This document shows positions 1 through 64,000 of a stretch of DNA of 64,000 bases, in pieces. The notes under the pieces were generated by a model. That model saw only the letters and a list, made by a program, of their open reading frames with translations, ran no database searches and had not been told where the DNA came from. The position numbers were made by a program, and so were the translations under genes. The stretch is from Leeuwenhoekiella blandensis MED217 (GTDB taxonomy: Bacteria > Bacteroidota > Bacteroidia > Flavobacteriales > Flavobacteriaceae): contig NZ_CH672395.1 in NCBI RefSeq assembly GCF_000152985.1, positions 968,567 through 1,032,566 on the forward strand, in the 5' to 3' direction. Numbering within the stretch: the first letter of the stretch is position 1; each line of letters opens with the position of its first letter.

Positions 1-862
1 ATTCAGAATTGCCTTTTGCGTTCAAAGGAGGGCTCCAAACCGCGATACAATACTGTTTGGGGTGTAGCGCTACGATGCCTCCTCCTACACCACTTTTGCC
101 GGGAAGACCTACACGGAATGCAAACTCTCCAGATTCATCATAAAAACCACAGGTAAGCATCAAGGCGTTGATGCGTTTTGCAAGAATGGGTTCAAGCGTG
201 CGCGCTTGTTTGCTATGGTCTCCCTTAGGATAGTTTAAAAAAATAGTAAAGGCTTCTGAAAGCTGTTTGCAGCTCATGGCGATGGCGCATTGATGAAAAT
301 AAAAATCCAGAACATCATCAACGTTGTGCTGTAAATTGCCAAAGTCTTTCATTAAGTTGGCAAGAGAGGCATTACGAAATTTATGCTTCATTTCTGAAGC
401 TGCGACGCTTTCGTCGTAAGTTATTGTTTGGTCATTTGCGATGTCACGCACGTAGTGTAAAAAGTCTTCTTTTGGTTTTTTGAGGTGTCCCATAAGAATA
501 TCTGTGATGACCAAAGCCCCGGCATTGATAAATGGATTGCGGGGAATGCCTTTTTCGTATTCCAGTTGAACTAAAGAGTTGAAAGGGTCTCCTGAGGGTT
601 CAACATCAACACGTTGCCAGATGCTGTTTCCTGCTAATTTTAAAGCGTATGAAAGGCTTATGACCTTAGAGATGCTTTGTATTGAAAAACGCTCTTCTGC
701 ATCGCCTAAAGCGAAATGTTCACCAGTTACGCATTGAAGATGTAAGCCAAACTTATGAGCATCCACCTTACCAAGCTCCGGAATATAAGTGGCCACTTTT
801 CCGGTGTTCTTGAATGAGCTTATTTCCTTTTGGATGCTATCTAGAATGCTTTGATAATTCAT
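1..862 (-). CDS. glsA: Glutaminase A (C-terminus beyond window edge)
   Basis: Glutaminase of the serine-dependent beta-lactamase-like fold, converting L-glutamine to glutamate and ammonia in the cytoplasm. My translation of the minus strand from ATG at 862 starts MNYQSILDSIQKEIS and contains FSIQSISKV, the SxxK catalytic motif, then NPFINAGALV and, near the edge, GLPGKSGVGGGI, all typical of the family. About 287 codons are visible of the usual 300-310, so only the last residues are missing. The start codon overlaps the stop of the upstream gene (ATGA at 859-862), which implies translational coupling with the unknown exported protein. It is the last visible gene of the run that begins with folE. 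Confidence 0.93.
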   Translation of the reverse strand, partial: MNYQSILDSIQKEISSFKNTGKVATYIPELGKVDAHKFGLHLQCVTGEHFALGDAEERFSIQSISKVISLSYALKLAGNSIWQRVDVEPSGDPFNSLVQLEYEKGIPRNPFINAGALVITDILMGHLKKPKEDFLHYVRDIANDQTITYDESVAASEMKHKFRNASLANLMKDFGNLQHNVDDVLDFYFHQCAIAMSCKQLSEAFTIFLNYPKGDHSKQARTLEPILAKRINALMLTCGFYDESGEFAFRVGLPGKSGVGGGIVALHPKQYCIAVWSPPLNAKGNSE

Positions 863-1533
863 TCTTTAGGGAAAAATAAATTCCAATTTCTATCTTCTAT
901 TAATTGTATTCTGCTGGGAATATATGATTCTCCATTATGAACTAAAGTCTCGCCGTTGGGTTTTATCAAGGCTTGTGAACCGCACCAAGCAGGAGTTCTA
1001 AACATTAGTTCTCTTAAAAAATCTTCTTTATCAGAATAGTAGTATTCTGTACTATCATTGGGATTGTTCTCAAGTGTTATGCCTGATTCAAAGAACTCTA
1101 GAATAACTATGTTTGGGTAATTTTCTTCGATAAAAGCTTTGCTATTGTCGGTGTAATTTTTCCAGTGTTTTATAACCTTTTTAGTATAGTTGTTTGTTGA
1201 ATATTGGCTGCACAGATCATTAACATACGTGTAGCAGATGAAAAAAATTGTGCTCTTATCAAACTTCTTGTGCGTGACTTTTTCTAAATACTCTTTGAGT
1301 TGATTACGGTTTACAACACCTTGTGTGTATTGCGGGATTAGTCGCGCCACACGGCTGCTGTCTTTAGTTTCATAATCCCACCTTGAATATGCCGAATCGC
1401 GATCACGCCAAAGTTTGTCAAATTCCTTTTCTTTTATTTCTTTTCCCTCTATATCAAAATGATATTTTACCCGTTGGGCGGTAGTAGAAATGCTATATAA
1501 TACAAAAAATAAAAAGAGAATTCTAGAGGTCAT
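859..1533 (-). CDS. Unknown exported protein, 224 aa
   Basis: I do not recognise this family. The chosen ATG at 1533 gives an N-terminus MTSRILFLFFVLYSIS followed by TTAQ, a good Sec signal peptide; an upstream in-frame extension to 1587 would overlap the DUF192 gene and bury the signal, so I reject it. The mature part is rich in charged and aromatic residues, with a DRDSAYSRWDYE stretch and a C-terminal region (RTPAWCGSQALIKPNGE) that could be a small redox or binding domain. Its three Cys residues are scattered. It sits 5 nt after the DUF192 gene and overlaps glsA by 4 nt. Probably periplasmic; function unknown. Confidence 0.75.
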   Translation of the reverse strand: MTSRILFLFFVLYSISTTAQRVKYHFDIEGKEIKEKEFDKLWRDRDSAYSRWDYETKDSSRVARLIPQYTQGVVNRNQLKEYLEKVTHKKFDKSTIFFICYTYVNDLCSQYSTNNYTKKVIKHWKNYTDNSKAFIEENYPNIVILEFFESGITLENNPNDSTEYYYSDKEDFLRELMFRTPAWCGSQALIKPNGETLVHNGESYIPSRIQLIEDRNWNLFFPKE

Positions 1534-1538
1534 ATTTG

Positions 1539-2024
1539 CTATCTCATTAGCTTCCAATCCACCTTGTCGCCTTCTTTGATATCCCAAAGTTCGGCAATAC
1601 CTGCATTCGTTTCTAAAACATACATTACTGGCACTTCAGAAGGAAGGCTAGTTTCATCCATTGGCTTCGCATTTTCAATGATGGTCGCTATGGTTTTGTC
1701 TTTGGTAATGAAAAATAAGTCTAGTGGAATGTAAGTGTTTTTCATGTAGAAGTTGTGCGGGCGCTCATCGTCAAAAATGAAAAGCATAGCTCTGTTTTGT
1801 GCCATCGACTCCCGATACATTAAGCCGGTTTCGGTCTCGTACTCCGTTTCTGCTACTTCAATGTTTAAATATACTTTTTCTTGATTCTCTTTAATGATTT
1901 GAAGTTTTCCGTCTTGGGTAAAGGTGATTTCTTCCTGAGAAATTTCAGTAGGTTCAGCTTCTTTGTTTTTGCACGAAATGATCGATAAAACTAAAGTAAG
2001 CAGGAGAAAGGCTTTTTTAAGCAT
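1539..2024 (-). CDS. DUF192 family lipoprotein
   Basis: 161-residue DUF192 protein, a small beta-rich domain of unknown biochemical function that is widespread in bacteria and archaea. The N-terminus MLKKAFLLLTLVLSIISC is a lipoprotein signal with lipobox Cys at residue 18, so the protein should be anchored to a membrane facing the periplasm. The DUF192 hallmarks are ETGLMYRESMAQNRAMLFIF, FYMKNTYIPLDLFFI and the terminal AGIAELWDIKEGD. It lies 12 nt downstream of lgt, the enzyme that lipidates such proteins, although that adjacency may be coincidental. Confidence 0.9.
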   Translation of the reverse strand: MLKKAFLLLTLVLSIISCKNKEAEPTEISQEEITFTQDGKLQIIKENQEKVYLNIEVAETEYETETGLMYRESMAQNRAMLFIFDDERPHNFYMKNTYIPLDLFFITKDKTIATIIENAKPMDETSLPSEVPVMYVLETNAGIAELWDIKEGDKVDWKLMR

Positions 2025-2036
2025 AGCTGATTAGTA

Positions 2037-2966
2037 TTACGGAGTGTTCTTTTGCTGAAGTGCTCTAATGATTAAAAATACACCTATAATTATAAATGGA
2101 ATACTTAAGATCTGACCGGTGTTGAAGCCGAAGATCCAGTCTTCACGATTTTCAATTTGGGCACGTTTAAAATATTCTACGATAAAGCGAACGGTCCAGA
2201 GTAATACTAGGAAAAGGCCAAAAAGGAAGCCTTCTTTTTTGCGTAAACCGGTTTTCCAGTAAACCAACATAAGAATTAAGAAAACAAAAACGTATCCAAA
2301 AGACTCCATCAACTGCCCGGGGAAACGGTAAGGAATATCTGCAATATAATTTGCAAATTGAGGGTCATCAGTCAGCGCTTGATATGCTTTATGTTCGTTA
2401 GGAATTCCTGTCAAACGCTGCACTTCATATTTGTTATATTGATCTTGAACAAATTTAATTCCTAGATTCGAATCGGTTATTTTACCCACCATTTCAGAGT
2501 TGAAAAAATTCCCAATTCTCACAAAAATAGCGCCTAGTGCTACCGGTAAAATCACACGGTCAAGCAGCCAAAGCACGCTTTTATGCAGTACTTTTTTGTT
2601 GTAGAGGTACATCGCAACGATCATTCCTATCGCAGCGCCATGGCTGGCTAAACCTTGAAAACCGGTATACTCGATCTCCGGTACAAATCTAAACGGAAGA
2701 AAGACGGAGAGTGGATCTTGCCAAAGCAATTCGGTTTGATAGAAAAAAACGTGCCCCAAACGCGCGCCAATCAGTATAGCTAAAACCGAATAAATGAATA
2801 AAGGATCAAGTTTTTCTTCTTCAACCCCTTCATTTTTATAGACCTTTTTCATCAGGTACCAGCCCAAAGAAAAAGCGATGACAAACATTAAACTGTAGTA
2901 ATGAATTGTGAAAAATCCAAGATCTAAACCTGTTGAAGGATTCCAGGTCATTTTTAAAGGCAGCAT
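2037..2966 (-). CDS. lgt: Prolipoprotein diacylglyceryl transferase
   Basis: Integral inner-membrane enzyme that transfers diacylglycerol from phosphatidylglycerol to the lipobox Cys of prolipoproteins, the first step of lipoprotein maturation. The 309-residue protein has about seven hydrophobic segments and the Lgt signatures GLASHGAAIG (catalytic His region) and RIGNFFNSEMVGK (lipid-binding Arg, Asn and Glu). The C-terminus has the usual RFIVEYFK stretch. ATG at 2966 and an in-frame ATG at 2951 are both possible starts. The gene lies between yidD and the DUF192 lipoprotein in the same run. The window encodes many predicted lipoproteins that depend on it. Confidence 0.97.
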   Translation of the reverse strand: MLPLKMTWNPSTGLDLGFFTIHYYSLMFVIAFSLGWYLMKKVYKNEGVEEEKLDPLFIYSVLAILIGARLGHVFFYQTELLWQDPLSVFLPFRFVPEIEYTGFQGLASHGAAIGMIVAMYLYNKKVLHKSVLWLLDRVILPVALGAIFVRIGNFFNSEMVGKITDSNLGIKFVQDQYNKYEVQRLTGIPNEHKAYQALTDDPQFANYIADIPYRFPGQLMESFGYVFVFLILMLVYWKTGLRKKEGFLFGLFLVLLWTVRFIVEYFKRAQIENREDWIFGFNTGQILSIPFIIIGVFLIIRALQQKNTP

Positions 2967-3014
2967 AAGCTTTATAAATTTTATGCTGTAAATATAACAA
3001 AGCCTAAAAGCTAT

Positions 3015-3281
3015 TTAATCTTTTTTAGGCATTTTATGTGACTTTTCATCACCTGCCGGTGGAACGGGATCGTAACCTGAGCCTCCCCAGGGATTGCAGC
3101 TTGCAATGCGCTTTATGGCGAGCCAGCTGCCCTTTAGTGCGCCATGCTGTTGAATCGCTTCTACGCTATATTGAGAGCACGTGGGGGAATACCTGCAGGC
3201 AGGCGGGAGAAGCGGAGATAAAAATCTTTGATATAGCCGAATGGGGAAAATGAGTACTTTTTTAGCTAAACTTTTCACCAA
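3015..3281 (-). CDS. yidD: Membrane protein insertion efficiency factor YidD
   Basis: 88-residue YidD protein, a small amphipathic inner-membrane-associated factor that aids YidC/Sec-dependent membrane insertion. Family signature: [20 protein letters not shown] followed by [16 protein letters not shown] and [19 protein letters not shown], with the conserved Cys residues in place. The tail [18 protein letters not shown] is charged. It is 9 nt downstream of cysS and 48 nt upstream of lgt, so it is almost certainly co-transcribed with them. Confidence 0.96.
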
Positions 3282-3290
3282 ACTAGAGTT

Positions 3291-4778
3291 TTAAGATAGA
3301 GTATAGGTTGTTCCTTCACGACCATCCTTAAGTTGAATACCAAGCTCTAATAATTGATCTCTAATTTGATCGCTGGTTGCAAAATCTTTGTTTGCGCGCG
3401 CTTCTTTTCTAAGCTGAATCAACAATTCTATGGCTCCGTTTAATTTATCGGTATTGGCTTCGGCGGCTGCATTTACATCCTCTAATCCTAAAACATCAAA
3501 AACAAAGGCTTTTATGGTTGTTTTGAAATCTTCAAGATCGGTTTGTGTAATCGCTGCTTTGCTGTCCTTAATTTGATGAATAAACTTAGCAGCTTCAAAA
3601 AGTTGCGCAATCAAAATTGGAGAATTGAAATCGTCATTCATCGCATCGTAGCACGATTGCTTCCAGATTTCAACATCTATACTGCTCTTTTCTGAGGTTG
3701 GTAATGCTTCTAAAAGGTTTACGGCTTCCATAAGTCGATTGAAACCTTTTTCACTTGCAAGTAAAGCGTCATTGCTAAAGTCTAACACGCTGCGATAATG
3801 CGCTTGCATCACAAAGAATCGAGCAACGCTAGGCGAGAAGCCTTTAGTTAAAAACGGACTGTCGCCGGTAAAGATCTGTGCGGGAAAGATGTTGTTCCCG
3901 TCGCTTTTAGACATTTTTTTACCGTTAAGTGTAAGCATATTGGCATGTAGCCAATAATTCACAGGATTCTTGCCGTTTGAAGCTTCAGATTGGGCGATCT
4001 CACACTCGTGATGCGGAAATTTCAAATCCATCCCACCGCCGTGAATATCAAATTGTTCGCCTAAATATTTGGTGCTCATCGCGGTGCACTCTAAATGCCA
4101 ACCTGGGAAACCATCACCCCAAGGCGAAGGCCAGCGCATGATGTGTTGCGGTTCTGCTTTTTTCCAAAGTGCAAAATCCTGAGCATTTTTCTTTTCGCTT
4201 TGCGCAGTCAATTCGCGCGTATTTGCGATCATATCTTCAAGATTACGACCGCTTAATTTTCCGTAATCGTGACTTTCATTAAATTTTAAAACGTCAAAAT
4301 AAACCGATCCGTTTTTCTCGTAAGCAAAACCATTATCAATAATCTCTTTGATGATTTCTATCTGCTCAATGATGTGCCCCGTTGCAGTGGGTTCGATGCT
4401 GGGAGGAAGGCAATTGAATTTTTGAAGAATCGTATGAAAGTCGATGGTGTACTGCTGCACCACTTCCATGGGTTCTATTTGCTCTAAACGCGCTTTCTTA
4501 GCGATTTTGTCTTCGCCTTCATCAGCATCATCGGTTAAGTGACCGGCATCTGTAATGTTTCTCACGTAGCGCACTTTATAGCCCAAATGTTTGAGGTATC
4601 TAAAAATCATATCAAAAGACATGAATGTGCGCACGTTGCCCAAATGCACATTGCTATAAACCGTAGGGCCGCAGACATACATCCCAACATTGCCTTCTAG
4701 AAGCGGTTTAAAAGTTTCTTTACTTCCGCTTAGTGAATTGTAAACTTTGATTTCTTGCTTCTGGTTTAAAGGCGCCAT
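3291..4778 (-). CDS. cysS: Cysteinyl-tRNA synthetase
   Basis: Class I aminoacyl-tRNA synthetase charging tRNA-Cys. The 495-residue protein shows the nucleotide-binding HIGH equivalent in [15 protein letters not shown], the KMSKS loop as [11 protein letters not shown], and zinc ligands in [18 protein letters not shown] and [10 protein letters not shown], where Zn selects the cysteine thiol. The C-terminal helical DALR-type region ends in [12 protein letters not shown]. Length is normal for the family. Start ATG at 4778 gives [16 protein letters not shown], a usual N-terminus. Co-directional with folE (68 nt upstream) and yidD. Confidence 0.97.
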
Positions 4779-4846
4779 AAACTTAAAAAGTGCTTAATTT
4801 TTTATTGGAATGCGAGTTCTAAAATCTTAAAAATAGAAAAGTAAGA

Positions 4847-5533
4847 TTAAAATGGAGTTTCAAGTTTGATGTAATCTAAAAATTCACGTCTAACCGCTTC
4901 TTCTTTAAATTTACCGCCAAACTCACTAGTGACCGTGCTGCTTTCAATGTCGCGAATTCCGCGGCTGTTGACACAAAGGTGTTTTGCATCGATAACACAA
5001 GCTACGTCTTCTGTGCCTAAAACTTTTTGAAGTTCTTGAACCACTTGCATTGTTAAGCGCTCTTGAACCTGAGGACGTTTTGCATAATAATCTACCACAC
5101 GATTCATTTTTGAAAGCCCTACGACGGTTCCGTTAGAAATGTAAGCTACGTGTGCTCTTCCTACGATAGGAAGTAAATGATGCTCGCAGGTAGAATAGAC
5201 GGTGATGTTTTTTTCTACAAGCATCTCGCCGTACTTATAGTTGTTTTTGAACGTTGACGCTTTAGGCTTTCGTTGAGGATTTAGACCTCCAAAAATTTCG
5301 TTTACAAACATTTTTGCAACACGATTAGGAGTTCCTTTAAGACTATCGTCTTCAAGATCCAGACCTAAAGTTTGCATAATGCGTGTCACATCTTCTTTGA
5401 TTAATTCGATCTTTTCAGAGTCGCTCAGCTCGAAGGCATCGTCTCTTAACGGAGTTTCTGCCGATGTATTGTGGTGATTATCACCTATTTCGTCAATTGC
5501 TTTCAATTCTTCGTTCTCAATATTCATTTTCAT
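4847..5533 (-). CDS. folE: GTP cyclohydrolase I
   Basis: Catalyses GTP to 7,8-dihydroneopterin triphosphate, the first step of folate (and often queuosine) synthesis, as a cytoplasmic homodecamer. The 228-residue sequence has a variable, acidic 35-residue N-terminus and then the conserved domain: GTPNRVAKMFVNEIFGGL, STCEHHLLPIVGRAHVAYI (zinc Cys plus HH), and VNSRGIRDIESSTVTSEFGG near the C-terminus. It is the first gene of the leftward run folE-cysS-yidD-lgt. The folate-pathway gene folP lies at 40812, far from it. Confidence 0.97.
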   Translation of the reverse strand: MKMNIENEELKAIDEIGDNHHNTSAETPLRDDAFELSDSEKIELIKEDVTRIMQTLGLDLEDDSLKGTPNRVAKMFVNEIFGGLNPQRKPKASTFKNNYKYGEMLVEKNITVYSTCEHHLLPIVGRAHVAYISNGTVVGLSKMNRVVDYYAKRPQVQERLTMQVVQELQKVLGTEDVACVIDAKHLCVNSRGIRDIESSTVTSEFGGKFKEEAVRREFLDYIKLETPF

Positions 5534-5651
5534 AGAGCTATTAGTCGCCGCTTGGGCTAAAGGCTTGCAAAGATAGTTAAATTAACAATTTAAAATACTC
5601 AAGAAAAAGCACTCATTTTATGAATTACTGCTTTCTAGTTTTTAAGAAGAA

Positions 5652-5681
5652 AGACCTTCTGAAATTGCTTTCAGAAGGTCT
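5652..5681 (-). terminator. Perfect hairpin after the FadL-like gene
   Basis: A 13-bp perfect inverted repeat with a 4-nt loop (AGACCTTCTGAAA and its complement). Read on the minus strand it is followed by a T-rich stretch. It lies 37 nt past the stop of the outer-membrane protein gene at 5718, so it is most likely that gene's intrinsic terminator. Confidence 0.75.
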
Positions 5682-5717
5682 AATTTATCTAATCATAAAA
5701 ATCTTTTTACTACTTAT

Positions 5718-7214
5718 CTAAAGCTGAAAAGATACCGAAGCCAAAATACTGCTATTTATAGTGTCAATAAATGCTGTATTTGTAAATGCGCCATCATAAA
5801 GCGATGGGTTTTGATCTTGTTTTGCCCAGTCGTAAGCTACGTCAATTCTGGTGTTGCCAAAAGAGTATCCAATACCTAAAGAGTACCCGGTGATATCTCC
5901 AAGAGTATATTCATTTTCATAAGGGCTTTCAATAAGGCGATATCCTCCTCTAAAACTCCAATTGCTGGCGATGAATTCTCCTCCTAATTTAAAGCTGGAG
6001 ACTGGTTTTAGTTGGTTGTTGACTTGATTGTTCAGATCATCAAAAAAGGGATCGCTATCAGGTCTAAATCGAATTGAGCCATAATCTTGATAAGAATAAT
6101 CAAAGCTTAAAAAGCCTCTTTGTCCAAAAACATAAGCGATGCTAGCGGTTAATTTTCCTGGTGTTACTAGATCGTAGTCTTCATAAATATTGATAACATC
6201 AGGATCGAGAATAATATTGCCATTTGCTCCTGCCGTCGATAGGTATTGTTCAGTTTCTTCTGAAATCGTGTAAAAGGTAGGTGTGTCATAAGATGCTCCC
6301 AAACGCAAGCTGGAAGAAGCGTGATAGATCGCTCCAAACTGTGCAGAAACTCCTGTTCCAAAAGCTCTGTATTCATTATCAAAACGCACGTTAGTTACGG
6401 CGTTGTTGGTGCCTGTATTGCTTTCATAAAAAATGGTATTCCTTGTGAAATCAAATGTATGTGCGTTAAGATTAAGTCCTAAATAAAATTGATCACTCAG
6501 CTGTGCTGCAGCATTAAACGAAAACTTGCTGCTGTTACCAAAAGTTGTGTATTGATAATCTTGATCAAATGTGTTTCCATTTTGTGCATTGGTGTATTCC
6601 GTATTGCTTAGGTCTGAAGAAACAGGATCGATTAAGTAACCCTGATAACCTAGAAAGGCTTGTTGGGCACCAAAACTTGCACTTTCTCCTAGATATTGAT
6701 ATAGATCATCAATGGTTTCGTCAGATTGTAGCTCCAAGAGGTCTAAAGAAGTACCTTGTGCATAACCTAAAAAATAATCAGAAATGGAATTGTTGCTCGT
6801 GCCGGAAGCAATAAAGCCATTGTCAAAATCGGTAGTGCGGTCGTAATTAAAGCCGAAAGTCAATTTGCGTAATCCAGCGGCTCCATTCGATACAAATACG
6901 CCGCCAAACTGATTCAGGTCAAGATCTGAATCTTCAGTTGCAGTAATGCCATCATTATAATACGTTTGATTATCAAAAGTATCTGAGGATAAGGATAGCG
7001 ATACAAAACTTCGGTTAAATATTGCAGAACCTGCCGGGTTTACATTAATCGCAGAAACATCACCACCAAGCGCTCCAAAGGCGCCACCGGTACCGCGAAA
7101 TCGTGCAGTACCTGTGATGTTTTGAGTGCTATAGCGCACGGCGTCTGCTACATTTTGAGCAAAAGTGTATTGAGCACTTATCCCAATAATTAGGAGTGTG
7201 AGTAATTTTTTCAT
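5718..7214 (-). CDS. FadL/OMPP1-like outer membrane transport protein
   Basis: 498-residue outer-membrane beta-barrel of the OMPP1/FadL/TodX superfamily, whose members pass hydrophobic compounds across the outer membrane. A clear Sec signal (MKKLLTLLIIGISAQYTFAQ) precedes NVADAVRYSTQNITGTARFR and GGAFGALGGDVSAINVNPAG, the family's N-terminal plug region with the NPA(G/A) motif. The rest alternates aromatic and polar residues in strands and ends in a barrel-type SSILASVSFQL with terminal hydrophobic residue. Substrate unknown. Homologues in flavobacteria are often called hemin receptors without evidence. It is 30 nt downstream of the low-complexity lipoprotein gene and may share its transcript. 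Confidence 0.88.
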   Translation of the reverse strand: MKKLLTLLIIGISAQYTFAQNVADAVRYSTQNITGTARFRGTGGAFGALGGDVSAINVNPAGSAIFNRSFVSLSLSSDTFDNQTYYNDGITATEDSDLDLNQFGGVFVSNGAAGLRKLTFGFNYDRTTDFDNGFIASGTSNNSISDYFLGYAQGTSLDLLELQSDETIDDLYQYLGESASFGAQQAFLGYQGYLIDPVSSDLSNTEYTNAQNGNTFDQDYQYTTFGNSSKFSFNAAAQLSDQFYLGLNLNAHTFDFTRNTIFYESNTGTNNAVTNVRFDNEYRAFGTGVSAQFGAIYHASSSLRLGASYDTPTFYTISEETEQYLSTAGANGNIILDPDVINIYEDYDLVTPGKLTASIAYVFGQRGFLSFDYSYQDYGSIRFRPDSDPFFDDLNNQVNNQLKPVSSFKLGGEFIASNWSFRGGYRLIESPYENEYTLGDITGYSLGIGYSFGNTRIDVAYDWAKQDQNPSLYDGAFTNTAFIDTINSSILASVSFQL

Positions 7215-7244
7215 CTCTTTAATTTGAAAATATCAAACAGAATT

Positions 7245-8441
7245 TTATCCGCGACCTCCGCGACCGCCACCTCGTGATGAACCACCGCTACTACGGCCGC
7301 CACTACTACGTCCACCACCGCTAGATCTTGCTGGTGAAGCGCTTCGTGTAGGGGTAGAGCTTCTAACCGATCTAGATGATGATCTTGTAGGAGTGCTTAC
7401 AGAATTTCGTGAGTAAGTGCTAGAGCGTGTTGCGCGTACAGGAGTTGAAGATCTGCTAGAATTTCTGGTAATGGTATTACTAGAGGTTCTTCGGGCATTA
7501 CTTCGGTATATTGAAGAGTTGCTAGAAGTACGTGTTGCGTTAGTAGCACGAGAAGAATTGCTCGAATTTCTGCTTAATCGGTTGGTATTAACACCAACAT
7601 TATTTCTGCTGTAAGTTCTGCTGGTTCTTGCATAGTTTACATTAGATCTACGCGAAGATCGTGTTGCAGAACTTCTGGCGTTTGACCTGCTGCTGTAAAG
7701 GCTATTTGCACGTCTTGAATTAGAATAAGCGACTCTACCTGTGTTGTATCTTGCGTAGTATCTGTTTCTAATGAATGGAGCTCCAAAATAAATATTGTAG
7801 CCATAATATCCATAGAAAGGTGCATTCCAGCCGAAGCCCCATCCACCATATGGATAACCCCAACCGCCAAAGCCCCAGCCGTTGTAAGCATAGCCAAAAT
7901 ATGGGTTACCCCAACCGCCCCAGCCGTAGCCATTGTAAGGATTCCACCAGCCGCCCCAACCAAAGCCGCCATTAGGGTAGCTCCAGCCACCCCAGCCCCA
8001 ACCGGTATTCCAGAAAGGTCTGTAAAATCCGCCAAAACCTATACGATTATAAAAGTTTGGATAAATGTTTATAGTAATGTCGTCAACGACATCACCCCAA
8101 CCCGGTTGTGCTTGATAAGCTAAACCTTCATCTAGTATTGCTTCTTCAGTTGTATATTCAGAATTCGAACTGTATGAATCGATGTCTGTAAAAATATCTC
8201 CTGACTGTTGTGCAGCATCTAGATCTGCAGCACCTTGATTAAAGTAATTTGCATATACACCGCCATTTGCAGTAGTGCTGGCAACTTCTTGGGTAGGCTC
8301 TTCATAAACTGTTGATCGACCGCCGTAAATGCTGTCGTTCATTGTATATTGAGAAGGCCCGCAAGAAATTAACCCTACAAGCGCAAGTAAACCTAAAGCA
8401 GGTTTTAAAAGTGTATTTGAAGTAATTGTCAAGCCGCGCAT
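7245..8441 (-). CDS. Low-complexity Gly/Trp/Tyr- and Ser/Arg-rich lipoprotein
   Basis: 398 residues with no catalytic motif. The N-terminus contains GLLALVGLISCGPSQYTM, a lipoprotein signal with Cys about residue 27. Residues about 30-130 are ordinary, polar and acidic. Residues about 135-225 are extremely rich in Gly, Trp and Tyr in repeats of the GWGGW, NPYNGYGWGGWGNPY type. Residues about 230-398 are Ser/Arg/Asn/Thr-rich (many SSR, RSS and NSSR units) and end in GGGRSSGGRSSGGSSRGGG-type sequence. Similar proteins exist in many flavobacteria under uninformative names. Surface-exposed adhesive, polyanion-binding or condensate-forming behaviour is possible but only inferred from composition. 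Confidence 0.8.
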   Translation of the reverse strand: MRGLTITSNTLLKPALGLLALVGLISCGPSQYTMNDSIYGGRSTVYEEPTQEVASTTANGGVYANYFNQGAADLDAAQQSGDIFTDIDSYSSNSEYTTEEAILDEGLAYQAQPGWGDVVDDITINIYPNFYNRIGFGGFYRPFWNTGWGWGGWSYPNGGFGWGGWWNPYNGYGWGGWGNPYFGYAYNGWGFGGWGYPYGGWGFGWNAPFYGYYGYNIYFGAPFIRNRYYARYNTGRVAYSNSRRANSLYSSRSNARSSATRSSRRSNVNYARTSRTYSRNNVGVNTNRLSRNSSNSSRATNATRTSSNSSIYRSNARRTSSNTITRNSSRSSTPVRATRSSTYSRNSVSTPTRSSSRSVRSSTPTRSASPARSSGGGRSSGGRSSGGSSRGGGRGGRG

Positions 8442-8572
8442 ATCATCAGTTATTTATTGTTATACATTGTAAATTTAGCTAGTTTTGCCGTCAATTTTGT
8501 GCATTTAACAAACTTGTTGCAAAACTTTAAAATCATTTATAAAGACACAATATTTGTGCCAAAGAAATAATT

Positions 8573-10045
8573 ATGGGAAAGAATTTAACCACAAGAGCAG
8601 AAGATTACTCAAAATGGTATAACGAACTGGTTGTTAAGGCAGATCTAGCCGAGAATTCCGGTGTTAGAGGCTGTATGGTAATCAAGCCTTATGGATATGC
8701 TATATGGGAAAAAATGCAAGCAGAGCTGGATCGCATGTTTAAAGAAACCGGTCACGAGAATGCGTATTTCCCGCTATTTATTCCTAAATCCTATTTCAGT
8801 AAAGAGGCGAGTCACGTAGATGGTTTTGCAAAAGAATGTGCTGTTGTTACGCATTATCGATTAAAGAATGATGAGGATGGAAGTATCATTGTTGATCCGG
8901 AAGCCAAGCTAGAAGAAGAGCTTATCGTAAGACCAACTTCAGAAACGATTATCTGGGATACGTATAGAAAATGGATTCAATCGTATAGAGATTTACCAAT
9001 TAAAGTAAATCAATGGGCAAATGTGGTGCGTTGGGAAATGCGTACGCGTTTGTTTTTACGCACAGCTGAATTTTTATGGCAAGAGGGGCATACTGCTCAC
9101 GCAACTAAAGACGAGGCTATTGCCGAAGCTGAACAAATGATGCGTGTGTACGCTGATTTTGCTGAGCATTTTATGGCGCTTCCGGTAGTACGCGGTACAA
9201 AAACCGAAAGTGAACGTTTTGCAGGTGCTTTAGAAACCTATTGTATCGAAGCTTTAATGCAAGACGGAAAGGCTTTGCAAGCTGGTACTTCGCATTTTTT
9301 GGGGCAAAATTTCGCAAAAGCTTTTGATGTAAAGTTTGCTACTAAAGAAGGTGGGCAAGAACATGTTTGGGCAACCAGTTGGGGAGTTTCTACACGATTG
9401 ATGGGGGCTTTAGTGATGACACATAGCGATGATAACGGATTGGTGCTTCCGCCTAAATTGGCACCTATTCAAGTGGTGATCGTTCCTATTTATAAGGGGG
9501 AAGAGCAACTAGATTCTATCTCGCAGGTTGCAAAAGAGCTTAAACGCGAATTACAACTTTTGGGAATAAGTGTGAAGTTTGATGATAGAGATACACATAA
9601 ACCGGGATGGAAATTTAATGAGTATGAGTTGAAAGGAGTTCCATTGCGTATTGCAATTGGTCCGCGTGATCTAGAAAAGCGTACCGTAGAATTAGCGCGT
9701 AGAGATACGCTAACTAAAGAGACGGTTTCTAAAGACGATATTGTAAGCCGCGTACAGGATTTGTTGGTTGAAATGCAGAAGTCCTTGTTTGATAAGGCTA
9801 AGAGCTTTAGAGATACGCATATTACCGAAGTAGAAACTTATGATGAGTTTAAAGATATTCTTGAGAATAAAACCGGATTTGTAAGTGCCTTTTGGGACGG
9901 AACCAAAGAAACTGAGGAGCGCATAAAGACCGAAACTAAAGCGACAATACGCTGTATTCCTTTGAATGTTAAAGAGGAAGAAGGTGTTTGTGTTTATAGT
10001 GGGAAGCCCGCTAAAATGCGTGTTTTATTTGCAAAAGCATATTAA
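8573..10045 (+). CDS. proS: Prolyl-tRNA synthetase (short, archaeal/eukaryote-like type)
   Basis: Class II synthetase charging tRNA-Pro. The 490-residue length and absence of the bacterial INS editing insertion place it in the eukaryote/archaeal-like (type 3) ProRS group common in Bacteroidota. Landmarks: [36 protein letters not shown] (motif 2 region), [23 protein letters not shown] and [17 protein letters not shown] (motif 3). The anticodon-binding and C-terminal zinc-like domain ends [18 protein letters not shown]. It is read divergently from the low-complexity lipoprotein, with 131 nt between them. Confidence 0.97.
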
Positions 10046-10068
10046 TTTAAAAAAAGTTTGTTTTGCTA

Positions 10069-10098
10069 TTGTGCGATAATAAAATATGTGTATTTTTG
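10069..10098 (+). promoter_or_regulatory. Probable Bacteroidota promoter for the tRNA-Glu genes
   Basis: A TATTTTTG box at 10091-10098 matches the flavobacterial -7 consensus TAnnTTTG, with a TTG about 19 nt upstream (10069-10071). It is 24 nt before the first tRNA-Glu and 3' of proS. Identified by eye only. Confidence 0.6.
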
Positions 10099-10121
10099 CA
10101 TCCGCAATTAAGCAAAATAAT

Positions 10122-10193
10122 GGTCCGTTCGTCTAGGGGTTAGGACGCCAGGTTTTCATCCTGGTAACAGGGGTTCGATTCCCCTACGGACTA
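10122..10193 (+). tRNA. tRNA-Glu (TTC)
   Basis: 72-nt cloverleaf. Acceptor GGTCCGT pairs with ACGGACT, the D-arm contains GTCTAGGGGTTAGGAC, the anticodon stem-loop is CCAGGTTTTCATCCTGG with anticodon TTC, and the T-arm is AGGGGTTCGATTCCCCT. No encoded CCA. The first of a tandem pair. Confidence 0.97.
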
Positions 10194-10236
10194 CGAAAAG
10201 ATTCACACCTAACGTGTGAGCGTTATTAAACTTAAT

Positions 10237-10308
10237 GGCCCGTTCGTCTATCGGCTAGGACGCCAGGTTTTCATCCTGGTAAGAGGGGTTCGATTCCCCT
10301 ACGGGCTA
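10237..10308 (+). tRNA. tRNA-Glu (TTC), second copy
   Basis: 72-nt cloverleaf, near-identical to the copy 115 nt upstream, with the same anticodon TTC. Differences are in the acceptor (GGCCCGT/ACGGGCT, still paired), the D-loop (ATCGGCT for AGGGGTT) and one variable-loop base. A short inverted repeat (TCACACctaaCGTGTGA, about 10202-10218) lies between the two genes and could serve processing. Confidence 0.97.
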
Positions 10309-10330
10309 CAATTTAAAACAGAGCAAGGTA

Positions 10331-10579
10331 ATGGCAAATCACAAGTCATCTTTAAAAAGAATTAGAAACAGCGAGACTAAGCGTTTAAGAAATCGCTACC
10401 AAAGTAGAACTACACGTAATGCAATGAAAAAATTACGTGAAGCTGATAAGAAAGAAGCAGAGACTTTATTTCCTTCAGTAGTTTCTATGATCGATAAGTT
10501 AGCTAAGAACAATATCATTCACGATAACAAAGCTTCTAACTTAAAGTCTCAACTTGCAAAGCACGTAAACGCGCTTTAA
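10331..10579 (+). CDS. rpsT: 30S ribosomal protein S20
   Basis: 82-residue basic protein of the small ribosomal subunit that binds 16S rRNA. The sequence [20 protein letters not shown] is a typical S20 N-terminus, followed by [17 protein letters not shown] and the C-terminal [18 protein letters not shown]. It starts 22 nt after the second tRNA-Glu, so the tRNA pair and rpsT may share a primary transcript. A strong terminator follows. Confidence 0.97.
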
Positions 10580-10603
10580 TAAGTCCTGTTTAAGAATTAA
10601 GAG

Positions 10604-10637
10604 AACTCCCTCGCAAATTGCGTGGGAGTTTTTTTGT
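10604..10637 (+). terminator. Intrinsic terminator of rpsT
   Basis: Stem AACTCCC / GGGAGTT extended by CGC/GCG across a T-T mismatch, followed by a run of T. It starts 25 nt after the rpsT stop. Confidence 0.9.
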
Positions 10638-10772
10638 TATCTATATTTTTATATGCTTGTTTTCAGTAATGCGAATTAATCGGTTGCTGAAAGTTATTTT
10701 AAATAGGACGGTTGTTTCTATTTTAAGTGGTTCTTGCATTGTACGAATTTTGCTTAGCCTAAATAAGAGCAC

Positions 10773-10807
10773 AAAAAAAGCGGCACCCGATAAGATGCCG
10801 CTTTTTA
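10773..10807 (-). terminator. Terminator of rho (bidirectional shape)
   Basis: Stem AAAAAGCGGCA / TGCCGCTTTTT with a 10-nt loop. The A-run on the left and T-run on the right make it symmetrical, but it lies 22 nt downstream of the rho stop on the minus strand, which is its likely user. Confidence 0.88.
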
Positions 10808-10828
10808 TATTTAAGATGAGATTGGTTT

Positions 10829-12577
10829 CTACCCGTTCATAGAGATTAGAAACTCCTCGTTGTTTTTAGTTTGTTTAATGCGATCGCTGATGAATTCCAT
10901 AGCTTCAATAGGGTTCATATCTGCAAGATATTTACGCATCACCCACATACGCTGAATGGCGTTCTCATTAAGTAACAGGTCATCACGGCGCGTGCTTGAA
11001 GAAGTCAAGTCGATCGCAGGGAAGATTCTTCGGTTAGCGATCTTGCGATCCAACTGAAGTTCCATATTACCGGTTCCTTTAAATTCTTCAAAAATTACTT
11101 CATCCATCTTAGATCCGGTTTCAGTAAGCGCAGTAGCGATGATTGAAAGAGAACCTCCGTTTTCAATATTACGAGCAGCACCAAAGAAACGTTTTGGCTT
11201 GTGAAGCGCGTTGGCGTCAACACCACCACTCAGAATTTTACCAGAGGCCGGCTGAACCGTGTTGTAAGCACGAGCCAAACGCGTGATAGAATCTAAAAGA
11301 ATAACCACATCGTGACCACATTCTACCAGTCGCTTTGCTTTTTCAAGAACGATATTGGCTACGCGTACGTGCTCGTGAGCTTCCTTATCAAAAGTTGAAG
11401 CAACAACTTCACCTTTTACGTTACGTTGCATATCGGTAACTTCCTCAGGGCGCTCATCGATAAGTAAGATCATTTGATAAACCTCAGGATGGTTGGCTGC
11501 GATTGCATTGGCAACATCCTTTAGAAGCATCGTTTTACCGGTTTTAGGTTGTGATACGATCATACCACGTTGTCCTTTCCCGATAGGAGCAAACAAATCC
11601 ATGATGCGTGTTGAGATCGTGCTTTGACGTTCAGCAATATTGAATTTTTCCTTAGGGAATAGCGGAGTCAAATGCTCAAAAGAAACACGGTCGCGTACCA
11701 CACTTGGGTCCAAACCATTGATTTTTGAAACCTTGATCAAAGGAAAATACTTTTCACCTTCTTTAGGAGGGCGAATAACTCCAAGAACTGTATCTCCGGT
11801 TTTTAAACCGAACAATCTAATTTGAGATTGTGAGACATAAATGTCATCTGGAGACGACAGGTAATTATAGTCACTTGAGCGCAAAAAGCCATAACCGTCT
11901 TGCATAATGTCAAGAACACCTTCGCTTTCAATTAAGCCGTCAAACTCATAATCAGGCTCTCTGTAACGGTTACGGGTGTCTTTGTTCCCGTTGTTATTAT
12001 TCGAGTTATTGTTGTTGCGATTGTTGTTATTGCGGTTGCTGTTCGAATTGTTGTTGTTATTCGAGTTGTTGTCCTTAGAATTTCTATTGTTATTCGAATT
12101 ATTATTTGAATTCGAATTGTTGTCTTTACGAGAGCGGTTATTTTTTGATCTGTTGTTGTCAGATTGCTTCGTGTTGTCGTTGTCTGAAGAAGCCTTTGTT
12201 TGTCTTGGTTTGCGCTGTGGCTTTTCGGTTTTTTCTTCAGTTTTACCGCTGGTTTTAGCTTCGTTTTTTTGAGAAGATTCTTTTTGAGGGGTGTCCTTAG
12301 AAGAATCTTTTTTCTCGTCATTAGATGCTGAGCGGGTGTTTTTCTTAGGGGCGCTTTTTTGAGTTTTCTTTTGAGGCGCTTTTGATTTTGTAGGGGTTTC
12401 AGAAGAAGTCTCTTCTATAACTTCTGCAACCGCTTTGGGGTCTGCGGCTTGATGATCAAGAACTTTATAAACCAGATCTAACTTCTTGAGCGATCGGTAT
12501 TTAGGAATGTCTAATCCCTTTGCGATTTCTTGTAATTCAGGCAGCTTTTTAGCTTTTAATTCTGAAATAGTAAACAT
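10829..12577 (-). CDS. rho: Transcription termination factor Rho with a long Asn-rich insert
   Basis: Hexameric RNA-dependent ATPase that ends transcription. 582 residues against about 420 in E. coli. Order: Rho N-terminal helical domain (about 1-45, [20 protein letters not shown]), a disordered insert (about 50-207) that is Lys/Ser/Glu-rich and then Asn-dominated from about 137 to 205, the cold-shock RNA-binding domain (about 210-285, [20 protein letters not shown]), and the ATPase. The ATPase has a Walker [21 protein letters not shown] (Walker B/catalytic Glu region) and the Q/R-loop [20 protein letters not shown]. All core motifs look intact. Rho proteins with long disordered inserts are known in Bacteroidota; the extreme Asn content here is notable. 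Confidence 0.97.
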
Positions 12578-12729
12578 TAATTATAGGTATGAAATTCTGT
12601 AATTGAATTGGTTTGAATGCGAACAAAAAAATTTGAGAGAAGATCTAATAATTTTTTTGGCAAGATAAGTAACCTACATAGAAGCGGTTACCATTATGGA
12701 TACAAGTATACAACAATATTTTTTAATTA

Positions 12730-12763
12730 TTTGGCTCTAGTCTAAAAGAAGTTTTTATTTTTG
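12730..12763 (+). promoter_or_regulatory. Probable promoter of the DUF4293 gene
   Basis: TTTG at 12730-12733 and TATTTTTG at 12756-12763, spacing 22 nt, in line with the flavobacterial TTG-N(17-23)-TAnnTTTG pattern. The box ends 24 nt before the ATG at 12788. Confidence 0.65.
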
Positions 12764-12787
12764 TCACCCGCAATGCATACATAAGCA

Positions 12788-13198
12788 ATGATTCAACGTA
12801 TTCAAAGTATTTACTTATTTCTTGCAGCTCTTGTTGCTGCTGGTTTGCACTTCGCAATTCCGGTATATAGTACAGCAGAAGGAGCGCCTGTTTACGCTGT
12901 AGATCATCTAGAGTTGGTAACTATGTTTTTTGGTAGCGCGTTCTTATCGTTAATTGCGATTTTTTTATTTAAAAATAGAAAGCTTCAGTTTGTTCTGGGC
13001 AGACTTAATATAATATTGAACTTTATTTTGCTAGGTGTATTGGTTTACCAGTCACAACTCTTATCTGGAGGGGCGGCGGCCCCAGAGAAAGGTATTGGGA
13101 TGCTTATTCCCCTCATTTCTATCGTTTTTATCGCTTTGGCCAACAAAGCAATCAAGCGGGATGAGGATCTTGTAAAATCTGTTGACCGGTTGCGATAG
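12788..13198 (+). CDS. DUF4293 integral membrane protein
   Basis: 136-residue protein of the Bacteroidota-specific DUF4293 family, function unknown. It starts MIQRIQSIYLFLAALVAAGL, the family's diagnostic N-terminus, and has four hydrophobic segments (about 5-22, 43-62, 70-88, 102-120) with short loops, ending in a charged tail AIKRDEDLVKSVDRLR. In this phylum the gene is often found beside rho, as here, where it is divergent from rho with 210 nt between them. A strong terminator follows. Confidence 0.9.
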   Translation: MIQRIQSIYLFLAALVAAGLHFAIPVYSTAEGAPVYAVDHLELVTMFFGSAFLSLIAIFLFKNRKLQFVLGRLNIILNFILLGVLVYQSQLLSGGAAAPEKGIGMLIPLISIVFIALANKAIKRDEDLVKSVDRLR

Positions 13199-13225
13199 AC
13201 CTACTATCTTAGTTAATTAGTGCGA

Positions 13226-13260
13226 AAAACCTGCTAGTATGCCAACTAGCAGGTTTTTTT
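13226..13260 (+). terminator. Intrinsic terminator of the DUF4293 gene
   Basis: 13-bp perfect stem (AAAACCTGCTAGT and complement), 6-nt loop, then T7. Starts 27 nt after the stop codon. Confidence 0.93.
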
Positions 13261-13360
13261 ATAGGATTCTTCATTGAATTTTAATACGCTCAGATTACTT
13301 TAGAATTGAAGATTTGTTTCTATAACGCATGCTTTGAGCGCTTTTTCTGCCGTAATTCAT

Positions 13361-13852
13361 TTAGCGTTTCATCTCAATGACTTCGAGATTATCAATCTTG
13401 CCTTGATCTACTGTAAACCGAAGCATCGTACGTACCTTATGAAAACCATGTTTTCCAATAGCTCCGGGATTCATATGAAGTAAATTCAATTTGCGATCTG
13501 GCATAACTTTCAAAATATGCGAATGTCCGCAAATAAATAATTTAGGAGGATCAGCCTTTAATTCTTCTCGTATTGCCGGAGAATATCTGCCCGGATAGCC
13601 GCCTATGTGCGTAATTAAAACATCAACACCCTCACAAGAAAACCTATTGTTCAAAGGGAACTCCTTCCTGATCTCGTGATCATCAATATTACCAAAAACC
13701 GCTCGTAGAGGTGCGACATCTTTTAAAGCTTCAGTCACTGCGAGATCTCCAATATCTCCGGCGTGCCAAACTTCGTCTGCTGCTTTAGCATGTTTTAAAA
13801 TTTGGTCGTCGATGTAACTATGCGTGTCGCTAAGTAAAAGTATTTTTTTCAT
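13361..13852 (-). CDS. YfcE/MJ0936-family metallophosphoesterase
   Basis: 163-residue calcineurin-like phosphoesterase of the small YfcE type. Metal-binding motifs in order: LLSDTHSY (DxH), WHAGDIGD (GD), VFGNIDDHE (GNxDxx, normally GNCD/GNND), FICGHSH (GHS/TH) and LHMNPGAIG. Family members hydrolyse phosphodiesters, with 2',3'-cyclic nucleotides among the reported substrates; the physiological substrate here is unknown. Divergent from truA, with only about 80 nt between the two start codons. Confidence 0.9.
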   Translation of the reverse strand: MKKILLLSDTHSYIDDQILKHAKAADEVWHAGDIGDLAVTEALKDVAPLRAVFGNIDDHEIRKEFPLNNRFSCEGVDVLITHIGGYPGRYSPAIREELKADPPKLFICGHSHILKVMPDRKLNLLHMNPGAIGKHGFHKVRTMLRFTVDQGKIDNLEVIEMKR

Positions 13853-13899
13853 AACAAAAGTATCAAGCAGGCTCTACTTTCAGAGCTGCTACAAAGATG

Positions 13900-13907
13900 T
13901 ATCTTTG
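13900..13907 (+). promoter_or_regulatory. -7 box of the truA promoter
   Basis: TATCTTTG matches TAnnTTTG, with a TTTC at 13878-13881 as a possible upstream element. A transcript starting just downstream would exclude the long in-frame extension back to 13824 and supports TTG at 13932 as the truA start. Confidence 0.6.
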
Positions 13908-13931
13908 CACCTTCAATCACAAACAAGAGGC

Positions 13932-14696
13932 TTGCGGTATTTCATTGAGATAGCATACGACGGAACATCATATCACGGCTGGCAAAGGCAGCCGCAAAGT
14001 ATCACAGTTCAAGAGGTTTTAGAGGAAGCCTTATCAACTTTATTACGGTCTGAAGTTCCTGTGGTGGGTGCCGGCCGAACAGATGCCGGGGTTCACGCGA
14101 CACAGCTTTTTGCACATTTTGAGATTGAAGAATCCTATTCCTTTGAAGCCTTATCGCATTTAAAGTTTAGGTTGAATCGTTTTTTGCCGGAAGCTGTCGC
14201 TGTAAACGCGTTACTACCGGTTTCTGCCGAAGCGCACGCGCGTTTTGATGCGGTACGTCGAAGTTATGAATACAAAATTCATATGGTCAAAAATCCGTTT
14301 TTGGTCAATCAATCGTATTACTTTGAAAAACCTTTGAATGTTGATGCGATGAATGAAGCGGCTGCATTCCTTTTGGGAAGACAAGATTTTAAGTGTTTCA
14401 GCCGTTCAAAAACAGACGTTAAAACGTACATTTGCGAGATTACTGAAGCGAGATGGGATCAAGATGGTGCGCAATTGAAATTTAGTATTTCTGCAGATCG
14501 TTTTTTACGCAATATGGTACGGGCAATAGTAGGCACGCTGCTTGAAATTGGGCAGGGCAAATTAAAGCCTGCAGCTTTAAAAACGATTATAGCTAGCAGA
14601 ACGCGATCTGAGGCTGGAGCATCGGCTCCGGCGCACGGTTTATATCTTACTGAAGTAGCTTACCCTAAAGAAATTTTTGAAAAATATGGCGAGTAG
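13932..14696 (+). CDS. truA: tRNA pseudouridine(38-40) synthase
   Basis: TruA isomerises uridines 38-40 of the tRNA anticodon stem. The chosen TTG start gives 254 residues beginning (M)RYFIEIAYDGTSYHGWQRQP, the exact point where TruA proteins begin. Catalytic Asp is in GAGRTDAGVHATQ, with later motifs FDAVRRSYEYKI, FKCFSR and FLRNMVRAIVGTLLEIG. An extended reading frame to 13824 would overlap the divergent phosphoesterase and its promoter, so I reject it. The end overlaps the ABC exporter gene by 11 nt. Confidence 0.95.
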   Translation: MRYFIEIAYDGTSYHGWQRQPQSITVQEVLEEALSTLLRSEVPVVGAGRTDAGVHATQLFAHFEIEESYSFEALSHLKFRLNRFLPEAVAVNALLPVSAEAHARFDAVRRSYEYKIHMVKNPFLVNQSYYFEKPLNVDAMNEAAAFLLGRQDFKCFSRSKTDVKTYICEITEARWDQDGAQLKFSISADRFLRNMVRAIVGTLLEIGQGKLKPAALKTIIASRTRSEAGASAPAHGLYLTEVAYPKEIFEKYGE

Positions 14697-16455
14697 TAAA
14701 GGAAATGCATTTGATTTTGGCTTATTTAAAAAGCTTTTAAGCTATACCAAGCCGTATCAAGTACGCATGTATTTTGTTGCAATATCTGCGGTATTGATAT
14801 CTATTTGTGCTGTACTTAGACCCATATATATCGAGTATGCGATCGATGAGGGGATGCAGCCCAAAGATATGGATAACCTGATCTACTATATTGGTTTGAG
14901 CCTGCTCGTACTTTTGGGCGAATCTATCTTTCAGTTGCTTTTTATCTACTTTGCCAACTGGCTGGGGCAGCAAGTGGTACTTGATATTCGTGCCAAGCTT
15001 TTTAAGCATATGATCTACTTCAAAATGCAGTACTACGATAAATCTGCTGTAGGAAGGTTGGTAACTCGTGCCGTAAATGATATTGAAACCATTGCGAGTA
15101 TTTTCAGTCAGGGGTTGTTTATGATTATAAGCGATCTGCTTAAAATGCTTGTCATTGCAGGTGTGATGCTTTATAAGAGTTGGCAGTTGTCGTTGATCGT
15201 TTTTGCGATACTTCCGTTTATTCTTTATGCGACCCGCGTTTTTCAGCAGAAAATGAAAGTAGCTTTTGAAGAAGTGCGTACGCAGGTTGCCAATCTTAAT
15301 TCGTTTGTTCAGGAGCGTGTGACCGGAATGAAAATCGTTCAGATCTTTTCGCGTGAAGCGGTGGAACGTAAAAAGTTCAATGAGATCAATCAAAAGCATA
15401 TGAAGGCGTGGAATAAGACGGTCTGGTACAACTCAATCTTTTTTCCCATAGCAGAAATGGTCACTTCAATAACCATTGGTTTGCTCGTGTGGTATGGTGG
15501 TTTGCGAGCAGCACAAAGCGATGTGATCACTATAGGTCTGGTAACTGCGTTTATTCAATTTTCTCAAATGCTTTTTACGCCTTTACGTCAAATTGCAGAT
15601 AAGTTTAACACACTGCAAATGGGAATGGTTGCGGCAAATCGAGTTTTTGGTATTCTAGAAACTGAAGCGCGTATAGAAGATAAAGGTACGCATTTATTAA
15701 GCGGCATAAAAGGTGATCTCAGTTTTGAAGATGTGCGTTTTAGTTATGTGCAGGATGAAGAAGTTTTACGTGGGGTCAATCTTGAAGTAAAAGCAGGCGA
15801 GACGGTTGCAATTGTAGGTTCTACCGGTGCCGGAAAATCTACGATCATCAATCTTCTTGGACGTTTTTATGAAATAGATAGCGGTACCATTAAGATCGAT
15901 GGTGTTGACATTCGAGATGTTCAGGTGGCTTCTTTGCGTTCTGAAATTGCAGTGGTGTTACAAGATGTATTCTTATTTGCAGATTCTATATTGAATAACA
16001 TCACGCTTAATAATCCTGAAATCAGTGAGGAAGATGTCGTTGCCGCCGCAAAGGCCATTGGTGTAGATCAATTTATAAGCAGTTTGCCTAATGGCTATCA
16101 TTATAATGTAAAAGAACGCGGAGCCATGTTATCTAGTGGTCAGCGTCAGCTTATCGCATTCTTAAGGGCTTATGTGAGCAATCCTAGTATTCTGGTTTTA
16201 GATGAAGCGACTTCTTCAGTAGATTCTAACAGCGAATATTTAATTCAGAAAGCAATCAATAAAATCACAAAAGGCCGCACATCTATTGTGATTGCGCACC
16301 GTCTTGCAACCATCAAAAAAGCAGATAAAATCATCGTGATGGAAAAAGGTCAGATCGTTGAAATGGGAAGCCATAAAGAACTTCTACAAGTAGAGAACGG
16401 TCATTATCGCAATCTGCATGAAGTACAGTTTGCAGCCAATCAAGAGCCGGCTTAA
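14686..16455 (+). CDS. MsbA-like ABC exporter (fused TMD-NBD)
   Basis: 589-residue half-transporter that should work as a homodimer in the inner membrane. An N-terminal six-helix exporter domain (about 20-320) is followed by a nucleotide-binding domain: Walker A GSTGAGKSTIINLLGRFYEI, Q-loop VLQDVFLFA, Walker B ILVLDEATSSVD and the H-loop IVIAHRLATI. The ABC signature reads MLSSGQRQLIAFLRA, a normal SGGQ variant. Similar genes are annotated msbA or multidrug exporter; lipid A, lipid or drug export cannot be decided from sequence. ATG at 14686 is preferred over the TTG at 14677 and overlaps the end of truA, implying coupling. Confidence 0.93.
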   Translation: MASSKGNAFDFGLFKKLLSYTKPYQVRMYFVAISAVLISICAVLRPIYIEYAIDEGMQPKDMDNLIYYIGLSLLVLLGESIFQLLFIYFANWLGQQVVLDIRAKLFKHMIYFKMQYYDKSAVGRLVTRAVNDIETIASIFSQGLFMIISDLLKMLVIAGVMLYKSWQLSLIVFAILPFILYATRVFQQKMKVAFEEVRTQVANLNSFVQERVTGMKIVQIFSREAVERKKFNEINQKHMKAWNKTVWYNSIFFPIAEMVTSITIGLLVWYGGLRAAQSDVITIGLVTAFIQFSQMLFTPLRQIADKFNTLQMGMVAANRVFGILETEARIEDKGTHLLSGIKGDLSFEDVRFSYVQDEEVLRGVNLEVKAGETVAIVGSTGAGKSTIINLLGRFYEIDSGTIKIDGVDIRDVQVASLRSEIAVVLQDVFLFADSILNNITLNNPEISEEDVVAAAKAIGVDQFISSLPNGYHYNVKERGAMLSSGQRQLIAFLRAYVSNPSILVLDEATSSVDSNSEYLIQKAINKITKGRTSIVIAHRLATIKKADKIIVMEKGQIVEMGSHKELLQVENGHYRNLHEVQFAANQEPA

Positions 16456-17300
16456 GCTTTGCTAGCTTCGGCTTGCTTTATACTTTCAAAAAGTTCGTCA
16501 AACATCCCCATCTTAACCATAATGGCGATGGAGATCACTGAAATTATGATCAAGAAAACACTCCCGATTACAGCAAATAAGGAGGTTTTTAAAATAAGGT
16601 TGAAGATATTTAGACGATAAAGGCGCTTGAGTACATAGCAGGTATAGAAAATATAGGCAAACATCGCCAGAAAGCTAAACATGCTATATAAAGATGACGA
16701 CCACATGGTTAAAATAACCAAAAAATAAAAAGTAAGGTTGATGTGGCTAAAAGCATACAGATAGATCACCATATGCTCTAAGTAATTGAATTGTTTGTAA
16801 TTCCAGAAAACAAGGCGTGAAATTAAAGCATAAATAGGGATGCTAAGTATGCTCAATAAGGCTTGATATTCTGTTAAGCCAAGGGTTATTTTTTTGACCA
16901 AATTCATCTGAATTTGATTTTGAGTAGCGGGTACTGCCATTTCATCAAAAAAATCGTCTATAAAATATTCTTTAATCACAAACACGTAAATACCCGCAAA
17001 AGAAAGTGATAAAGCAAAATAGCCAAATGCAGAAATGTATTTTTTTCTTACCCCGTTGATGTAACCTCCAATAACATCTTCAGGTTTGGTAAAAAGCGCT
17101 AGAAATGTTTTAGGGAAGGCGCCGTCAATACTCAAAAACCGATCATTAAAATCCTCGAGAAGATTTTTAAAAGTGATGCGATTCTTGATTATTTTGCCAC
17201 CACAACTGTCACAAAAGGCCGCATTAGGAGGAAGGTTTTTTAAGCAGTTTCTGCAATAATCAACAACCACCAGTTTGCTATCTGATTTTTCGGTTTTCAT
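16452..17300 (-). CDS. DUF3667 membrane protein with zinc ribbon
   Basis: 282-residue protein of the DUF3667 family. It opens with a treble-clef-type zinc ribbon CRNCLKNLPPNAAFCDSCGG (two CxxC pairs, about residues 16-34), then the conserved amphipathic stretch FLSIDGAFPKTFLALFTKPE and GGYINGVRKKYISAFGYFAL. Five or so transmembrane segments follow. Function unknown. Its stop overlaps the tail-to-tail end of the ABC exporter by 4 nt, and cdaA is 6 nt upstream on the same strand, so the pair is probably one transcript. Confidence 0.88.
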   Translation of the reverse strand: MKTEKSDSKLVVVDYCRNCLKNLPPNAAFCDSCGGKIIKNRITFKNLLEDFNDRFLSIDGAFPKTFLALFTKPEDVIGGYINGVRKKYISAFGYFALSLSFAGIYVFVIKEYFIDDFFDEMAVPATQNQIQMNLVKKITLGLTEYQALLSILSIPIYALISRLVFWNYKQFNYLEHMVIYLYAFSHINLTFYFLVILTMWSSSLYSMFSFLAMFAYIFYTCYVLKRLYRLNIFNLILKTSLFAVIGSVFLIIISVISIAIMVKMGMFDELFESIKQAEASKA

Positions 17301-17306
17301 AGGAGT

Positions 17307-18089
17307 TTAGCTAAGGTCCTTTCTCAAAATCTCAATAAGTTCGGTTAAGTTTTTAAATAAGACAAACTCACCATCTTTAAGGTAACTAATGTTTCCGGTC
17401 TCTTCGCTCACTACCAATGCAACCGCATCTGTTTTTTCAGTAATGCCTACTGCAGCGCGATGTCGTAAGCCAAAACGCAAAGGAATATTACGCTCATTAG
17501 AAACCGGTAAAATTGCCCGTGTGGCGACAATCGTGTTATCTTCAATTATGGCAGCCCCATCGTGTAGTGTCGAATTTTTAAAGAAGATACTTTCAAGAAT
17601 GGGACGATTCACTTCTATATTCATTTGATCTCCCGTTTGCTTGACAAAATCTAATTGTGTGGTTCGCTGAATTACAATTAGCGCTCCGGTACGCGTCTGT
17701 CCCATTTTATCGCATGCATCAATAATTTCTTCGACTTTTGTTTTAGAAGTGTCTTGTGCTTCGTCCTGAAGAAATTTGATGTGTTTTAAAAGGCCTGTCT
17801 TACGACCAATATTGGTAGACCCAATCATAAGTAGAAACTTTCTGATTTCCTGTTGAAAAACCACAATAAGTGCAAACATTCCAGCACCTATAAACTGTCC
17901 CAGAATGGTACTCAGCATTTCCATCTGGAGCAATTGTGTGATTTTCCACATCACCCAAATGATACAAATTCCCAGAAAAATATTTATGGCGACAGTTCCC
18001 TTTACCAGTTTATATAAGTAGTAGAGTAGGGTAGCCACCAAAACAATATCGACAAGATCGAGTATTCTGAAATTTTCGAGTAGATCCAA
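17307..18089 (-). CDS. cdaA: Membrane-bound diadenylate cyclase
   Basis: CdaA makes the second messenger c-di-AMP from two ATP. The 260-residue protein has three N-terminal transmembrane helices (about 12-32, 36-53, 65-82) and a DisA_N cyclase domain (about 95-245) with the catalytic DGA motif in STLHDGAAIIEDN and the RHR motif in FGLRHRAAVGITEKTDA. There is no adjacent cdaR-like or glmM gene. In many Bacteroidota cdaA follows folP; here folP lies more than 20 kb away. DUF3667 is immediately downstream. Confidence 0.95.
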   Translation of the reverse strand: MDLLENFRILDLVDIVLVATLLYYLYKLVKGTVAINIFLGICIIWVMWKITQLLQMEMLSTILGQFIGAGMFALIVVFQQEIRKFLLMIGSTNIGRKTGLLKHIKFLQDEAQDTSKTKVEEIIDACDKMGQTRTGALIVIQRTTQLDFVKQTGDQMNIEVNRPILESIFFKNSTLHDGAAIIEDNTIVATRAILPVSNERNIPLRFGLRHRAAVGITEKTDAVALVVSEETGNISYLKDGEFVLFKNLTELIEILRKDLS

Positions 18090-18330
18090 AGGTTAGCTGT
18101 TTTTGTAAAAATAGGGTAAAAGTTGCGGTTGTCTAAGTTAAACAATAGGATAATATCTGCTTGAAATAAACCGCATCAAAAACCAAAATCTTAACATAAC
18201 TATAAAAATAGTTGTGTAACTAATTTTTTCGTTTTATGTTTGTTGAAAGGAAATATGTATAAAGGCTCGTTGAGATTTAGCTCTTTATATTTTTAATTAG
18301 TTCACCAAGAATCAACTTAAAAACCTCCAG

Positions 18331-18690
18331 ATGGAAAAATTGACCAATAAAGAAGAAGAGATAATGCACATTATATGGAAGCTTGAGAAAGCCTTTGTAA
18401 AGGAGGTTCAGGCAGGTTTAGAGGATGAGAATTTGCATTATAATACGGTTTCTACAATCGTGCGTAATCTTGAAGAAAAGGGTTTTGTAGGGCACAAGGC
18501 TTTTGGAAAAACACATCAATATTACCCGGTAATTAGCAGAGAAGCTTATGGGAAACGCTTTTGGAATGAAGCGACCCGACGCTTTTTTGACAGTTCGTAC
18601 AAAAACATGGTTTCATTTTTTGCAAAGGAAGAAAAAATCACTGCAGATGAACTTCGCGAAATTTTAGAAATCATAGAAAATAAAAAATAA
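18331..18690 (+). CDS. BlaI/MecI/CopY-type repressor
   Basis: 119-residue winged-helix regulator. The N-terminus MEKLTNKEEEIMHIIWKLEK and the recognition region HYNTVSTIVRNLEEKGFVGH are typical of BlaI/MecI. The C-terminal part (FFDSSYKNMVSFFAKEEKIT) matches the dimerisation region. Members repress an operon and are inactivated by a partner M56 membrane protease. That partner begins 1 nt after the stop codon here. No beta-lactamase gene is adjacent, so the target is unlikely to be classical antibiotic resistance. Confidence 0.93.
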   Translation: MEKLTNKEEEIMHIIWKLEKAFVKEVQAGLEDENLHYNTVSTIVRNLEEKGFVGHKAFGKTHQYYPVISREAYGKRFWNEATRRFFDSSYKNMVSFFAKEEKITADELREILEIIENKK

Positions 18691-18691
18691 G

Positions 18692-20935
18692 ATGGAAGCA
18701 CTCATATATCTTTTTAAAGCCGGTGTGATACTGTTGTTCTTTTATATGATCTACATCTTTTTATTGAAAGATGAAACCTTTTTTAGATCAAACAGACAGT
18801 TCCTGTTAACCGGAATTATAGCTTCTTTCCTGGCTCCGTTGCTCGTGTTAAAGCGCACGGTCTATAAAGAAATGCCTGCGATGGATTTTGATTTCTTATC
18901 TGACGTAAATACACAGGTAGCTGTAAATGCTTCAAATGAACCAAGTATAGATTTCTGGCAAATAGCAGCACTAATTTATGGGGCAGGACTGGCGGTTATG
19001 CTGGTCGCTTTTGGGAGAAAACTTTATCAGATTTTTTCATTTATAAAATCATCAAGACAATATACTTCTAATGGTTTTCGGTTTGTACAGGTTGATGGTT
19101 TAGATTCTCCGTTTTCGTTTTTCAATACCATTGTGCTTGATGCGCGCGCACATTCTGAAGAAGATCTGGAGATGATCATTATGCACGAGCAGGAACACGC
19201 CCGTCAAAATCATAGTATAGACGTTTTGCTGGTACAGCTGGCACTTACGGCACAGTGGTTCAATCCTGTGGCTTGGCTTTATAAAAACGCGGTAATAGAA
19301 AATCTGGAATATTTGGCAGATGCAGCGACCGTAAATCAAGTTCAAAATCAAAAGAGTTACCAACTCGCGTTGGTTAAGGTAGCAGCGCCCAAACTGGCGC
19401 CGGCTTTGACCAATTCCTTTTATCAATCATTCATCAAAAAACGAATAGTTATGTTAAACAAGCAATCATCAAGCGAATTTAGAAAATGGAAAATGCTCCT
19501 CGTCGTGCCCATACTTGGCGCATTTATGTGGAGTTTTAACGTGAAGGAAGAGATCAAGTACACTTCAGAAAAGGCATTGTCGACTACAGAAAACACGGCT
19601 GCTGTAATGTATTTAACTTCCTCAAGTAATGTTGAAGAACTGTTGGCAATAGAGCAGTATTTTGAAACTGAAATTCCTCAGGTAGATTTAAAAATACAAG
19701 AAGTGCAGCGTGATGCATCAGGCACAATTACCGGCTTTGCCATTTATACGCGATTTGAAGGAGAGAATGATTTTAAAAAGAATCTGGAGTTAAAAACTGA
19801 AGACGCGCAAACCGAAGCATTTGAGTATGCTTTAGGTTATGATGATTCGAGTATAGCAATCGTAGACGTCAAAAACGGAATAACAAAAACGCTCATTACA
19901 AAAGATGGTGTACAAGGATTTGTATTAGATGCTAAGGTTAAAAATGCCTTGTCTTCGCCTTCTCAAAGTACAGCAAAAATGAGCCTGCCAGAGATTATAG
20001 AAGATGCTCCGTCCAAATCATCCAAAGATACCCAGCGATCGGGATCTAAGCCTTTTAAAAAGATTATAACACCGTCAACTTCTGAAAGTGAGATCAAAGC
20101 TATCGTGAGTGAGTTAGACACCGAGTATGATGTAGCTATGCGATTTTCTAGACTGAAATATAATGATGCAGGAGAAATCTCAAGAATTAAAATTGAGGTT
20201 GAGGATCGCAAAACCGGGAATAAAGCTTCTGCTAGTTACAACAGAGACGAAAACGCAATCGTACCTATCGCTGTTTACAGAAGTGCGGATGGGACTTTTG
20301 GAGTGGTATCTGGTCAGAATTCAATAGTGCAGCGCAGTGCAATGGCTAAAGAAGAACTTGAACAACGCCGCGCAGAAATGGAGCTTCGACGTGCGGAGAT
20401 GGAAGAGCGCAGAGAAGAGATGATGCTGCGTAGAGAGGGGATGATGGAAAAGCTAAAGGATTCTACTGAGTGGAACACAGAAATGAAGGCTAGAATGGAA
20501 GAGCGCCAGGCTGAAATGGAAAAACGCAAAGAAGAAATTGAAGCACGTATGGAAGAACGTCGTGTTAAAATGCAGGAGCGTGAAGAAGAACTGCGTATTA
20601 GAGTGAAAGAACGGATGCTTCTGGAGGCAGATAGTGTTTTTGTTGAAAGAGAGCGCCCTATAAATGCTTCAGAGTATAGCAATGCTAATAACAAACAAAC
20701 TCAAAACATATATTACAGAGTGCGCCAACCGCAGCATGCTTCAAACGTAATTTTTGTTATTGATGGTAAGGTAATCGAAGATAAAGACTTTGACTTTAAA
20801 TCAATAGATATAAAAACCATCGAATCTATAAGTGTTCTAAAAGGAAAAGAGCCAACAAAGAAGTATAAAAAGTATATAGATGATGACACAGAAGGTGTTA
20901 TTGAGATCAATACTAAGAAATCAAAAAAGGATTAA
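18692..20935 (+). CDS. BlaR1-like M56 metallopeptidase with coiled coil and plug-like tail
   Basis: 747-residue membrane protein. N-terminal transmembrane segments (about 5-25, 35-52, 88-105) flank an M56 peptidase domain with the zinc motif HEQEHARQ near residue 164 and the downstream NLEYLADAATV. A further transmembrane segment is near 262-278 (MLLVVPILGAFMWSF). The periplasmic part has no penicillin-binding domain. Instead it carries two similar folding units, a long Glu/Arg/Met coiled coil (about 552-646, repeats of EERRAEME type) and a C-terminal domain resembling the SusC plug (VIFVIDGKVIEDKDFDF ... IDDDTEGVIEINTKK). It probably senses an envelope signal and cleaves the adjacent BlaI-like repressor; that link is inference from family and position. 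Confidence 0.88.
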   Translation: MEALIYLFKAGVILLFFYMIYIFLLKDETFFRSNRQFLLTGIIASFLAPLLVLKRTVYKEMPAMDFDFLSDVNTQVAVNASNEPSIDFWQIAALIYGAGLAVMLVAFGRKLYQIFSFIKSSRQYTSNGFRFVQVDGLDSPFSFFNTIVLDARAHSEEDLEMIIMHEQEHARQNHSIDVLLVQLALTAQWFNPVAWLYKNAVIENLEYLADAATVNQVQNQKSYQLALVKVAAPKLAPALTNSFYQSFIKKRIVMLNKQSSSEFRKWKMLLVVPILGAFMWSFNVKEEIKYTSEKALSTTENTAAVMYLTSSSNVEELLAIEQYFETEIPQVDLKIQEVQRDASGTITGFAIYTRFEGENDFKKNLELKTEDAQTEAFEYALGYDDSSIAIVDVKNGITKTLITKDGVQGFVLDAKVKNALSSPSQSTAKMSLPEIIEDAPSKSSKDTQRSGSKPFKKIITPSTSESEIKAIVSELDTEYDVAMRFSRLKYNDAGEISRIKIEVEDRKTGNKASASYNRDENAIVPIAVYRSADGTFGVVSGQNSIVQRSAMAKEELEQRRAEMELRRAEMEERREEMMLRREGMMEKLKDSTEWNTEMKARMEERQAEMEKRKEEIEARMEERRVKMQEREEELRIRVKERMLLEADSVFVERERPINASEYSNANNKQTQNIYYRVRQPQHASNVIFVIDGKVIEDKDFDFKSIDIKTIESISVLKGKEPTKKYKKYIDDDTEGVIEINTKKSKKD

Positions 20936-20961
20936 AATAACCCATTCATCAATCAAAATTG

Positions 20962-20997
20962 AAAACCGATGTTACACTTACTAACATCGGTTTTTTT
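20962..20997 (+). terminator. Intrinsic terminator of the BlaI/BlaR1-like operon
   Basis: Stem AAACCGATGTTA / TAACATCGGTTT followed by a T-run, 27 nt after the stop codon. Confidence 0.92.
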
Positions 20998-21443
20998 GTG
21001 CTCAAAAAGATGAAAATCAATTTTTTCAATTAAAAAGAGCGCTTTTTTGCCTTGAGAATTTGAAAAGTACTTAAATAACGTCTTGAAATGTTTTAATTAT
21101 AAACTTCAACTTCGTTTTTAATTGACGATTGAAATGCGGATTAAACTGTTGGGGTTTTATTTTTTTAGAATACGCATTTTTTTAATTACAATACTGTATT
21201 TAAATACATTAATATTTGATGAAAACCTTGTAGATATTGTTTTTACTTCCGTATTTGTGGTCAAATAAATTTTTAACAATCAAAAAATCAATAGTATGGT
21301 CACTTTAGTTTTAACAATCATCGAGACAATATTTGGATAATCACAAATAAGTCTTAACATATTCTGGAAGCGCGCACAGAGTACTGTTAAATGTCTAAAT
21401 TTGAGTAATCTGAATCTCTAATTTGTTAGAAGCTATCGCAACT
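20998..21443 (+). other. AT-rich intergenic region with a 12-nt direct repeat
   Basis: No convincing gene. It holds TTTTAACAATCA twice (21271-21282 and 21309-21320, centre spacing 38 nt) and a TAAATTTG box at 21396-21403 that could be the -7 element for the small gene at 21444. A 44-codon open frame at 21134-21268 lacks supporting evidence. Confidence 0.5.
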
Positions 21444-21596
21444 ATGAAAAAACGATTTTTTAAAACATTAGCCAGGATCAATAAAAAAATACTACCTAGC
21501 CTTACCAAAAAAGAAGTAGACTTAGCCAAAGCCAGTAAAGTACAGTTGGCTCTTTTTGGTTATAAACTATGGGTCACTAAAAATGCATTAGACTAA
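21444..21596 (+). CDS. Small basic protein, 50 aa
   Basis: Open frame from ATG at 21444 to TAA at 21594. The product begins MKKRFFKTLARINKKILPSL, continues TKKEVDLAKASKVQLALFGY and ends KLWVTKNALD. It is strongly basic with a hydrophobic C-terminal half and no Cys. From memory similar short proteins occur in other flavobacteria, which I cannot check here. A TAAATTTG promoter-like box lies 41 nt upstream. The stop overlaps the end of the convergent apt gene by 4 nt. Function unknown; a membrane- or nucleic-acid-associated peptide is possible. Confidence 0.7.
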   Translation: MKKRFFKTLARINKKILPSLTKKEVDLAKASKVQLALFGYKLWVTKNALD

Positions 21597-22105
21597 TAAT
21601 GCATTAAGCTATGTAAAGCATAATCTTCAAGTTTTGCTCTTCCATCTAGAAAACCTAATTCTAGTAAAAAATTACATTGCACTACGGTGCCTCCACATTG
21701 CTCTATCAATTTGCAAGCAGCAGCAGCCGTCCCGCCGGTAGCTAAAATATCATCGTGAACTACTACCTGATCACCTTCTTGAATCGCATTCTCCTGAATT
21801 TCGATAGTGTCTTCACCATATTCTAAAGCATAAGTTTCCTTGATAATTGCTCCGGGTAATTTACCGGGTTTTCTAATAGGAACGAAACCAACTCCCATCT
21901 TTTGAGCAAGAGCCAAGCCTAGTAAAAAGCCTCTACTCTCAATGCCTACAATTTTTGTCACATTGATTTCGTGTAAACCTTTGGCGAGTTGATCAATCGC
22001 ATAGTTTGTAGCTTTTGAAGAAGCGAGAAGTGGGCAAATATCTTTAAAAATAATTCCTTCTTTAGGAAAGTCCGGGACGTCCTTGACGTATGTTTTTAAG
22101 TTCAT
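21593..22105 (-). CDS. apt: Adenine phosphoribosyltransferase
   Basis: Purine salvage enzyme: adenine plus PRPP gives AMP and pyrophosphate. With ATG at 22105 the protein is 170 residues, starting MNLKTYVKDVPDFPKEGIIF, the standard Apt N-terminus. Motifs: GIESRGFLLGLALA, VPIRKPGKLPG and the PRPP loop VVHDDILATGGTA. The longer reading frame up to 22207 begins with a TTG and adds 34 unrelated residues, so I reject it. Confidence 0.96.
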   Translation of the reverse strand: MNLKTYVKDVPDFPKEGIIFKDICPLLASSKATNYAIDQLAKGLHEINVTKIVGIESRGFLLGLALAQKMGVGFVPIRKPGKLPGAIIKETYALEYGEDTIEIQENAIQEGDQVVVHDDILATGGTAAAACKLIEQCGGTVVQCNFLLELGFLDGRAKLEDYALHSLMHY

Positions 22106-22233
22106 ATGTAGAATATAGAAATTTTCTAGCTTATGCTTTATAAATTTAATCATAAACTCAGTCAATTGGTAGCGCTGCAGAATAGAAGATTGATTTGTTT
22201 CTTTCAAAGCAGCCTTTACTAAATGTAAGCGAT

Positions 22234-22241
22234 TACCTTTG
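22234..22241 (+). promoter_or_regulatory. -7 box of the DUF423 gene promoter
   Basis: TACCTTTG matches TAnnTTTG and ends 24 nt before the ATG at 22266. It makes the upstream in-frame TTG at 22239 untenable as the start codon. Confidence 0.62.
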
Positions 22242-22265
22242 CATTCCTCAAAATTGAAGACTTAT

Positions 22266-22658
22266 ATGGAAACTATTTTACTCAGTCAGTTTTTTGCAGC
22301 GTTTTACGGTTTTTTGGCCATCGTTCTTGGCGCCTTCGGAGCGCACGCGTTGAAAAAGCGTTTTACAGCCGATCAAATGGCTAGTTTTGAAACGGGAGTG
22401 AAATACCAGATGTATCACGCCATACTGCTTTTGATTTTAAGTTTCAATCTAAATTTTAATACCGTATTAGAAGAAGTGATGATCAATTGCTTTGTTTTCG
22501 GAACGCTTTTATTCTCGTTCTCCATTTATGGTTTGTGTATAAGTGGAGCTTCTGGTAAGAAATGGAAATTCTTGGGACCGGTAACACCTTTAGGTGGTTT
22601 GCTGCTTGCTACGGGATGGCTCTTGCTGCTGTATTCTTTTATTGAAGATTTTTTATAG
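22266..22658 (+). CDS. DUF423 family membrane protein
   Basis: 130-residue protein of the DUF423 (YgdD-like) family, four transmembrane helices, function unknown. Family motif GFLAIVLGAFGAHALKKRF follows the first helix, and later GVKYQMYHAILLL and the terminal GGLLLATGWLLLLYSF are typical. The start METILLSQFF at 22266 is chosen over the track-like upstream extension because of the promoter box just before it. It is divergent from apt. Confidence 0.92.
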   Translation: METILLSQFFAAFYGFLAIVLGAFGAHALKKRFTADQMASFETGVKYQMYHAILLLILSFNLNFNTVLEEVMINCFVFGTLLFSFSIYGLCISGASGKKWKFLGPVTPLGGLLLATGWLLLLYSFIEDFL

Positions 22659-22739
22659 TAGCCCCTCCAAGCATTCGTAATAAAAAGAATCGATTTTTTA
22701 GGAATACTTCGGGATATCAATTTCTAAGCGATATCAATA

Positions 22740-22765
22740 AAAAAGGCCTCATTTGAGGCCTTTTT
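22740..22765. terminator. Bidirectional terminator
   Basis: Stem AAAAAGGCCTC / GAGGCCTTTTT with a 4-nt loop, between the convergent DUF423 and propeller-lipoprotein genes, usable from both sides. Confidence 0.92.
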
Positions 22766-22788
22766 CAATTTTAAGAACTACAACTAGT

Positions 22789-24792
22789 TTAATTGTTGTA
22801 AAGATAAAGTGACGAAGCCGAAGCTAATGTATTGTTCACTGAAGGCGCAATATTTCCACTTGTGGTAAGTGCATTACTGAAACCAAGGACTGCACCGGTA
22901 GCAATATCTGAAACAAAGATGGTCTTTGTTTTATGATCGTAAGCAACATCGATAGGATTATTCATTAAGGTGCTTAATCCTTCAATGATGTTCTGATCTG
23001 CAGTGCTAATCGTTCCACCATCACTGGTCGCATCTATTACCGTTGAAAAATCTGCGATCACGTTAATTCCACCGTCAATGGCACCACCTGCAGCAAGACC
23101 AATATCTGTCATTACCAGAACATCATCAGCAGCACTATAAGTAATTCCATGAGTACGCGTGATTCCTGAAATCGTAACACGTTTAGTAGGTGTTATGCTT
23201 CCATCCATTGTATTACTGAAGAAATCTTCAAAAATGGCTAGGTCGCTCGTGGTATCAACAACTGCTAGCAAATCGTCTCCTTTGAAGGCAACGCCCCAAA
23301 CCGGAAATCCGGGATCAAAGGTGTTTTCTAAAGTAAATGAACTACCATTGTAAGAATACACATAGAACATATTTGCAGGATTGTCTGCAACTACTACCTT
23401 GTTGCCGTACACCGCAATTTCACGTGGACTTGAAGTCGCTAGATCTGCTGTGAAAGCAGCTGTAGCACTTGCACCGCTGGTAAGGCTTGAAAAATCACTA
23501 TAATATTGTAACTCACCTTCTGAGCGAGATCCTAACAACAGCGCATCATTTAAAGCATTATAATAAATACCTTCAGAACTTGAGGAAGCACTGCTTATCA
23601 TATTGACCATAGCACCTGTTTCATCGTAGACTGTAATAGTTCCGTCTGCGGTAGAGGTGGTGTATAAACGCGTCATTTGATTCATTGACGCCATACCTGT
23701 ATTTCCATCGGTTTCATCGCTTGAAAAGTAAATTGAAGAAGCTGTCGCCAAATCAATCTCTAAGCTTGGACTTATATCTCCGCCATCACCATAATTTGTA
23801 AATCCTAGAATTTTACCGTTACCTACTTCTGCAATATAAACTGCACCGGTTTCAGAATCATAAGCGACATCAATAGGATTTCCCATTAAGGTTGAAGCAC
23901 CTGCAATACGGGTTTGCATCCCTACAGGCAGCACATCTCCATCAGAAAGCGCATCAAATTTTGTTGAAAAGTCATTAATCACGTGGAAGCCTCCATCATC
24001 TGTAGCATTAGATGCTGCACCTATGTCGGTCATAATCATTACATCATTGGTTCCATCATAAGTCAGACCATGTGTGCGCACGATACCTTCAATGGTAACG
24101 CGTTTGGAAGGATTCATCATACCGTCCATCGCATTTACGATAAAGTCTGAGAAGACTGCAAGATCACTTGTTGTGTCTACTACAGCGTAGAGGTCATTTC
24201 CTTTAAAAGCGATTCCCCAAACCGGGAACGGAATTTCAACAGTATAGTAGAGCGCAAAGCTGTTTCCTACTTTATAGTATACAAAGAACTTGTTTTCGCC
24301 ATTATCTGCAACTACATAATAATCGCCGCTAACAGCCAGTTCACGCGGACTATTCAAATCTGTAAAAGTGCTGAACGAAGCATTTATGGTTGCATTACCA
24401 AGAGTACTCGTACCTGCATACGCGTCAAGCATCAAATCCGATCTTGAAGCTTGTACAAGGAGGTCTGCATCTGCGTCGTAATAAATACCTTCAGCGGCTG
24501 TTGAGGTTGTGGTGTAGGTTACAATAGAGTCACCAGACACACTATACTTTGTAATGTTCCCATCAGTATTATTGGTTACATAAAGGTCTGCGCGTCTTCC
24601 TGGATTGGTTGCCATTTCGCAAGGCATACACGAACCACCGCAATCGACGCCGGTTTCATCTCCATTCATAATACCGTCACTACATGTTGGTTCTTCAATC
24701 ACGATCGTGTTGGTATCGTCGTCGTTATTACATGAAGTAAGCGTGAAAACCGCGATTGCGATTACGCTAATTTTTGTAAAAATTGTTTTCAT
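22789..24792 (-). CDS. Lipoprotein with two duplicated beta-propeller-like halves
   Basis: 667 residues. The N-terminus ends in FTLTSCNNDDDTN, a lipobox with Cys about residue 21 followed by the Asp-rich sequence often seen on surface lipoproteins of this phylum. A short Cys-rich module (CSDGIMNGDETGVDCGGSC, then MPC) follows at about 37-58. Then come two halves of about 300 residues each (about 68-370 and 373-667) that are clearly homologous: each has PREIAV/PRELAV, FPVWG(I/V)AFKG, AVVDTTSDLA, RVTI(E/S)GI(V/T)RTHG, (V/I)MTDIG and STLM(G/N)NPIDVAYD in the same order. The pattern suggests NHL- or lactonase-like propeller repeats without visible catalytic residues. Ligand unknown. Confidence 0.82.
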   Translation of the reverse strand: MKTIFTKISVIAIAVFTLTSCNNDDDTNTIVIEEPTCSDGIMNGDETGVDCGGSCMPCEMATNPGRRADLYVTNNTDGNITKYSVSGDSIVTYTTTSTAAEGIYYDADADLLVQASRSDLMLDAYAGTSTLGNATINASFSTFTDLNSPRELAVSGDYYVVADNGENKFFVYYKVGNSFALYYTVEIPFPVWGIAFKGNDLYAVVDTTSDLAVFSDFIVNAMDGMMNPSKRVTIEGIVRTHGLTYDGTNDVMIMTDIGAASNATDDGGFHVINDFSTKFDALSDGDVLPVGMQTRIAGASTLMGNPIDVAYDSETGAVYIAEVGNGKILGFTNYGDGGDISPSLEIDLATASSIYFSSDETDGNTGMASMNQMTRLYTTSTADGTITVYDETGAMVNMISSASSSSEGIYYNALNDALLLGSRSEGELQYYSDFSSLTSGASATAAFTADLATSSPREIAVYGNKVVVADNPANMFYVYSYNGSSFTLENTFDPGFPVWGVAFKGDDLLAVVDTTSDLAIFEDFFSNTMDGSITPTKRVTISGITRTHGITYSAADDVLVMTDIGLAAGGAIDGGINVIADFSTVIDATSDGGTISTADQNIIEGLSTLMNNPIDVAYDHKTKTIFVSDIATGAVLGFSNALTTSGNIAPSVNNTLASASSLYLYNN

Positions 24793-25152
24793 AAAATGCT
24801 GATTTTGATTAGAAATTTTGAAAAATCTTTTGTTTAATTCAATAAGACTTACGGAATCAGCAGTGAGGTGGGTTTTTGAAGTAATGCTAAAATTAAGTTA
24901 AAAGATTAATGTTGAGTGGTTTAAACGATTTAGCCTAATTCTGAATTCCTAAATGAAAAAGCCCCAAGCTAAGTAGCTCGGGGCTTTTGAATATATAATT
25001 AACGCTAAATTTAATTTTCAATTCTGATGGCGGCTAATCCAAATAAATAAAATGAAAATCACTTTGTTAATTGTAACACTACTTAAGAGACGCTGCTTTT
25101 TGATATGCGTGACAATTTTTTATTTGAATTAATAATTATTTAACAATAGCCG
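24793..25152. other. Intergenic region with one terminator
   Basis: 360 nt without a plausible gene. A hairpin at 24956-24987 (GCCCC-AGCT / AGCT-GGGGC inside A- and T-runs) can terminate the leftward thiamine operon. The rest is AT-rich and I see nothing else in it. Confidence 0.6.
24956..24987 (-). terminator. Hairpin downstream of the thi operon
   Basis: AAAAAGCCCC-A-AGCT / AGCT-C-GGGGCTTTT, a GC-rich stem with flanking A/T runs, 165 nt past the tenA stop. It could act in both directions. Confidence 0.75.
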
Positions 25153-25806
25153 TTAAAATGGCCATTTCCGTAAGGCTGAAGCACTATCCCAAAACATAAA
25201 TTCTAGTTGGCTCGCAGTGTAAAAAGCAGCGTGCATACGTTCTTGCTGTTGTGAAGTGCAGGTTGCAGCGACGCGATCACAAGTTTTAATGGCCTGATCA
25301 ACTAGAAGTCCAAATTCTTCACCGGCATAAGTATCAATCCATTTTTGATACGGGTTGTTTTTTGTTTTCTGATTCTTGAGAATTTTATCGCCTACTTTTT
25401 TATAAATCCAGAAACAAGGTAAAACCGCCGCCATTGCAACTTCGACCTGATCTAGAGCAGCTGTACTTTTTAAAAAGTGCGCATAATGGTGTGAGGTAGG
25501 TCCTATGGGCCCGGTTTTATCAATATTGAATTCCTTGAAAAAAGATTCGTGCAACGCATTTTCAACAACGATGGCACCTTCAGCAAAACGGGTGAATGTA
25601 AGTATGTCTTCAACATCGTGTGCACGTGCAGCAATCAAAGCAAGAGCTCGACCAAAATTTTCCAGATAACTGGAGTCTTGTAAAACATAAAATTGAAACT
25701 GTTCTAGCGGAAGTGTGCCTTCAGTTAATTGTGTGATAAAAGGCATATTTAGAATTTCGGTATAAATGCCTTCAATACGCTTCCAGCTTTCTTTACTCCA
25801 ACTCAT
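25153..25806 (-). CDS. tenA: TenA/thiaminase II family aminopyrimidine hydrolase
   Basis: 217-residue TenA protein, which hydrolyses aminopyrimidine breakdown products of thiamine to HMP for salvage. Conserved features: MPFITQLTEGTLPLEQFQFY, QDSSYLENFGRALALIAARA, the catalytic Cys region AAVLPCFWIYKKVG, and YAGEEFGLLV with the conserved Glu. The ATG lies inside the end of thiD (14-nt overlap), so translation is coupled. The last gene of the riboswitch-led operon. Confidence 0.94.
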   Translation of the reverse strand: MSWSKESWKRIEGIYTEILNMPFITQLTEGTLPLEQFQFYVLQDSSYLENFGRALALIAARAHDVEDILTFTRFAEGAIVVENALHESFFKEFNIDKTGPIGPTSHHYAHFLKSTAALDQVEVAMAAVLPCFWIYKKVGDKILKNQKTKNNPYQKWIDTYAGEEFGLLVDQAIKTCDRVAATCTSQQQERMHAAFYTASQLEFMFWDSASALRKWPF

Positions 25807-26626
25807 ATTTGACTAATTTTTGAGGATTGAAAAAATGATTTAAAGGTCCGTTGCCTTTTCCGATTTTGACCTCTTTAGCGTGATAAATTGCCTGATGTAC
25901 ATATTCCTGAGCTTTGGTGACCGAATTCAAAAGGCTGTTCTTTTGTGCGAGAAAGGAAGCTATAGCAGAAGAAAGCGTGCATCCCGAGCCATGCATATTT
26001 TGAGTTTCAAACTTTTCAAATTCAAACTCATCTACGGTCTTATCAGGACCAAAGAATAGCGAGGTCAAAAGATCAGATTTTAAATGTCCACCTTTGAGAA
26101 GTACAGATTTACAACTTAAATCAAGGATTTTGTTTCCTGCGATACGCATGTCTTCAATGGTTTCAACGGGCATCTGAGCAAGAATTGCGGCTTCGTCCAT
26201 GTTTGGCGTAATCACATCTGCCAGCGGAAAAAGCAGTTCAGTAATACTTTTTATTGTCTCATCTTCGATGAGTTTATGTCCGCTTGTAGCGACCATCACA
26301 GGGTCAAAAACCACTGGGATTTTTGGATAATTTTTGAGTTTTGCTGCGATCGTTTCTACCAACTCCGGCGTGTGAACCATTCCTATTTTTATAGCGGAAG
26401 GCTGTATATCGTCAAAAATAGAATCGAGTTGTTCTTTTACAACCGAGGTAGGAATACTGAAAATCGATTGAACCCCGGTGGTATTTTGTACCGGAAGCGC
26501 AGTAAGAACAGTTGTTGCATAACAGCCCAAAGCAGAAATGGTTTTAAGATCGGCTTGAATACCTGCGCCACCGCTTCCATCAAATCCAGCAATACTCAGA
26601 ACTGTGGGATACTGATACTTTTTCAT
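25793..26626 (-). CDS. thiD: Hydroxymethylpyrimidine/phosphomethylpyrimidine kinase
   Basis: Ribokinase-fold enzyme that phosphorylates HMP to HMP-P and HMP-PP. 277 residues with SIAGFDGSGGAGIQADLKT at the N-terminus, VFDPVMVATSGHKLI, DVITPNMDEA, SVLLKGGHLKSD and the anion-hole motif HGSGCTLSSAIASFLA. Standard length. Three nucleotides separate it from thiE upstream; it overlaps tenA downstream. Confidence 0.97.
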   Translation of the reverse strand: MKKYQYPTVLSIAGFDGSGGAGIQADLKTISALGCYATTVLTALPVQNTTGVQSIFSIPTSVVKEQLDSIFDDIQPSAIKIGMVHTPELVETIAAKLKNYPKIPVVFDPVMVATSGHKLIEDETIKSITELLFPLADVITPNMDEAAILAQMPVETIEDMRIAGNKILDLSCKSVLLKGGHLKSDLLTSLFFGPDKTVDEFEFEKFETQNMHGSGCTLSSAIASFLAQKNSLLNSVTKAQEYVHQAIYHAKEVKIGKGNGPLNHFFNPQKLVKYELE

Positions 26627-26629
26627 AGA

Positions 26630-27292
26630 CTAAAGATTAAGGAGATTGGCTCTGTTTTTTAATCCTTTCTGAATTTCTTTCCGAAGGAGTTGCGCTGCGT
26701 TTTTAGGTTTTGGTGCTGCACATATTGCCGAGACCACCGCAATACAGTCAGCGCCGGCTTCTACCACTTGTCTGGCATTAGACGCATTCATATTGCCAAT
26801 TGCAACCAAAGGTTTTTGTGTAATAGACCTGACTTTTCGCACTCCGTCAAAACCCCAAGTCGTCACCGTATCGGTTTTTGTTGAGGTGCTAAATACCGGA
26901 CTTATTCCTAAATAATCTGAAGTATAGGTTTGTTCATTATACAGTTGCTCGAGGTATTCTATGGAATAGCCTAAAAGCCTGCAAGATTCCCAAGACTTTC
27001 TGATTGTTGTAGGCGGCATATCAGAATTACCTACGTGAATTCCAGCCGCTTTACATTGTGTCGCAATTTCCAGATTATCATTGATAATGAGCGGCACCTC
27101 GTAGCGGTCAAGAAGTTCTTTAAGTTCAAAAGCTTTATTCAAAAAGGCTTGAGGCGTATCATTTTTTTCTCGTAATTGAACAAGATCGACACCACCTTGA
27201 ACCGCAGCTTCGGCAACTTCTAAGAAGTTTCTGCCAAGACAGGCTTCTTCAGAAATAACCAAGTACAACTGGTATGGAAATGGTTTTTCCAT
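26630..27292 (-). CDS. thiE: Thiamine phosphate synthase
   Basis: TIM-barrel enzyme joining HMP-PP and thiazole phosphate to thiamine phosphate. 220 residues: GGVDLVQLREKNDTPQAF, PLIINDNLEIA, GIHVGNSDMPP, LGISPVFSTSTKTD and AGADCIAVVSAICAA. HVGNSD replaces the more usual HLGQxD, a tolerated variation. Two nucleotides downstream of thiM. Confidence 0.95.
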   Translation of the reverse strand: MEKPFPYQLYLVISEEACLGRNFLEVAEAAVQGGVDLVQLREKNDTPQAFLNKAFELKELLDRYEVPLIINDNLEIATQCKAAGIHVGNSDMPPTTIRKSWESCRLLGYSIEYLEQLYNEQTYTSDYLGISPVFSTSTKTDTVTTWGFDGVRKVRSITQKPLVAIGNMNASNARQVVEAGADCIAVVSAICAAPKPKNAAQLLRKEIQKGLKNRANLLNL

Positions 27293-27294
27293 AA

Positions 27295-28089
27295 TTAAGC
27301 TAAGATTGTAGTGGTATTTAAAAATTCAGTTTCTGAAATGTTGTGCAATTTGTCTAGAATTCCAACTTGCAAACTTCCGGGGCCCGTACTGTTTTGAGCT
27401 GCAAGTTCACCAGCAACCGCCATCAAAGCCGTAGCTGCAACAGCTGCTTCCGTTCTATTCGGAATAACAGCGATAAAAGCGGCCAAAAGTGCTGTGGCAG
27501 AACATCCCATCCCAGTGATTTTAGTCATCAGTGGATCGCCGTTTTTCAATTGGGTGATGCCTGCTTCAGAAACAATGATATCTACAGCACCTGAAATAAC
27601 TACAACAGCACCAAATTTTTCATTCAGAAATTGCGCTGCCTCAACGGCTTCAAGACTTGACGAAGTACTGTCTACACCTTTAGTTGCTGTTTTGTTGTGC
27701 TTTGCCAAGGCTAGAATCTCTGAAGCATTCCCACGTATCGCTGTGGGTTTCATTGTAAGAAGTTCGCTTAAAACTTCATCTCGGTAAGCGGTCGCTCCAG
27801 CACCTACAGGATCCAGGATCCAGGGTTTGTTGTTTTGATTTGCAGCAGTAACTGCAAGTTTCATCGATTCAACCCAATATTCATCAAGGGTACCAATATT
27901 GATCACCAGAGCTTGACAAATAGCTTGCATGCTTTGCATTTCGGGATGTGCGTGTGCCATAATTGGTGAAGCGCCTGCAGCAAGAAGTGCATTTGCCGTG
28001 TTGTTCATTACTACATAATTGGTGATGCTTTGTACCAGTGGTGCTTGTTTGCGAACGTTTGTGATATGTTTCCAGAGTAACTCTTTCAT
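27295..28089 (-). CDS. thiM: Hydroxyethylthiazole kinase
   Basis: Phosphorylates the thiazole alcohol THZ for thiamine salvage. 264 residues with VQSITNYVVMNNTANALLAAG, GASPIMAHAHPEM, WILDPVGAGATAYR, IRGNASEILALA and the nucleotide-binding GMGCSATALLAAFIAV. The first gene of the operon, about 70 nt downstream of the TPP riboswitch. Together with thiE, thiD and tenA it makes a pure salvage set; thiC, thiG and thiS are not in this window. Confidence 0.96.
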   Translation of the reverse strand: MKELLWKHITNVRKQAPLVQSITNYVVMNNTANALLAAGASPIMAHAHPEMQSMQAICQALVINIGTLDEYWVESMKLAVTAANQNNKPWILDPVGAGATAYRDEVLSELLTMKPTAIRGNASEILALAKHNKTATKGVDSTSSSLEAVEAAQFLNEKFGAVVVISGAVDIIVSEAGITQLKNGDPLMTKITGMGCSATALLAAFIAVIPNRTEAAVAATALMAVAGELAAQNSTGPGSLQVGILDKLHNISETEFLNTTTILA

Positions 28090-28157
28090 AGTCTTGTTTT
28101 AAAAATAGTAAACGGCTATAGAGTTACTTCAAAGAAGAAGTGAAGATAAAAATATAC

Positions 28158-28235
28158 TTTTCCCTACGCTGGTATTAACCAAACAGGTTCAAAGGGACTC
28201 TCTCAATTCTAAATTTAGAATACCCCTAAAGCCAG
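28158..28235 (-). promoter_or_regulatory. TPP riboswitch (THI element)
   Basis: Minus-strand sequence matches the THI-box: GGGGT near the 5' side, TGAGAGAGTCCC, then CCCTTTGAACCTG, TTTGGTTAATACCAGCG and TAGGGAA. The CUGAGA-like and CCUUUGAACCUG core and the AUACCAGCGUAGGGAA arm are intact. It lies in the thiM leader and should repress the operon when thiamine pyrophosphate is high. Confidence 0.96.
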
Positions 28236-28286
28236 ATCAAATATAAAAGTTATATGCTGAATGCAGCCAGAGATTTTGCAATAATT

Positions 28287-28760
28287 CTATAGGAGCGCTG
28301 CTGAAAGTTGATGAACGGGTTGCTTGTTTTCAAATTCAAAAAGTTTAGAATAGTCCATTACATTCTCAATACCATCAAGCTTACACATAAGCGCAACAGC
28401 TTCGCACATACCATTAAACATAACCTCTTTTGAGGTACGGTCAACTTTAGATTCAGAACGTCTTGAAAGTGGCAATTTGTAGCCACAACCTTTTAAAAAA
28501 GCAGCTTCAATTTGTAGCAATTCAAGTGGGGCATAGCCTCCAAAAGTTCTACCCAGCGATTGATGCACTTTGCCTACGTAGGTCAATTTGTGACTTCCGT
28601 GCCCTTCGGTAAGATGCTTCCAACTGTCTGTGTTGTCTAGAATATTACCCACAGCACAATGTTTGCAACATTCAGGATTGAGACTCTCGTTGTGAAAGGC
28701 GGTATAGAGTTTTTGTATAGCCTGATCAAATCTTTTTGAAGCTTGCATCATCTTTTTCAT
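28287..28760 (-). CDS. Unknown Cys/His-containing cytoplasmic protein, 157 aa
   Basis: No signal peptide or transmembrane segment. Begins MKKMMQASKRFDQAIQKLYTAF. A putative metal-binding cluster NPECCKHCAVGNI is followed by a His-rich stretch HLTEGHGSHKL, and two further Cys-containing stretches (FLKGCGYKLP, MFNGMCEAVALMCKLDG). It ends VHQLSAALL. Homologues in flavobacteria are, as I recall, mislabelled as an Na+-NQR subunit F; nothing here supports that (no flavin, NADH or 2Fe-2S ferredoxin motif). Function unknown, metal or Fe-S binding is a guess from the Cys pattern. Transcribed separately from the thi operon. Confidence 0.75.
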   Translation of the reverse strand: MKKMMQASKRFDQAIQKLYTAFHNESLNPECCKHCAVGNILDNTDSWKHLTEGHGSHKLTYVGKVHQSLGRTFGGYAPLELLQIEAAFLKGCGYKLPLSRRSESKVDRTSKEVMFNGMCEAVALMCKLDGIENVMDYSKLFEFENKQPVHQLSAALL

Positions 28761-28870
28761 TTTTGATAAAGTTACAAAATTTGAGAGGTATCTTTTTAGC
28801 TTTCAGTAGGTCATACTTATAAATTTGCTCTATTTTTGAGTAGCGCTTAACTCAATCCCTAACTTATAGA

Positions 28871-30769
28871 ATGCTTTTTTATAGAAAAATAACCTTCCTT
28901 ATTGTTTGTTTATTGTTGCTGTCTACCTCTGTTTTACCCGCAGCGGTTGTGCAGGAAGATAACAATGAACAAATAGAACAACTCCTCGAGGAGTCTCAAG
29001 CCTTGGCTTATGATAATTTTTCGGCAGCATTATTAAAGCTTCAAGAAGCGTACGATTTATCAAAAAAAGTTGAAGATAACCTTTTAACTGCCGAAGTCTT
29101 ATACACTTCAGGTTGGGTTTATTATGTAAAGGGGAAATATCAAGAATCATTAATTCATTTTAATGAAGGGCTCTCTTTATTTAAACAACAAGATGCCCAG
29201 AAAGGTGTTGCCAAATCCTTAATAGGAACGGGTTTAGTTATACAAGCTATTGACCGTCATAAAGAAGCTATTGCGCTATTTGAGCGCGTTCTAGGTATTT
29301 ATACTACCATTAAAATGCCAGAGCGAAAGGCGCCAACGTATATAAACCTGGCCATTTCCTACATTGAATTAAAAAACTACATAAAAGCTCAGGAAGTTCT
29401 AAATCTCGCTTTTGATCTCGCCAATCAATATGATTTGGAGCAAATCAAACATCATTATCACAATAAAGCAGGAGAGGTCGCTTTTCAGACAGGTCAATAT
29501 CAAGCAGCGGTAAAGCATCATTTGGCAGTCTTAGAACATCCTACAGAACCCAATGCTTGGGAAAAATCATATGCGCACGCCGGTCTTGCTCAAGCGTATT
29601 TAAAACTGAATGCTATTAGCAAGGCAGAATTTCACGGCATAGAAGCGCTAAAGTTTGCGGAAGGATCAGAATCCCTTTGGGAACTTGAACGGAACACGGC
29701 AATCTTAGCAGCAGTCTTTGCAGCAAAAGGAGCAACAGAAGAGGCCTATCAGCAATTAAAAGCAAGTCAGAAATACCATGATTCACTTTATGATCTGAAA
29801 ACTTTGCAACTGGTTAACATTCTTCAATTAGAGGAGAAGGAGAATGAAAATAAACGCTTAACTTCTGAAGTTGCCCTTAAGGAAAGTGAATTGCAAGCCA
29901 CCCGATGGCAACTTATAGGATTAGTGATTCTGGCATTGTTGCTCTTATTTATCTTGTTTTTACTGTGGAAGAATAACCGGCAAAAAGCATTTTTTGCTAA
30001 AGAATTGGCACAGAAAAATAAGACTATAGAACACAACCAAGAGCTCATTCTAAAGCGCAATATTGCTTTAAATAAGATCAATGCTAACAAGGATAAATTT
30101 TTTGCGATAATCTCACACGATCTTAGAGCTCCAATGCTTTCTATAAAGCAAATGCTGGATCTGGTAGAACAAGGGGTTCTCAGTATAGCAGACTCTAAAA
30201 ATCTGGAGCAAGAGTTGAAAATGCAAGTAGAGAAAACACTGGTGATGATTGACAACTTGTTGAACTGGTCGCAATCACAACTTGACGGTGTTTTAGTCAA
30301 ACCTATTGCCATTGATTTACCCAAAACTGTTGCTGAAATAATTGAAATTCATCAAGTATCTGCCGATTTTAAAAACATTGCGATCATTCACAAAGCAGTA
30401 GCAGAAATTCCATTAATACGGGTAGATTCAGGACATTTGTCTGTGATTCTTCATAATCTTATTTCAAACGCTATTAAATTCACTTACGAAGGGAAAAAGA
30501 TTTTTATTGAATATCACATTACCACAAATAAGGTAAACCTTCATATTCGAGATCAGGGAATGGGGATAGCTCAAGATAAATTAGAGCCGCTTAAACAAAC
30601 ACAAGAACAAATTTTGTCGAGTATTGGTACCGCAATGGAAACCGGTACCGGCTTAGGGCTTATGCTTGTAAAACAGTTTTTAAAACTCAACGATGCTCAG
30701 CTCGATGTGCAAAGTATACCCGGTGAAGGATCAGAATTTATTTTGTCATTCAATATGGCCAATCGCTAA
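28871..30769 (+). CDS. TPR-containing sensor histidine kinase
   Basis: 632 residues. Signal peptide (about 1-24), a periplasmic stack of tetratricopeptide repeats (about 40-310, e.g. AEVLYTSGWVYYVKGKYQES, APTYINLAISYIELKNY), a coiled coil, one transmembrane helix (346-366, LIGLVILALLLLFILFLLW), then the kinase core. H-box FFAIISHDLRAPM (His about 415), N-box VILHNLISNAIKFTYEGK, G1 IRDQGMGI and G2 GTGLGLMLVKQFL are all intact. No response regulator is adjacent, so it is an orphan here. The stop overlaps that of the convergent GH2 gene by 4 nt. Confidence 0.94.
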   Translation: MLFYRKITFLIVCLLLLSTSVLPAAVVQEDNNEQIEQLLEESQALAYDNFSAALLKLQEAYDLSKKVEDNLLTAEVLYTSGWVYYVKGKYQESLIHFNEGLSLFKQQDAQKGVAKSLIGTGLVIQAIDRHKEAIALFERVLGIYTTIKMPERKAPTYINLAISYIELKNYIKAQEVLNLAFDLANQYDLEQIKHHYHNKAGEVAFQTGQYQAAVKHHLAVLEHPTEPNAWEKSYAHAGLAQAYLKLNAISKAEFHGIEALKFAEGSESLWELERNTAILAAVFAAKGATEEAYQQLKASQKYHDSLYDLKTLQLVNILQLEEKENENKRLTSEVALKESELQATRWQLIGLVILALLLLFILFLLWKNNRQKAFFAKELAQKNKTIEHNQELILKRNIALNKINANKDKFFAIISHDLRAPMLSIKQMLDLVEQGVLSIADSKNLEQELKMQVEKTLVMIDNLLNWSQSQLDGVLVKPIAIDLPKTVAEIIEIHQVSADFKNIAIIHKAVAEIPLIRVDSGHLSVILHNLISNAIKFTYEGKKIFIEYHITTNKVNLHIRDQGMGIAQDKLEPLKQTQEQILSSIGTAMETGTGLGLMLVKQFLKLNDAQLDVQSIPGEGSEFILSFNMANR

Positions 30770-33192
30770 TTTGAAGTTTTGATTTTAAGCGAAGCGTTTT
30801 GAAGCTTTTTGCCTGTAACTTTTAACTCCATTGTTCCTGCTTTATCTGTACTTTCAACAAGCACGACAAGCTTACCACTGAACAATTTCATTTGAGAAGC
30901 ATAGAAAGAAGTTAAGGACGTTGGGTCGCCGTTGCATACTGCTTTAAAACTTCCTTTTCCCGAAACTTTGAATGCTAACTCGTTTGTTGCTGTAGGGCAG
31001 GGGATTCCATTTTTGTCTACTACTGAAACGGTCACAAAAGCAAGATCCTTTCCGTTTGCTTTTAAAGTGGTGCGATCGGCTTCTAGTTTTATTTTATGTG
31101 GCTTACCTGCAGTTTTAACGGTTTTTTCGGCAGTTTTATTTCCGTTTTTGTCAAGAGCCACAACCTTTAAGATTCCCGGTTCATAAAGAACATCATTCCA
31201 CATCAGGCGATAGCGTGTTTGTGGTGTTGAATCATTTTTTACGCGAATTCCCTGGCTTTTTTCATTGACAAATAGTTCTGCACGGTCATAACTTGTATAC
31301 ACAAAAACCGGAGTTTTCTTACCCTCGCGACCTTCCCAGTTCCAATGCGGTAAAATATGCAACGTTTCATCTTGGGTATTCCAACGACTTCGGTAGAGAT
31401 AATAACGATCCTTAGGAATTCCGGCGAGATCAATCATCCCAAAATAAGAGCTTCGCGAAGGCCAACTCGTATCGTAAGGCGTTGGTTCGCCAAGATAATC
31501 AAAACCCGTCCACACAAACTCGCCAATAACCCAGGGTTTGTCATCCTGCATTATAAAATCGGTTTCAGGAAGATTAGACCAACTGCAATATTCCAGATCG
31601 TAAGACGAACTTTGAAAATCGGGATATTCTTTCATTTTAGCTTTAACAGCAGGGAATTTATAGATACCTCGCGAACTCACAGTTGAAGCGGTTTCTGATC
31701 CTAAAATGAATCCCTGCGGAAATTTCTCATAGGCTTCTTCATAAAGATGCACGCGATAGTTGAGCCCGGGAATGTCAAGAATGGCTCCAAAACCTGATTC
31801 CATTGTCGCGTTTACCTGATCCATACCTACGGTTACCGGTCTGGTGGGGTCTTCACGATGAAAAATATTTTGTAACCAAAGCGCACGTTTTACGCCCGCG
31901 CTCCCATATTGATCAGGAACTTCGTTGCCGGCACTCCACATCACAATAGAAGGATGATTGCGCGTAGCTCTAACCAGATTTTCTACGTCAAGCTTAGCAT
32001 ACTCGTCAAAAAAGCGATTGTAGCCATTTTTGACTTTGGGCTTTTTCCATTCATCAAAACTTTCTGCTAAAAACATAAAGCCCATTTCATCAGCCAACTC
32101 GAGTTGCTCAAAAGAAGGCATATTGTGCGCACTACGAATGGCATCGCAACCCAGATCTTTTAGAATTTGCATTTGACGTCGAAGCGCCGATTTGTTTACC
32201 GCCGTTCCTAAAGGTCCCAAATCGTGATGCAAACAAACCCCTTTAAACTTTCGGGTTTTACCATTAAGCTGAAAGCCATTTGCTGCAGAATATGAAATGG
32301 AGCGAATACCAAATGTCGTCGAGACTTCATCTTTGAGTTCGTCATCAGCATATAATTTTGTTACTGCCGTATAGAGATAAGGATTTTCAGGACTCCAAAG
32401 TTGAGGTGACTGTATCTTTATGTTTTGTTCAAATTGCTTTTGAATCGCTTCGGAAGTTTTACTATTTGCAATTTCCTTACCAGATGCATCATTAATGGTT
32501 GTGACTAAACGAAGGTTTTTGCCTGAGAAGTTGGTTTTCACATTTACCTGCGCGACTTCCTGAGTAGCAACCGGCGTAGTGATCGTAGTTCCCCACTGAT
32601 TGATGCTTTCAGGATTCTTGATAATTAAACTCACAGGTCTGTAAAGACCGGCTCCGGGATACCAACGTGAGGAAAATTCTTTATTTGAAAGTTTTACAGC
32701 TAAGGTATTTTTGCCCTCCAGTAATTTGTCGCTTATGTCAAAATAGAAATACGCATAGCCATAAGCCCATTCGCCAACTTTTTTTCCATTGAGATAAACC
32801 TCTGGTTCACTCATTGCACCCTCAAAAAGCAGCAGGATTTTTTTATCAAGATCCGCTGCTGGTATGTTGAAATTTTTACGATACCATCCTGTTCCAGTAA
32901 ATGGAAGCGCTCCTGTGCGTCCTGTTTTTTCCGTAGGAACTTTTTCGCCATTTTGAGTGATGGCAACCGTTTGTTTATCGATCTCTTTATCAAAAGGCCC
33001 GTAGATCGCCCAATCGTGAGGCACGGTAACATCCTGCCATTTTGAGTCGTCAAAGGCAGTAGTTTCAGCATCAGAGGCTTCCCCCTTATAAAACTTCCAG
33101 CCGTCTTCTAAGTTTAAAACTTTGCGAGGCTCCTGAGCAAAAAGAGCAAGGGAGAGGAGAAAGAAAATGAAGAATGAACTTTTTTTGAGCAT
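30766..33192 (-). CDS. Glycoside hydrolase family 2 (beta-galactosidase/glucuronidase-like)
   Basis: 808-residue exported enzyme. Signal peptide MLKKSSFFIFFLLSLALFAQ, then the GH2 sugar-binding domain (DDSKWQDVTVPHDWAI, GTGWYRKNFNIPA), the immunoglobulin-like domain, and the TIM barrel with GVCLHHDLGPLG, AIRSAHNMPS, the acid/base Glu in MWSAGNEVPD (about 424) and the nucleophile in VIGEFVWTGFDYLGEP (about 556). C-terminal DUF4982 and invasin/bacterial Ig-like modules (LKANGKDLAFVTVSVVDKNG) complete it. Specificity within GH2 cannot be read from sequence. There is no neighbouring susCD pair, so it is not part of the PUL at the right end. Confidence 0.95.
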   Translation of the reverse strand: MLKKSSFFIFFLLSLALFAQEPRKVLNLEDGWKFYKGEASDAETTAFDDSKWQDVTVPHDWAIYGPFDKEIDKQTVAITQNGEKVPTEKTGRTGALPFTGTGWYRKNFNIPAADLDKKILLLFEGAMSEPEVYLNGKKVGEWAYGYAYFYFDISDKLLEGKNTLAVKLSNKEFSSRWYPGAGLYRPVSLIIKNPESINQWGTTITTPVATQEVAQVNVKTNFSGKNLRLVTTINDASGKEIANSKTSEAIQKQFEQNIKIQSPQLWSPENPYLYTAVTKLYADDELKDEVSTTFGIRSISYSAANGFQLNGKTRKFKGVCLHHDLGPLGTAVNKSALRRQMQILKDLGCDAIRSAHNMPSFEQLELADEMGFMFLAESFDEWKKPKVKNGYNRFFDEYAKLDVENLVRATRNHPSIVMWSAGNEVPDQYGSAGVKRALWLQNIFHREDPTRPVTVGMDQVNATMESGFGAILDIPGLNYRVHLYEEAYEKFPQGFILGSETASTVSSRGIYKFPAVKAKMKEYPDFQSSSYDLEYCSWSNLPETDFIMQDDKPWVIGEFVWTGFDYLGEPTPYDTSWPSRSSYFGMIDLAGIPKDRYYLYRSRWNTQDETLHILPHWNWEGREGKKTPVFVYTSYDRAELFVNEKSQGIRVKNDSTPQTRYRLMWNDVLYEPGILKVVALDKNGNKTAEKTVKTAGKPHKIKLEADRTTLKANGKDLAFVTVSVVDKNGIPCPTATNELAFKVSGKGSFKAVCNGDPTSLTSFYASQMKLFSGKLVVLVESTDKAGTMELKVTGKKLQNASLKIKTSN

Positions 33193-33264
33193 AATAGGAC
33201 TATTTGCAAATAGTGCTCTAAAATAGAAATAATTAAATGTAATAAATACGTTTTATTTATTTTC

Positions 33265-33492
33265 TTACGGAAACATATCGCAGCGGCAGGCATACCATTG
33301 TTTAGTAAAATTTTCGAGCGAGTCGAGGTAGGTGTTGATCTTGGCTTCACCACATAGTTCTTTTCCGTCATCAAGAAGTATAGGCGCTTTAAGCGCTTCA
33401 TCAATCTTAAATTCTGATGGGATCAATAGCGCAGCGACACGAGCTTCGAGTGTTTTAAACACTTCAGCATTTGGAAGGATCAAAAGCAGCAT
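33265..33492 (-). CDS. Small conserved-looking protein with CRCD motif, 75 aa
   Basis: ATG at 33492, TAA at 33265. The sequence starts MLLLILPNAEVFKTLEARVA, has PSEFKIDEALKAPILLDDG and ends QWYACRCDMFP with a CxC pair. The composition is that of a globular alpha/beta protein with no signal peptide. Another frame on the same strand (33114-33404) is a shadow. No family name comes to mind; a thioredoxin-like or metal-binding role is speculation from the CRC pair. Upstream of GH2 by 72 nt on the same strand. Confidence 0.7.
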   Translation of the reverse strand: MLLLILPNAEVFKTLEARVAALLIPSEFKIDEALKAPILLDDGKELCGEAKINTYLDSLENFTKQWYACRCDMFP

Positions 33493-33610
33493 GAATGAAG
33501 TTTGAAATTTTCAAAGCATAAATTAAGAAAGCCAAAGTATTATTTCAAAGAATTTCTACTAAACGCGATGTAAATCTGAGAGGATATCTACTTATAAACA
33601 GTTCTAAATG

Positions 33611-33640
33611 AAAAAAGCCACTCGAGAAGAGTGGCTTTTG
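33611..33640 (-). terminator. Terminator of tRNA-Arg
   Basis: AAAAAGCCACTC / GAGTGGCTTTT with a 5-nt loop, directly downstream of the tRNA on the minus strand. Confidence 0.85.
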
Positions 33641-33645
33641 TTTTG

Positions 33646-33719
33646 TGACCTCGGCAGGATTCAAACCTGCAACCTTCTGAGCCGTAATCAGATGCGCTAT
33701 TCAGTTGCGCCACGAGGCC
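33646..33719 (-). tRNA. tRNA-Arg (ACG)
   Basis: 74-nt cloverleaf on the minus strand. Acceptor GGCCTCG pairs with CGAGGTC, anticodon stem-loop TCTGATTACGGCTCAGA with anticodon ACG (wobble A expected to be inosine), T-arm GCAGGTTTGAATCCTGC, discriminator A, no encoded CCA. Confidence 0.96.
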
Positions 33720-33811
33720 TTTTGTATATCAAAATAAGTAACCAAGAGTTGCCTTATTTTGCGGGTGCAAATATAAACCTTTTTTATATATCTGCAAGCA
33801 TTAAATGAAAA

Positions 33812-33839
33812 AAAGCCGTTTTGTGGAGAAACGGCTTTT
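33812..33839 (-). terminator. Terminator of the HEIGH metalloprotease gene
   Basis: AAAGCCGTTT / AAACGGCTTT stem with a 7-nt loop and a T-run on the minus strand, 19 nt past the stop codon. Confidence 0.9.
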
Positions 33840-33857
33840 AACTTGGCTAATCAGTAT

Positions 33858-34727
33858 CTAGTACATATTGTTTAATGCGGTAATATCATTGGCATTAAAT
33901 TCGCCATCTTCATTGGCACTAAAGCAAGCTAGCATAATTGAAGTCGAGTCGTAACCTGTTGGGGTTCCCGAAACGTGATTTGCGTCACCACCTTCATAAA
34001 CGTTCTGTCCACAGCTTTGTCTACTAAACCAATCTGTGTGTCTAAATCCAACCGAATGACCTATCTCGTGCGTCATTACGTGTTCAACAACATTGGTGTC
34101 GTAATTAGCGAGCCCATAGATCTGAACAAATTTATAAGGAAGTCCATTACTCGGGAAACCGGCACTACCACCTGCGCCACTTGGGTTATTTACCGTGTTG
34201 TTGTAAACTACCATGTCTTTGTTTTGATAGTCGGTACCAAATGTCAAATTGAAGCTGATGCTTACACCGCTTAACCGATTGTAATTTGCAACAGCCCATT
34301 GTAAGGCGGTACGCTCTTTTTGGCTTAGCGCCTGACTACCGCCGGTATAACCGATGATAGAAATCGTTCTTCCCTGACTTACCAAAGCAGAAGTGCGATA
34401 TTGTTTAGAATCACCTTTTCCTGATTTTGATTCTTCAACGTTAGCGGACATTGAGGATAATTGTTCAGGAGTTACGACAACATCTTCTTCTAAAAATAGA
34501 CGAGGTTCAGAAGAACCATCAGGAAAATAAAAATCATCCCAACGCACATAATTAGCGTTCATGCCTAAATCTTCAACTTGCTGGATAATTTCTGAAGAAA
34601 CCTCAAGGTTGGAAGTAGGTTGTGCTTCTGGCAACGTAGTTTGCTCAGCATCTTCTGAACAAGAGGTCATCGCCAATGAGAGTCCCAGGCTTAAAAAGCC
34701 TACTTTTTTAAATGTTTCTGATAACAT
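33858..34727 (-). CDS. M57-like (HEIGH) zinc metalloprotease lipoprotein
   Basis: 289-residue exported protein. N-terminus MLSETFKKVGFLSLGLSLAM then TSCSEDAEQ gives a lipobox Cys at about residue 23. The C-terminal half has the zinc motif VEHVMTHEIGHSVGFRHTDW (HExGHxxGxxH), characteristic of the dual-action HEIGH metallo-peptidases (M57-like, metzincin-type). A preceding pro-region-like segment (about 30-110) is acidic. The Gly-rich NPSGAGGSAGFPSNGLPYKF loop is typical of the catalytic domain. It should act in the periplasm or at the cell surface; substrate unknown. Confidence 0.92.
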   Translation of the reverse strand: MLSETFKKVGFLSLGLSLAMTSCSEDAEQTTLPEAQPTSNLEVSSEIIQQVEDLGMNANYVRWDDFYFPDGSSEPRLFLEEDVVVTPEQLSSMSANVEESKSGKGDSKQYRTSALVSQGRTISIIGYTGGSQALSQKERTALQWAVANYNRLSGVSISFNLTFGTDYQNKDMVVYNNTVNNPSGAGGSAGFPSNGLPYKFVQIYGLANYDTNVVEHVMTHEIGHSVGFRHTDWFSRQSCGQNVYEGGDANHVSGTPTGYDSTSIMLACFSANEDGEFNANDITALNNMY

Positions 34728-34852
34728 ATAATAATAGTTAGTATTAATAATACTTGTAAATTATTATAAAAAATCAATAAAACAAATTTTAAACGACAAA
34801 ATATGATTTTAATCGATAATTATTTTCTTAAATAATTTAATTGGGTAAGAAA

Positions 34853-34874
34853 AAAGCCTCTAAAATAGAGACTT
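34853..34874 (-). terminator. Terminator of the tlpA-like/tpiA/prmA/clpS run
   Basis: AAAGTCTCTA / TAGAGGCTTT (one G-T wobble) on the minus strand, then a T-run, 28 nt past the clpS stop. Confidence 0.8.
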
Positions 34875-34901
34875 TGATTGAATTTTATATTAGCAGAATT
34901 T

Positions 34902-35177
34902 TTAAATTATTTCGGCACTTAGACCGGCATCTAGTAATGCTGAACAACGTGGTTCCAGATATTCATAGCTTCCGGTTTTTACTGTGCATTTGCCTTTGTA
35001 ATGTACTATAAGTGAACATTGCTCTGCTTGAATTGGCGTGTGGTCGCAAACTTCAATCAACGTATCGATCACGTGATCAAAGGTATTTACATCATCATTA
35101 TATACTACGATCTCATTGTTGCGATCTTCAGCTTCGAGGACATCAACTTCTTCCTGTAACTTTTCTCTTGTGCTCAT
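34902..35177 (-). CDS. clpS: ClpS N-end rule adaptor
   Basis: 91-residue ATP-dependent Clp protease adaptor, which delivers N-degron substrates to ClpAP. Signature VVYNDDVNTFDHVIDTLIEV with the binding-pocket Asn-Asp pair, then EQCSLIVHYKGKCTVKTGSY. The N-terminal 20 residues are charged and flexible, as usual. In flavobacteria it is found downstream of prmA and tpiA, as here (25 nt from prmA). Confidence 0.94.
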   Translation of the reverse strand: MSTREKLQEEVDVLEAEDRNNEIVVYNDDVNTFDHVIDTLIEVCDHTPIQAEQCSLIVHYKGKCTVKTGSYEYLEPRCSALLDAGLSAEII

Positions 35178-35202
35178 AGGTAAAAAACTTAGGTTCAGGG
35201 AA

Positions 35203-36039
35203 TTAATTTTTTACAAATTTACACGCTACCCAATTATTTTTTTCAAAATTCATGATAAAATTTAGCCCGTGTTGGTTACAAATACTCGTAATTGCCGGGA
35301 TATCTTGAGTATAAAAACCACTAAGAAGTAAAATTCCATCGTGATTTAGACAGTTAGCGTATGTTGGGATGTCGTTGATTAGGATATTGCGATTAATATT
35401 TGCAATGATTAAATCGTAATGTGTGTCACCTAAAATTGAAGCGTCGCCTTCGTAGGCTTTAATAAACCCTACATCATTTCGATCTTTATTCTCCACGGTA
35501 TTTTCATAACACCAGGGATCGATATCAATAGCGTCTACAGGTTTTGCGCCCTTAAGCGCGGCAAATATTGCTAGAATACCGGTGCCACAACCCATATCGA
35601 GCGTGCTTTTCTCTTGAACATCTATTTTAATAAGATGCTTAATCATTAAATGAGTCGTCTCGTGATGCCCGGTGCCAAAAGACATTTTGGGCTCGATCAC
35701 GATATCAAATTCCATATCAGGTTTGGGATGGAATGGCGCGCGTACCGAGCATATGCCGTCTACTTCAATGGGTTCAAAATTTTTCTCCCATTCCTCATTC
35801 CAGTTGACCGGCTCTATAGTATTAACCGAATACGAAATTTTAAATTCGGGATTGTTGAGAATATTGACGTCGTCGAGTATATTCTCCTTATTTAAAGAAG
35901 CGAGGATGTAAGCCTTTACACCCTCGTCTGTCTCGTCAAAACTTTCAAAGTCAAGTTGGCTCAACTCTGCAATGAGAATTTCGGCACCGGGATTTACCGG
36001 CGCTACCTTAAACTCATATTCAGCATATATTTCTGCCAT
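35203..36039 (-). CDS. prmA: Ribosomal protein L11 methyltransferase
   Basis: 278-residue SAM-dependent methyltransferase that trimethylates L11. An N-terminal substrate-recognition domain (about 1-110) is followed by the Rossmann fold: MSFGTGHHETTHLMIKHL, motif I LDMGCGTGILAIFAA, DIDPWCYENTVEN and the catalytic DLIIANINRNILI (NxNR variant of the NIL motif). Ends KNNWVACKFVKN. Eight nucleotides downstream of tpiA. Confidence 0.94.
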   Translation of the reverse strand: MAEIYAEYEFKVAPVNPGAEILIAELSQLDFESFDETDEGVKAYILASLNKENILDDVNILNNPEFKISYSVNTIEPVNWNEEWEKNFEPIEVDGICSVRAPFHPKPDMEFDIVIEPKMSFGTGHHETTHLMIKHLIKIDVQEKSTLDMGCGTGILAIFAALKGAKPVDAIDIDPWCYENTVENKDRNDVGFIKAYEGDASILGDTHYDLIIANINRNILINDIPTYANCLNHDGILLLSGFYTQDIPAITSICNQHGLNFIMNFEKNNWVACKFVKN

Positions 36040-36047
36040 AGATAAAT

Positions 36048-36797
36048 TTAAAATGCATTTACAATAGCCATAAAGTCTTCTGCTTTTAAAGAAGCACCAC
36101 CTATAAGGCCACCGTCAACATCTGCTTTAGAGAAAATCTCTTTTGCATTTGCAGGCTTTACACTACCTCCGTAAAGAATGGTCACATTATCTGCAACCTC
36201 TTGAGAATACTCGTCTGCAATGGTTTTTCTAATAAAAGCGTGCATCTCTTGCGCTTGCTCAGGACTAGCTGTCTCTCCAGTCCCAATAGCCCAAACCGGC
36301 TCGTAAGCCAATACAATATGCTTCCAAGCATCGGCGTCCAGATGAAAAAGCGCTTGACTAATTTGCTTATTTACTACTTCAAAATGCTCTCCAAAGTTTC
36401 GGTCTTTTAATTCTTCACCAAAACAGTAGATCACTTTCATTTCATTTTCTAAAGCAGCGTTTACTTTTTCGGCAAGTAAATCTTCTTTCTCACCAAAGTA
36501 AGCACGACGCTCACTGTGCCCAAGAATTACCGTTTTAATTCCTACGCCTTTAAGCATTGATGCGCTGATCTCACCGGTAAATGCGCCCGAAGAAGATTGG
36601 TGCATGTTTTGTGCCGCCACTTCAATATCAGAATCTTTAAGAGTCTCAAAAGCTGTATAAAGATTGGTGAACGGAGGAGCGATGATCACCTCTGCATCAG
36701 AAGTTTTTGCTATTTTTTTAAGACCGCCGATGAGTTCTTGCGTGTCTGCAAGATCGGTATTCATTTTCCAGTTACCGGCTACGATATTTTTTCTCAT
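36048..36797 (-). CDS. tpiA: Triosephosphate isomerase
   Basis: 249-residue glycolytic TIM barrel interconverting DHAP and G3P. Catalytic set is complete: NWKMN (Lys), VILGHSERRAYFGE (His), AYEPVWAIGTGETASPEQAQ (Glu and loop 6), and the phosphate-binding LYGGSVKPANA and DGGLIGGASLK. ATG overlaps the stop of the upstream thioredoxin-like gene by 4 nt. Confidence 0.98.
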   Translation of the reverse strand: MRKNIVAGNWKMNTDLADTQELIGGLKKIAKTSDAEVIIAPPFTNLYTAFETLKDSDIEVAAQNMHQSSSGAFTGEISASMLKGVGIKTVILGHSERRAYFGEKEDLLAEKVNAALENEMKVIYCFGEELKDRNFGEHFEVVNKQISQALFHLDADAWKHIVLAYEPVWAIGTGETASPEQAQEMHAFIRKTIADEYSQEVADNVTILYGGSVKPANAKEIFSKADVDGGLIGGASLKAEDFMAIVNAF

Positions 36798-37276
36798 TGT
36801 ATTTGATTTAGTAGTTGATTGTCTTTTGTGGTTATTGCTCTGTAAACTTTTATACTTCCGGATGCATCGAGCAAGATGTAACGCGGAATCCAGTCAAGAT
36901 CGATACTGCTGCAAAGCGGACCTTTCCAGCCAGATTTGATGTAGTAATGATCTCCTTCAAGTTTATATTTTTCGATTCCTGCTTTCCAGCGCGCTTCTTC
37001 CTTATCTAGCGAAAGAAATACATAATCAATTTCAGGATTATCTTGTTGAAGTTTTTTAAGATCAGGAAATCCTGCGATGCAATCTTTACACCACGAAGCC
37101 CAGATGTCTATAAGAACAGGTTTTCCTTTATGTTGCTCAAGTATTTCTTGAAAGGTAATTTCAGTTCCATCTAAATTCAGTAGATGATCTTGTAAAGCTT
37201 CAGCTGAAAATGATTTTTTTTGTGAAAAGGCAACCGAAATAAACAGGATTGCTAAAATTGTAAGCGTATTTTTCAT
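36794..37276 (-). CDS. TlpA/ResA-like thioredoxin-fold protein
   Basis: 160 residues. Signal peptide MKNTLTILAILFISVAFSQ, then a thioredoxin fold with LIDIWASWCKDCIAGFPDLK; the active site is WCKDC. Later IPRYILLDASGSI carries the cis-Pro (WIPRYILLD). Length and layout match periplasmic TlpA/ResA-type disulfide reductases. Translationally coupled to tpiA (4-nt overlap), with prmA and clpS downstream. Confidence 0.9.
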   Translation of the reverse strand: MKNTLTILAILFISVAFSQKKSFSAEALQDHLLNLDGTEITFQEILEQHKGKPVLIDIWASWCKDCIAGFPDLKKLQQDNPEIDYVFLSLDKEEARWKAGIEKYKLEGDHYYIKSGWKGPLCSSIDLDWIPRYILLDASGSIKVYRAITTKDNQLLNQIQ

Positions 37277-37331
37277 AAAATGAAATAAAACATAAAATTA
37301 GGATTAGTCGGCGTATTCTACAACATTTGGA

Positions 37332-38408
37332 CTATCTAATACGCACTTTGGGGTCAAGAATTCCGTAAATAATGTCTACGAGAATATTGATGAGAATAAA
37401 AGTGGTGGCGATTACTAAAACCGCTCCCATAATAATTGGTAGGTCTAAGGTGTTGAGTGCATCTACGACTTCTTTGCCAAGACCATTCCACCCAAAAATA
37501 TATTCTACAAAAACGGCGCCGGCGAGCATAGAAGCAAACCATCCCGAAACAGCCGTTACTACAGGGTTTAGTGCATTTTTAAGCGCGTGACGCCATACGA
37601 TTTGCGTCTGGCTTAAACCTTTGGCTTGTGCGGTGCGTATGTATTCTTGATTGTAAACTTCGAGTAAGGAATTTCGCATCAATTGAATAACCACGGCTAG
37701 CGGTCGTATTCCCAAAACGATCGCCGGTAAAATGATGTTTTTAAGTTGAATATGAATGCCTTCGCCAAAATCGTCCATCTCATAAAGGCTTCCGGTCATA
37801 TTCAAGTTGGTATATTTATTCAATACAAAACCGAATAACCAGGCAAACAGAATCGCACTAAAAAAACTGGGGACACTCATCCCAAAAGTACTGATCACTT
37901 GAATGGTTTTGTCGAGCCAGGTATCTCGCATATTTGCGGAAATGATACCAAGCAGAATGCCTAAACTGATCGCGATAAAAATAGCGCTCACTGCAAGTAC
38001 AATGGTATTGGGCAAGGTTTCTGAAATGACCTCTACAACCGTTTTGCCGGTTTTCTGAAACGATTCTCTGAGGTATGGTTTTTTTAAAACCAAAGAACGT
38101 GTACCAAAATCTATAAGCTTTGTATATGCGTATTTTTCTGAAGTCAAACTCGTATACCCATCTCCGGTATTTTGATGAATAGAAATCGGCGAGAGATCGT
38201 TAAGGTAGTATCCGTATTGCGTGAGTACCGGTTGGTCAAAACCATATTTGTGCTTGATGATCGCGAGTTGCTCAGGGTCTTCATTTTGATCGAGCATCAT
38301 GCGTGCAGGGTCACCCGGTAAAACCGTGAACAATAAAAACACAACGGTGATCACCCCGAAGAGGGTGAGTACTGCGTATCCTAATTTATTGAGTATATAA
38401 AAAATCAG
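37332..38408 (-). CDS. Peptide-type (DppB/OppB) ABC permease, probable CTG start
   Basis: Inner-membrane permease of the dipeptide/oligopeptide family: FTVLPGDPARMMLD near the N-terminus and the EAA-like loop EYIRTAQAKGLSQTQIVWRHALKNALNP, ending DIIYGILDPKVRIR. The ordinary GTG at 38354 would remove half of the first helix. Extending upstream the frame stays open and reads IFYILNKLGYAVLTLFGVIT, a normal DppB N-terminus. The only start-like codon is CTG at 38408-38406, forming CTGA with the stop of the preceding gene. This gives 358 residues. No substrate-binding protein, DppC or ATPase is nearby, so it is an orphan here. Confidence 0.85.
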   Translation of the reverse strand: MIFYILNKLGYAVLTLFGVITVVFLLFTVLPGDPARMMLDQNEDPEQLAIIKHKYGFDQPVLTQYGYYLNDLSPISIHQNTGDGYTSLTSEKYAYTKLIDFGTRSLVLKKPYLRESFQKTGKTVVEVISETLPNTIVLAVSAIFIAISLGILLGIISANMRDTWLDKTIQVISTFGMSVPSFFSAILFAWLFGFVLNKYTNLNMTGSLYEMDDFGEGIHIQLKNIILPAIVLGIRPLAVVIQLMRNSLLEVYNQEYIRTAQAKGLSQTQIVWRHALKNALNPVVTAVSGWFASMLAGAVFVEYIFGWNGLGKEVVDALNTLDLPIIMGAVLVIATTFILINILVDIIYGILDPKVRIR

Positions 38409-40123
38409 AGTCTCTTAATTTCAGAAAGTTTAAGTGCTTTAAACGTGGCATCTTTACCCATCAAGTCGGCTACATATTCTTCGATACTGCGTTCAAAACC
38501 TGCAGCTTTTCTACGTTCATTAACCATAGCAACATCTTTGATGGGCCAGATAAAAAAGCCATTGGCGGCTGTGATCTGCGCCTGACTTCCGTAGAGTTGC
38601 TCTTTGTCTTGCATCATCAAATATTTGTCTTCAAGAACAGCCACACGGGTTTTGGGAATTTCACCGGCTGCGGCCGCTTTTTTAAACAAATCAATGTATT
38701 GCTCAATTTGAATAGGATTGTGCTCAATAACCTCGAGCGCAATAAGGTTTGAAGGCTCGCCTACGACTGATTTGCCGGGATAGCCTTGCGTATCAAGAAT
38801 TCGTTTTACGATTTTTAAATTACTGGTGTCAAGCATACGCTGTTTCTTCCACAGGTCACCGGAGTAATCTTCAGGTTTTAGGCCTAGTTCTTCAGCAAGT
38901 GCTTTGCGTTTTTGCTCATCGGTTTCTTGTAAAATAGGGCGATAGAGTTGATCGTAACGCGCGATACTGTCAAGACGATGTTTCAGTTTAAGATCAAGTG
39001 AGGTATTTGCCGAAGGAAGCATTTCGAGTTCAATCTCATCGGCGTCATTCCAGTGTCTTTTTTGAATAATGGTTCCGTTATGCAGTTTTACAATCCCCGG
39101 ATTGCTGCGTACTATCGTTTTTAAGGTAGTAGCATCAGTGAAGTAAAAATCAAAATTGATGTTTTGCTTTTCTTTTAGATCATTCACTGAAGCATCTCCG
39201 GAAGCCGTTAGTCCAATAACCGAATATCCTTTTTTCAGCGCGTCATTCGTTAGCTCTTTGATCACCGGCCAACCATTCCATTCGGTTTTGTTGAGGTCGT
39301 AAGCGATGATCACGATGAGGTCGGGCGTGTTTAAGAATTTTTCAGTGAAATTCTCCCCGTCTTTTTCAATTGTGAAATCGTGAATGGGAGGGACGTAGCC
39401 TTCTTCTACCACTTCGGTTTCTACGCCTATAAATTCGCCTTCGCTAGAGGGATATTCCCCCTGCGTTGTAATTATTTTTTCTTCTCCGTTAATATTGAAT
39501 CTCCAGTTGTAATCAAACACGGCTTCTGGCGCACCTTCTGGGATCGTCATTCCTTCGCTGATGTTTACCCCTTCTTTATACGCTCTAAAATCAATTGCCG
39601 GTAAGTGCATTAAAACGTAATATCCAAAGCTTAAGCAGGCGATAAACGTCGCAAAGATGATAATAGATCTGCTGAAGTTTGAAAAGAACGGTTTGATGTG
39701 TTTGATATTGATGAATAGAAAAACGATCATAATCAGTAAAACCACATCTTTGGTGAAGGATTGCCACGGCGTAAGCGGCAGCGCATCTCCAAAACAACCA
39801 CAATCTGTCACTTTATTGAAATAGGCCGAATAAAATGTGAGGAAGGTAAAGAAAATGATCATTAATAACAGCAGCCACATTGTGAGGCGCTTGTAGTACC
39901 CGATAATCAGCGCTACACCCAGAACGAGTTCGACGATAACGAGAATGATCGCGAGTCCCAATGCAAACGGACTCAAAAATTCAATATTCAGGACATCTGG
40001 AGCAAAATACTCTTGAAGTTTAAATGAAAATCCAACAGGGTCATTGAGTTTTACAAAGCCTGAGATGATAAACAGAATGCCTACAAAAACGCGTACAAAG
40101 CCGATGAGTTTTTTCAAGATCAA
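38405..40123 (-). CDS. DoxX/BT_3928-like membrane protein fused to thioredoxin-like and DUF6624-like domains
   Basis: 572 residues. Residues 1-170 form a DoxX/MauE-like four-helix unit with CGCFGDALPLTPWQSFTKD at 108-126 plus a further helix (152-172). Residues about 245-370 look like a periplasmic thioredoxin-like fold (LNTPDLIVIIAYDLNKTEWN, SVIGLTASGDASVND, GIVKLHNGTII) but lack a CxxC. Residues about 385-555 resemble DUF6624 (ILDTQGYPGKSVVGEPSNLI, EDKYLMMQDKEQLYGSQ, VNERRKAAGFERSIEEY). The first two parts match the Bacteroidota BT_3928 family. The DUF6624-like part is my reading of a short conserved pattern. Overlaps the DUF1599 gene by 4 nt upstream. Confidence 0.82.
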   Translation of the reverse strand: MILKKLIGFVRVFVGILFIISGFVKLNDPVGFSFKLQEYFAPDVLNIEFLSPFALGLAIILVIVELVLGVALIIGYYKRLTMWLLLLMIIFFTFLTFYSAYFNKVTDCGCFGDALPLTPWQSFTKDVVLLIMIVFLFINIKHIKPFFSNFSRSIIIFATFIACLSFGYYVLMHLPAIDFRAYKEGVNISEGMTIPEGAPEAVFDYNWRFNINGEEKIITTQGEYPSSEGEFIGVETEVVEEGYVPPIHDFTIEKDGENFTEKFLNTPDLIVIIAYDLNKTEWNGWPVIKELTNDALKKGYSVIGLTASGDASVNDLKEKQNINFDFYFTDATTLKTIVRSNPGIVKLHNGTIIQKRHWNDADEIELEMLPSANTSLDLKLKHRLDSIARYDQLYRPILQETDEQKRKALAEELGLKPEDYSGDLWKKQRMLDTSNLKIVKRILDTQGYPGKSVVGEPSNLIALEVIEHNPIQIEQYIDLFKKAAAAGEIPKTRVAVLEDKYLMMQDKEQLYGSQAQITAANGFFIWPIKDVAMVNERRKAAGFERSIEEYVADLMGKDATFKALKLSEIKRL

Positions 40124-40674
40124 GAGTTTTTTGAGTTGATTTCTTCTAATAATATCAAGGCAAAAACAGCATAATTGATCATATCTTGATAATTAGCGTC
40201 AATGCCTTCAGAAACTAAGGTTTTTCCTTTGTTGTCTTCAATTTGTTTTACGCGCAACAGCTTTTGTAAAATAAGATCGGTAAGCGAACTGATGCGCATA
40301 TCGCGCCACGCTTCACCATAATCGTGATTTTTATTCATCATCAGATCTTTGGTGATCTTGATGTGTTTATCATAGGCCTCTAATGATTCTTCAAGATTGA
40401 GATCCGGTTGTTCTACAACACCTTTTTCAAGCTGAACCAATGCCATTATCGAGTAATTGATGATGCCAATAAACTCTGAAGCTTCTCCTTCATCAACTTT
40501 ATGTACCGCATTTTCCTGTAATCCGCGTATGCGTTGCGCTTTGATAAAAATTTGATCGGTGAGCGATGGCAGTCTTAGAATACGCCAAGCGCTCCCGTAA
40601 TCACTCATTTTTTTTGAAAATAAATCACGGCAGGTTTTTATTACCGCGTCGTATTGTGCTGAAGTTTTCTCCAT
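40120..40674 (-). CDS. DUF1599 protein, internally duplicated
   Basis: 184-residue DUF1599 protein. It contains two copies of one module: SKKMSDYGSAWRILRLPSLT with DQIFIKAQRIRGL, and MNKNHDYGEAWRDMRISSLT with DLILQKLLRVKQIED. Each is followed by an INYSIMAL or INYAVFAL helix. The D-Y-G-x-A-W core resembles nucleotide pyrophosphohydrolase-like all-alpha proteins, but I see no complete catalytic E-rich motif, so activity is uncertain. Divergent from folP with 137 nt between; this position next to folP is usual in Bacteroidota. Confidence 0.88.
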   Translation of the reverse strand: MEKTSAQYDAVIKTCRDLFSKKMSDYGSAWRILRLPSLTDQIFIKAQRIRGLQENAVHKVDEGEASEFIGIINYSIMALVQLEKGVVEQPDLNLEESLEAYDKHIKITKDLMMNKNHDYGEAWRDMRISSLTDLILQKLLRVKQIEDNKGKTLVSEGIDANYQDMINYAVFALILLEEINSKNS

Positions 40675-40811
40675 TAACTCGTAAATAATGCAATTTATTT
40701 CTGAAAAGAAAAAAGATCTAATCCCAAACCTATGCTTTGATGCTTCGAGGTCGTCTAATTTCTGTAAATTTCGCCTAAAATAAGCAATCTAGAAAAACAT
40801 AGGCTTAATTC

Positions 40812-41648
40812 ATGGTAAGCATTAACTGTAAAGGGACCCTTATAGATTTTGATTCCCCAAAAGTGATGGGGATTTTAAACGTAACTCCAGATTCTTTTTA
40901 TGATGGGGGATCCTATAAAAACGAAAAAGATATTCTTGCGCAAGCAGAAAAAATGCTGAATGATGGAGCTACGTTTATAGATGTTGGCGCGTATAGTTCT
41001 AGACCTGATGCCGAGGATATACGTGTGGAAGAAGAGTGCAACCGACTCATTCCCGTTGTAGAACTGTTGCTGAAGAATTTCCCAGAAGTATTATTATCAA
41101 TAGACACCTTCAGATCTAAAGTTGCTCAGGAAGCAGTAACCGCCGGAGCAGCTTTGATAAATGATATTAGTGCCGGTTTGCTTGATCCCGAAATGCTACC
41201 CACTGTTGCAAAACTGCAAGTCCCGTACATTTTGATGCATATGCGCGGAACGCCACAAACAATGAAAGGTCTTACTGATTATGATGATTTGGTAAAAGAG
41301 GTGCTTTTTTATTTAAGTGAACGTGTGGCGGCTGCACGTGCTTTGGGATTGAATGATATTATCGTAGATCCCGGCTTGGGATTTGCTAAAACCATTACGC
41401 AAAATTATGAGTTACTCAATGCTACCGAAAAATTACAGATTCTTGATTTGCCTATTTTAATTGGGCTTTCACGTAAATCAATGATCACAAAAACCTTGGG
41501 CATTGATGCAGCGTCAGCCTTAAACGGTACCACGGCATTAAATATGGTTGCTTTACAGAAAGGAGCTTCAATATTGCGTGTGCATGATGTAAAAGAAGCT
41601 GTAGAAACAGTTAGCTTGTATCAAGCCTTAAAAGCCGAGTCCTTGTAA
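40812..41648 (+). CDS. folP: Dihydropteroate synthase
   Basis: TIM-barrel enzyme of folate synthesis joining pABA with DHPPP; target of sulfonamides. 278 residues: VMGILNVTPDSFYDGG, the pterin loop, GATFIDVGAYSSRPDA, LLSIDTFRSKVAQEA, INDISAGLLDPEM, LMHMRGTPQTM, DIIVDPGLGFAKT and GLSRKSMI. All are standard. In most relatives cdaA follows directly; here the following gene is a cation exchanger. Confidence 0.96.
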   Translation: MVSINCKGTLIDFDSPKVMGILNVTPDSFYDGGSYKNEKDILAQAEKMLNDGATFIDVGAYSSRPDAEDIRVEEECNRLIPVVELLLKNFPEVLLSIDTFRSKVAQEAVTAGAALINDISAGLLDPEMLPTVAKLQVPYILMHMRGTPQTMKGLTDYDDLVKEVLFYLSERVAAARALGLNDIIVDPGLGFAKTITQNYELLNATEKLQILDLPILIGLSRKSMITKTLGIDAASALNGTTALNMVALQKGASILRVHDVKEAVETVSLYQALKAESL

Positions 41649-41701
41649 CAACAGCCTTTTTCTAATAGGTTGTTTATATTCGCAGCCACAAAAAAGAATC
41701 G

Positions 41702-42652
41702 ATGAGTATTGTATTTGTTTTGTTAGGCTTGATGCTGCTGGTTGTAGGTGGGGAGTTTTTGGTTAGAGCTTCGGTGGGACTTTCTTTCAAATTGAATCTT
41801 TCTAAAATGGTCATTGGTCTTACGGTGGTTTCCTTTGCAACTTCAGCACCAGAACTTTTAGTAAGTCTACAAGCAGCTTTAGATGGTTCGCCAGATATCG
41901 CCTTAGGAAATGTGATTGGCAGTAATATTGCCAATATTGCTTTGGTTTTAGGGCTCACCGCAATTATTTCAACTTTAGGAATTGACAGTGATTTTTTCAA
42001 ATTCAACTGGCCGGTGATGGTTTTGTTTTCACTTGGTCTTTATTTGGCTTTGGTCAATGATGCAATGATCTCCAAGTTAGAAGGCTTTATTTTATTCTTT
42101 TCGCTCGTGGCCTATCTTGTTTTGCTTATTCGCAGAGCTAAACATTCCCGCGTTACTCAAGAAGTGCAGAATGGCGAGGTAGATGCAAATTTAGCTACAA
42201 CCTCATATTTCAAGATCGTGATCTGGCTGCTCATAGGGGCTTTTGCGCTTTATTTTGGTTCAGAGTGGTTAGTTGTTGGCGCTAAAGACTTGGCAAAATC
42301 TGTTGGAGTAAGCGATTATGCGATTTCGGTAACTGTAATTGCAATCGGGACGAGTGTTCCGGAGCTGGCAGCGTCGGTTATTGCAGCCTTAAAGAAAGAG
42401 AAAGCTATTTCTCTGGGAAATCTTATAGGGTCTAACATTTTCAATATTGCTTCGGTTTTAGGGTTGACTTCGATGATCACGCCGATCCAAGTGCTTGATG
42501 ATAGTATCCTAAACAATATGTTCTGGTTACTAGGCTTTGCAATTGTATTACTTCCGCTAGGATATCTTCCATTAAAATTAGAATTGAATCGCTGGAAGGG
42601 CTTTATTCTTTTTGCAGCCTATTGTGTGTTTATAGGTCTGGCATTTAGTTAA
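41702..42652 (+). CDS. K+-dependent/independent Na+/Ca2+ exchanger (YrbG family)
   Basis: 316-residue CaCA-superfamily antiporter with about ten transmembrane helices in two inverted repeats. Alpha-1 region: VVSFATSAPELLVSLQAALD and GNVIGSNIANIALVLGLT. Alpha-2: TVIAIGTSVPELAASVIAAL and GNLIGSNIFNIASVLGLT. Both have the conserved acidic Glu of the P-E-L motif and the GSN. It should exchange Ca2+ for Na+ (or H+). A stand-alone gene followed by a shared terminator. Confidence 0.94.
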   Translation: MSIVFVLLGLMLLVVGGEFLVRASVGLSFKLNLSKMVIGLTVVSFATSAPELLVSLQAALDGSPDIALGNVIGSNIANIALVLGLTAIISTLGIDSDFFKFNWPVMVLFSLGLYLALVNDAMISKLEGFILFFSLVAYLVLLIRRAKHSRVTQEVQNGEVDANLATTSYFKIVIWLLIGAFALYFGSEWLVVGAKDLAKSVGVSDYAISVTVIAIGTSVPELAASVIAALKKEKAISLGNLIGSNIFNIASVLGLTSMITPIQVLDDSILNNMFWLLGFAIVLLPLGYLPLKLELNRWKGFILFAAYCVFIGLAFS

Positions 42653-42677
42653 AAATTGAAAAATAATATTCAATAAA

Positions 42678-42702
42678 AAAGCCCGCTATTGCGGGCTTTA
42701 CT
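42678..42702. terminator. Bidirectional terminator between the exchanger and glnA
   Basis: AAAGCCCGC / GCGGGCTTT, 4-nt loop, A- and T-runs on both sides; lies between two convergent genes. Confidence 0.92.
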
Positions 42703-42720
42703 AATTTACATTAGAAAAAA

Positions 42721-43737
42721 TTAGATTTTTTCTTCAGCTCCTTTTACCGTCTTAACGATACGACCAGCTACTTTGTATGGGTCTGCGTTAGATGCAGGAC
42801 GACGATCTTCTAACCATCCTTTGTATCCTTTTTCAACAGTGATAATTGGGATACGGATTGAAGCTCCACGGTCAGAAATTCCGTAAGAGAAGTCGTGAAT
42901 AGAAGCAGTCTCGTGCTGACCAGTTAAGCGCTGATCGTTAAACTCACCGTATACTGCAATATGCTCAGCAGTTACAGGGCGGAAAGCTTCACAAATCGTG
43001 TCGTAAACTTCTTTAGAACCAGCAGTTCTTAAAGTTGTATTTGAGAAGTTGGCGTGCATACCAGAACCGTTCCAGTCACCTTTGATTGGTTTTGGGTGAT
43101 ATTCGATGTAGTAACCATACTCTTCAGTAAGTCTTTGTAATAAATAACGAGCTACCCAGATTTCATCACCTGCTTTTTTAGCTCCTTTTGCAAAAAGTTG
43201 GAATTCCCACTGACCACTAGCAACCTCTTGGTTAATACCTTCAAAGTTAAGACCAGCATCGATACAAAGATCTGCGTGCTCTTCAACAAAAGCTCTACCG
43301 TGTGTGTTTTTACCACCTACAGAGCAATAGTACATACCTTGAGGACCAGGATAACCACCTACAGGGAAACCTAATGGTAGCTGAGTCGCTTTGTCCATAA
43401 TGAAATATTCTTGCTCAAAACCGAACCAGAAATCATCATCTTCATCATCGATTGTTGCTCTTGCGTTAGACTCGTGTGGAGTACCGTCTGCATTAAGAAC
43501 CTCAGTCATTACCAAGTATCCATCTCTACGAGCTGGATCTGGATATATTGCAACGGGCTTCAATAAGCAATCAGAAGAGCCTCCTTCGGCTTGTTTAGTT
43601 GAAGAACCATCAAACGACCAAACAGGACAGTCTTCTAACTTCCCGCTAAAATCTTCTTCTACTTTGGTTTTACTTCTTAGATTGGCAGTTGGTGTATAAC
43701 CGTCCAACCAGAGATACTCTAATTTTGATTTGCCCAT
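42721..43737 (-). CDS. glnA: Glutamine synthetase type II (eukaryote-like)
   Basis: 338-residue GSII enzyme making glutamine from glutamate, ammonia and ATP. Recognised by YLWLDGYTPTANLRSKT, PVWSFDGSSTKQAEGGSSDC, the metal-binding FGFEQEYFIM, HGRAFVEEHADLCIDAGLNF, QWEFQLFAKGAKKAGDE, GDWNGSGMHANFSN and EDRRPASNADPYKV. Shorter than bacterial GSI (about 470) and lacking the adenylylation loop, so control by GlnE is not expected. Divergent from the GSIII gene. Confidence 0.96.
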   Translation of the reverse strand: MGKSKLEYLWLDGYTPTANLRSKTKVEEDFSGKLEDCPVWSFDGSSTKQAEGGSSDCLLKPVAIYPDPARRDGYLVMTEVLNADGTPHESNARATIDDEDDDFWFGFEQEYFIMDKATQLPLGFPVGGYPGPQGMYYCSVGGKNTHGRAFVEEHADLCIDAGLNFEGINQEVASGQWEFQLFAKGAKKAGDEIWVARYLLQRLTEEYGYYIEYHPKPIKGDWNGSGMHANFSNTTLRTAGSKEVYDTICEAFRPVTAEHIAVYGEFNDQRLTGQHETASIHDFSYGISDRGASIRIPIITVEKGYKGWLEDRRPASNADPYKVAGRIVKTVKGAEEKI

Positions 43738-43891
43738 AATAAATTGATTTAAATTTTTTTTGAATTAAACTAATAACAAATATAACATTTCTTTAATATC
43801 TGCATCTTGAAAAATATGGGGGTGAGCCTACTTATTAACGGAATAAATTTAATAAGCCCCCTAAAAAGTAGGGGTGTATTGTGAAATCATA

Positions 43892-43899
43892 TATTTTTG
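43892..43899 (+). promoter_or_regulatory. -7 box before the GSIII gene
   Basis: TATTTTTG matches TAnnTTTG and ends 39 nt before ATG 43939. It rules out the in-frame start near 43897. No clear -33 element. Confidence 0.55.
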
Positions 43900-43938
43900 C
43901 ACGGTTCAATTCTGAATTTCATAAAAATTAGCCGAAAA

Positions 43939-46122
43939 ATGGAGACTTTGCGATTTTTTGCCCTTAAGGAAAGCCTAAATAGAAAGCCAAAGCTTGTGTT
44001 AGAAACTCAAAAGCGTTCTGAGTTATACGGAAAGCACGTTTTTGGAAAAGATGCGATGCGCCAGGTACTGTCGCAAGACGCCTTTGAAGCTGTGGAAGAT
44101 GCCATAAATACAGGAGCTAAAATAGACCGACTGATGGCTGATAGTATCGCTGCAGGTATGAAACAATGGGCGCTTGAATTGGGAGCAACACATTATACGC
44201 ATTGGTTTCAACCCTTAACAGGAGCAACAGCTGAAAAGCATGATGCTTTTTTTGAACGAACTTCAGATGGGCGCGCTATAGAAAAGTTTGAGGGAGCAAA
44301 GTTGGTTCAGCAGGAACCCGATGCATCTTCTTTTCCCCACGGCGGAATAAGAAATACTTTTGAAGCTCGAGGATATACCGCCTGGGATCCTACATCTCCG
44401 GCTTTTATTTTAGATACGACACTCTGTATTCCTACAGTTTTTGTTTCCTATACCGGGGAAGCGCTTGATAATAAAACTCCGTTATTAAGGGCGTTAAATG
44501 CAATTGATCAAAACGCCACTGAAGTAGCAAAATATTTTAATAAGAGTGTGACCAAAGTAACGGCTACTTTAGGTTGGGAACAGGAGTATTTCTTGATCGA
44601 TTCTGCACTTGCAGCGTCTCGGCCTGATATTATGCAAACCGGTAGAGCTATGTTGGGGCACGCGCCGGCGAAGGGCCAACAATTAGATGATCATTATTTT
44701 GGTTCAATTCCTGAGCGTGCACTTAATTTTATGAAAGAATTGGAGCAGGAATGTATGTTGTTGGGAATTCCGGTGAAAACAAGGCACAATGAAGTGGCTC
44801 CTAATCAGTTTGAATTGGCACCTGTTTTTGAAGAAGCAAATCTTGCTGTTGATCACAATTCACTCATTATGGATTTGATGGATCGCGTTGCTGGTCGTCA
44901 CAATCTGAAGGTGTTATTTCACGAGAAACCATTTGCCGGAATAAACGGTAGCGGGAAACACAATAATTGGTCGCTTGCAACCGATACCGGTGTAAACTTG
45001 TTGAGTCCGGGAACCACACCGATGAAGAATTTGCAGTTTCTTACCTTCTTCATCAATACAATTAAAGCGGTTCAGGAAAACGAAGAATTGCTTAGAGCTT
45101 CCGTCGCTTCAGCCTCCAACGATCACAGATTGGGAGCTAACGAAGCGCCACCCGCAATTATGTCGGTTTTTATAGGAAAACAGCTTACCGCTGTTCTTGA
45201 TGAACTCGAGAAAGTAACCGATGGTAAATTATCTCCACAAGAGAAAACAGATCTAAAGCTCAATGTAGTTGGTAAAATCCCTGAAATATTACTGGATAAT
45301 ACCGATAGAAACAGAACATCACCTTTTGCATTTACCGGAAATAAGTTTGAGTTTAGGGCAGTAGGTAGTACTACAAACTGTGCGCGGCCCATGGTTGTTT
45401 TAAATACTATAGTAGCCAAACAGCTTAAAGATTTTAAGACTGAAGTAGATAAGCTTATTGACAAAGAAAGCATGAAAAAGGATGATGCCATATTTAATGT
45501 GCTGCGTGAGTATATCAAGTCTTCTAAGAAAATCAGATTTGAAGGAGATGGTTACAGTGCAGATTGGGAAAAGGAAGCAAAAAAGCGAAAGCTGAGTAAC
45601 AATAGAACTACTCCCGAGGCACTAAATGTTCAAATAGGTAAACGAGTGATAAAACTGTTTGAAGAAATGGAGGTGATGAATGCCATCGAGCTCAAAGCAC
45701 GCTACGATATCGAACTTGAAGAGTATATCAAACGCATTCAAATTGAAAGCCGTGTTTTAGGCGCAATCGCCGGAAATCATATAATTCCTACAGCGATTAG
45801 ATACCAGAATCTTTTAATAAAGAATGTTAAAGGACTAAAGTCGATTTATGACTCAAACTATAAGGATTTTGCTGAAGAGCAAATAGAGCTTGTAGAAAAG
45901 ATTTCGGGGTATATAAGTACTATTAATCGCGAAATCAATTATATGATTGAAGCAAGAAAGGAAGCCAACGCGCTTGAAACCAAAGATCGAGCAGATTTAT
46001 ACAGAACAAAAGTGCTTCCATTTTTTGATTCCATTCGGTATGCTTCAGACAAGTTGGAATTGGTGGTAGAGGATAAACTTTGGCCACTCGCTAAGAATCG
46101 GGAATTACTTAATTTGAATTAA
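43939..46122 (+). CDS. glnN: Glutamine synthetase type III
   Basis: 727-residue GSIII, the large dodecameric form common in Bacteroidota and cyanobacteria. ATG at 43939 gives METLRFFALKESLNRKPKLV. Signatures: HYTHWFQPLTGATAEKHDAF, GWEQEYFLID (metal site), KTRHNEVAPNQFELAPVFEE, LFHEKPFAGINGSGKHNNWS, PSTNEAPPAI-type SNDHRLGANEAPPAIMSVFI and DRNRTSPFAFTGNKFEFRAV. The extended C-terminal helical region (about 560-727) is family-typical. No glnB is adjacent. Together with GSII it forms a divergent pair. Confidence 0.95.
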   Translation: METLRFFALKESLNRKPKLVLETQKRSELYGKHVFGKDAMRQVLSQDAFEAVEDAINTGAKIDRLMADSIAAGMKQWALELGATHYTHWFQPLTGATAEKHDAFFERTSDGRAIEKFEGAKLVQQEPDASSFPHGGIRNTFEARGYTAWDPTSPAFILDTTLCIPTVFVSYTGEALDNKTPLLRALNAIDQNATEVAKYFNKSVTKVTATLGWEQEYFLIDSALAASRPDIMQTGRAMLGHAPAKGQQLDDHYFGSIPERALNFMKELEQECMLLGIPVKTRHNEVAPNQFELAPVFEEANLAVDHNSLIMDLMDRVAGRHNLKVLFHEKPFAGINGSGKHNNWSLATDTGVNLLSPGTTPMKNLQFLTFFINTIKAVQENEELLRASVASASNDHRLGANEAPPAIMSVFIGKQLTAVLDELEKVTDGKLSPQEKTDLKLNVVGKIPEILLDNTDRNRTSPFAFTGNKFEFRAVGSTTNCARPMVVLNTIVAKQLKDFKTEVDKLIDKESMKKDDAIFNVLREYIKSSKKIRFEGDGYSADWEKEAKKRKLSNNRTTPEALNVQIGKRVIKLFEEMEVMNAIELKARYDIELEEYIKRIQIESRVLGAIAGNHIIPTAIRYQNLLIKNVKGLKSIYDSNYKDFAEEQIELVEKISGYISTINREINYMIEARKEANALETKDRADLYRTKVLPFFDSIRYASDKLELVVEDKLWPLAKNRELLNLN

Positions 46123-46522
46123 AACGATAGATTTTTTAATTAAGAATCTTATTAAAATGTTAATTTAAATTCATTTAAAGTTTAACCTCTTACAATTCTT
46201 GTAGGAAAAGTATTTCAATTCAATTCTTCATTAGAGAAAGGGTATTTTTCCCTTTTAGCCGCTTAGGGCGCATAGGATATGGCTTTGGATACTATAACGT
46301 TTTCGCTTCAAGCTTAATTTCATCGAAAAGTTATATTCTTCTTAAAATCTGAGGTTTAGTTTTTTAGAAATTAGCATCGCATTGAGACAGGATTTATAAA
46401 GCAGTCTCAACTCCCCTTATAAAATTTCTTTCGGATTGAGTCCCCTCACTCTTAGAAGCCGAGAGACTGAAATAGCATTTTATTAACCATTCTATATATT
46501 ATTAATTTAAAACTTTTCTATT
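46123..46522 (+). other. 400-nt leader upstream of the curli-like operon
   Basis: No gene. Very AT-rich with a few pyrimidine tracts (about 46219-46260) and near-palindromic AGTCTC/GAGACT sequences at about 46403 and 46471. I find no good TAnnTTTG box, so the operon promoter may need an alternative sigma factor or an activator. It is a likely site for regulation of the operon starting at 46523. Confidence 0.45.
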
Positions 46523-47551
46523 ATGAAAAAAGTAGTTTTATGCGCGAGTGCGCTAATGTTTGGGGCTGTTGCTTTTGCGCAATCCAACGTAAGTGATGTC
46601 GTGCAATCGGGAGCAGACAATACTTCAGATGTTACACAGACGGGTACTATGAATGACTCAGATGTAATGCAGTCAGGTACAATTAACCGCTCTTCGGTAA
46701 ACCAATTAGGTGCAGACAACTATAGCAGCGTTAGCTCTACAGGAAGACTCAACTCATCGCAGGTTCAACAGGTACATAACAATAATGAAAGTTATGTGAC
46801 TCAAACAGGACAGCAAAACGGTTCAAGAGTACTTCAAGGTTTTGTGAATAGTGGAGGAACAATTTCACGCGTAGGTAACGATAACTATAGTGAAGTTACT
46901 CAAACAGGTTTCCGCAACTCATCTTATGTTGCACAACAAGATCTGGCTTCAGACCCAAGTGAATTTAATGATTCTTATGTTGTTCAAATAGGAGATTTAA
47001 ATAGCAGCTCTGTTGCGCAGTTAGGGGATGTTAATTTCTCAGATGTTATTCAAAATGGTGATGGTAACGAAGGAACAGTTTATCAAAACGGTGATGGTAA
47101 CTTTTCTTATGCACACCAAGGTGGATTTGGTTTTACAAGTAACGATAATTTAAGTCAAGTATCACAAGTTGGAGACGACAACTATAGCCACGTAGATCAA
47201 TATGGCACATTAGGAACAGATGGTAGCATGTCTATGGTAGCTCAATTAGGTGATGCAAATCAGGCTCTCGTATGGCAAGATGGAGATAGCCATAACTCTG
47301 TTATAACCCAAACCGGTGATGCAAACCTTGCTTATACTCAGCAAAACGGGGATAACTCTGATTCTGAAGTAATGCAAACTGGTGACGCAAACTGGAGTGA
47401 AGTTTATCAATTAGGTTCTGGTCATATGAGTATTGTGACTCAAACTGGAGATATGAACTCTAGCTATGTATCTCAAACCGGAATGACCCATATGAGTACT
47501 GTTACGCAATTGGGTAACTCTAATGTTTCTTCTGTAGTGCAGATAAACTAA
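46523..47551 (+). CDS. Curlin-repeat amyloid fibre subunit (CsgA-like)
   Basis: 342 residues. Signal peptide MKKVVLCASALMFGAVAFAQ, then an almost uninterrupted series of about 27 units of 11 residues with consensus x-S-x-V-x-Q-x-G-x-x-N, e.g. TSDVTQTGTMN, DSDVMQSGTIN, SSSVAQLGDVN, MSIVTQTGDMN. Two units correspond to one 22-residue curlin repeat (strand-loop-strand). It is about twice the length of E. coli CsgA (five repeats), acidic, and almost free of Cys and of Lys. Secreted through CsgG and polymerised on the surface into curli-like amyloid. Longer insertions interrupt the register near residues 110, 155, 205 and 235. Confidence 0.9.
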   Translation: MKKVVLCASALMFGAVAFAQSNVSDVVQSGADNTSDVTQTGTMNDSDVMQSGTINRSSVNQLGADNYSSVSSTGRLNSSQVQQVHNNNESYVTQTGQQNGSRVLQGFVNSGGTISRVGNDNYSEVTQTGFRNSSYVAQQDLASDPSEFNDSYVVQIGDLNSSSVAQLGDVNFSDVIQNGDGNEGTVYQNGDGNFSYAHQGGFGFTSNDNLSQVSQVGDDNYSHVDQYGTLGTDGSMSMVAQLGDANQALVWQDGDSHNSVITQTGDANLAYTQQNGDNSDSEVMQTGDANWSEVYQLGSGHMSIVTQTGDMNSSYVSQTGMTHMSTVTQLGNSNVSSVVQIN

Positions 47552-47572
47552 AAGAGTAATCATTCAAATGAG

Positions 47573-47607
47573 GATGAAGGGAATAGGGATATCTTATTTC
47601 CTTCATC
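47573..47607 (+). terminator. Intra-operon attenuator hairpin after the fibre subunit
   Basis: 13-bp stem (GATGAAGGGAATA at 47573-47585 with TATTTCCTTCATC at 47595-47607, one G-T wobble), 9-nt loop, followed by TTTCTTTC. It lies 21 nt after the stop of the fibre subunit and 30 nt before the next gene. The T-tract is interrupted, so partial termination or 3'-end protection of an abundant csgA-only mRNA is more likely than a full stop. Confidence 0.65.
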
Positions 47608-47636
47608 TTTCTTTCAGTAAATCAAAAGAATAGACT

Positions 47637-48107
47637 ATGAGTTGCTTTTTTAAAACCATATGCATTGTTTTTTTTCTGATGTTTTCCATAATTGGTAAAG
47701 CTCAAGAAGTAGGTCCTAAAGTTTTAAATCAATTAGATCTACTGAGTTCGCAAAGAGCAAATCAAAGTGCTGGCGATATATTTATTGAACAAATAGGAGA
47801 TAGAAATACGGTGCAAACAATTCTAAGTAGTTCTGAGACCTCTATTAACCTAAGTCAAATAGGTGCAGGCAATGTTATTAATGTATCAGACAATTCTGAA
47901 AATTTAAAGTTAACGGTGCTTCAAAATGGAACTAATAATCAAATCTCCAAATACGGCTTATACGCATTGAAGGAGTTCAGTGCAGTACTTATTCAAAACG
48001 GAGAATATCAAAATCTAGATATTTTCGGTTCAAACGAACTCTCTAAAAATATGAAAGTAGAGATGCAGGGTTTAGGTCAAAGTATTGTAATAAGAAACTT
48101 CAACTAG
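47637..48107 (+). CDS. Minor curlin-like subunit (CsgB-like)
   Basis: 156 residues with signal peptide (MSCFFKTICIVFFLMFSIIG then KAQ). Degenerate curlin units are visible: FIEQIGDRNTVQTI, INLSQIGAGNVINVS, LTVLQNGTNNQISK, AVLIQNGEYQNLDIF, VEMQGLGQSIVIRNFN. Each keeps the Q-x-G/N pattern. Position after the major subunit and before the secretion genes suggests a nucleator role equivalent to CsgB; that is inference, the sequence does not prove it. Separated from the CsgH/E gene by 5 nt. Confidence 0.8.
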   Translation: MSCFFKTICIVFFLMFSIIGKAQEVGPKVLNQLDLLSSQRANQSAGDIFIEQIGDRNTVQTILSSSETSINLSQIGAGNVINVSDNSENLKLTVLQNGTNNQISKYGLYALKEFSAVLIQNGEYQNLDIFGSNELSKNMKVEMQGLGQSIVIRNFN

Positions 48108-48112
48108 TCTAA

Positions 48113-48886
48113 ATGTTTAAGAGTAAGCATTTTTTATGGTTTATATGTTGTCTGAGTTCAATGTGTGTATACTCTCAATATTACAATAAAGAAATTCAGG
48201 CAAATCTTAATGCGCAAGAAATAAATGGATTGATTCAATTAGATGCTTTTGCTACCAATAAAACTGAAGTTAATTCTAGTGTGCGTTATGTGTTTTCAAT
48301 CATTTATCCCAACAGTAAAAGCGATACGTTAAAAAAAGAAGTTACCGAAGGTCGCTTAGTTATTAACCCCAATGAAAAAATTGAAGTCTTATCAATCACA
48401 CTTGATAAGGAAGTCGATGAAAAAAAAATTATTCTATTTCTAATTTATGATACTGAAGATAACATCGTAGGTAAAGCAAGATTAGTGTTTGAAGGAGGAG
48501 AGCTTGTAGAAGATGACACAAAAGTAAATGTAATACAACGGCAAAATAACTTAGATGTTCAAGCTTCTAAAGCAGATGGTATAAGCCTTACAGGAATTGT
48601 TGTAGAAGATACTAAAACAAAGCCGGGAAGTGATTTCTATAAAGAATTCTACTCCGACTATCTGTCAAAAAATATAAATGGCAAGTTTATCGTAACCATT
48701 AAGGAAGTTTTGGCGATAGGCCGAAATACAAAAATAGAGGTGCTCGTTGCCAATACTAAAGTTCTTGAATTTATAGTAAGACCGTCAATGGCTTATTTAC
48801 GAGAAATGAAAAATTACGCCATTCTTAGGGTAATCAAACAATTAGAATTAATGAATAAAAACCAAAATACTGTTCAACACTATTGA
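48113..48886 (+). CDS. CsgH-like/CsgE fusion chaperone
   Basis: 257 residues with signal peptide. The N-terminal half (about 22-125, INGLIQLDAFATNKTEVNSS, VRYVFSIIYPNSKSDTLKK) resembles CsgH, a beta-sandwich inhibitor of curlin aggregation: it has the alternating hydrophobic pattern and the hydrophobic ending VGKARLVFEGG. The C-terminal half (about 150-245) matches CsgE: SLTGIVVEDTKTKPGSDFYK, EFYSDYLSK, FIVTIKEVLAIGRNTKIEVL, VANTKVLEFIVRP. CsgE caps the CsgG pore and delivers curlin to it. In E. coli CsgE is a stand-alone protein of about 129 residues. The CsgH assignment is the weaker part. Confidence 0.8.
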   Translation: MFKSKHFLWFICCLSSMCVYSQYYNKEIQANLNAQEINGLIQLDAFATNKTEVNSSVRYVFSIIYPNSKSDTLKKEVTEGRLVINPNEKIEVLSITLDKEVDEKKIILFLIYDTEDNIVGKARLVFEGGELVEDDTKVNVIQRQNNLDVQASKADGISLTGIVVEDTKTKPGSDFYKEFYSDYLSKNINGKFIVTIKEVLAIGRNTKIEVLVANTKVLEFIVRPSMAYLREMKNYAILRVIKQLELMNKNQNTVQHY

Positions 48887-48890
48887 AACC

Positions 48891-49292
48891 ATGAAGTACA
48901 TACTTTTTCTGCTTTTTTTAATAGCATCTTCCACCACGTTTGCACAACAGCTAACGTATCAACCTAAAAATCCAAATTTTGGAGGTGAGACTTTTAATTA
49001 TCAATGGCTTTTAAGTTCTGCAAATGCGCAGAATTCCTTTAAAGATCCTGAAGAAAATGCAGCCAAAGACCAATCAGAATTAGAAAGTTTTGCGAGCAAT
49101 CTGAATAGGCAACTATTAAGTCAAATATCAAGAGGACTATTCACCGCGCAATTGGGAGAAGGGCTAGAGGCAGGGACTTACAATTTTGGCTCTTTAGCTC
49201 TAGAAATATACGATTCAAATGAAGGATTGGTGATCAATATTTTAGACACCAATACGGGTGAACAAACCCAGATTATTGTCCCAAATCAATAA
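48891..49292 (+). CDS. csgF: Curli assembly factor CsgF
   Basis: 133 residues. Signal peptide MKYILFLLFLIASSTTFAQQ followed directly by LTYQPKNPNFGGETFNYQWL LSSANAQNSF-type sequence, the CsgF N-terminal segment that inserts in the CsgG channel constriction (NPNFGG and W-L-L-S-x-A-x-A-Q-N). A helical linker (about 50-85, ESFASNLNRQLLSQIS) and a C-terminal beta region (about 95-133) follow. It anchors the nucleator at the cell surface. Four nucleotides after the CsgH/E gene. Confidence 0.94.
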   Translation: MKYILFLLFLIASSTTFAQQLTYQPKNPNFGGETFNYQWLLSSANAQNSFKDPEENAAKDQSELESFASNLNRQLLSQISRGLFTAQLGEGLEAGTYNFGSLALEIYDSNEGLVINILDTNTGEQTQIIVPNQ

Positions 49293-49299
49293 GATTACA

Positions 49300-50712
49300 A
49301 TGTTAAAACATCATAGTTTATACGTCTTACTTCTACTTATTACCTTAAGCTCTTGTGGATCCTATTTTAACCAACCATTATCTCAGCAGGATGCGCGACT
49401 TGGAGAAGTAACCAGTCATACAACAACCTTAACTCAATTTCCTGAACCTGCTGAGCCGGTGGTTGCCGGGGTTTACAACTTTAAAGACCAGACAGGGCAG
49501 TATAAGAATGTAGAAAACGGAAGTACATTTAGTACGGCTGTTTCTCAGGGAGCAACCACCATGTTGATAAAAGCGCTAGAAGATTCTAAGTGGTTTACAC
49601 CTATTGAACGTGAGAACCTGGGAAACCTCCTGAATGAGCGGAATATAATTAGGTCTACACGGGATGAATATAGAAAGAATAACAATCCAAATGAACCTAA
49701 TTTACCTCCGTTGCTGTACGCAGGTGTTTTGCTTGAAGGTGGAATCATCAGTTATGATTCTAACATAATTACCGGTGGTTTGGGCGCGCGTTATTTTGGT
49801 GTAGGCGGTTCAACGCAATATAGACAGGATCGTCTTACAGTTTATTTAAGAGCAGTTTCGACTTCAAGCGGAAGAGTGCTTAAAACGGTATATGTTTCTA
49901 AAACGATTCTTTCACAGGCTATAGATGCTAGTTTGTTTAGATATGTGAATTTTCAGCGACTTTTAGAGGTAGAAACAGGGTATACTAAAAATGAACCGGT
50001 TCAGTTGGCCATGAAGGATGCCATAGAAAAAGCTGTAGAATCTTTGATTATTGAAGGTATTAAAGATAACCTATGGTCTTCAAAAGAAGGTGTGACCGTA
50101 AATGAGGCTTTGATTGAAAATTATGAAAAGGAAAAGGAGCTTGAAGAATCAACGCGTCTTTATGAGCGAGCATTTTTTACACAAGAATTTAAGCAATCTA
50201 TAGCACTCAGTTTTGCCGGAGCATTACTAGATGGAGATTATGGTAATAAGCAATTTGCTCCATTGGGAGGATTAGGATATACGAGCAGTCTCAATGAGTT
50301 TTTAGCTATAAATGTCAATGCCAACCTTTTCAAGCTTTACGGGGGAAGCGATTTTTCTGAAAGCTACGGAAGCGCCAACCTCAATTTAGAATTCAGAATA
50401 CTTAAAAACGATAAGCTTTCCCCGGTGGTCTATGGTGGAGGTGGCTTGGTCACGAGACTTCAGGGATCAGGAGAAAATGGAAGTGAAGATTTAACAGCGG
50501 CAAAAGTTCAATATGGTTTTGCGGTAGATTATCAACTTGCACCAAGGTTTAGTATGAGACTTTTTGCAGAGCACAATTTGACCTTTACCGATGAGTTAGA
50601 AGCTGCAGTAAGCGGCAAGCGCGACGACTATTACTATAACGTAGGACTAGGACTCAAGTATCATTTCAATTTTGGTAATAGTTCTGATAAGGAGAATACT
50701 TCTATAGAGTGA
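49300..50712 (+). CDS. csgG: CsgG outer-membrane secretion pore with C-terminal barrel-like extension
   Basis: 470-residue lipoprotein, start ATG 49300 (a longer frame from 49258 lies within csgF and is rejected). Lipobox ITLSSCGSYFNQP. The CsgG domain (about 20-285) contains AGVYNFKDQTGQYKN, KALEDSKWFTPIERENLGNL, PPLLYAGVLLEGGIISYDSN, GLGARYFGVGGSTQYRQDRL, TVYLRAVSTSSGRVLKTVYV: the transmembrane hairpins of the nonameric pore. E. coli CsgG ends there (about 277 residues). Here a further 180 residues follow with beta-barrel-like strands: SFAGALLDGDYGNKQFAPLG, VVYGGGGLVTRL, AVDYQLAPRFSMRLFAEHNL, NVGLGLKYHF. The end resembles an OmpA/OmpW-type outer-membrane domain. Confidence 0.88.
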   Translation: MLKHHSLYVLLLLITLSSCGSYFNQPLSQQDARLGEVTSHTTTLTQFPEPAEPVVAGVYNFKDQTGQYKNVENGSTFSTAVSQGATTMLIKALEDSKWFTPIERENLGNLLNERNIIRSTRDEYRKNNNPNEPNLPPLLYAGVLLEGGIISYDSNIITGGLGARYFGVGGSTQYRQDRLTVYLRAVSTSSGRVLKTVYVSKTILSQAIDASLFRYVNFQRLLEVETGYTKNEPVQLAMKDAIEKAVESLIIEGIKDNLWSSKEGVTVNEALIENYEKEKELEESTRLYERAFFTQEFKQSIALSFAGALLDGDYGNKQFAPLGGLGYTSSLNEFLAINVNANLFKLYGGSDFSESYGSANLNLEFRILKNDKLSPVVYGGGGLVTRLQGSGENGSEDLTAAKVQYGFAVDYQLAPRFSMRLFAEHNLTFTDELEAAVSGKRDDYYYNVGLGLKYHFNFGNSSDKENTSIE

Positions 50713-50732
50713 GATTTAATATAAATCGAAAA

Positions 50733-52226
50733 ATGAAAAAAGCATTACTTATAATTTTAGCTATACTGGCATTTTCTTGCAGTGAGGATCCAATAGAAGA
50801 TACCGGATTTGGCACCATCTCAGGAAGCGTTGTTTTAGATGGTGAAAACACGCCATTAGCCAATGTGAAAATTAGTACCAACCCTGTTACAAACACAGTT
50901 TTTACAGATGCTAATGGGGCATTTATAATTGAAGAAGCTCCGGTAGGAGACTATTCTGTTCAAGCCGATTTGGAAGGGTATATCACTGCATTTGAGGCTG
51001 CACGTGTAGAAGAAAATAGAACAAATAATATCGTCTTCGAACTTGAGGTTTCTACGGCAAATAATAAAGCGCCCTTAAAGCCGGTACTCGTGACACCAGA
51101 AGATACTAGTGTAGATGTGGCTACAACTGTTGATTTTGTTTGGACCTCTGGCAGTAACGATGAAGACGAACTTACATATACTCTGGAACTACGGAATATT
51201 ACGGCAAACACTTCAGAGTATTTTGAGAACCTGATAGACACAACACTTACCGTTTCTAGCTTGCAGCGCGGCGCTCAATACATCTGGCAAATAACGGTTA
51301 CAGATGACATTAATCAAGAAGTTTTGAGTGAAGTGAGTCAGTTCTCAACCATTCCTAATCCTGCAAATGCTTTTCATTTTGCACGGGTAATAAACGGTAA
51401 TTCTGTGATTTTTTCTTCAGATCAAAACGGGACAGATGTTGTTCAGTTAACGCATAGTTCTCATAACAGTTTTAGACCTCGCAAGAATACACAAGCAGGT
51501 AAAGTTGCCTTTTTAAGAACTGTAGGTGGAGATACACATATATTTACAATGAATTTAGATGGTACAGCTACCAGACAGATTACTGCTGCTATTCCTGTAA
51601 ATGGTTTTAGACTGAGTGCAATCAATTTTGCTTGGGCACAAAACGGGAGTAAGATCTACTATCCTAATTTTGACAAATTATACAGCATAAATCCTGATGG
51701 ATCTGGTCGTGAACTATTATACCAAACCACAAATGGCTCTTTAATAAGTGAAGTTGCAACAACCGATCTTAATGACAACATTATCGTGTTGAAAACCAAC
51801 AACACTTTAGGTTATGACACCCGAATTTTTACAGTAAGTCTAAGCGCTGGTACAGAAGAGACCATTATTTTAGAAAATGAAGATGGAGCTTCTGGAGGAA
51901 TAGATTTGTCAGCAAATGCAGATGAAGTTATTTATACAAGAGATATAAGCGGTTCAGAAAATTCAAGTTACCGAATATTTCAAAGTAGACTTTTTAAATA
52001 TGATCTAAATTCAAGCACCGAAACTCAAATTCAAACAGATGTTGATCAGGGAGAAAATGATCTTGAGGCAAGATGGTCGCCTTCAGAAGGAGAAATTATT
52101 TTAACCCGTAAAGGAAATAATAGTGCTGCTGAACCGGCGGTTTATATGATAGATTTAAACAGTTCTTCCACCAGCGGGAGTGACATACAGCTTTTTCCTA
52201 ATGCATCTATGCCCGATTGGGAATAG
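50733..52226 (+). CDS. Multidomain lipoprotein of the curli-like operon, function unknown
   Basis: 497 residues from ATG 50733 (an in-frame GTG at 50709 overlaps the csgG stop as GTGA and could be an alternative). Lipobox LAFSCSEDP. Three regions: a carboxypeptidase-regulatory/transthyretin-like domain (about 30-100, GTISGSVVLDGENTPLANVK, TNTVFTDANGAFIIEEAPVG), a fibronectin type III-like domain (about 110-210, APLKPVLVTPEDTSVDVATT, YTLELRN), and a TolB/DPP-type beta-propeller (about 215-497, NGTDVVQLTHSSH, IFTMNLDGTATRQIT, LYSINPDGSGRELLY, PDWE end). Co-directional and close to csgG, so probably part of the operon. No counterpart in the E. coli csg system. Confidence 0.82.
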   Translation: MKKALLIILAILAFSCSEDPIEDTGFGTISGSVVLDGENTPLANVKISTNPVTNTVFTDANGAFIIEEAPVGDYSVQADLEGYITAFEAARVEENRTNNIVFELEVSTANNKAPLKPVLVTPEDTSVDVATTVDFVWTSGSNDEDELTYTLELRNITANTSEYFENLIDTTLTVSSLQRGAQYIWQITVTDDINQEVLSEVSQFSTIPNPANAFHFARVINGNSVIFSSDQNGTDVVQLTHSSHNSFRPRKNTQAGKVAFLRTVGGDTHIFTMNLDGTATRQITAAIPVNGFRLSAINFAWAQNGSKIYYPNFDKLYSINPDGSGRELLYQTTNGSLISEVATTDLNDNIIVLKTNNTLGYDTRIFTVSLSAGTEETIILENEDGASGGIDLSANADEVIYTRDISGSENSSYRIFQSRLFKYDLNSSTETQIQTDVDQGENDLEARWSPSEGEIILTRKGNNSAAEPAVYMIDLNSSSTSGSDIQLFPNASMPDWE

Positions 52227-52242
52227 TAATAAAAAGCTTTTT

Positions 52243-52270
52243 AAAACGTCCTGAAATATCAGGACGTTTT
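52243..52270 (+). terminator. Terminator of the curli-like operon
   Basis: AAAACGTCCTGA / TCAGGACGTTTT stem, 4-nt loop, T-run; 17 nt after the lipoprotein stop. Confidence 0.92.
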
Positions 52271-52277
52271 TATTTCT

Positions 52278-52285
52278 TACTTTTG
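52278..52285 (+). promoter_or_regulatory. -7 box of the purM promoter
   Basis: TACTTTTG matches TAnnTTTG, 19 nt before ATG 52305 and directly after the previous terminator. No obvious -33 TTG in the hairpin region. Confidence 0.6.
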
Positions 52286-52304
52286 CCAAATAATTAACAA
52301 TTCG

Positions 52305-53483
52305 ATGAGTCAAGAGATTTCTAAGCGCTACGCACAACGTGGTGTTTCCGCCGGTAAAGAAGAAGTGCATAAAGCCATTAAAAATGTAGATAAAGGCTTG
52401 TTTCCTAAGGCATTTTGTAAGATAGTGCCAGATTATTTAACAGGGAGTGAAGACCACTGTTTGATCATGCATGCTGATGGTGCCGGGACAAAATCTTCAC
52501 TGGCGTACATGTACTGGAAGGAAACCGGTGATCTTTCAGTATGGAAAGGGATCGCTCAGGATGCGTTGATTATGAATATTGATGACTTGCTTTGCGTAGG
52601 TGCTACAGATAATATTTTGCTTTCCTCTACAATAGGTCGAAATAAGAACCTGATTACGGGAGAAGTGATTTCTGCAATTATTAATGGTACTGAAGAATTA
52701 ATAGCAGACCTTGAGCAACACGGGGTTTCTATTAAAAGTACCGGAGGAGAAACGGCAGATGTGGGCGATCTTGTGCGCACGATTATTGTTGATTCTACGG
52801 TAACAGCAAGAATGAAGAAGGAAGATGTAGTTGATAACGCTAATATCAAACCAGGTGATGTGATTGTAGGGTTGGCTAGTTTTGGCCAGGCAACTTATGA
52901 AAGCGAATATAATGGCGGGATGGGAAGTAACGGACTTACTTCGGCACGCCACGATGTTTTCAATAAGTATTTAGCTGCAAAATACCCTGAAAGTTTTGAT
53001 AAAGCTGTGCCTGATGAATTGGTCTACAGTGGGTCAAAAAAGTTGACAGATACAGTTTCAGAAAGCCCTCTTGATGCCGGAAAACTTGTGTTGTCCCCAA
53101 CACGTACGTATGCTCCGGTGATCAAAAAGATCTTAGCTTCTGTAGATAGAAGCTTGCTTCACGGGATGGTGCATTGCAGTGGCGGCGCACAAACCAAGAT
53201 TTTACACTTCATAGAAAACTTACATATTATAAAAGACAACCTGTTTGATATTCCACCGCTTTTTAAACTTATTCAAGAGGAAAGTGGTACCGACTGGAAA
53301 GAAATGTATCAGGTTTTTAATATGGGGCATAGAATGGAGTTGTATGTAGAGCCTAGTCTTGCCGATGAAATTATTGCGATCTCAAAATCATTCAATATTG
53401 ATGCGCAAGTAATTGGTCGGGTTGAAAACGCCGATCAAAAAGAGTTGACAATTAAATCACCTTTCGGAACGTTTACTTATTAA
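52305..53483 (+). CDS. purM: Phosphoribosylformylglycinamidine cyclo-ligase (AIR synthase), long form
   Basis: Purine synthesis enzyme, FGAM to AIR with ATP. 392 residues against about 345 in E. coli. ATP-grasp-like AIRS fold: MHADGAGTKSSLAYMYWKET, DALIMNIDDLLCVGATDNIL, TGGETADVGDLVRT, VIVGLASFGQATYESEYNGG, MGSNGLTSARHDVFNKY, LLHGMVHCSGGAQTKI and FNMGHRMELYV. The layout fits the long AIR synthase-related type found in Bacteroidota. MSQEISKRYAQRGVSAGKEE is the usual start. Confidence 0.92.
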   Translation: MSQEISKRYAQRGVSAGKEEVHKAIKNVDKGLFPKAFCKIVPDYLTGSEDHCLIMHADGAGTKSSLAYMYWKETGDLSVWKGIAQDALIMNIDDLLCVGATDNILLSSTIGRNKNLITGEVISAIINGTEELIADLEQHGVSIKSTGGETADVGDLVRTIIVDSTVTARMKKEDVVDNANIKPGDVIVGLASFGQATYESEYNGGMGSNGLTSARHDVFNKYLAAKYPESFDKAVPDELVYSGSKKLTDTVSESPLDAGKLVLSPTRTYAPVIKKILASVDRSLLHGMVHCSGGAQTKILHFIENLHIIKDNLFDIPPLFKLIQEESGTDWKEMYQVFNMGHRMELYVEPSLADEIIAISKSFNIDAQVIGRVENADQKELTIKSPFGTFTY

Positions 53484-53507
53484 TACTGAAACCGTAAAGC
53501 TATTAAT

Positions 53508-54506
53508 TTGAAAAAAGCACTATTCTTCACGAGTTTAATCGCAATACTTTTATGTTTTGAAGGAATTCAAGCCCAACACGTGGCCTTTCCGCTTCCTTTA
53601 AAAAAGAATTTAGTAAAGCGTTTAACTGAACAATTGGCGCCAAAGCCTGAGACCAATTGGAAAAAATTAAACCGTGTAGGAGTAGATTTAAGTGAAGTTG
53701 CTTTTGTAAACTGGAATGCCGGTGGTAGTAATTCGATCTCCGGTTTAGCTGAAGTTGTACTTGAACGAAATTATTCTGATAGTAATAAAAAATGGCGTAA
53801 TAAACTGGTCACGCGGTACGGTGTCAATAGTCAGGAAGGGCAGGAGATTCGTAAGACTGACGATATGTTGGAGCTTACTTCAGATTTTGGTTATCGTAGA
53901 GATACTTTATCTAATTGGTATTATTCGGCAAAATTTAGATTTGCTTCTCAATTTACAAACGGTTATAAATATCCAGACACCAGTACGCCTATCTCGCAGT
54001 TTATGGCTCCTGGTTATGTCTTTGTCGGAGTAGGAGGTGAGTATGGTCAACGTTTAGATAACCTTTCTATTTATGCATCTCCTTTAACCTACAAATCCAC
54101 ATTTGTTTTAGATCAAAATCTAGCAAATAATGGTGCCTTTGGGGTTACGCCTGCCGTACGGGATGCAGACGGAAACATCATAAGAGAAGGCTCTAATTTC
54201 AATAGTGAACTCGGTATTCTACTCCAAAGTTCGCTCAAGGCTAGGGTAATGGATAATATAAATCTTACCAATCTCGTAAATCTCTATACAGACTATTTGA
54301 ACAGCTTCGGTAATATTGATATTGACTGGCAGCTTAATTTGAATTTTAAGGTCAACAGTTTTGTGCTGGCAAAGGTCGGGTCTCATCTTAAATACGATAA
54401 CGACATTAAGATCACAGAGACCAATGTAGATGGTGATGAGGTCACGATGGGCGCTCGTACACAGTGGAAACAGCAGTTAGGAATAGGTGTGATAGTTGAT
54501 TTTTAA
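53508..54506 (+). CDS. DUF3078 outer-membrane-type protein (TTG start)
   Basis: 332 residues, start codon TTG at 53508 giving (M)KKALFFTSLIAILLCFEGIQ, a Sec signal. The DUF3078 body follows: VGVDLSEVAFVNWNAGGSNS, KWRNKLVTRYGVNSQEGQEI, RKTDDMLELTSDFGYR. Strand-rich with aromatic ends (IDWQLNLNFKVNSFVL) and a terminal GIGVIVDF, so probably an outer-membrane beta-barrel. Function unknown. 24 nt after purM, co-directional. Confidence 0.88.
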   Translation: MKKALFFTSLIAILLCFEGIQAQHVAFPLPLKKNLVKRLTEQLAPKPETNWKKLNRVGVDLSEVAFVNWNAGGSNSISGLAEVVLERNYSDSNKKWRNKLVTRYGVNSQEGQEIRKTDDMLELTSDFGYRRDTLSNWYYSAKFRFASQFTNGYKYPDTSTPISQFMAPGYVFVGVGGEYGQRLDNLSIYASPLTYKSTFVLDQNLANNGAFGVTPAVRDADGNIIREGSNFNSELGILLQSSLKARVMDNINLTNLVNLYTDYLNSFGNIDIDWQLNLNFKVNSFVLAKVGSHLKYDNDIKITETNVDGDEVTMGARTQWKQQLGIGVIVDF

Positions 54507-54591
54507 AAAAAAAGTCAACTATTTAGAAAACCTCAGTTCCATTTTTTTCGTATGTTTTATTCAATCAAATTCCACTAGTGAACCTAAAACT

Positions 54592-55332
54592 ATGAAGTCT
54601 AAATTTAAGCTGGATGATAACAACCTTTTTATCATCTTAATTGTAATAGCCGCCATTATTAATTTGGGGGTTATAGCTTTCATGGAATTAGAATCCAGCA
54701 GACTTACACGACTGGTAACTATTGTACTTCTATTTTGCTACTATCTTTTCAAAAAGGAGAAGATAAACCTCTGGACCGTCGTAGCCTTCGTATTTTTTAT
54801 AAGTAGAGATGTATTCTTTCAATTTTATGAAGAAGCTTGGGGCTATAAAACCTATCTCATTTTGGGGACTCTCTGCTATCTAACTATTGTTTTAGAACGT
54901 TTGCCAAAAATTTCAGAAATCAATTTTAAGCCGGGTGTAGTTTTAGTGACACTTTTTCTGGTAGCAGCAAACACGTATACACTCTATGTGATTATGAATA
55001 TGAGTATGGTTACCTATACCTTTCATGACGGTTTAGAACCTATTCTATTATATGTTTATGGCGCTGCAATGATGATTCTTGGTGTACAGGCGATTGCTTA
55101 TAATAACAAATACAACAGCAACAGATCGTTGTTGTATATTTTCTTCGCATTCGGGTTTATTTTTTCAGATATCGCGGCTTTATTTGCATACTACTTTGAA
55201 TTTGGTTCATTTTACTTCCTTGATCGCTTTTTCTTTCTTGGCGCAATGGCGCTTTTTATGAATTACGGTCTCAACTACGAGAGTGTGAAAGAAGAGTATT
55301 ATCAATATGAAATGATTGATAAAAAGCTCTAA
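54592..55332 (+). CDS. Multi-pass membrane protein, possibly YhhN-like
   Basis: 246 residues with about eight hydrophobic helices and short loops. ATG 54592 (MKSKFKLDDNNLFIILIVIA) is preferred; the upstream in-frame extension overlaps the DUF3078 gene. The last helices (FAFGFIFSDIAALFAYYFEF, RFFFLGAMALFMNYGLNYES) faintly recall the lysoplasmalogenase-like YhhN/TMEM86 family in helix spacing and the SD-containing helix, but key residues are not conclusive. Treat as unknown. Confidence 0.7.
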   Translation: MKSKFKLDDNNLFIILIVIAAIINLGVIAFMELESSRLTRLVTIVLLFCYYLFKKEKINLWTVVAFVFFISRDVFFQFYEEAWGYKTYLILGTLCYLTIVLERLPKISEINFKPGVVLVTLFLVAANTYTLYVIMNMSMVTYTFHDGLEPILLYVYGAAMMILGVQAIAYNNKYNSNRSLLYIFFAFGFIFSDIAALFAYYFEFGSFYFLDRFFFLGAMALFMNYGLNYESVKEEYYQYEMIDKKL

Positions 55333-55401
55333 ATAGTTGCGCATAATTTCTTTTTTGCTGAACATTGATAGCATCAAAATCAATGAATAAATAAGAACTA
55401 T

Positions 55402-55929
55402 ATGGCGAGTTTATTAGGAATAGGATCAAGACTAAAACATCACGAGTATGGCTTAGGCGTGGTTACCAATGTTACCTCAAAGCACTATTGGGTTACTTTT
55501 ATTGATAAGGGTCTGGAAACTATTGACCTGGACGAAGAGATAGAAGTGATCGAAGCTGTCGAAGATGAGGTTGATACGGTAAGCTTTTATGAAGTAGAAA
55601 GCACACTTAGAACCTTGCTAAAGAAATATTCCGACATCTCTGAAATTGTACCAATAGCCGATAAATTTAAAGGTGGAACAATTACCTTAAATCCCGCTGA
55701 TTCCAATTTGACGAGTAAAGAAATTCCCATCGATACGTTTTTTCATAAAATCGTGATGGTGCGGGATCGTGTGCGAGTGATGGAGCAAAAGATCAACTCG
55801 AGTAAAAATCTCGATGATCAGGAGAAAGTAGACCTTCAGCAGTATATATCCCGTATTTATGGGAGTTTAACCACCTTTAATATACTGTTTAAAAACAGCT
55901 CTCAGAATTTTAAAGGAGCAGGAAAGTAA
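55402..55929 (+). CDS. Conserved unknown cytoplasmic protein, 175 aa
   Basis: No signal peptide or transmembrane segment. An N-terminal SH3-like or CarD-like segment (MASLLGIGSRLKHHEYGLGV, VTNVTSKHYWVTFIDKGLET) is followed by an acidic linker (about 48-63) and helices (LRTLLKKYSDISEIVPIADK, HKIVMVRDRVRVMEQKI). A CarD-like basal fold at the N-terminus is only suggested by the VGxxVxHxxYGxGxVxxI-like pattern. Conserved-looking in the phylum. Terminated by the hairpin at 55945. Confidence 0.72.
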   Translation: MASLLGIGSRLKHHEYGLGVVTNVTSKHYWVTFIDKGLETIDLDEEIEVIEAVEDEVDTVSFYEVESTLRTLLKKYSDISEIVPIADKFKGGTITLNPADSNLTSKEIPIDTFFHKIVMVRDRVRVMEQKINSSKNLDDQEKVDLQQYISRIYGSLTTFNILFKNSSQNFKGAGK

Positions 55930-55944
55930 AAGCTTTATAACAAC

Positions 55945-55976
55945 AAAAAATCCTGAATTCATATTCAGGATTTTTT
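55945..55976 (+). terminator. Intrinsic terminator
   Basis: 14-bp perfect stem AAAAAATCCTGAAT / ATTCAGGATTTTTT, 4-nt loop, directly after the preceding gene. Confidence 0.93.
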
Positions 55977-56051
55977 GTTTGACACCGTCAAAGTGATTAA
56001 TACCTTAAGCTTGCTTTGAGCTTATTGGTTATGAACTGCTTTAGCAGAAAA

Positions 56052-56375
56052 TTAGTCGTTTTTTTGCAGCTCAAAAACCTCCTTTAGCGGAATTTCCACC
56101 GGCGAATGATCTTCGTGGGTTTCCATAATATCAGCCATATAAGCCCACCATTTTTTTACGATAGGGTTTTGTGGAAGCCCCTGAGTGGTATGATTTGCTT
56201 TTAGTTTTTGAAAAGCAAAAAGCTTCAGGCTTTTTTCGTCTAAAAAGATATGATATTCTTCAATTCCCGAATCGTTTAAAAGCGCTTGAAGATCTGGCCA
56301 GATGAGGTCGTGACGACGTTTATATTCCTCCTCAAAACCGGGTTTAAGTTGCATAGTAAAGGCGTGTACAGGCAT
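56052..56375 (-). CDS. rhaM: L-rhamnose mutarotase
   Basis: 107-residue RhaM converting alpha- to beta-L-rhamnose. MPVHAFTMQLKPGFEEEYKR with the catalytic-type His in RRHDLIWPDL, then IEEYHIFLDEKSLKLFAF and the signature VKKWWAYMADIMETHEDHSP. Ends EIPLKEVFELQ. One nucleotide downstream of the DUF4861 gene in the PUL. It points to L-rhamnose in the substrate glycan. Confidence 0.95.
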   Translation of the reverse strand: MPVHAFTMQLKPGFEEEYKRRHDLIWPDLQALLNDSGIEEYHIFLDEKSLKLFAFQKLKANHTTQGLPQNPIVKKWWAYMADIMETHEDHSPVEIPLKEVFELQKND

Positions 56376-56376
56376 T

Positions 56377-57669
56377 TTATTTGTTTTCTATATTAATGTC
56401 AATTGGTGTGAAAAGTTGGTTGGCCAGTTGTTCTACGTAAGCTTTAAAATAAGCTGCATCTTTAAACTTTGGGTTCTGACTAAGTTCCCAACCGGAAACC
56501 CCATAATACGTAACGGGCTCTTCGTTTGCTACATTCATTTTTGCCAGATAAGACTGTGTGAATTGTCCAGTCTGGGGAGCTTCGGTGTAGCTGCTATAAG
56601 CATCAGCAGGGAGTATTAGTGCTGTGCCCATAATCCATTTTCTATCGTAAGTTAAAGAATCGTGTTGCACCAGTGCAACCCATTTTTCAGTTTTGATTTC
56701 TTCAACTCCATTTTGATTATTGATGTTTGAAAGACCAATGGCAAGCGTGTCATTTTCTTTCAATCCACTAATTGAAACAGTATTTTGATAGGCATACATT
56801 CCCGGCCAGATCGTTACTGTTTCTTTTGCCTGATATGTGTTTCCGGCTGTATTCCAATTAGAATAGTCAATATGCATCGTAGATTTAACCGGTCCTTTTT
56901 CAACAATTTTGAAATGTGTTTTTTCAATATTGCTCAGGGTGTCGGTTACCAGAATTCCCAAACGTCTTATAGTATCGTTTGCGATTACCCCAAAACCGCC
57001 TAAGCCGGCCGAATTACCTACCGGAAAAACATCACGTCCCCAAGCTTCCATTGTGTGGTAATTGTCAACAACCGCTTTCGATTCATCTAAACCTACATTC
57101 TCAGGAGTGATCGCGGCACTCTTTTTACCGTAAACATCTTTAGCATTACGACCATCCAGATAATGTCTAAAAGCCACTTTATCATTTTCCCAAGTTGGCC
57201 CGTCTGTTTGATACTTTTGAAAGCCAAGCGCTTTGGGCATATCTGTTGCTGAAAGTGTCTCTTCTAATGCAGGAGCGACAGGCTCTTCTAGCGCCTCGCG
57301 TTTACCAAAGCGGATGTTGGTTTTAACTTTATACTGGGGCGCTTCAGCTATCCACTTAAACTGAATCTTTTTGGTTTCTGAAGGCTCAAAATCAGTAACA
57401 AAAAACAACTGATCAACTTTTCCGTTAGCATTGCTGTCAACCAATTGTGAAGCAATAGTGTCTCCTTCAAAAGTGAGTAGGGGATGCATTTCTGCATCAG
57501 CTTTATAATCCAATTTGGTCAACCCGATCGCAATGGCCTTATCAGAAAGTGAAGTGTTCTCAGGATTAGTAAGGGAAATTTGAATATTGTCTTCTACATT
57601 TTGGTCACAACTTGACAGAAGAAGTATTGTAAGGATGGAAAGAAAATAGGTGCATTTGATTTTAGGCAT
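56377..57669 (-). CDS. DUF4861 family lipoprotein
   Basis: 430-residue protein of the DUF4861 family, often found in PULs for uronic acid-containing glycans. N-terminus MPKIKCTYFLSILTILLLSS then CDQ gives the lipobox. Body: IQISLTNPENTSLSDKAIAI, FVTDFEPSETKKIQFKWIA, WENDKVAFRHYLDGRNAKD, HTMEAWGRDVFPVGNSAGLG, GWELSQNPKFKDAAYFKAYV. The beta-sandwich-like pattern suggests a glycoside-binding or -cleaving protein, enzyme class unknown. Between the sulfatase and rhaM. Confidence 0.9.
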   Translation of the reverse strand: MPKIKCTYFLSILTILLLSSCDQNVEDNIQISLTNPENTSLSDKAIAIGLTKLDYKADAEMHPLLTFEGDTIASQLVDSNANGKVDQLFFVTDFEPSETKKIQFKWIAEAPQYKVKTNIRFGKREALEEPVAPALEETLSATDMPKALGFQKYQTDGPTWENDKVAFRHYLDGRNAKDVYGKKSAAITPENVGLDESKAVVDNYHTMEAWGRDVFPVGNSAGLGGFGVIANDTIRRLGILVTDTLSNIEKTHFKIVEKGPVKSTMHIDYSNWNTAGNTYQAKETVTIWPGMYAYQNTVSISGLKENDTLAIGLSNINNQNGVEEIKTEKWVALVQHDSLTYDRKWIMGTALILPADAYSSYTEAPQTGQFTQSYLAKMNVANEEPVTYYGVSGWELSQNPKFKDAAYFKAYVEQLANQLFTPIDINIENK

Positions 57670-57710
57670 AGCATAAGTTTTTGATGAAAAGTAGAGAACA
57701 TCTTGGTTTC

Positions 57711-59096
57711 CTAGTTTTTTAAGCCAACGTTGACCTCAGGCGTATCTTTACTAAATTCTTGATTTAGGTATGCTGTAAGTTCAGCAACTTCAGCTTGATT
57801 TTCTGAAGCAATATTGTTTTCTTCAGAAGGATCTACTTCAATATTATACAATTCAAATTCCGGTGGATCTTTAAGGTGTCGCGTGCGAATGAGTTTAAAA
57901 GGTTTCAGAATTATAGATTCTTGTAAATGTCCTCGTGTATAAATTGGTTTTTCACGTGCAACTGAAGCAGTTTTTAGGAGGTGCTGTGCATTTACTCCTT
58001 CAACCGTGCTCGGAAGCTCTTCTGCATTTGCCCAATTCAAAAACGTAGGCATCCAGTCGGTCACATTGATATAGTTTGTAGAAGTACCCGAATTGAGATT
58101 TTCCGGCCAGGAGATAATCGCAGGAACACGTAGGGCTCCTTCATAATTGGAAGTTTTAAAGTCCCTTAGCGGGAGATTGCTTCCTAACGAATAGTTAGGG
58201 CCATATTTACCGTCGTATTGCGTATTAGGAACCCATTTTTCCTGAGCGCCATTGTCGCTTACAAAAAGAACGACCGTATTTTTTTCTAAATCTTTGTCCT
58301 TGAGTTTTTGTAGAATTTCCCCAATTCCGGCATCCATATGCGTCATTGCTGCGGCATAAGCCCGGCGTGAAGAATCTTTAATACCCGTGTATTTTTCAAG
58401 CCACTCTTGTGGTTCTTGCAGTGGAATATGAGGTGCACTGTAAGCTACTTGTAAGTAAAAATTCTGGTCAGTTTGCAAGGTGTCTATATAATGTACCGCA
58501 CTTTGCGTAAGGAGATCGGTGACGTGACCTTTTTCAGAAATGAATTTCCCATTGCGATACCACGTGCTGTCACCATTTTTATAGGTGTGTGCGTATTGAT
58601 CCAGCTGCCCATGGAGAAAACCATAGGAAAAATCAAAACCATAAACCTCAGGGCCGCTTTCAGGTTTTAAACCTAAATGCCATTTACCCATTAAGGCTGT
58701 TTTATAATTGAGTTTTGAAAGCGCCTGCGGAAGCGTGGTAATGCTGTCGGGGAGATTGAGTTCGCTTCGGCCACTTATGGGAGCAACAATACCCATTCGG
58801 CTAGCAGGTCTACCCGTGAGTAAGCTAGCTCGAGCAGGCGAACAGGTAGGGTAGGTGTAAAACCGATCTAAGGTGAGCCCTTTACCTGCTAATTGATCCA
58901 GGTTAGGCGTTTGAATTTCAGAACCATGAAAGCTAAAATCATTCCATCCTGCATCATCTGCAATGATGACGAGGAAATTTGGTGTTTTTTTATCGTCTAA
59001 AATTTTATCCTTGTTTTCATTTTTACAAGCTGAAGCCAATACCAGTGCAGAAAGAGCTATAAAAAGATGTTGAAAATGAAAACGGGATGGAATCAT
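57711..59096 (-). CDS. Type I sulfatase (S1 family), lipoprotein
   Basis: 461 residues. ATG 59096 (MIPSRFHFQHLFIALSALVL then ASACKNENKD) gives a lipoprotein signal; an extended frame to 59294 has no support. Catalytic signature TCSPARASLLTGRPAS with the Cys to be converted to formylglycine (needs an anaerobic or FGE-type maturase elsewhere), then VIIADDAGWNDFSFHG (metal), MGKWHLGL, HIPLQEP and VLFVSDNGAQE. C-terminal half shorter than in chondroitin sulfatases. Carried with susC, susD and rhaM, it should remove sulfate from the imported or surface-bound glycan. Confidence 0.94.
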   Translation of the reverse strand: MIPSRFHFQHLFIALSALVLASACKNENKDKILDDKKTPNFLVIIADDAGWNDFSFHGSEIQTPNLDQLAGKGLTLDRFYTYPTCSPARASLLTGRPASRMGIVAPISGRSELNLPDSITTLPQALSKLNYKTALMGKWHLGLKPESGPEVYGFDFSYGFLHGQLDQYAHTYKNGDSTWYRNGKFISEKGHVTDLLTQSAVHYIDTLQTDQNFYLQVAYSAPHIPLQEPQEWLEKYTGIKDSSRRAYAAAMTHMDAGIGEILQKLKDKDLEKNTVVLFVSDNGAQEKWVPNTQYDGKYGPNYSLGSNLPLRDFKTSNYEGALRVPAIISWPENLNSGTSTNYINVTDWMPTFLNWANAEELPSTVEGVNAQHLLKTASVAREKPIYTRGHLQESIILKPFKLIRTRHLKDPPEFELYNIEVDPSEENNIASENQAEVAELTAYLNQEFSKDTPEVNVGLKN

Positions 59097-59232
59097 ATTT
59101 AAAGTTAAAACTGTTGATTTATATAGAAGTAAAATGTGCTCTCTCAAAGTTAACCGTACAGCCTGTATAAAGTGTCCTGTTCTAACCTGATTGTAAAAGA
59201 GAAGGAGCGTGGCTTGATTCTTTATTAAAACA

Positions 59233-59262
59233 ACAATGCTACGATGTAAACCGTAGCATTGT
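59233..59262 (-). terminator. Hairpin between susD and sulfatase
   Basis: Perfect 11-bp stem (ACAATGCTACG and complement), 8-nt loop, followed on the minus strand by TTGTTTTAAT. In the 213-nt gap after susD. Probably attenuates readthrough so that susCD transcripts exceed those for the enzymes. Confidence 0.7.
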
Positions 59263-59309
59263 CCTCTCAAAATTAGAATTAAATCTAAACACAAACAAAG
59301 TCGTTATAT

Positions 59310-61067
59310 TTATTCTTCATCGTTCCATATAAACGGTAAATACCAGTTTTCTCTTGACATCAATTTGGTACGTACGGCAGAAGCTTCAGCATTGCCATCG
59401 GCGTTAAGCTTGGCATACACGCGGTCTGCAAGAAAAGCAGGGTCGTTACGGTGAATCGCTACACGCACGAGATCACCCCATCGGTTTCCTTCAAAAGCCA
59501 GTTCTAAGGCAGCTTCTTCAATTAGATTGTTTTCAATGCTGATCAAACTATCTCCTAAAACCGGAGCGCGTTCGAGATAAGCACGTCCACGTACTCCACC
59601 ATTACGATGCCAATCACCGCGATAGTATGGGAAATCTCCTTGTCTCGCATCAAAGTTGTATGGGAATGGTAGATTGGTTTGTTCAATATCGGTCACATCT
59701 TCCTGGCCCGGTACGGTGTATTCCCCTTGAAGTCCAAAATTTAAAAGTGCATCTGCCAGACGATGTTGGCCGTCTCTGTTGGCAGCTTCGGCATAGCGTA
59801 AGTGCAGTTTAGCAGCACGGTAGAGATGCCAGCGCCCGTCTCTTTGAAATACATCTACAGGAAGCTGTGTTGCAGGGTCAAGGTAATTGTACAAATACTT
59901 CATAATGACCGGCTGCTCATTAATAATATTATAGGAGAATTTTGAACCTCGAGCATCATATGGAAAACCATTACGTTGCGTTTGATCCTCCCATAAATTC
60001 ATCACATGCTGAGAAGGTTTAAGTAGATATTCACCATCACGATTTGAAAACAGATCTATAAATGGATTCTCTGGAGCAAAACTTGAGTCAAAAGGTAAAG
60101 ACCAGATCCATTCTGTATTCCAAAGCGCGTCTGGCTCTCTGGAAAACATAGAGCGCCACCCTTGGTTATTGTTGTTAACTAAAGCTTGTGCATCTTGCTC
60201 ACGATAACGAATATAACCAACAGCTAAGTCGTTGTTGCTCGCAATGTCTGCATACTTTACGCGATACGTGTCAAAACGCTCTGTGTCACTACCACTGCCT
60301 GTAGCAGTCTCCATCACTACTTTGTAATGAGCCGCAGCTTGTTGATAATTACCTTCCCATAACTGTAAATCTCCTAATAAACATTCTTTATTGATAAAGA
60401 ATTTACCGGTATTGTACCCGTCCACGTCAATAACAAGCGTACTGTTTGTACTGTAAAGATCGGTATACGGTAAAGCTTCGGTAAAGTTTATGAGTTCATC
60501 AAGTAACTCTTCAAATGAGATACGTGGAAATTGATTAAGATCTCTTACATCGTCTAGGTTTTCAACAGGCTCAGTGATATAAGGAACGCGCCCGTAGTGA
60601 ATTCCTAATTGAAGGTATAACCAACTTCTTAAGGTTCCAATATCTGAATAACGCTCGTTGTACTCATTGCTGTCCAGACGGTTGTCTGCACGCATTAAAT
60701 CAAAGTTCTTAAGAACATCGTTACAGTTATTGATCACTTCGTAAAAATCCTTTGGGCTGGCATATGGATTTTCAGGAGTTACGCGGTGCTCACTCAATTG
60801 TTGTAAAAACGGACTAGAATTGTAGGTTGTGCTGGTAAGGTCTGCACGTAGTTCGTTAAGAATAACATATTTTTCGGCAAGTCCCATAAATTGGCCGTAG
60901 ATACCTACGACTGCTGCATCTGCATCAAATACGTCACGGTAAACCTGGTCTTGATTGAGTTGATCTTTGGGCTCAACATCTAGATATTCTGAACAGGATC
61001 CCAGGCTTAATAATAAAGCCAATGCGCCCAATCTTAATGTATGTTTTGTATTTCTGATCATTGTCAT
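59310..61067 (-). CDS. susD: SusD-like glycan-binding lipoprotein
   Basis: 585-residue RagB/SusD lipoprotein, partner lid of the SusC channel. N-terminus MTMIRNTKHTLRLGALALLL then SLGSCSEYLDVEPKDQLNQD (lipobox Cys). TPR-like helical framework with LRSWLYLQLGIHYGRVPYIT, YRAAKLHLRYAEAANRDGQH and the C-terminal EEAALELAFEGNRWGDLVRV. The surface-binding face cannot be deduced. 15 nt after susC; canonical pair. Confidence 0.95.
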   Translation of the reverse strand: MTMIRNTKHTLRLGALALLLSLGSCSEYLDVEPKDQLNQDQVYRDVFDADAAVVGIYGQFMGLAEKYVILNELRADLTSTTYNSSPFLQQLSEHRVTPENPYASPKDFYEVINNCNDVLKNFDLMRADNRLDSNEYNERYSDIGTLRSWLYLQLGIHYGRVPYITEPVENLDDVRDLNQFPRISFEELLDELINFTEALPYTDLYSTNSTLVIDVDGYNTGKFFINKECLLGDLQLWEGNYQQAAAHYKVVMETATGSGSDTERFDTYRVKYADIASNNDLAVGYIRYREQDAQALVNNNNQGWRSMFSREPDALWNTEWIWSLPFDSSFAPENPFIDLFSNRDGEYLLKPSQHVMNLWEDQTQRNGFPYDARGSKFSYNIINEQPVIMKYLYNYLDPATQLPVDVFQRDGRWHLYRAAKLHLRYAEAANRDGQHRLADALLNFGLQGEYTVPGQEDVTDIEQTNLPFPYNFDARQGDFPYYRGDWHRNGGVRGRAYLERAPVLGDSLISIENNLIEEAALELAFEGNRWGDLVRVAIHRNDPAFLADRVYAKLNADGNAEASAVRTKLMSRENWYLPFIWNDEE

Positions 61068-61082
61068 TATTTTTTCTCTTAA

Positions 61083-64000
61083 TTATAGTCCTAGTCTTAG
61101 TCCCATTTGTATTGTAGTAAATTGTGGCATTAGCCCTAAATCTGCTCCCTGACCAAAGATTGATGAGGTTGCGCTAAACTCAGGATCATAACCTAAATAG
61201 TCTGTAAGGGTAAATAGGTTGTTTGCACTTGCATAGAGTTTTACCGACTTGATATACTCAAGATCTAAGGCAATATCATACGCTACTACTAAAGTTTTTA
61301 AACGTAAGAAGGAACCATCTTCGATCCAGCGGTCTGAAAAAGAAGCGTTACCTAGCGGATCTCCCCATACCGCACGTGGAATTGTTGTTTGCTGTCCTTC
61401 GGCAACCCAACGATTTCTAACTGCGATACTTTGGTTTTCGTAGCCGCTCATTTTTTCAAGATTATTGCGAACCCCATTATACAGATCATTTCCTACTGAG
61501 AAGTTGAATAAACCTGAAATGCTTAAACGTTTCCATTTAAAATTGGCACTAAAGCTTCCGAAAAGATCCGGATTGGGGTTTCCTATAACTACGCGGTCAT
61601 CATTATCTATCACCCCGTCATTATTTACGTCTGTGAAAATCACATCACCACCTGTAAAGGCTTCTAAAGCACCATTGTCTAGGCGTCTGCTTAAACCGGC
61701 AGCCTGAGCTTCGGCAGTAGTTGCATAAACACCGTTGGTCTCGTAGCCGTAGAATAAGTTGGCATCCTGACCTTCGTGTGTGATGTAGGTTGCTCCACCA
61801 AATTCAGTAACTATAGGTCCGTCAGGTAATCCTGTAACTTCATTTACATATCGAGACAGGTTAAGCCCTAGATCAAGATTAATATCAGCCGTATGAATGA
61901 GTCGTGTGTTAAGACTTAAATCAATTCCCTGAGTTTTCATATCACCACTGTTTGAAACCACGTAGTCAAAACCACTTGTAGTATTTACCGGCTCGTAAGT
62001 GATCATATCTGAAGTCTTATTTTGGTATACATCAACCGAAGCATTAAAGCGCTCATTGAATAGTGCCAGATCAAGACCAAGATTCAGTTTGCTTACGGTT
62101 TCCCATTTTAGTTCAGGGTTTCCGATGTTTCCACGGACTAAACCTTGAATTCCTAACAAGTTTTGAGAAACGTAAAGTTGTTGTGCAGTGAAGTTGCCTA
62201 TATCATCATTTCCGCTTACACCAAAACTTGCTCTTAGTTTCAATAAATCTAACGCTGAAGCATCTTTTAAGAATTCTTCTGACGAAATTAACCAAGCTCC
62301 GGAAGCCGAACCAAGTGCTGCAAATTGCGAATCACCAATGCTGAATCCTCCATTTTGAATATTGTCGCCAAAACGGCTTGAGCTGTCGATAGAACCGTTA
62401 AAGGTCAAAAAGTACTTGTTAAGGTAATCGTATTCTGCACTTAGGTAAGCATTTACCCAGTTCCATTCTCCTAAAGAACCTCCTACTACACGTAGCAAGT
62501 TGCTACCTGCACCTACAGTTGTAAAATCATCTGTAGCAGAGTTAAAGCCTAAACCTAGATCACTTTCAGACTCGTTGCTTTGGGTACGTAACCCTAATCT
62601 TAAGTCAAGACCATGTTTGTAATTAAAACGCTTGCCATAATTTAAATAGGTATCTGTATAGAGTGTGTAAAGACGCTGCACTTCACTACCACTGCGGTTA
62701 TTTCCTATAGCAGTAGGTAAGATCACATCGGCTACACCAAAGTCTGGTATAAAGAAAGATTCACGCTCTTTATTATACGTAAGACCTGCGAGCATATTCG
62801 CTTCAAGATTATCAGAAATCTTATAGTTAAAATCAAGGTTTCCGTAAAAACGATAGTTTTTGTTGATCCCAATACCATTGTCAAGAATAGCGACCGGGTT
62901 ACCCACATTAAAAAGATCTACATCAGAAAGGTTAGGAGATACTTCACCGCTAGCATTAATTGCATTGATCGCTGTAAAAGGCGCTTTGGTTAATGCTAAA
63001 TACATTGGGCTTGTTTTGTAAGCTAACCCTTGATCTCTTAGATTTTCAGTATTGTGAATGAACGATAGGTTTGCATTTACTGATAACTTTTCGGTAAGGC
63101 GTAAAGCTGCGTTAAGTCGGGTGTTGTAGCGTTCCAGATCTGTTTCTCTAATAATTCCTTCACTTCTAAGATAGCCTACAGAAAGGCCATATTTTGCGAT
63201 GTCATCACCACCTCTAATCTTTAAGAAATAGTTTTGATTGGCGCTACTTTTAAATACCTGATCTTGCCAGTTGGTTTGATTGTGGTATTGGTAATAGGCT
63301 TCGTTCTGTCTATCATCGATCATCCAAGGCATATTTGCAATTTGTTGTTGCGAATCACCACGGGTTGCAATAAGTTGAGATAAATAGGTTCTATAATCTC
63401 CGGCACGCATTACAGGCAAATCGTCTGGCTTCTGGTTGATGCCGCCGTACATTGTAAAATCTATTTTAGTACTTAGATCAACCGGGCGGGTAGTGGTAAT
63501 AATAATTACCCCATTAGCGCCTTTGGTACCATAGATTGAAGAACCATCTTTTAACACGGTTACATCTTCAATATCTTTAACTTCAAGCATTGATAGCGGA
63601 GAAGAGCTGGTATACTGAATGATCCCAGAACCATAGTCTTCATCATCGTAGATCATTCCATCTACAATAAGTAAGGGTTTGTTTGTAGCATATAGCGAAT
63701 TGAAACCTCTTAATGTAAGGTTTGCTCCGGCACCGGGAACACCAGATTTACGGGTACTGTGTAAACCGGCAACACGGCCTTGTAGAAAATCGCCAACCGA
63801 CTCGTTTACCGGATTTCCCCATTGGCCTTTAGAAAAATCTACTGTTGTCGCAGCTTTAGGATTGGTATACTGCAGCTGCTTACCACCCGGTAGTTCAGAC
63901 TCTTGATAGAATTGCGAGTAGCTTGTTTCAAAGAGTTCGATCTCCAGGTTGCTAGACTTATTGTTTAAAGGAAACACTTTGGTCTGAAATTCTTGTCCGC
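61083..64000 (-). CDS. susC: SusC-like TonB-dependent transporter (N-terminus beyond window)
   Basis: About 971 residues visible, running off the right edge, so the signal peptide, carboxypeptidase-like domain and TonB box are missing. Plug domain: GDFLQGRVAGLHSTRKSGVP, GAGANLTLRGFNSLYATNKP, LLIVDGMIYDD, MLEVKDIEDVTVLKDGSSIY, GTKGANGVIIITT, a complete SusC plug set. The barrel continues to the end with the C-terminal SANNLFTLTDYLGYDPEFS and terminal TIQMGLRLGL. Imports oligosaccharide with SusD. In frame across the edge (no stop). Confidence 0.95.
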   Translation of the reverse strand, partial: GQEFQTKVFPLNNKSSNLEIELFETSYSQFYQESELPGGKQLQYTNPKAATTVDFSKGQWGNPVNESVGDFLQGRVAGLHSTRKSGVPGAGANLTLRGFNSLYATNKPLLIVDGMIYDDEDYGSGIIQYTSSSPLSMLEVKDIEDVTVLKDGSSIYGTKGANGVIIITTTRPVDLSTKIDFTMYGGINQKPDDLPVMRAGDYRTYLSQLIATRGDSQQQIANMPWMIDDRQNEAYYQYHNQTNWQDQVFKSSANQNYFLKIRGGDDIAKYGLSVGYLRSEGIIRETDLERYNTRLNAALRLTEKLSVNANLSFIHNTENLRDQGLAYKTSPMYLALTKAPFTAINAINASGEVSPNLSDVDLFNVGNPVAILDNGIGINKNYRFYGNLDFNYKISDNLEANMLAGLTYNKERESFFIPDFGVADVILPTAIGNNRSGSEVQRLYTLYTDTYLNYGKRFNYKHGLDLRLGLRTQSNESESDLGLGFNSATDDFTTVGAGSNLLRVVGGSLGEWNWVNAYLSAEYDYLNKYFLTFNGSIDSSSRFGDNIQNGGFSIGDSQFAALGSASGAWLISSEEFLKDASALDLLKLRASFGVSGNDDIGNFTAQQLYVSQNLLGIQGLVRGNIGNPELKWETVSKLNLGLDLALFNERFNASVDVYQNKTSDMITYEPVNTTSGFDYVVSNSGDMKTQGIDLSLNTRLIHTADINLDLGLNLSRYVNEVTGLPDGPIVTEFGGATYITHEGQDANLFYGYETNGVYATTAEAQAAGLSRRLDNGALEAFTGGDVIFTDVNNDGVIDNDDRVVIGNPNPDLFGSFSANFKWKRLSISGLFNFSVGNDLYNGVRNNLEKMSGYENQSIAVRNRWVAEGQQTTIPRAVWGDPLGNASFSDRWIEDGSFLRLKTLVVAYDIALDLEYIKSVKLYASANNLFTLTDYLGYDPEFSATSSIFGQGADLGLMPQFTTIQMGLRLGL

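Follow-up and report, generated by a model that had tools for sequence, protein, structure and literature searches.

A probable Bacteroidota form of the curli secretion operon in Leeuwenhoekiella blandensis MED217, with a putative CsgC/CsgH-like inhibitor domain fused to the CsgE adaptor

It is still not settled how a functional amyloid is prevented from doing harm before it has left the cell. At positions 46523–52226 of the window (the whole stretch of DNA that was analysed, 64,000 nucleotides), Leeuwenhoekiella blandensis MED217 has a locus in which a domain resembling known amyloid inhibitors is joined to a secretion adaptor. We hold with considerable confidence that this locus is an operon for curli (type VIII) secretion, functional and of a Bacteroidota form, which would work in the manner proposed below.

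The list of open reading frames contains six co-directional, closely spaced genes, all of them, like the other features given here, on the + strand: a csgA-like gene for a long curlin subunit (gene 1, 46523–47551, 342 residues), a csgB-like gene for a short curlin homologue (gene 2, 47637–48107, 156 residues), a csgH-csgE fusion (gene 3, 48113–48886, 257 residues), csgF (gene 4, 48891–49292, 133 residues), csgG with a C-terminal barrel (gene 5, 49300–50712, 470 residues) and a lipoprotein gene as the conserved sixth member (50733–52226, 497 residues). For genes 5 and 6 we chose ATG starts; the mechanical list opens them at upstream GTG codons (49258 and 50709). The original prediction of a curli operon is borne out, in that genes 3, 4 and 5 match CsgE, CsgF and CsgG in Pfam and these three, together with the curlin, all score above their cut-offs. 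Chance resemblance is ruled out by the profile scores and by conservation. The architecture had also been called non-standard, which holds against E. coli only; within the family this gene order is the rule, being found in 41 same-family loci as far as each fetched piece reaches (one, L041, ends at a contig edge inside csgG and another, L060, has no recognised long curlin upstream). An oddity private to this genome is likewise ruled out, the layout being standard across the family. A terminator-like hairpin of 12 pairs lies 3′ of the operon (52243–52270), in a region where the scan gave 9 such sites against 6.3 expected.

The long curlin carries an N-terminal signal-like stretch followed by curlin repeats, which Pfam Curlin_rpt recognises in ten stretches (E = 2.1e-39, 133.6 bits against a cut-off of 20.7); the NCBIfam CsgB and CsgA models match as well, under their cut-offs. 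Gene 2 gave no curlin match in Pfam, where only an insignificant match to CgtA (0.094) was obtained, and NCBIfam CsgA covers its residues 44–102 at 9.2e-6, under the cut-off. Its place directly 5′ of csgE is conserved in relatives, and on these weak repeats and this position we keep the CsgB-like label for gene 2 tentatively. In the 85-nt gap between csgA and csgB (MFE −23.5) lies an intercistronic hairpin with an 18-pair stem and a loop of 5 (47570–47610). A hairpin occurs at the same position in relatives, with z below −2 in 37 of the 40 gaps tested (out of 42; L042 was dropped for a gap under 40 nt and L060 had no curlin pair), and it probably raises the output of subunits relative to the machinery. 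Placing all components in one transcript, as had been proposed, was an overstatement, given this strong hairpin and a second, unlinked curlin gene elsewhere in the genome, at a distance of about 2.5 Mb in contig coordinates.

The expected junction of a CsgH-like part with CsgE is indeed found in gene 3. Its CsgE domain (residues 159–254; 48587–48874) scores above the Pfam cut-off (6.2e-11, 43 bits) and matches PDB CsgE 2na4 (3.1e-10). The N-terminal domain (residues 25–132; 48185–48508) was recognised by profile, model, Foldseek and hhalign. Its predicted model is seven-stranded, with a pLDDT of 84–97 per block of ten over residues 21–130, and Foldseek returned CsgH 2n59 (1.2e-5, rank 3) and CsgC 2xsk (2.7e-5, rank 6). 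Searched against 177,635 PDB sequences, the family profile matched CsgC 2xsk with E = 0.003 and gave no match to solved CsgH. Of 20 other loci from the phylum, 5 encode a relative of this domain by a gene of its own within the curli cluster and 9 have no CsgH-like gene within the fetched stretch; hhalign aligns the fused domain with stand-alone csgH-like genes at 98.0% and 2.4e-13. One of the stand-alone genes (L115) exceeds the Pfam CsgH cut-off (31.0 against 27 bits), and five other separate csgH-like ORFs fall below it; of two split-frame csgH ORFs (see below), one has no CsgC/CsgH match in Pfam and the other reaches 0.059. Altogether, sequence and model point to a seven-stranded Ig-like fold with detectable kinship to CsgC/CsgH, a kinship that is weak or absent for single sequences. 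N-terminal extensions of CsgE in other Bacteroidota were rejected as the same domain, hhalign finding no relation (probability 0.1%). Searches of the organism's own genome gave no match with PF10610 and none with PF21112, whose control matched nowhere either.

According to the available portion of PMC4838910, which mentions a Bacteroidetes CsgH subgroup, CsgC and CsgH act through positive charge, have a pI on average about 2 units above that of curlin together with a positive patch, and carry either CxC or two distant cysteines. With a pI of 4.76 in the window against 4.05 for the mature curlin, a difference well short of 2 units, the fused domain is acidic (the family has a median of 5.19, and 6 of 42 members exceed 7). 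Because residues 25–132 of the window protein, read by eye, hold no cysteine, the cysteine rule of the same portion of PMC4838910 admits the domain neither as CsgC nor as CsgH. Both properties would suit a mere Ig-like spacer or oligomerisation domain, with no inhibitor function and a likeness to CsgC/CsgH in fold only; so would the Ig domains of GH2 enzymes that score equally well among the best Foldseek matches, and the lack of a Pfam CsgC/CsgH match for the window protein alone. Tafi-CsgC is matched by 1 of 42 family members (0.0019), and similar scores are reached by unrelated Pfam families, for example DUF1425 (3 members). We nevertheless consider a spacer unlikely, as the family profile picked CsgC itself out of the PDB and the hhalign relation leads to genes of curli clusters, one of them above the CsgH cut-off. 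Our preferred reading is thus that of an inhibitor domain fused to CsgE.

Part of the genus Flavobacterium has csgH and csgE in separate frames, and in all 36 distinct loci the two are joined by exactly ten A's followed by G. Our survey of the genus found CsgE matches in 74 of 299 genomes, 35 of them split, 37 fused and 2 weak. The split rows comprise all 35 survey genomes (34 and L112) with L113 and L207 from other draws; L207 and L265 are apparently the same genome, so that 37 rows stand for 36 distinct genomes. The fused rows (n = 40) include three that came from the phylum draw and one, L091, that belongs to a different genus; the fused genome G747 was left out. Throughout the 37 split rows the run has ten A's, the shift is always −1 and the phase is one and the same, although identity between copies goes down to 38–41% (in this comparison one of the seven rows taken as outside, L131, is itself of the genus). 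Furthermore, all 36 aligned Lys rows have AAG as their third Lys codon, although the rest of the gene usually has AAA. This conservation of both a frame transition and an apparent slippery site in diverged species suggests that the exact A10-G joint is a site of programmed slippage.

Long A runs mutate easily, and the frame change could instead reflect decay or a phase-variable homopolymer, the more so as so small a part of the genus matches CsgE at all; L086, a fused locus with eleven A's in its linker, would then be the 'on' state. If phase variation were at work, however, other run lengths would be expected among the split loci, and the constancy of length, direction and phase, the retention of the tract in diverged copies and the AAG codon all speak for recoding. 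Stimulators are not obvious (an SD-like element in 1 of 37 rows and modest downstream folding, with z below −2 in 13 of 37), A10-G is found 11–25 times per genome anyway, and long runs also occur outside the split loci, at least ten A's being present in 8 of 169 fused rows from all draws, a set that is redundant, has some bad domain limits and includes 18 rows without any run. Weighing these points, we regard decay or phase variation as improbable. Translational coupling between overlapping genes is widespread, and some ATG, GTG or TTG precedes the CsgE domain in 8 of the 36 distinct split loci. Still, two separately translated genes that yield no fusion are very improbable, as 28 of the 36 have no such start and the existing ones are placed, as judged by eye, at the CsgE domain or immediately ahead of it, too close for a signal peptide to fit, although CsgE acts in the periplasm (available text of PMC12822426).

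Programmed slippage being our preferred reading, we lean towards a transcriptional rather than a ribosomal event, because the whole run is conserved and SD-like elements are absent as a rule. The phase also fits a ribosomal −1 shift of the E. coli dnaX type, on A AAA AAG. A point against transcriptional slippage is that AT-rich genomes tolerating long A runs may suppress it (PMC1088944, in the part available). On balance we think it fairly probable that CsgH and CsgE form a tunable module: the majority of the flavobacteria examined, among them that of the window, would hard-wire the inhibitor to the adaptor, while one part of Flavobacterium would make free CsgH and a CsgH-CsgE fusion by programmed A10-G slippage, with recoding setting the ratio of inhibitor to adaptor, and in a few in-frame species with ten or eleven A's the same pair of products would arise in the reverse manner.

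The export machinery also departs from that of E. coli, in agreement with the expectation that pore and chaperone carry parts missing there. CsgF matches its Pfam family at 1.9e-36 (125.6 bits, above cut-off). CsgG matches Pfam over residues 47–261 (4.5e-67, 225.9 bits against a cut-off of 20.8) and PDB CsgG at 2.5e-85, and its lipobox Cys19 is invariant in 41 sequences; a second copy was ruled out, with one only in the genome. Beyond this core, model, Foldseek and OMP_b-brl indicate an extra eight-stranded OmpA-like barrel (residues 299–456; 50194–50667). OMP_b-brl matches residues 305–456 at 3.9e-5, under its Pfam cut-off, and is matched in 34 of 41 CsgG members; the model has eight strands, with a pLDDT of 83–96 per block of ten over residues 301–460 except for blocks of 64 and 75, and Foldseek returned OmpA (4.1e-9) and NspA (1.4e-8). 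In the same single-chain model the core is of low confidence (mean pLDDT 68.9). Core and barrel occur in a single protein in all 19 other loci of the phylum where csgG was found.

Gene 6 contains CarboxypepD_reg domains (Pfam) and is built of a carboxypeptidase-regulatory-like N-terminal domain, an fn3-like middle and a possible β-propeller C-terminal part. Of the 61 loci fetched from relatives, 60 have the lipoprotein, namely 40 of 41 of the same family, where the single miss is a contig end, and 20 of 20 others of the phylum (9 with a short version, one cut by the end of the stretch); it is likewise present in 79 of 79 named loci, a set overlapping these. It begins with CSED, which resembles an export signal (LES), the F. 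johnsoniae signal being SDDFE (PMC5080379, available portion). At least two acidic residues occupy positions +2 to +6 in 40 of 41 gene 6 lipoproteins and in 0 of 41 CsgG, and from these sequence features we consider gene 6 a probable surface lipoprotein.

We thus propose that the gene 1 curlin and the gene 2 product, its likely nucleator, would reach the periplasm by Sec and be kept unfolded there by gene 3, through its CsgC/CsgH-like inhibitor domain, flexible linker and CsgE adaptor. As the inhibitor domain is tied to the adaptor, each CsgE of the cap beneath the pore would bring its own inhibitor. The curlins would then exit through the CsgG pore, every subunit of which would place its extra eight-stranded barrel in the outer membrane. 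After meeting CsgF they would assemble on the outside, where the gene 6 lipoprotein may contribute to anchoring or organising the fibre.

That inhibitor and adaptor are naturally fused suggests that both act at the same place, and the hand-over between CsgC/H and CsgE becomes directly testable in one polypeptide. Barrel-bearing pore subunits and a conserved sixth component, probably at the surface, would mark out the machine of Bacteroidota as a form of its own. To our knowledge, slippage that sets a chaperone ratio would be an unusual use, if the A10 recoding is real. Within the literature searched, the CsgH-like domain on CsgE, the CsgG barrel, the sixth-gene lipoprotein, the hairpin after csgA and the A10 joint in Flavobacterium appear to be new. 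Titles and abstract openings contained no mention of a CsgH-CsgE fusion, a CsgG barrel or a frameshift, and no title on curli in Flavobacterium concerned any of the three. The words curli and csg are absent from the available text of PMC3711429 and from the available 300,000 of 475,107 characters of PMC5009743; in the available parts of PMC4838910, PMC5135000 and PMC12822426 'fused' is never used of CsgH-CsgE, nor is 'fusion' in that of PMC5135000.

With csgBAC/csgDEFG of E. coli the locus shares curlin repeats, CsgE, CsgF, CsgG and likely the same export route; it differs in being one gene cluster with no csgD among its six genes, in the CsgC-like domain fused to CsgE, in a CsgG that is about 190 residues longer and has a barrel, and in the extra lipoprotein and the hairpin after csgA. 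It is the same kind of system as the Bacteroidetes curli operons (Dueholm et al. 2012, PMC3521004; 2025 GTDB survey, PMC12822426, available portions), which were already known to lack csgC and, outside Spirosoma, csgD, and in which CsgG size is unaffected by curlin size (both PMC3521004); the available portions of PMC3521004 and PMC12822426 contain no description of the CsgH-CsgE fusion, the CsgG barrel or the lipoprotein. Like the CsgC/CsgH inhibitors described in the available part of PMC4838910, the window domain is a seven-stranded Ig-like domain adjoining subunit genes; unlike them, it is fused to CsgE, acidic and cysteine-free. Finally, the dnaX gene of Thermus thermophilus and IS elements (PMC1088944, available part) offer a parallel to the split Flavobacterium loci, with a run of 9–10 A's, two proteins sharing an N-terminus and transcriptional slippage, the difference being that these relatives, not the window itself, would use it to couple an amyloid inhibitor with a secretion adaptor.

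The locus at 46523-52226 of the window is a true curli operon of a known group. Its six genes run in one direction and, in our open-reading-frame reading of the window, are separated by 85, 5, 4, 7 and 20 bases (these sizes rest on ATG starts for genes 5 and 6), in agreement with the original prediction of six co-directional genes with small gaps. The assignment to curli held equally in the profile check, where the Pfam families curlin repeat, CsgE, CsgF and CsgG matched gene 1 (46523-47551), gene 3 (48113-48886), gene 4 (48891-49292) and gene 5 (49300-50712), all above the curated cut-offs. CsgG is single-copy in this genome. For gene 2 (47637-48107), proposed to be CsgB-like, the position directly upstream of csgE is kept in relatives, but the curlin score is weak (NCBIfam CsgA, 9.2e-6) and falls below the cut-off. 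A terminator-like hairpin lies 3' of gene 6 at 52243-52270; such sites are not rare in this region, with nine found against 6.3 expected.

CsgF, the cleanest marker of the set, occurs in 42 genomes, L. blandensis included, out of 199 sampled from the family. All of the other 41 CsgF-bearing loci show the order curlin(s), csgB-like, csgE, csgF, csgG and lipoprotein, as far as each piece extends (locus L041 stops inside csgG, and L060 has no recognised long curlin). By names assigned by eye, 31 of these loci have a glutamine-synthetase-like gene on the upstream side and 36 have a PurM-like gene on the downstream side. The best 80 matches listed provide 79 named loci, which overlap with the 41 and, owing to this limit, are biased to close relatives; 76 of them combine a fused CsgE, a barrel-bearing CsgG, CsgF and the lipoprotein. 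The three exceptions are L189, cut upstream of csgE, L207, which is split, and L169, whose best csgG core and barrel matches lie in separate open reading frames. Among the matches listed, the nearest named CsgG is that of Leeuwenhoekiella sp. SP167 (71%).

In 37 of 40 loci the gap between csgA and csgB is predicted to fold far more stably than shuffled sequences (z < -2, mean -4.9), with sequences that vary among loci. The same test (z < -2) was positive for 19 of 25 tandem-curlin gaps, for 24 of 40 regions downstream of the lipoprotein and for 10 of 39 upstream of the first curlin. Since a T-rich tail follows the csgA-csgB hairpin in only 18 of 40 loci, both a transcript-end stabiliser and a partial terminator are possible.

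In gene 3, Pfam places the CsgE domain at residues 159-254 only. Built from the 42 family proteins, a profile matched CsgE in the PDB (2na4, 3.1e-10) and, via its N-terminal part, CsgC (2xsk, 0.003; 2y2t, 0.0034); it gave no match to solved CsgH. AlphaFold2 confidently predicts seven main strands at residues 28-127, followed by a disordered linker (137-154). With this N-domain, Foldseek ranked CsgH 2n59 third (1.2e-5, TM 0.65 of target) and CsgC 2xsk sixth (2.7e-5, TM 0.77), their neighbours in the ranking being Ig domains of glycosidases. Of 20 loci drawn over the phylum, six of which belong to the two families having the fusion, four are fused, two are split and five carry a separate gene matching the N-domain profile (7e-12, 4e-11, 7e-8, 1e-7 and 2e-7); that profile detected no CsgH-like gene within the stretch in the remaining nine. 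These separate genes match Pfam CsgH and/or CsgC, above the cut-off in one only (L115), and hhalign aligned them as a set with the fused domain (98.0%, 2.4e-13). In one stretch, L117:12346-13221, two CsgH-like genes stand in tandem between curlins and lipoprotein. From the profile, Foldseek, separate-gene and hhalign matches together, the N-part of gene 3 is, as judged from sequence and model, CsgC/CsgH kin, as originally read. A simple equivalence with CsgC/CsgH is opposed by the domain's acidic, cysteine-free composition and by Pfam barely recognising single members. The CsgE part, unlike the N-domain, is basic (pI 9.33 in the window; above 7 in 33 of 42 members).

The most surprising lead of our analysis is a possible recoding in Flavobacterium relatives. 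Within the genus of Flavobacterium sp. Leaf82, CsgE matched in 74 of 299 genomes, of which, by our count, 35 have the two parts in different frames (split), 37 are fused and 2 weak. We examined 37 split rows (L112 of genome G502, L113, L207 and L238-L271), 36 of them distinct and two coming from other draws. In all 37, csgE is read in the -1 frame relative to csgH, and exactly ten A's plus a following G, always in a single phase, form the junction; the preceding base is G in 33 and C in 4, and the csgH stop falls 1-31 nt past the run. No ATG, GTG or TTG was found upstream of the CsgE domain in 28 of the 36 distinct loci. Copies diverge down to 38% (csgH) and 41% (csgE) identity. On one midpoint-rooted FastTree tree the split/fused state changes four times, where shuffling gives 27.5 changes on average. 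The three Lys codons at the run are AAA (37/37), AAA (36/37) and AAG (36/36); the rest of the gene mostly uses AAA for Lys. Among 40 fused rows, the linker holds runs of ten A's in four, eleven in one and nine in two, and by eye a one-base slip in L215, L219 and L227 (ten) or L086 (eleven) meets a stop soon after, although AT-rich DNA has many stops anyway. A10-G is not unique to the junction, as six genomes hold 11-25 copies each on both strands. Altogether, the exactly conserved junction is a candidate for programmed slippage or -1 frameshifting. Gene 3 of the window is fused in frame, and no ten-A run was seen by eye in its linker.

The gene 5 product aligns with E. coli CsgG over chain residues 4-270 of 277 (profile 7-277, 2.5e-85) and then extends further. 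Residues 299-456 are predicted as eight strands, in a model with a poor core, and match OmpA and NspA in Foldseek; OMP_b-brl is matched in 34 of 41 family CsgG members. Core and barrel share one protein in 19 of 19 other loci with a csgG, that is, the 20 phylum loci minus L126, which has none in its stretch. According to a passage in Dueholm et al. (PMC3521004), curlin size does not affect CsgG size.

Elsewhere in the genome, the curlin-repeat search found one gene of 326 aa, unlinked and about 2.5 Mb off in contig coordinates (L009:9147-10127, about 3548146-3549126 of contig C1, minus strand); in 19 kb of flanking sequence no other Csg genes were noticed by eye. Each curlin locus has a membrane protein downstream (window 54496-55332; L009:8230-8979); the two resemble each other on inspection by eye, and this shared neighbour may be due to chance. 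Relatives of the window protein were also seen close to the operon, in some cases as tandem copies, in 15 of the 41 relatives' stretches. A DUF3078 protein (53508-54506, 3e-27) follows the PurM-like gene, and one is found near the same place in 10 of 41.

The sixth gene (50733-52226) is present in all 20 phylum loci, full-length in 10, short (207-260 aa) in nine and cut by the stretch end in one. A carboxypeptidase-regulatory-like domain is matched in 41 of 41 aligned lipoproteins and fn3 in 22; hints of a propeller in the C-part stem from NCBIfam models scoring well under their cut-offs (Dpp5 best, at 6.4e-10). At least two acidic residues occur among the five after the lipid cysteine in 40 of 41 lipoproteins and in 0 of 41 CsgG proteins. 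As this acidic start resembles the lipoprotein export signal of F. johnsoniae, for which a passage in PMC5080379 gives the consensus SDDFE, the lipoprotein is, from its sequence, likely surface-exposed. The expectation that pore and chaperone carry features absent from E. coli is borne out by the barrel extension of CsgG and the CsgC/CsgH-like part on CsgE; compared with E. coli curli, the window form departs in chaperone, pore and one additional component.
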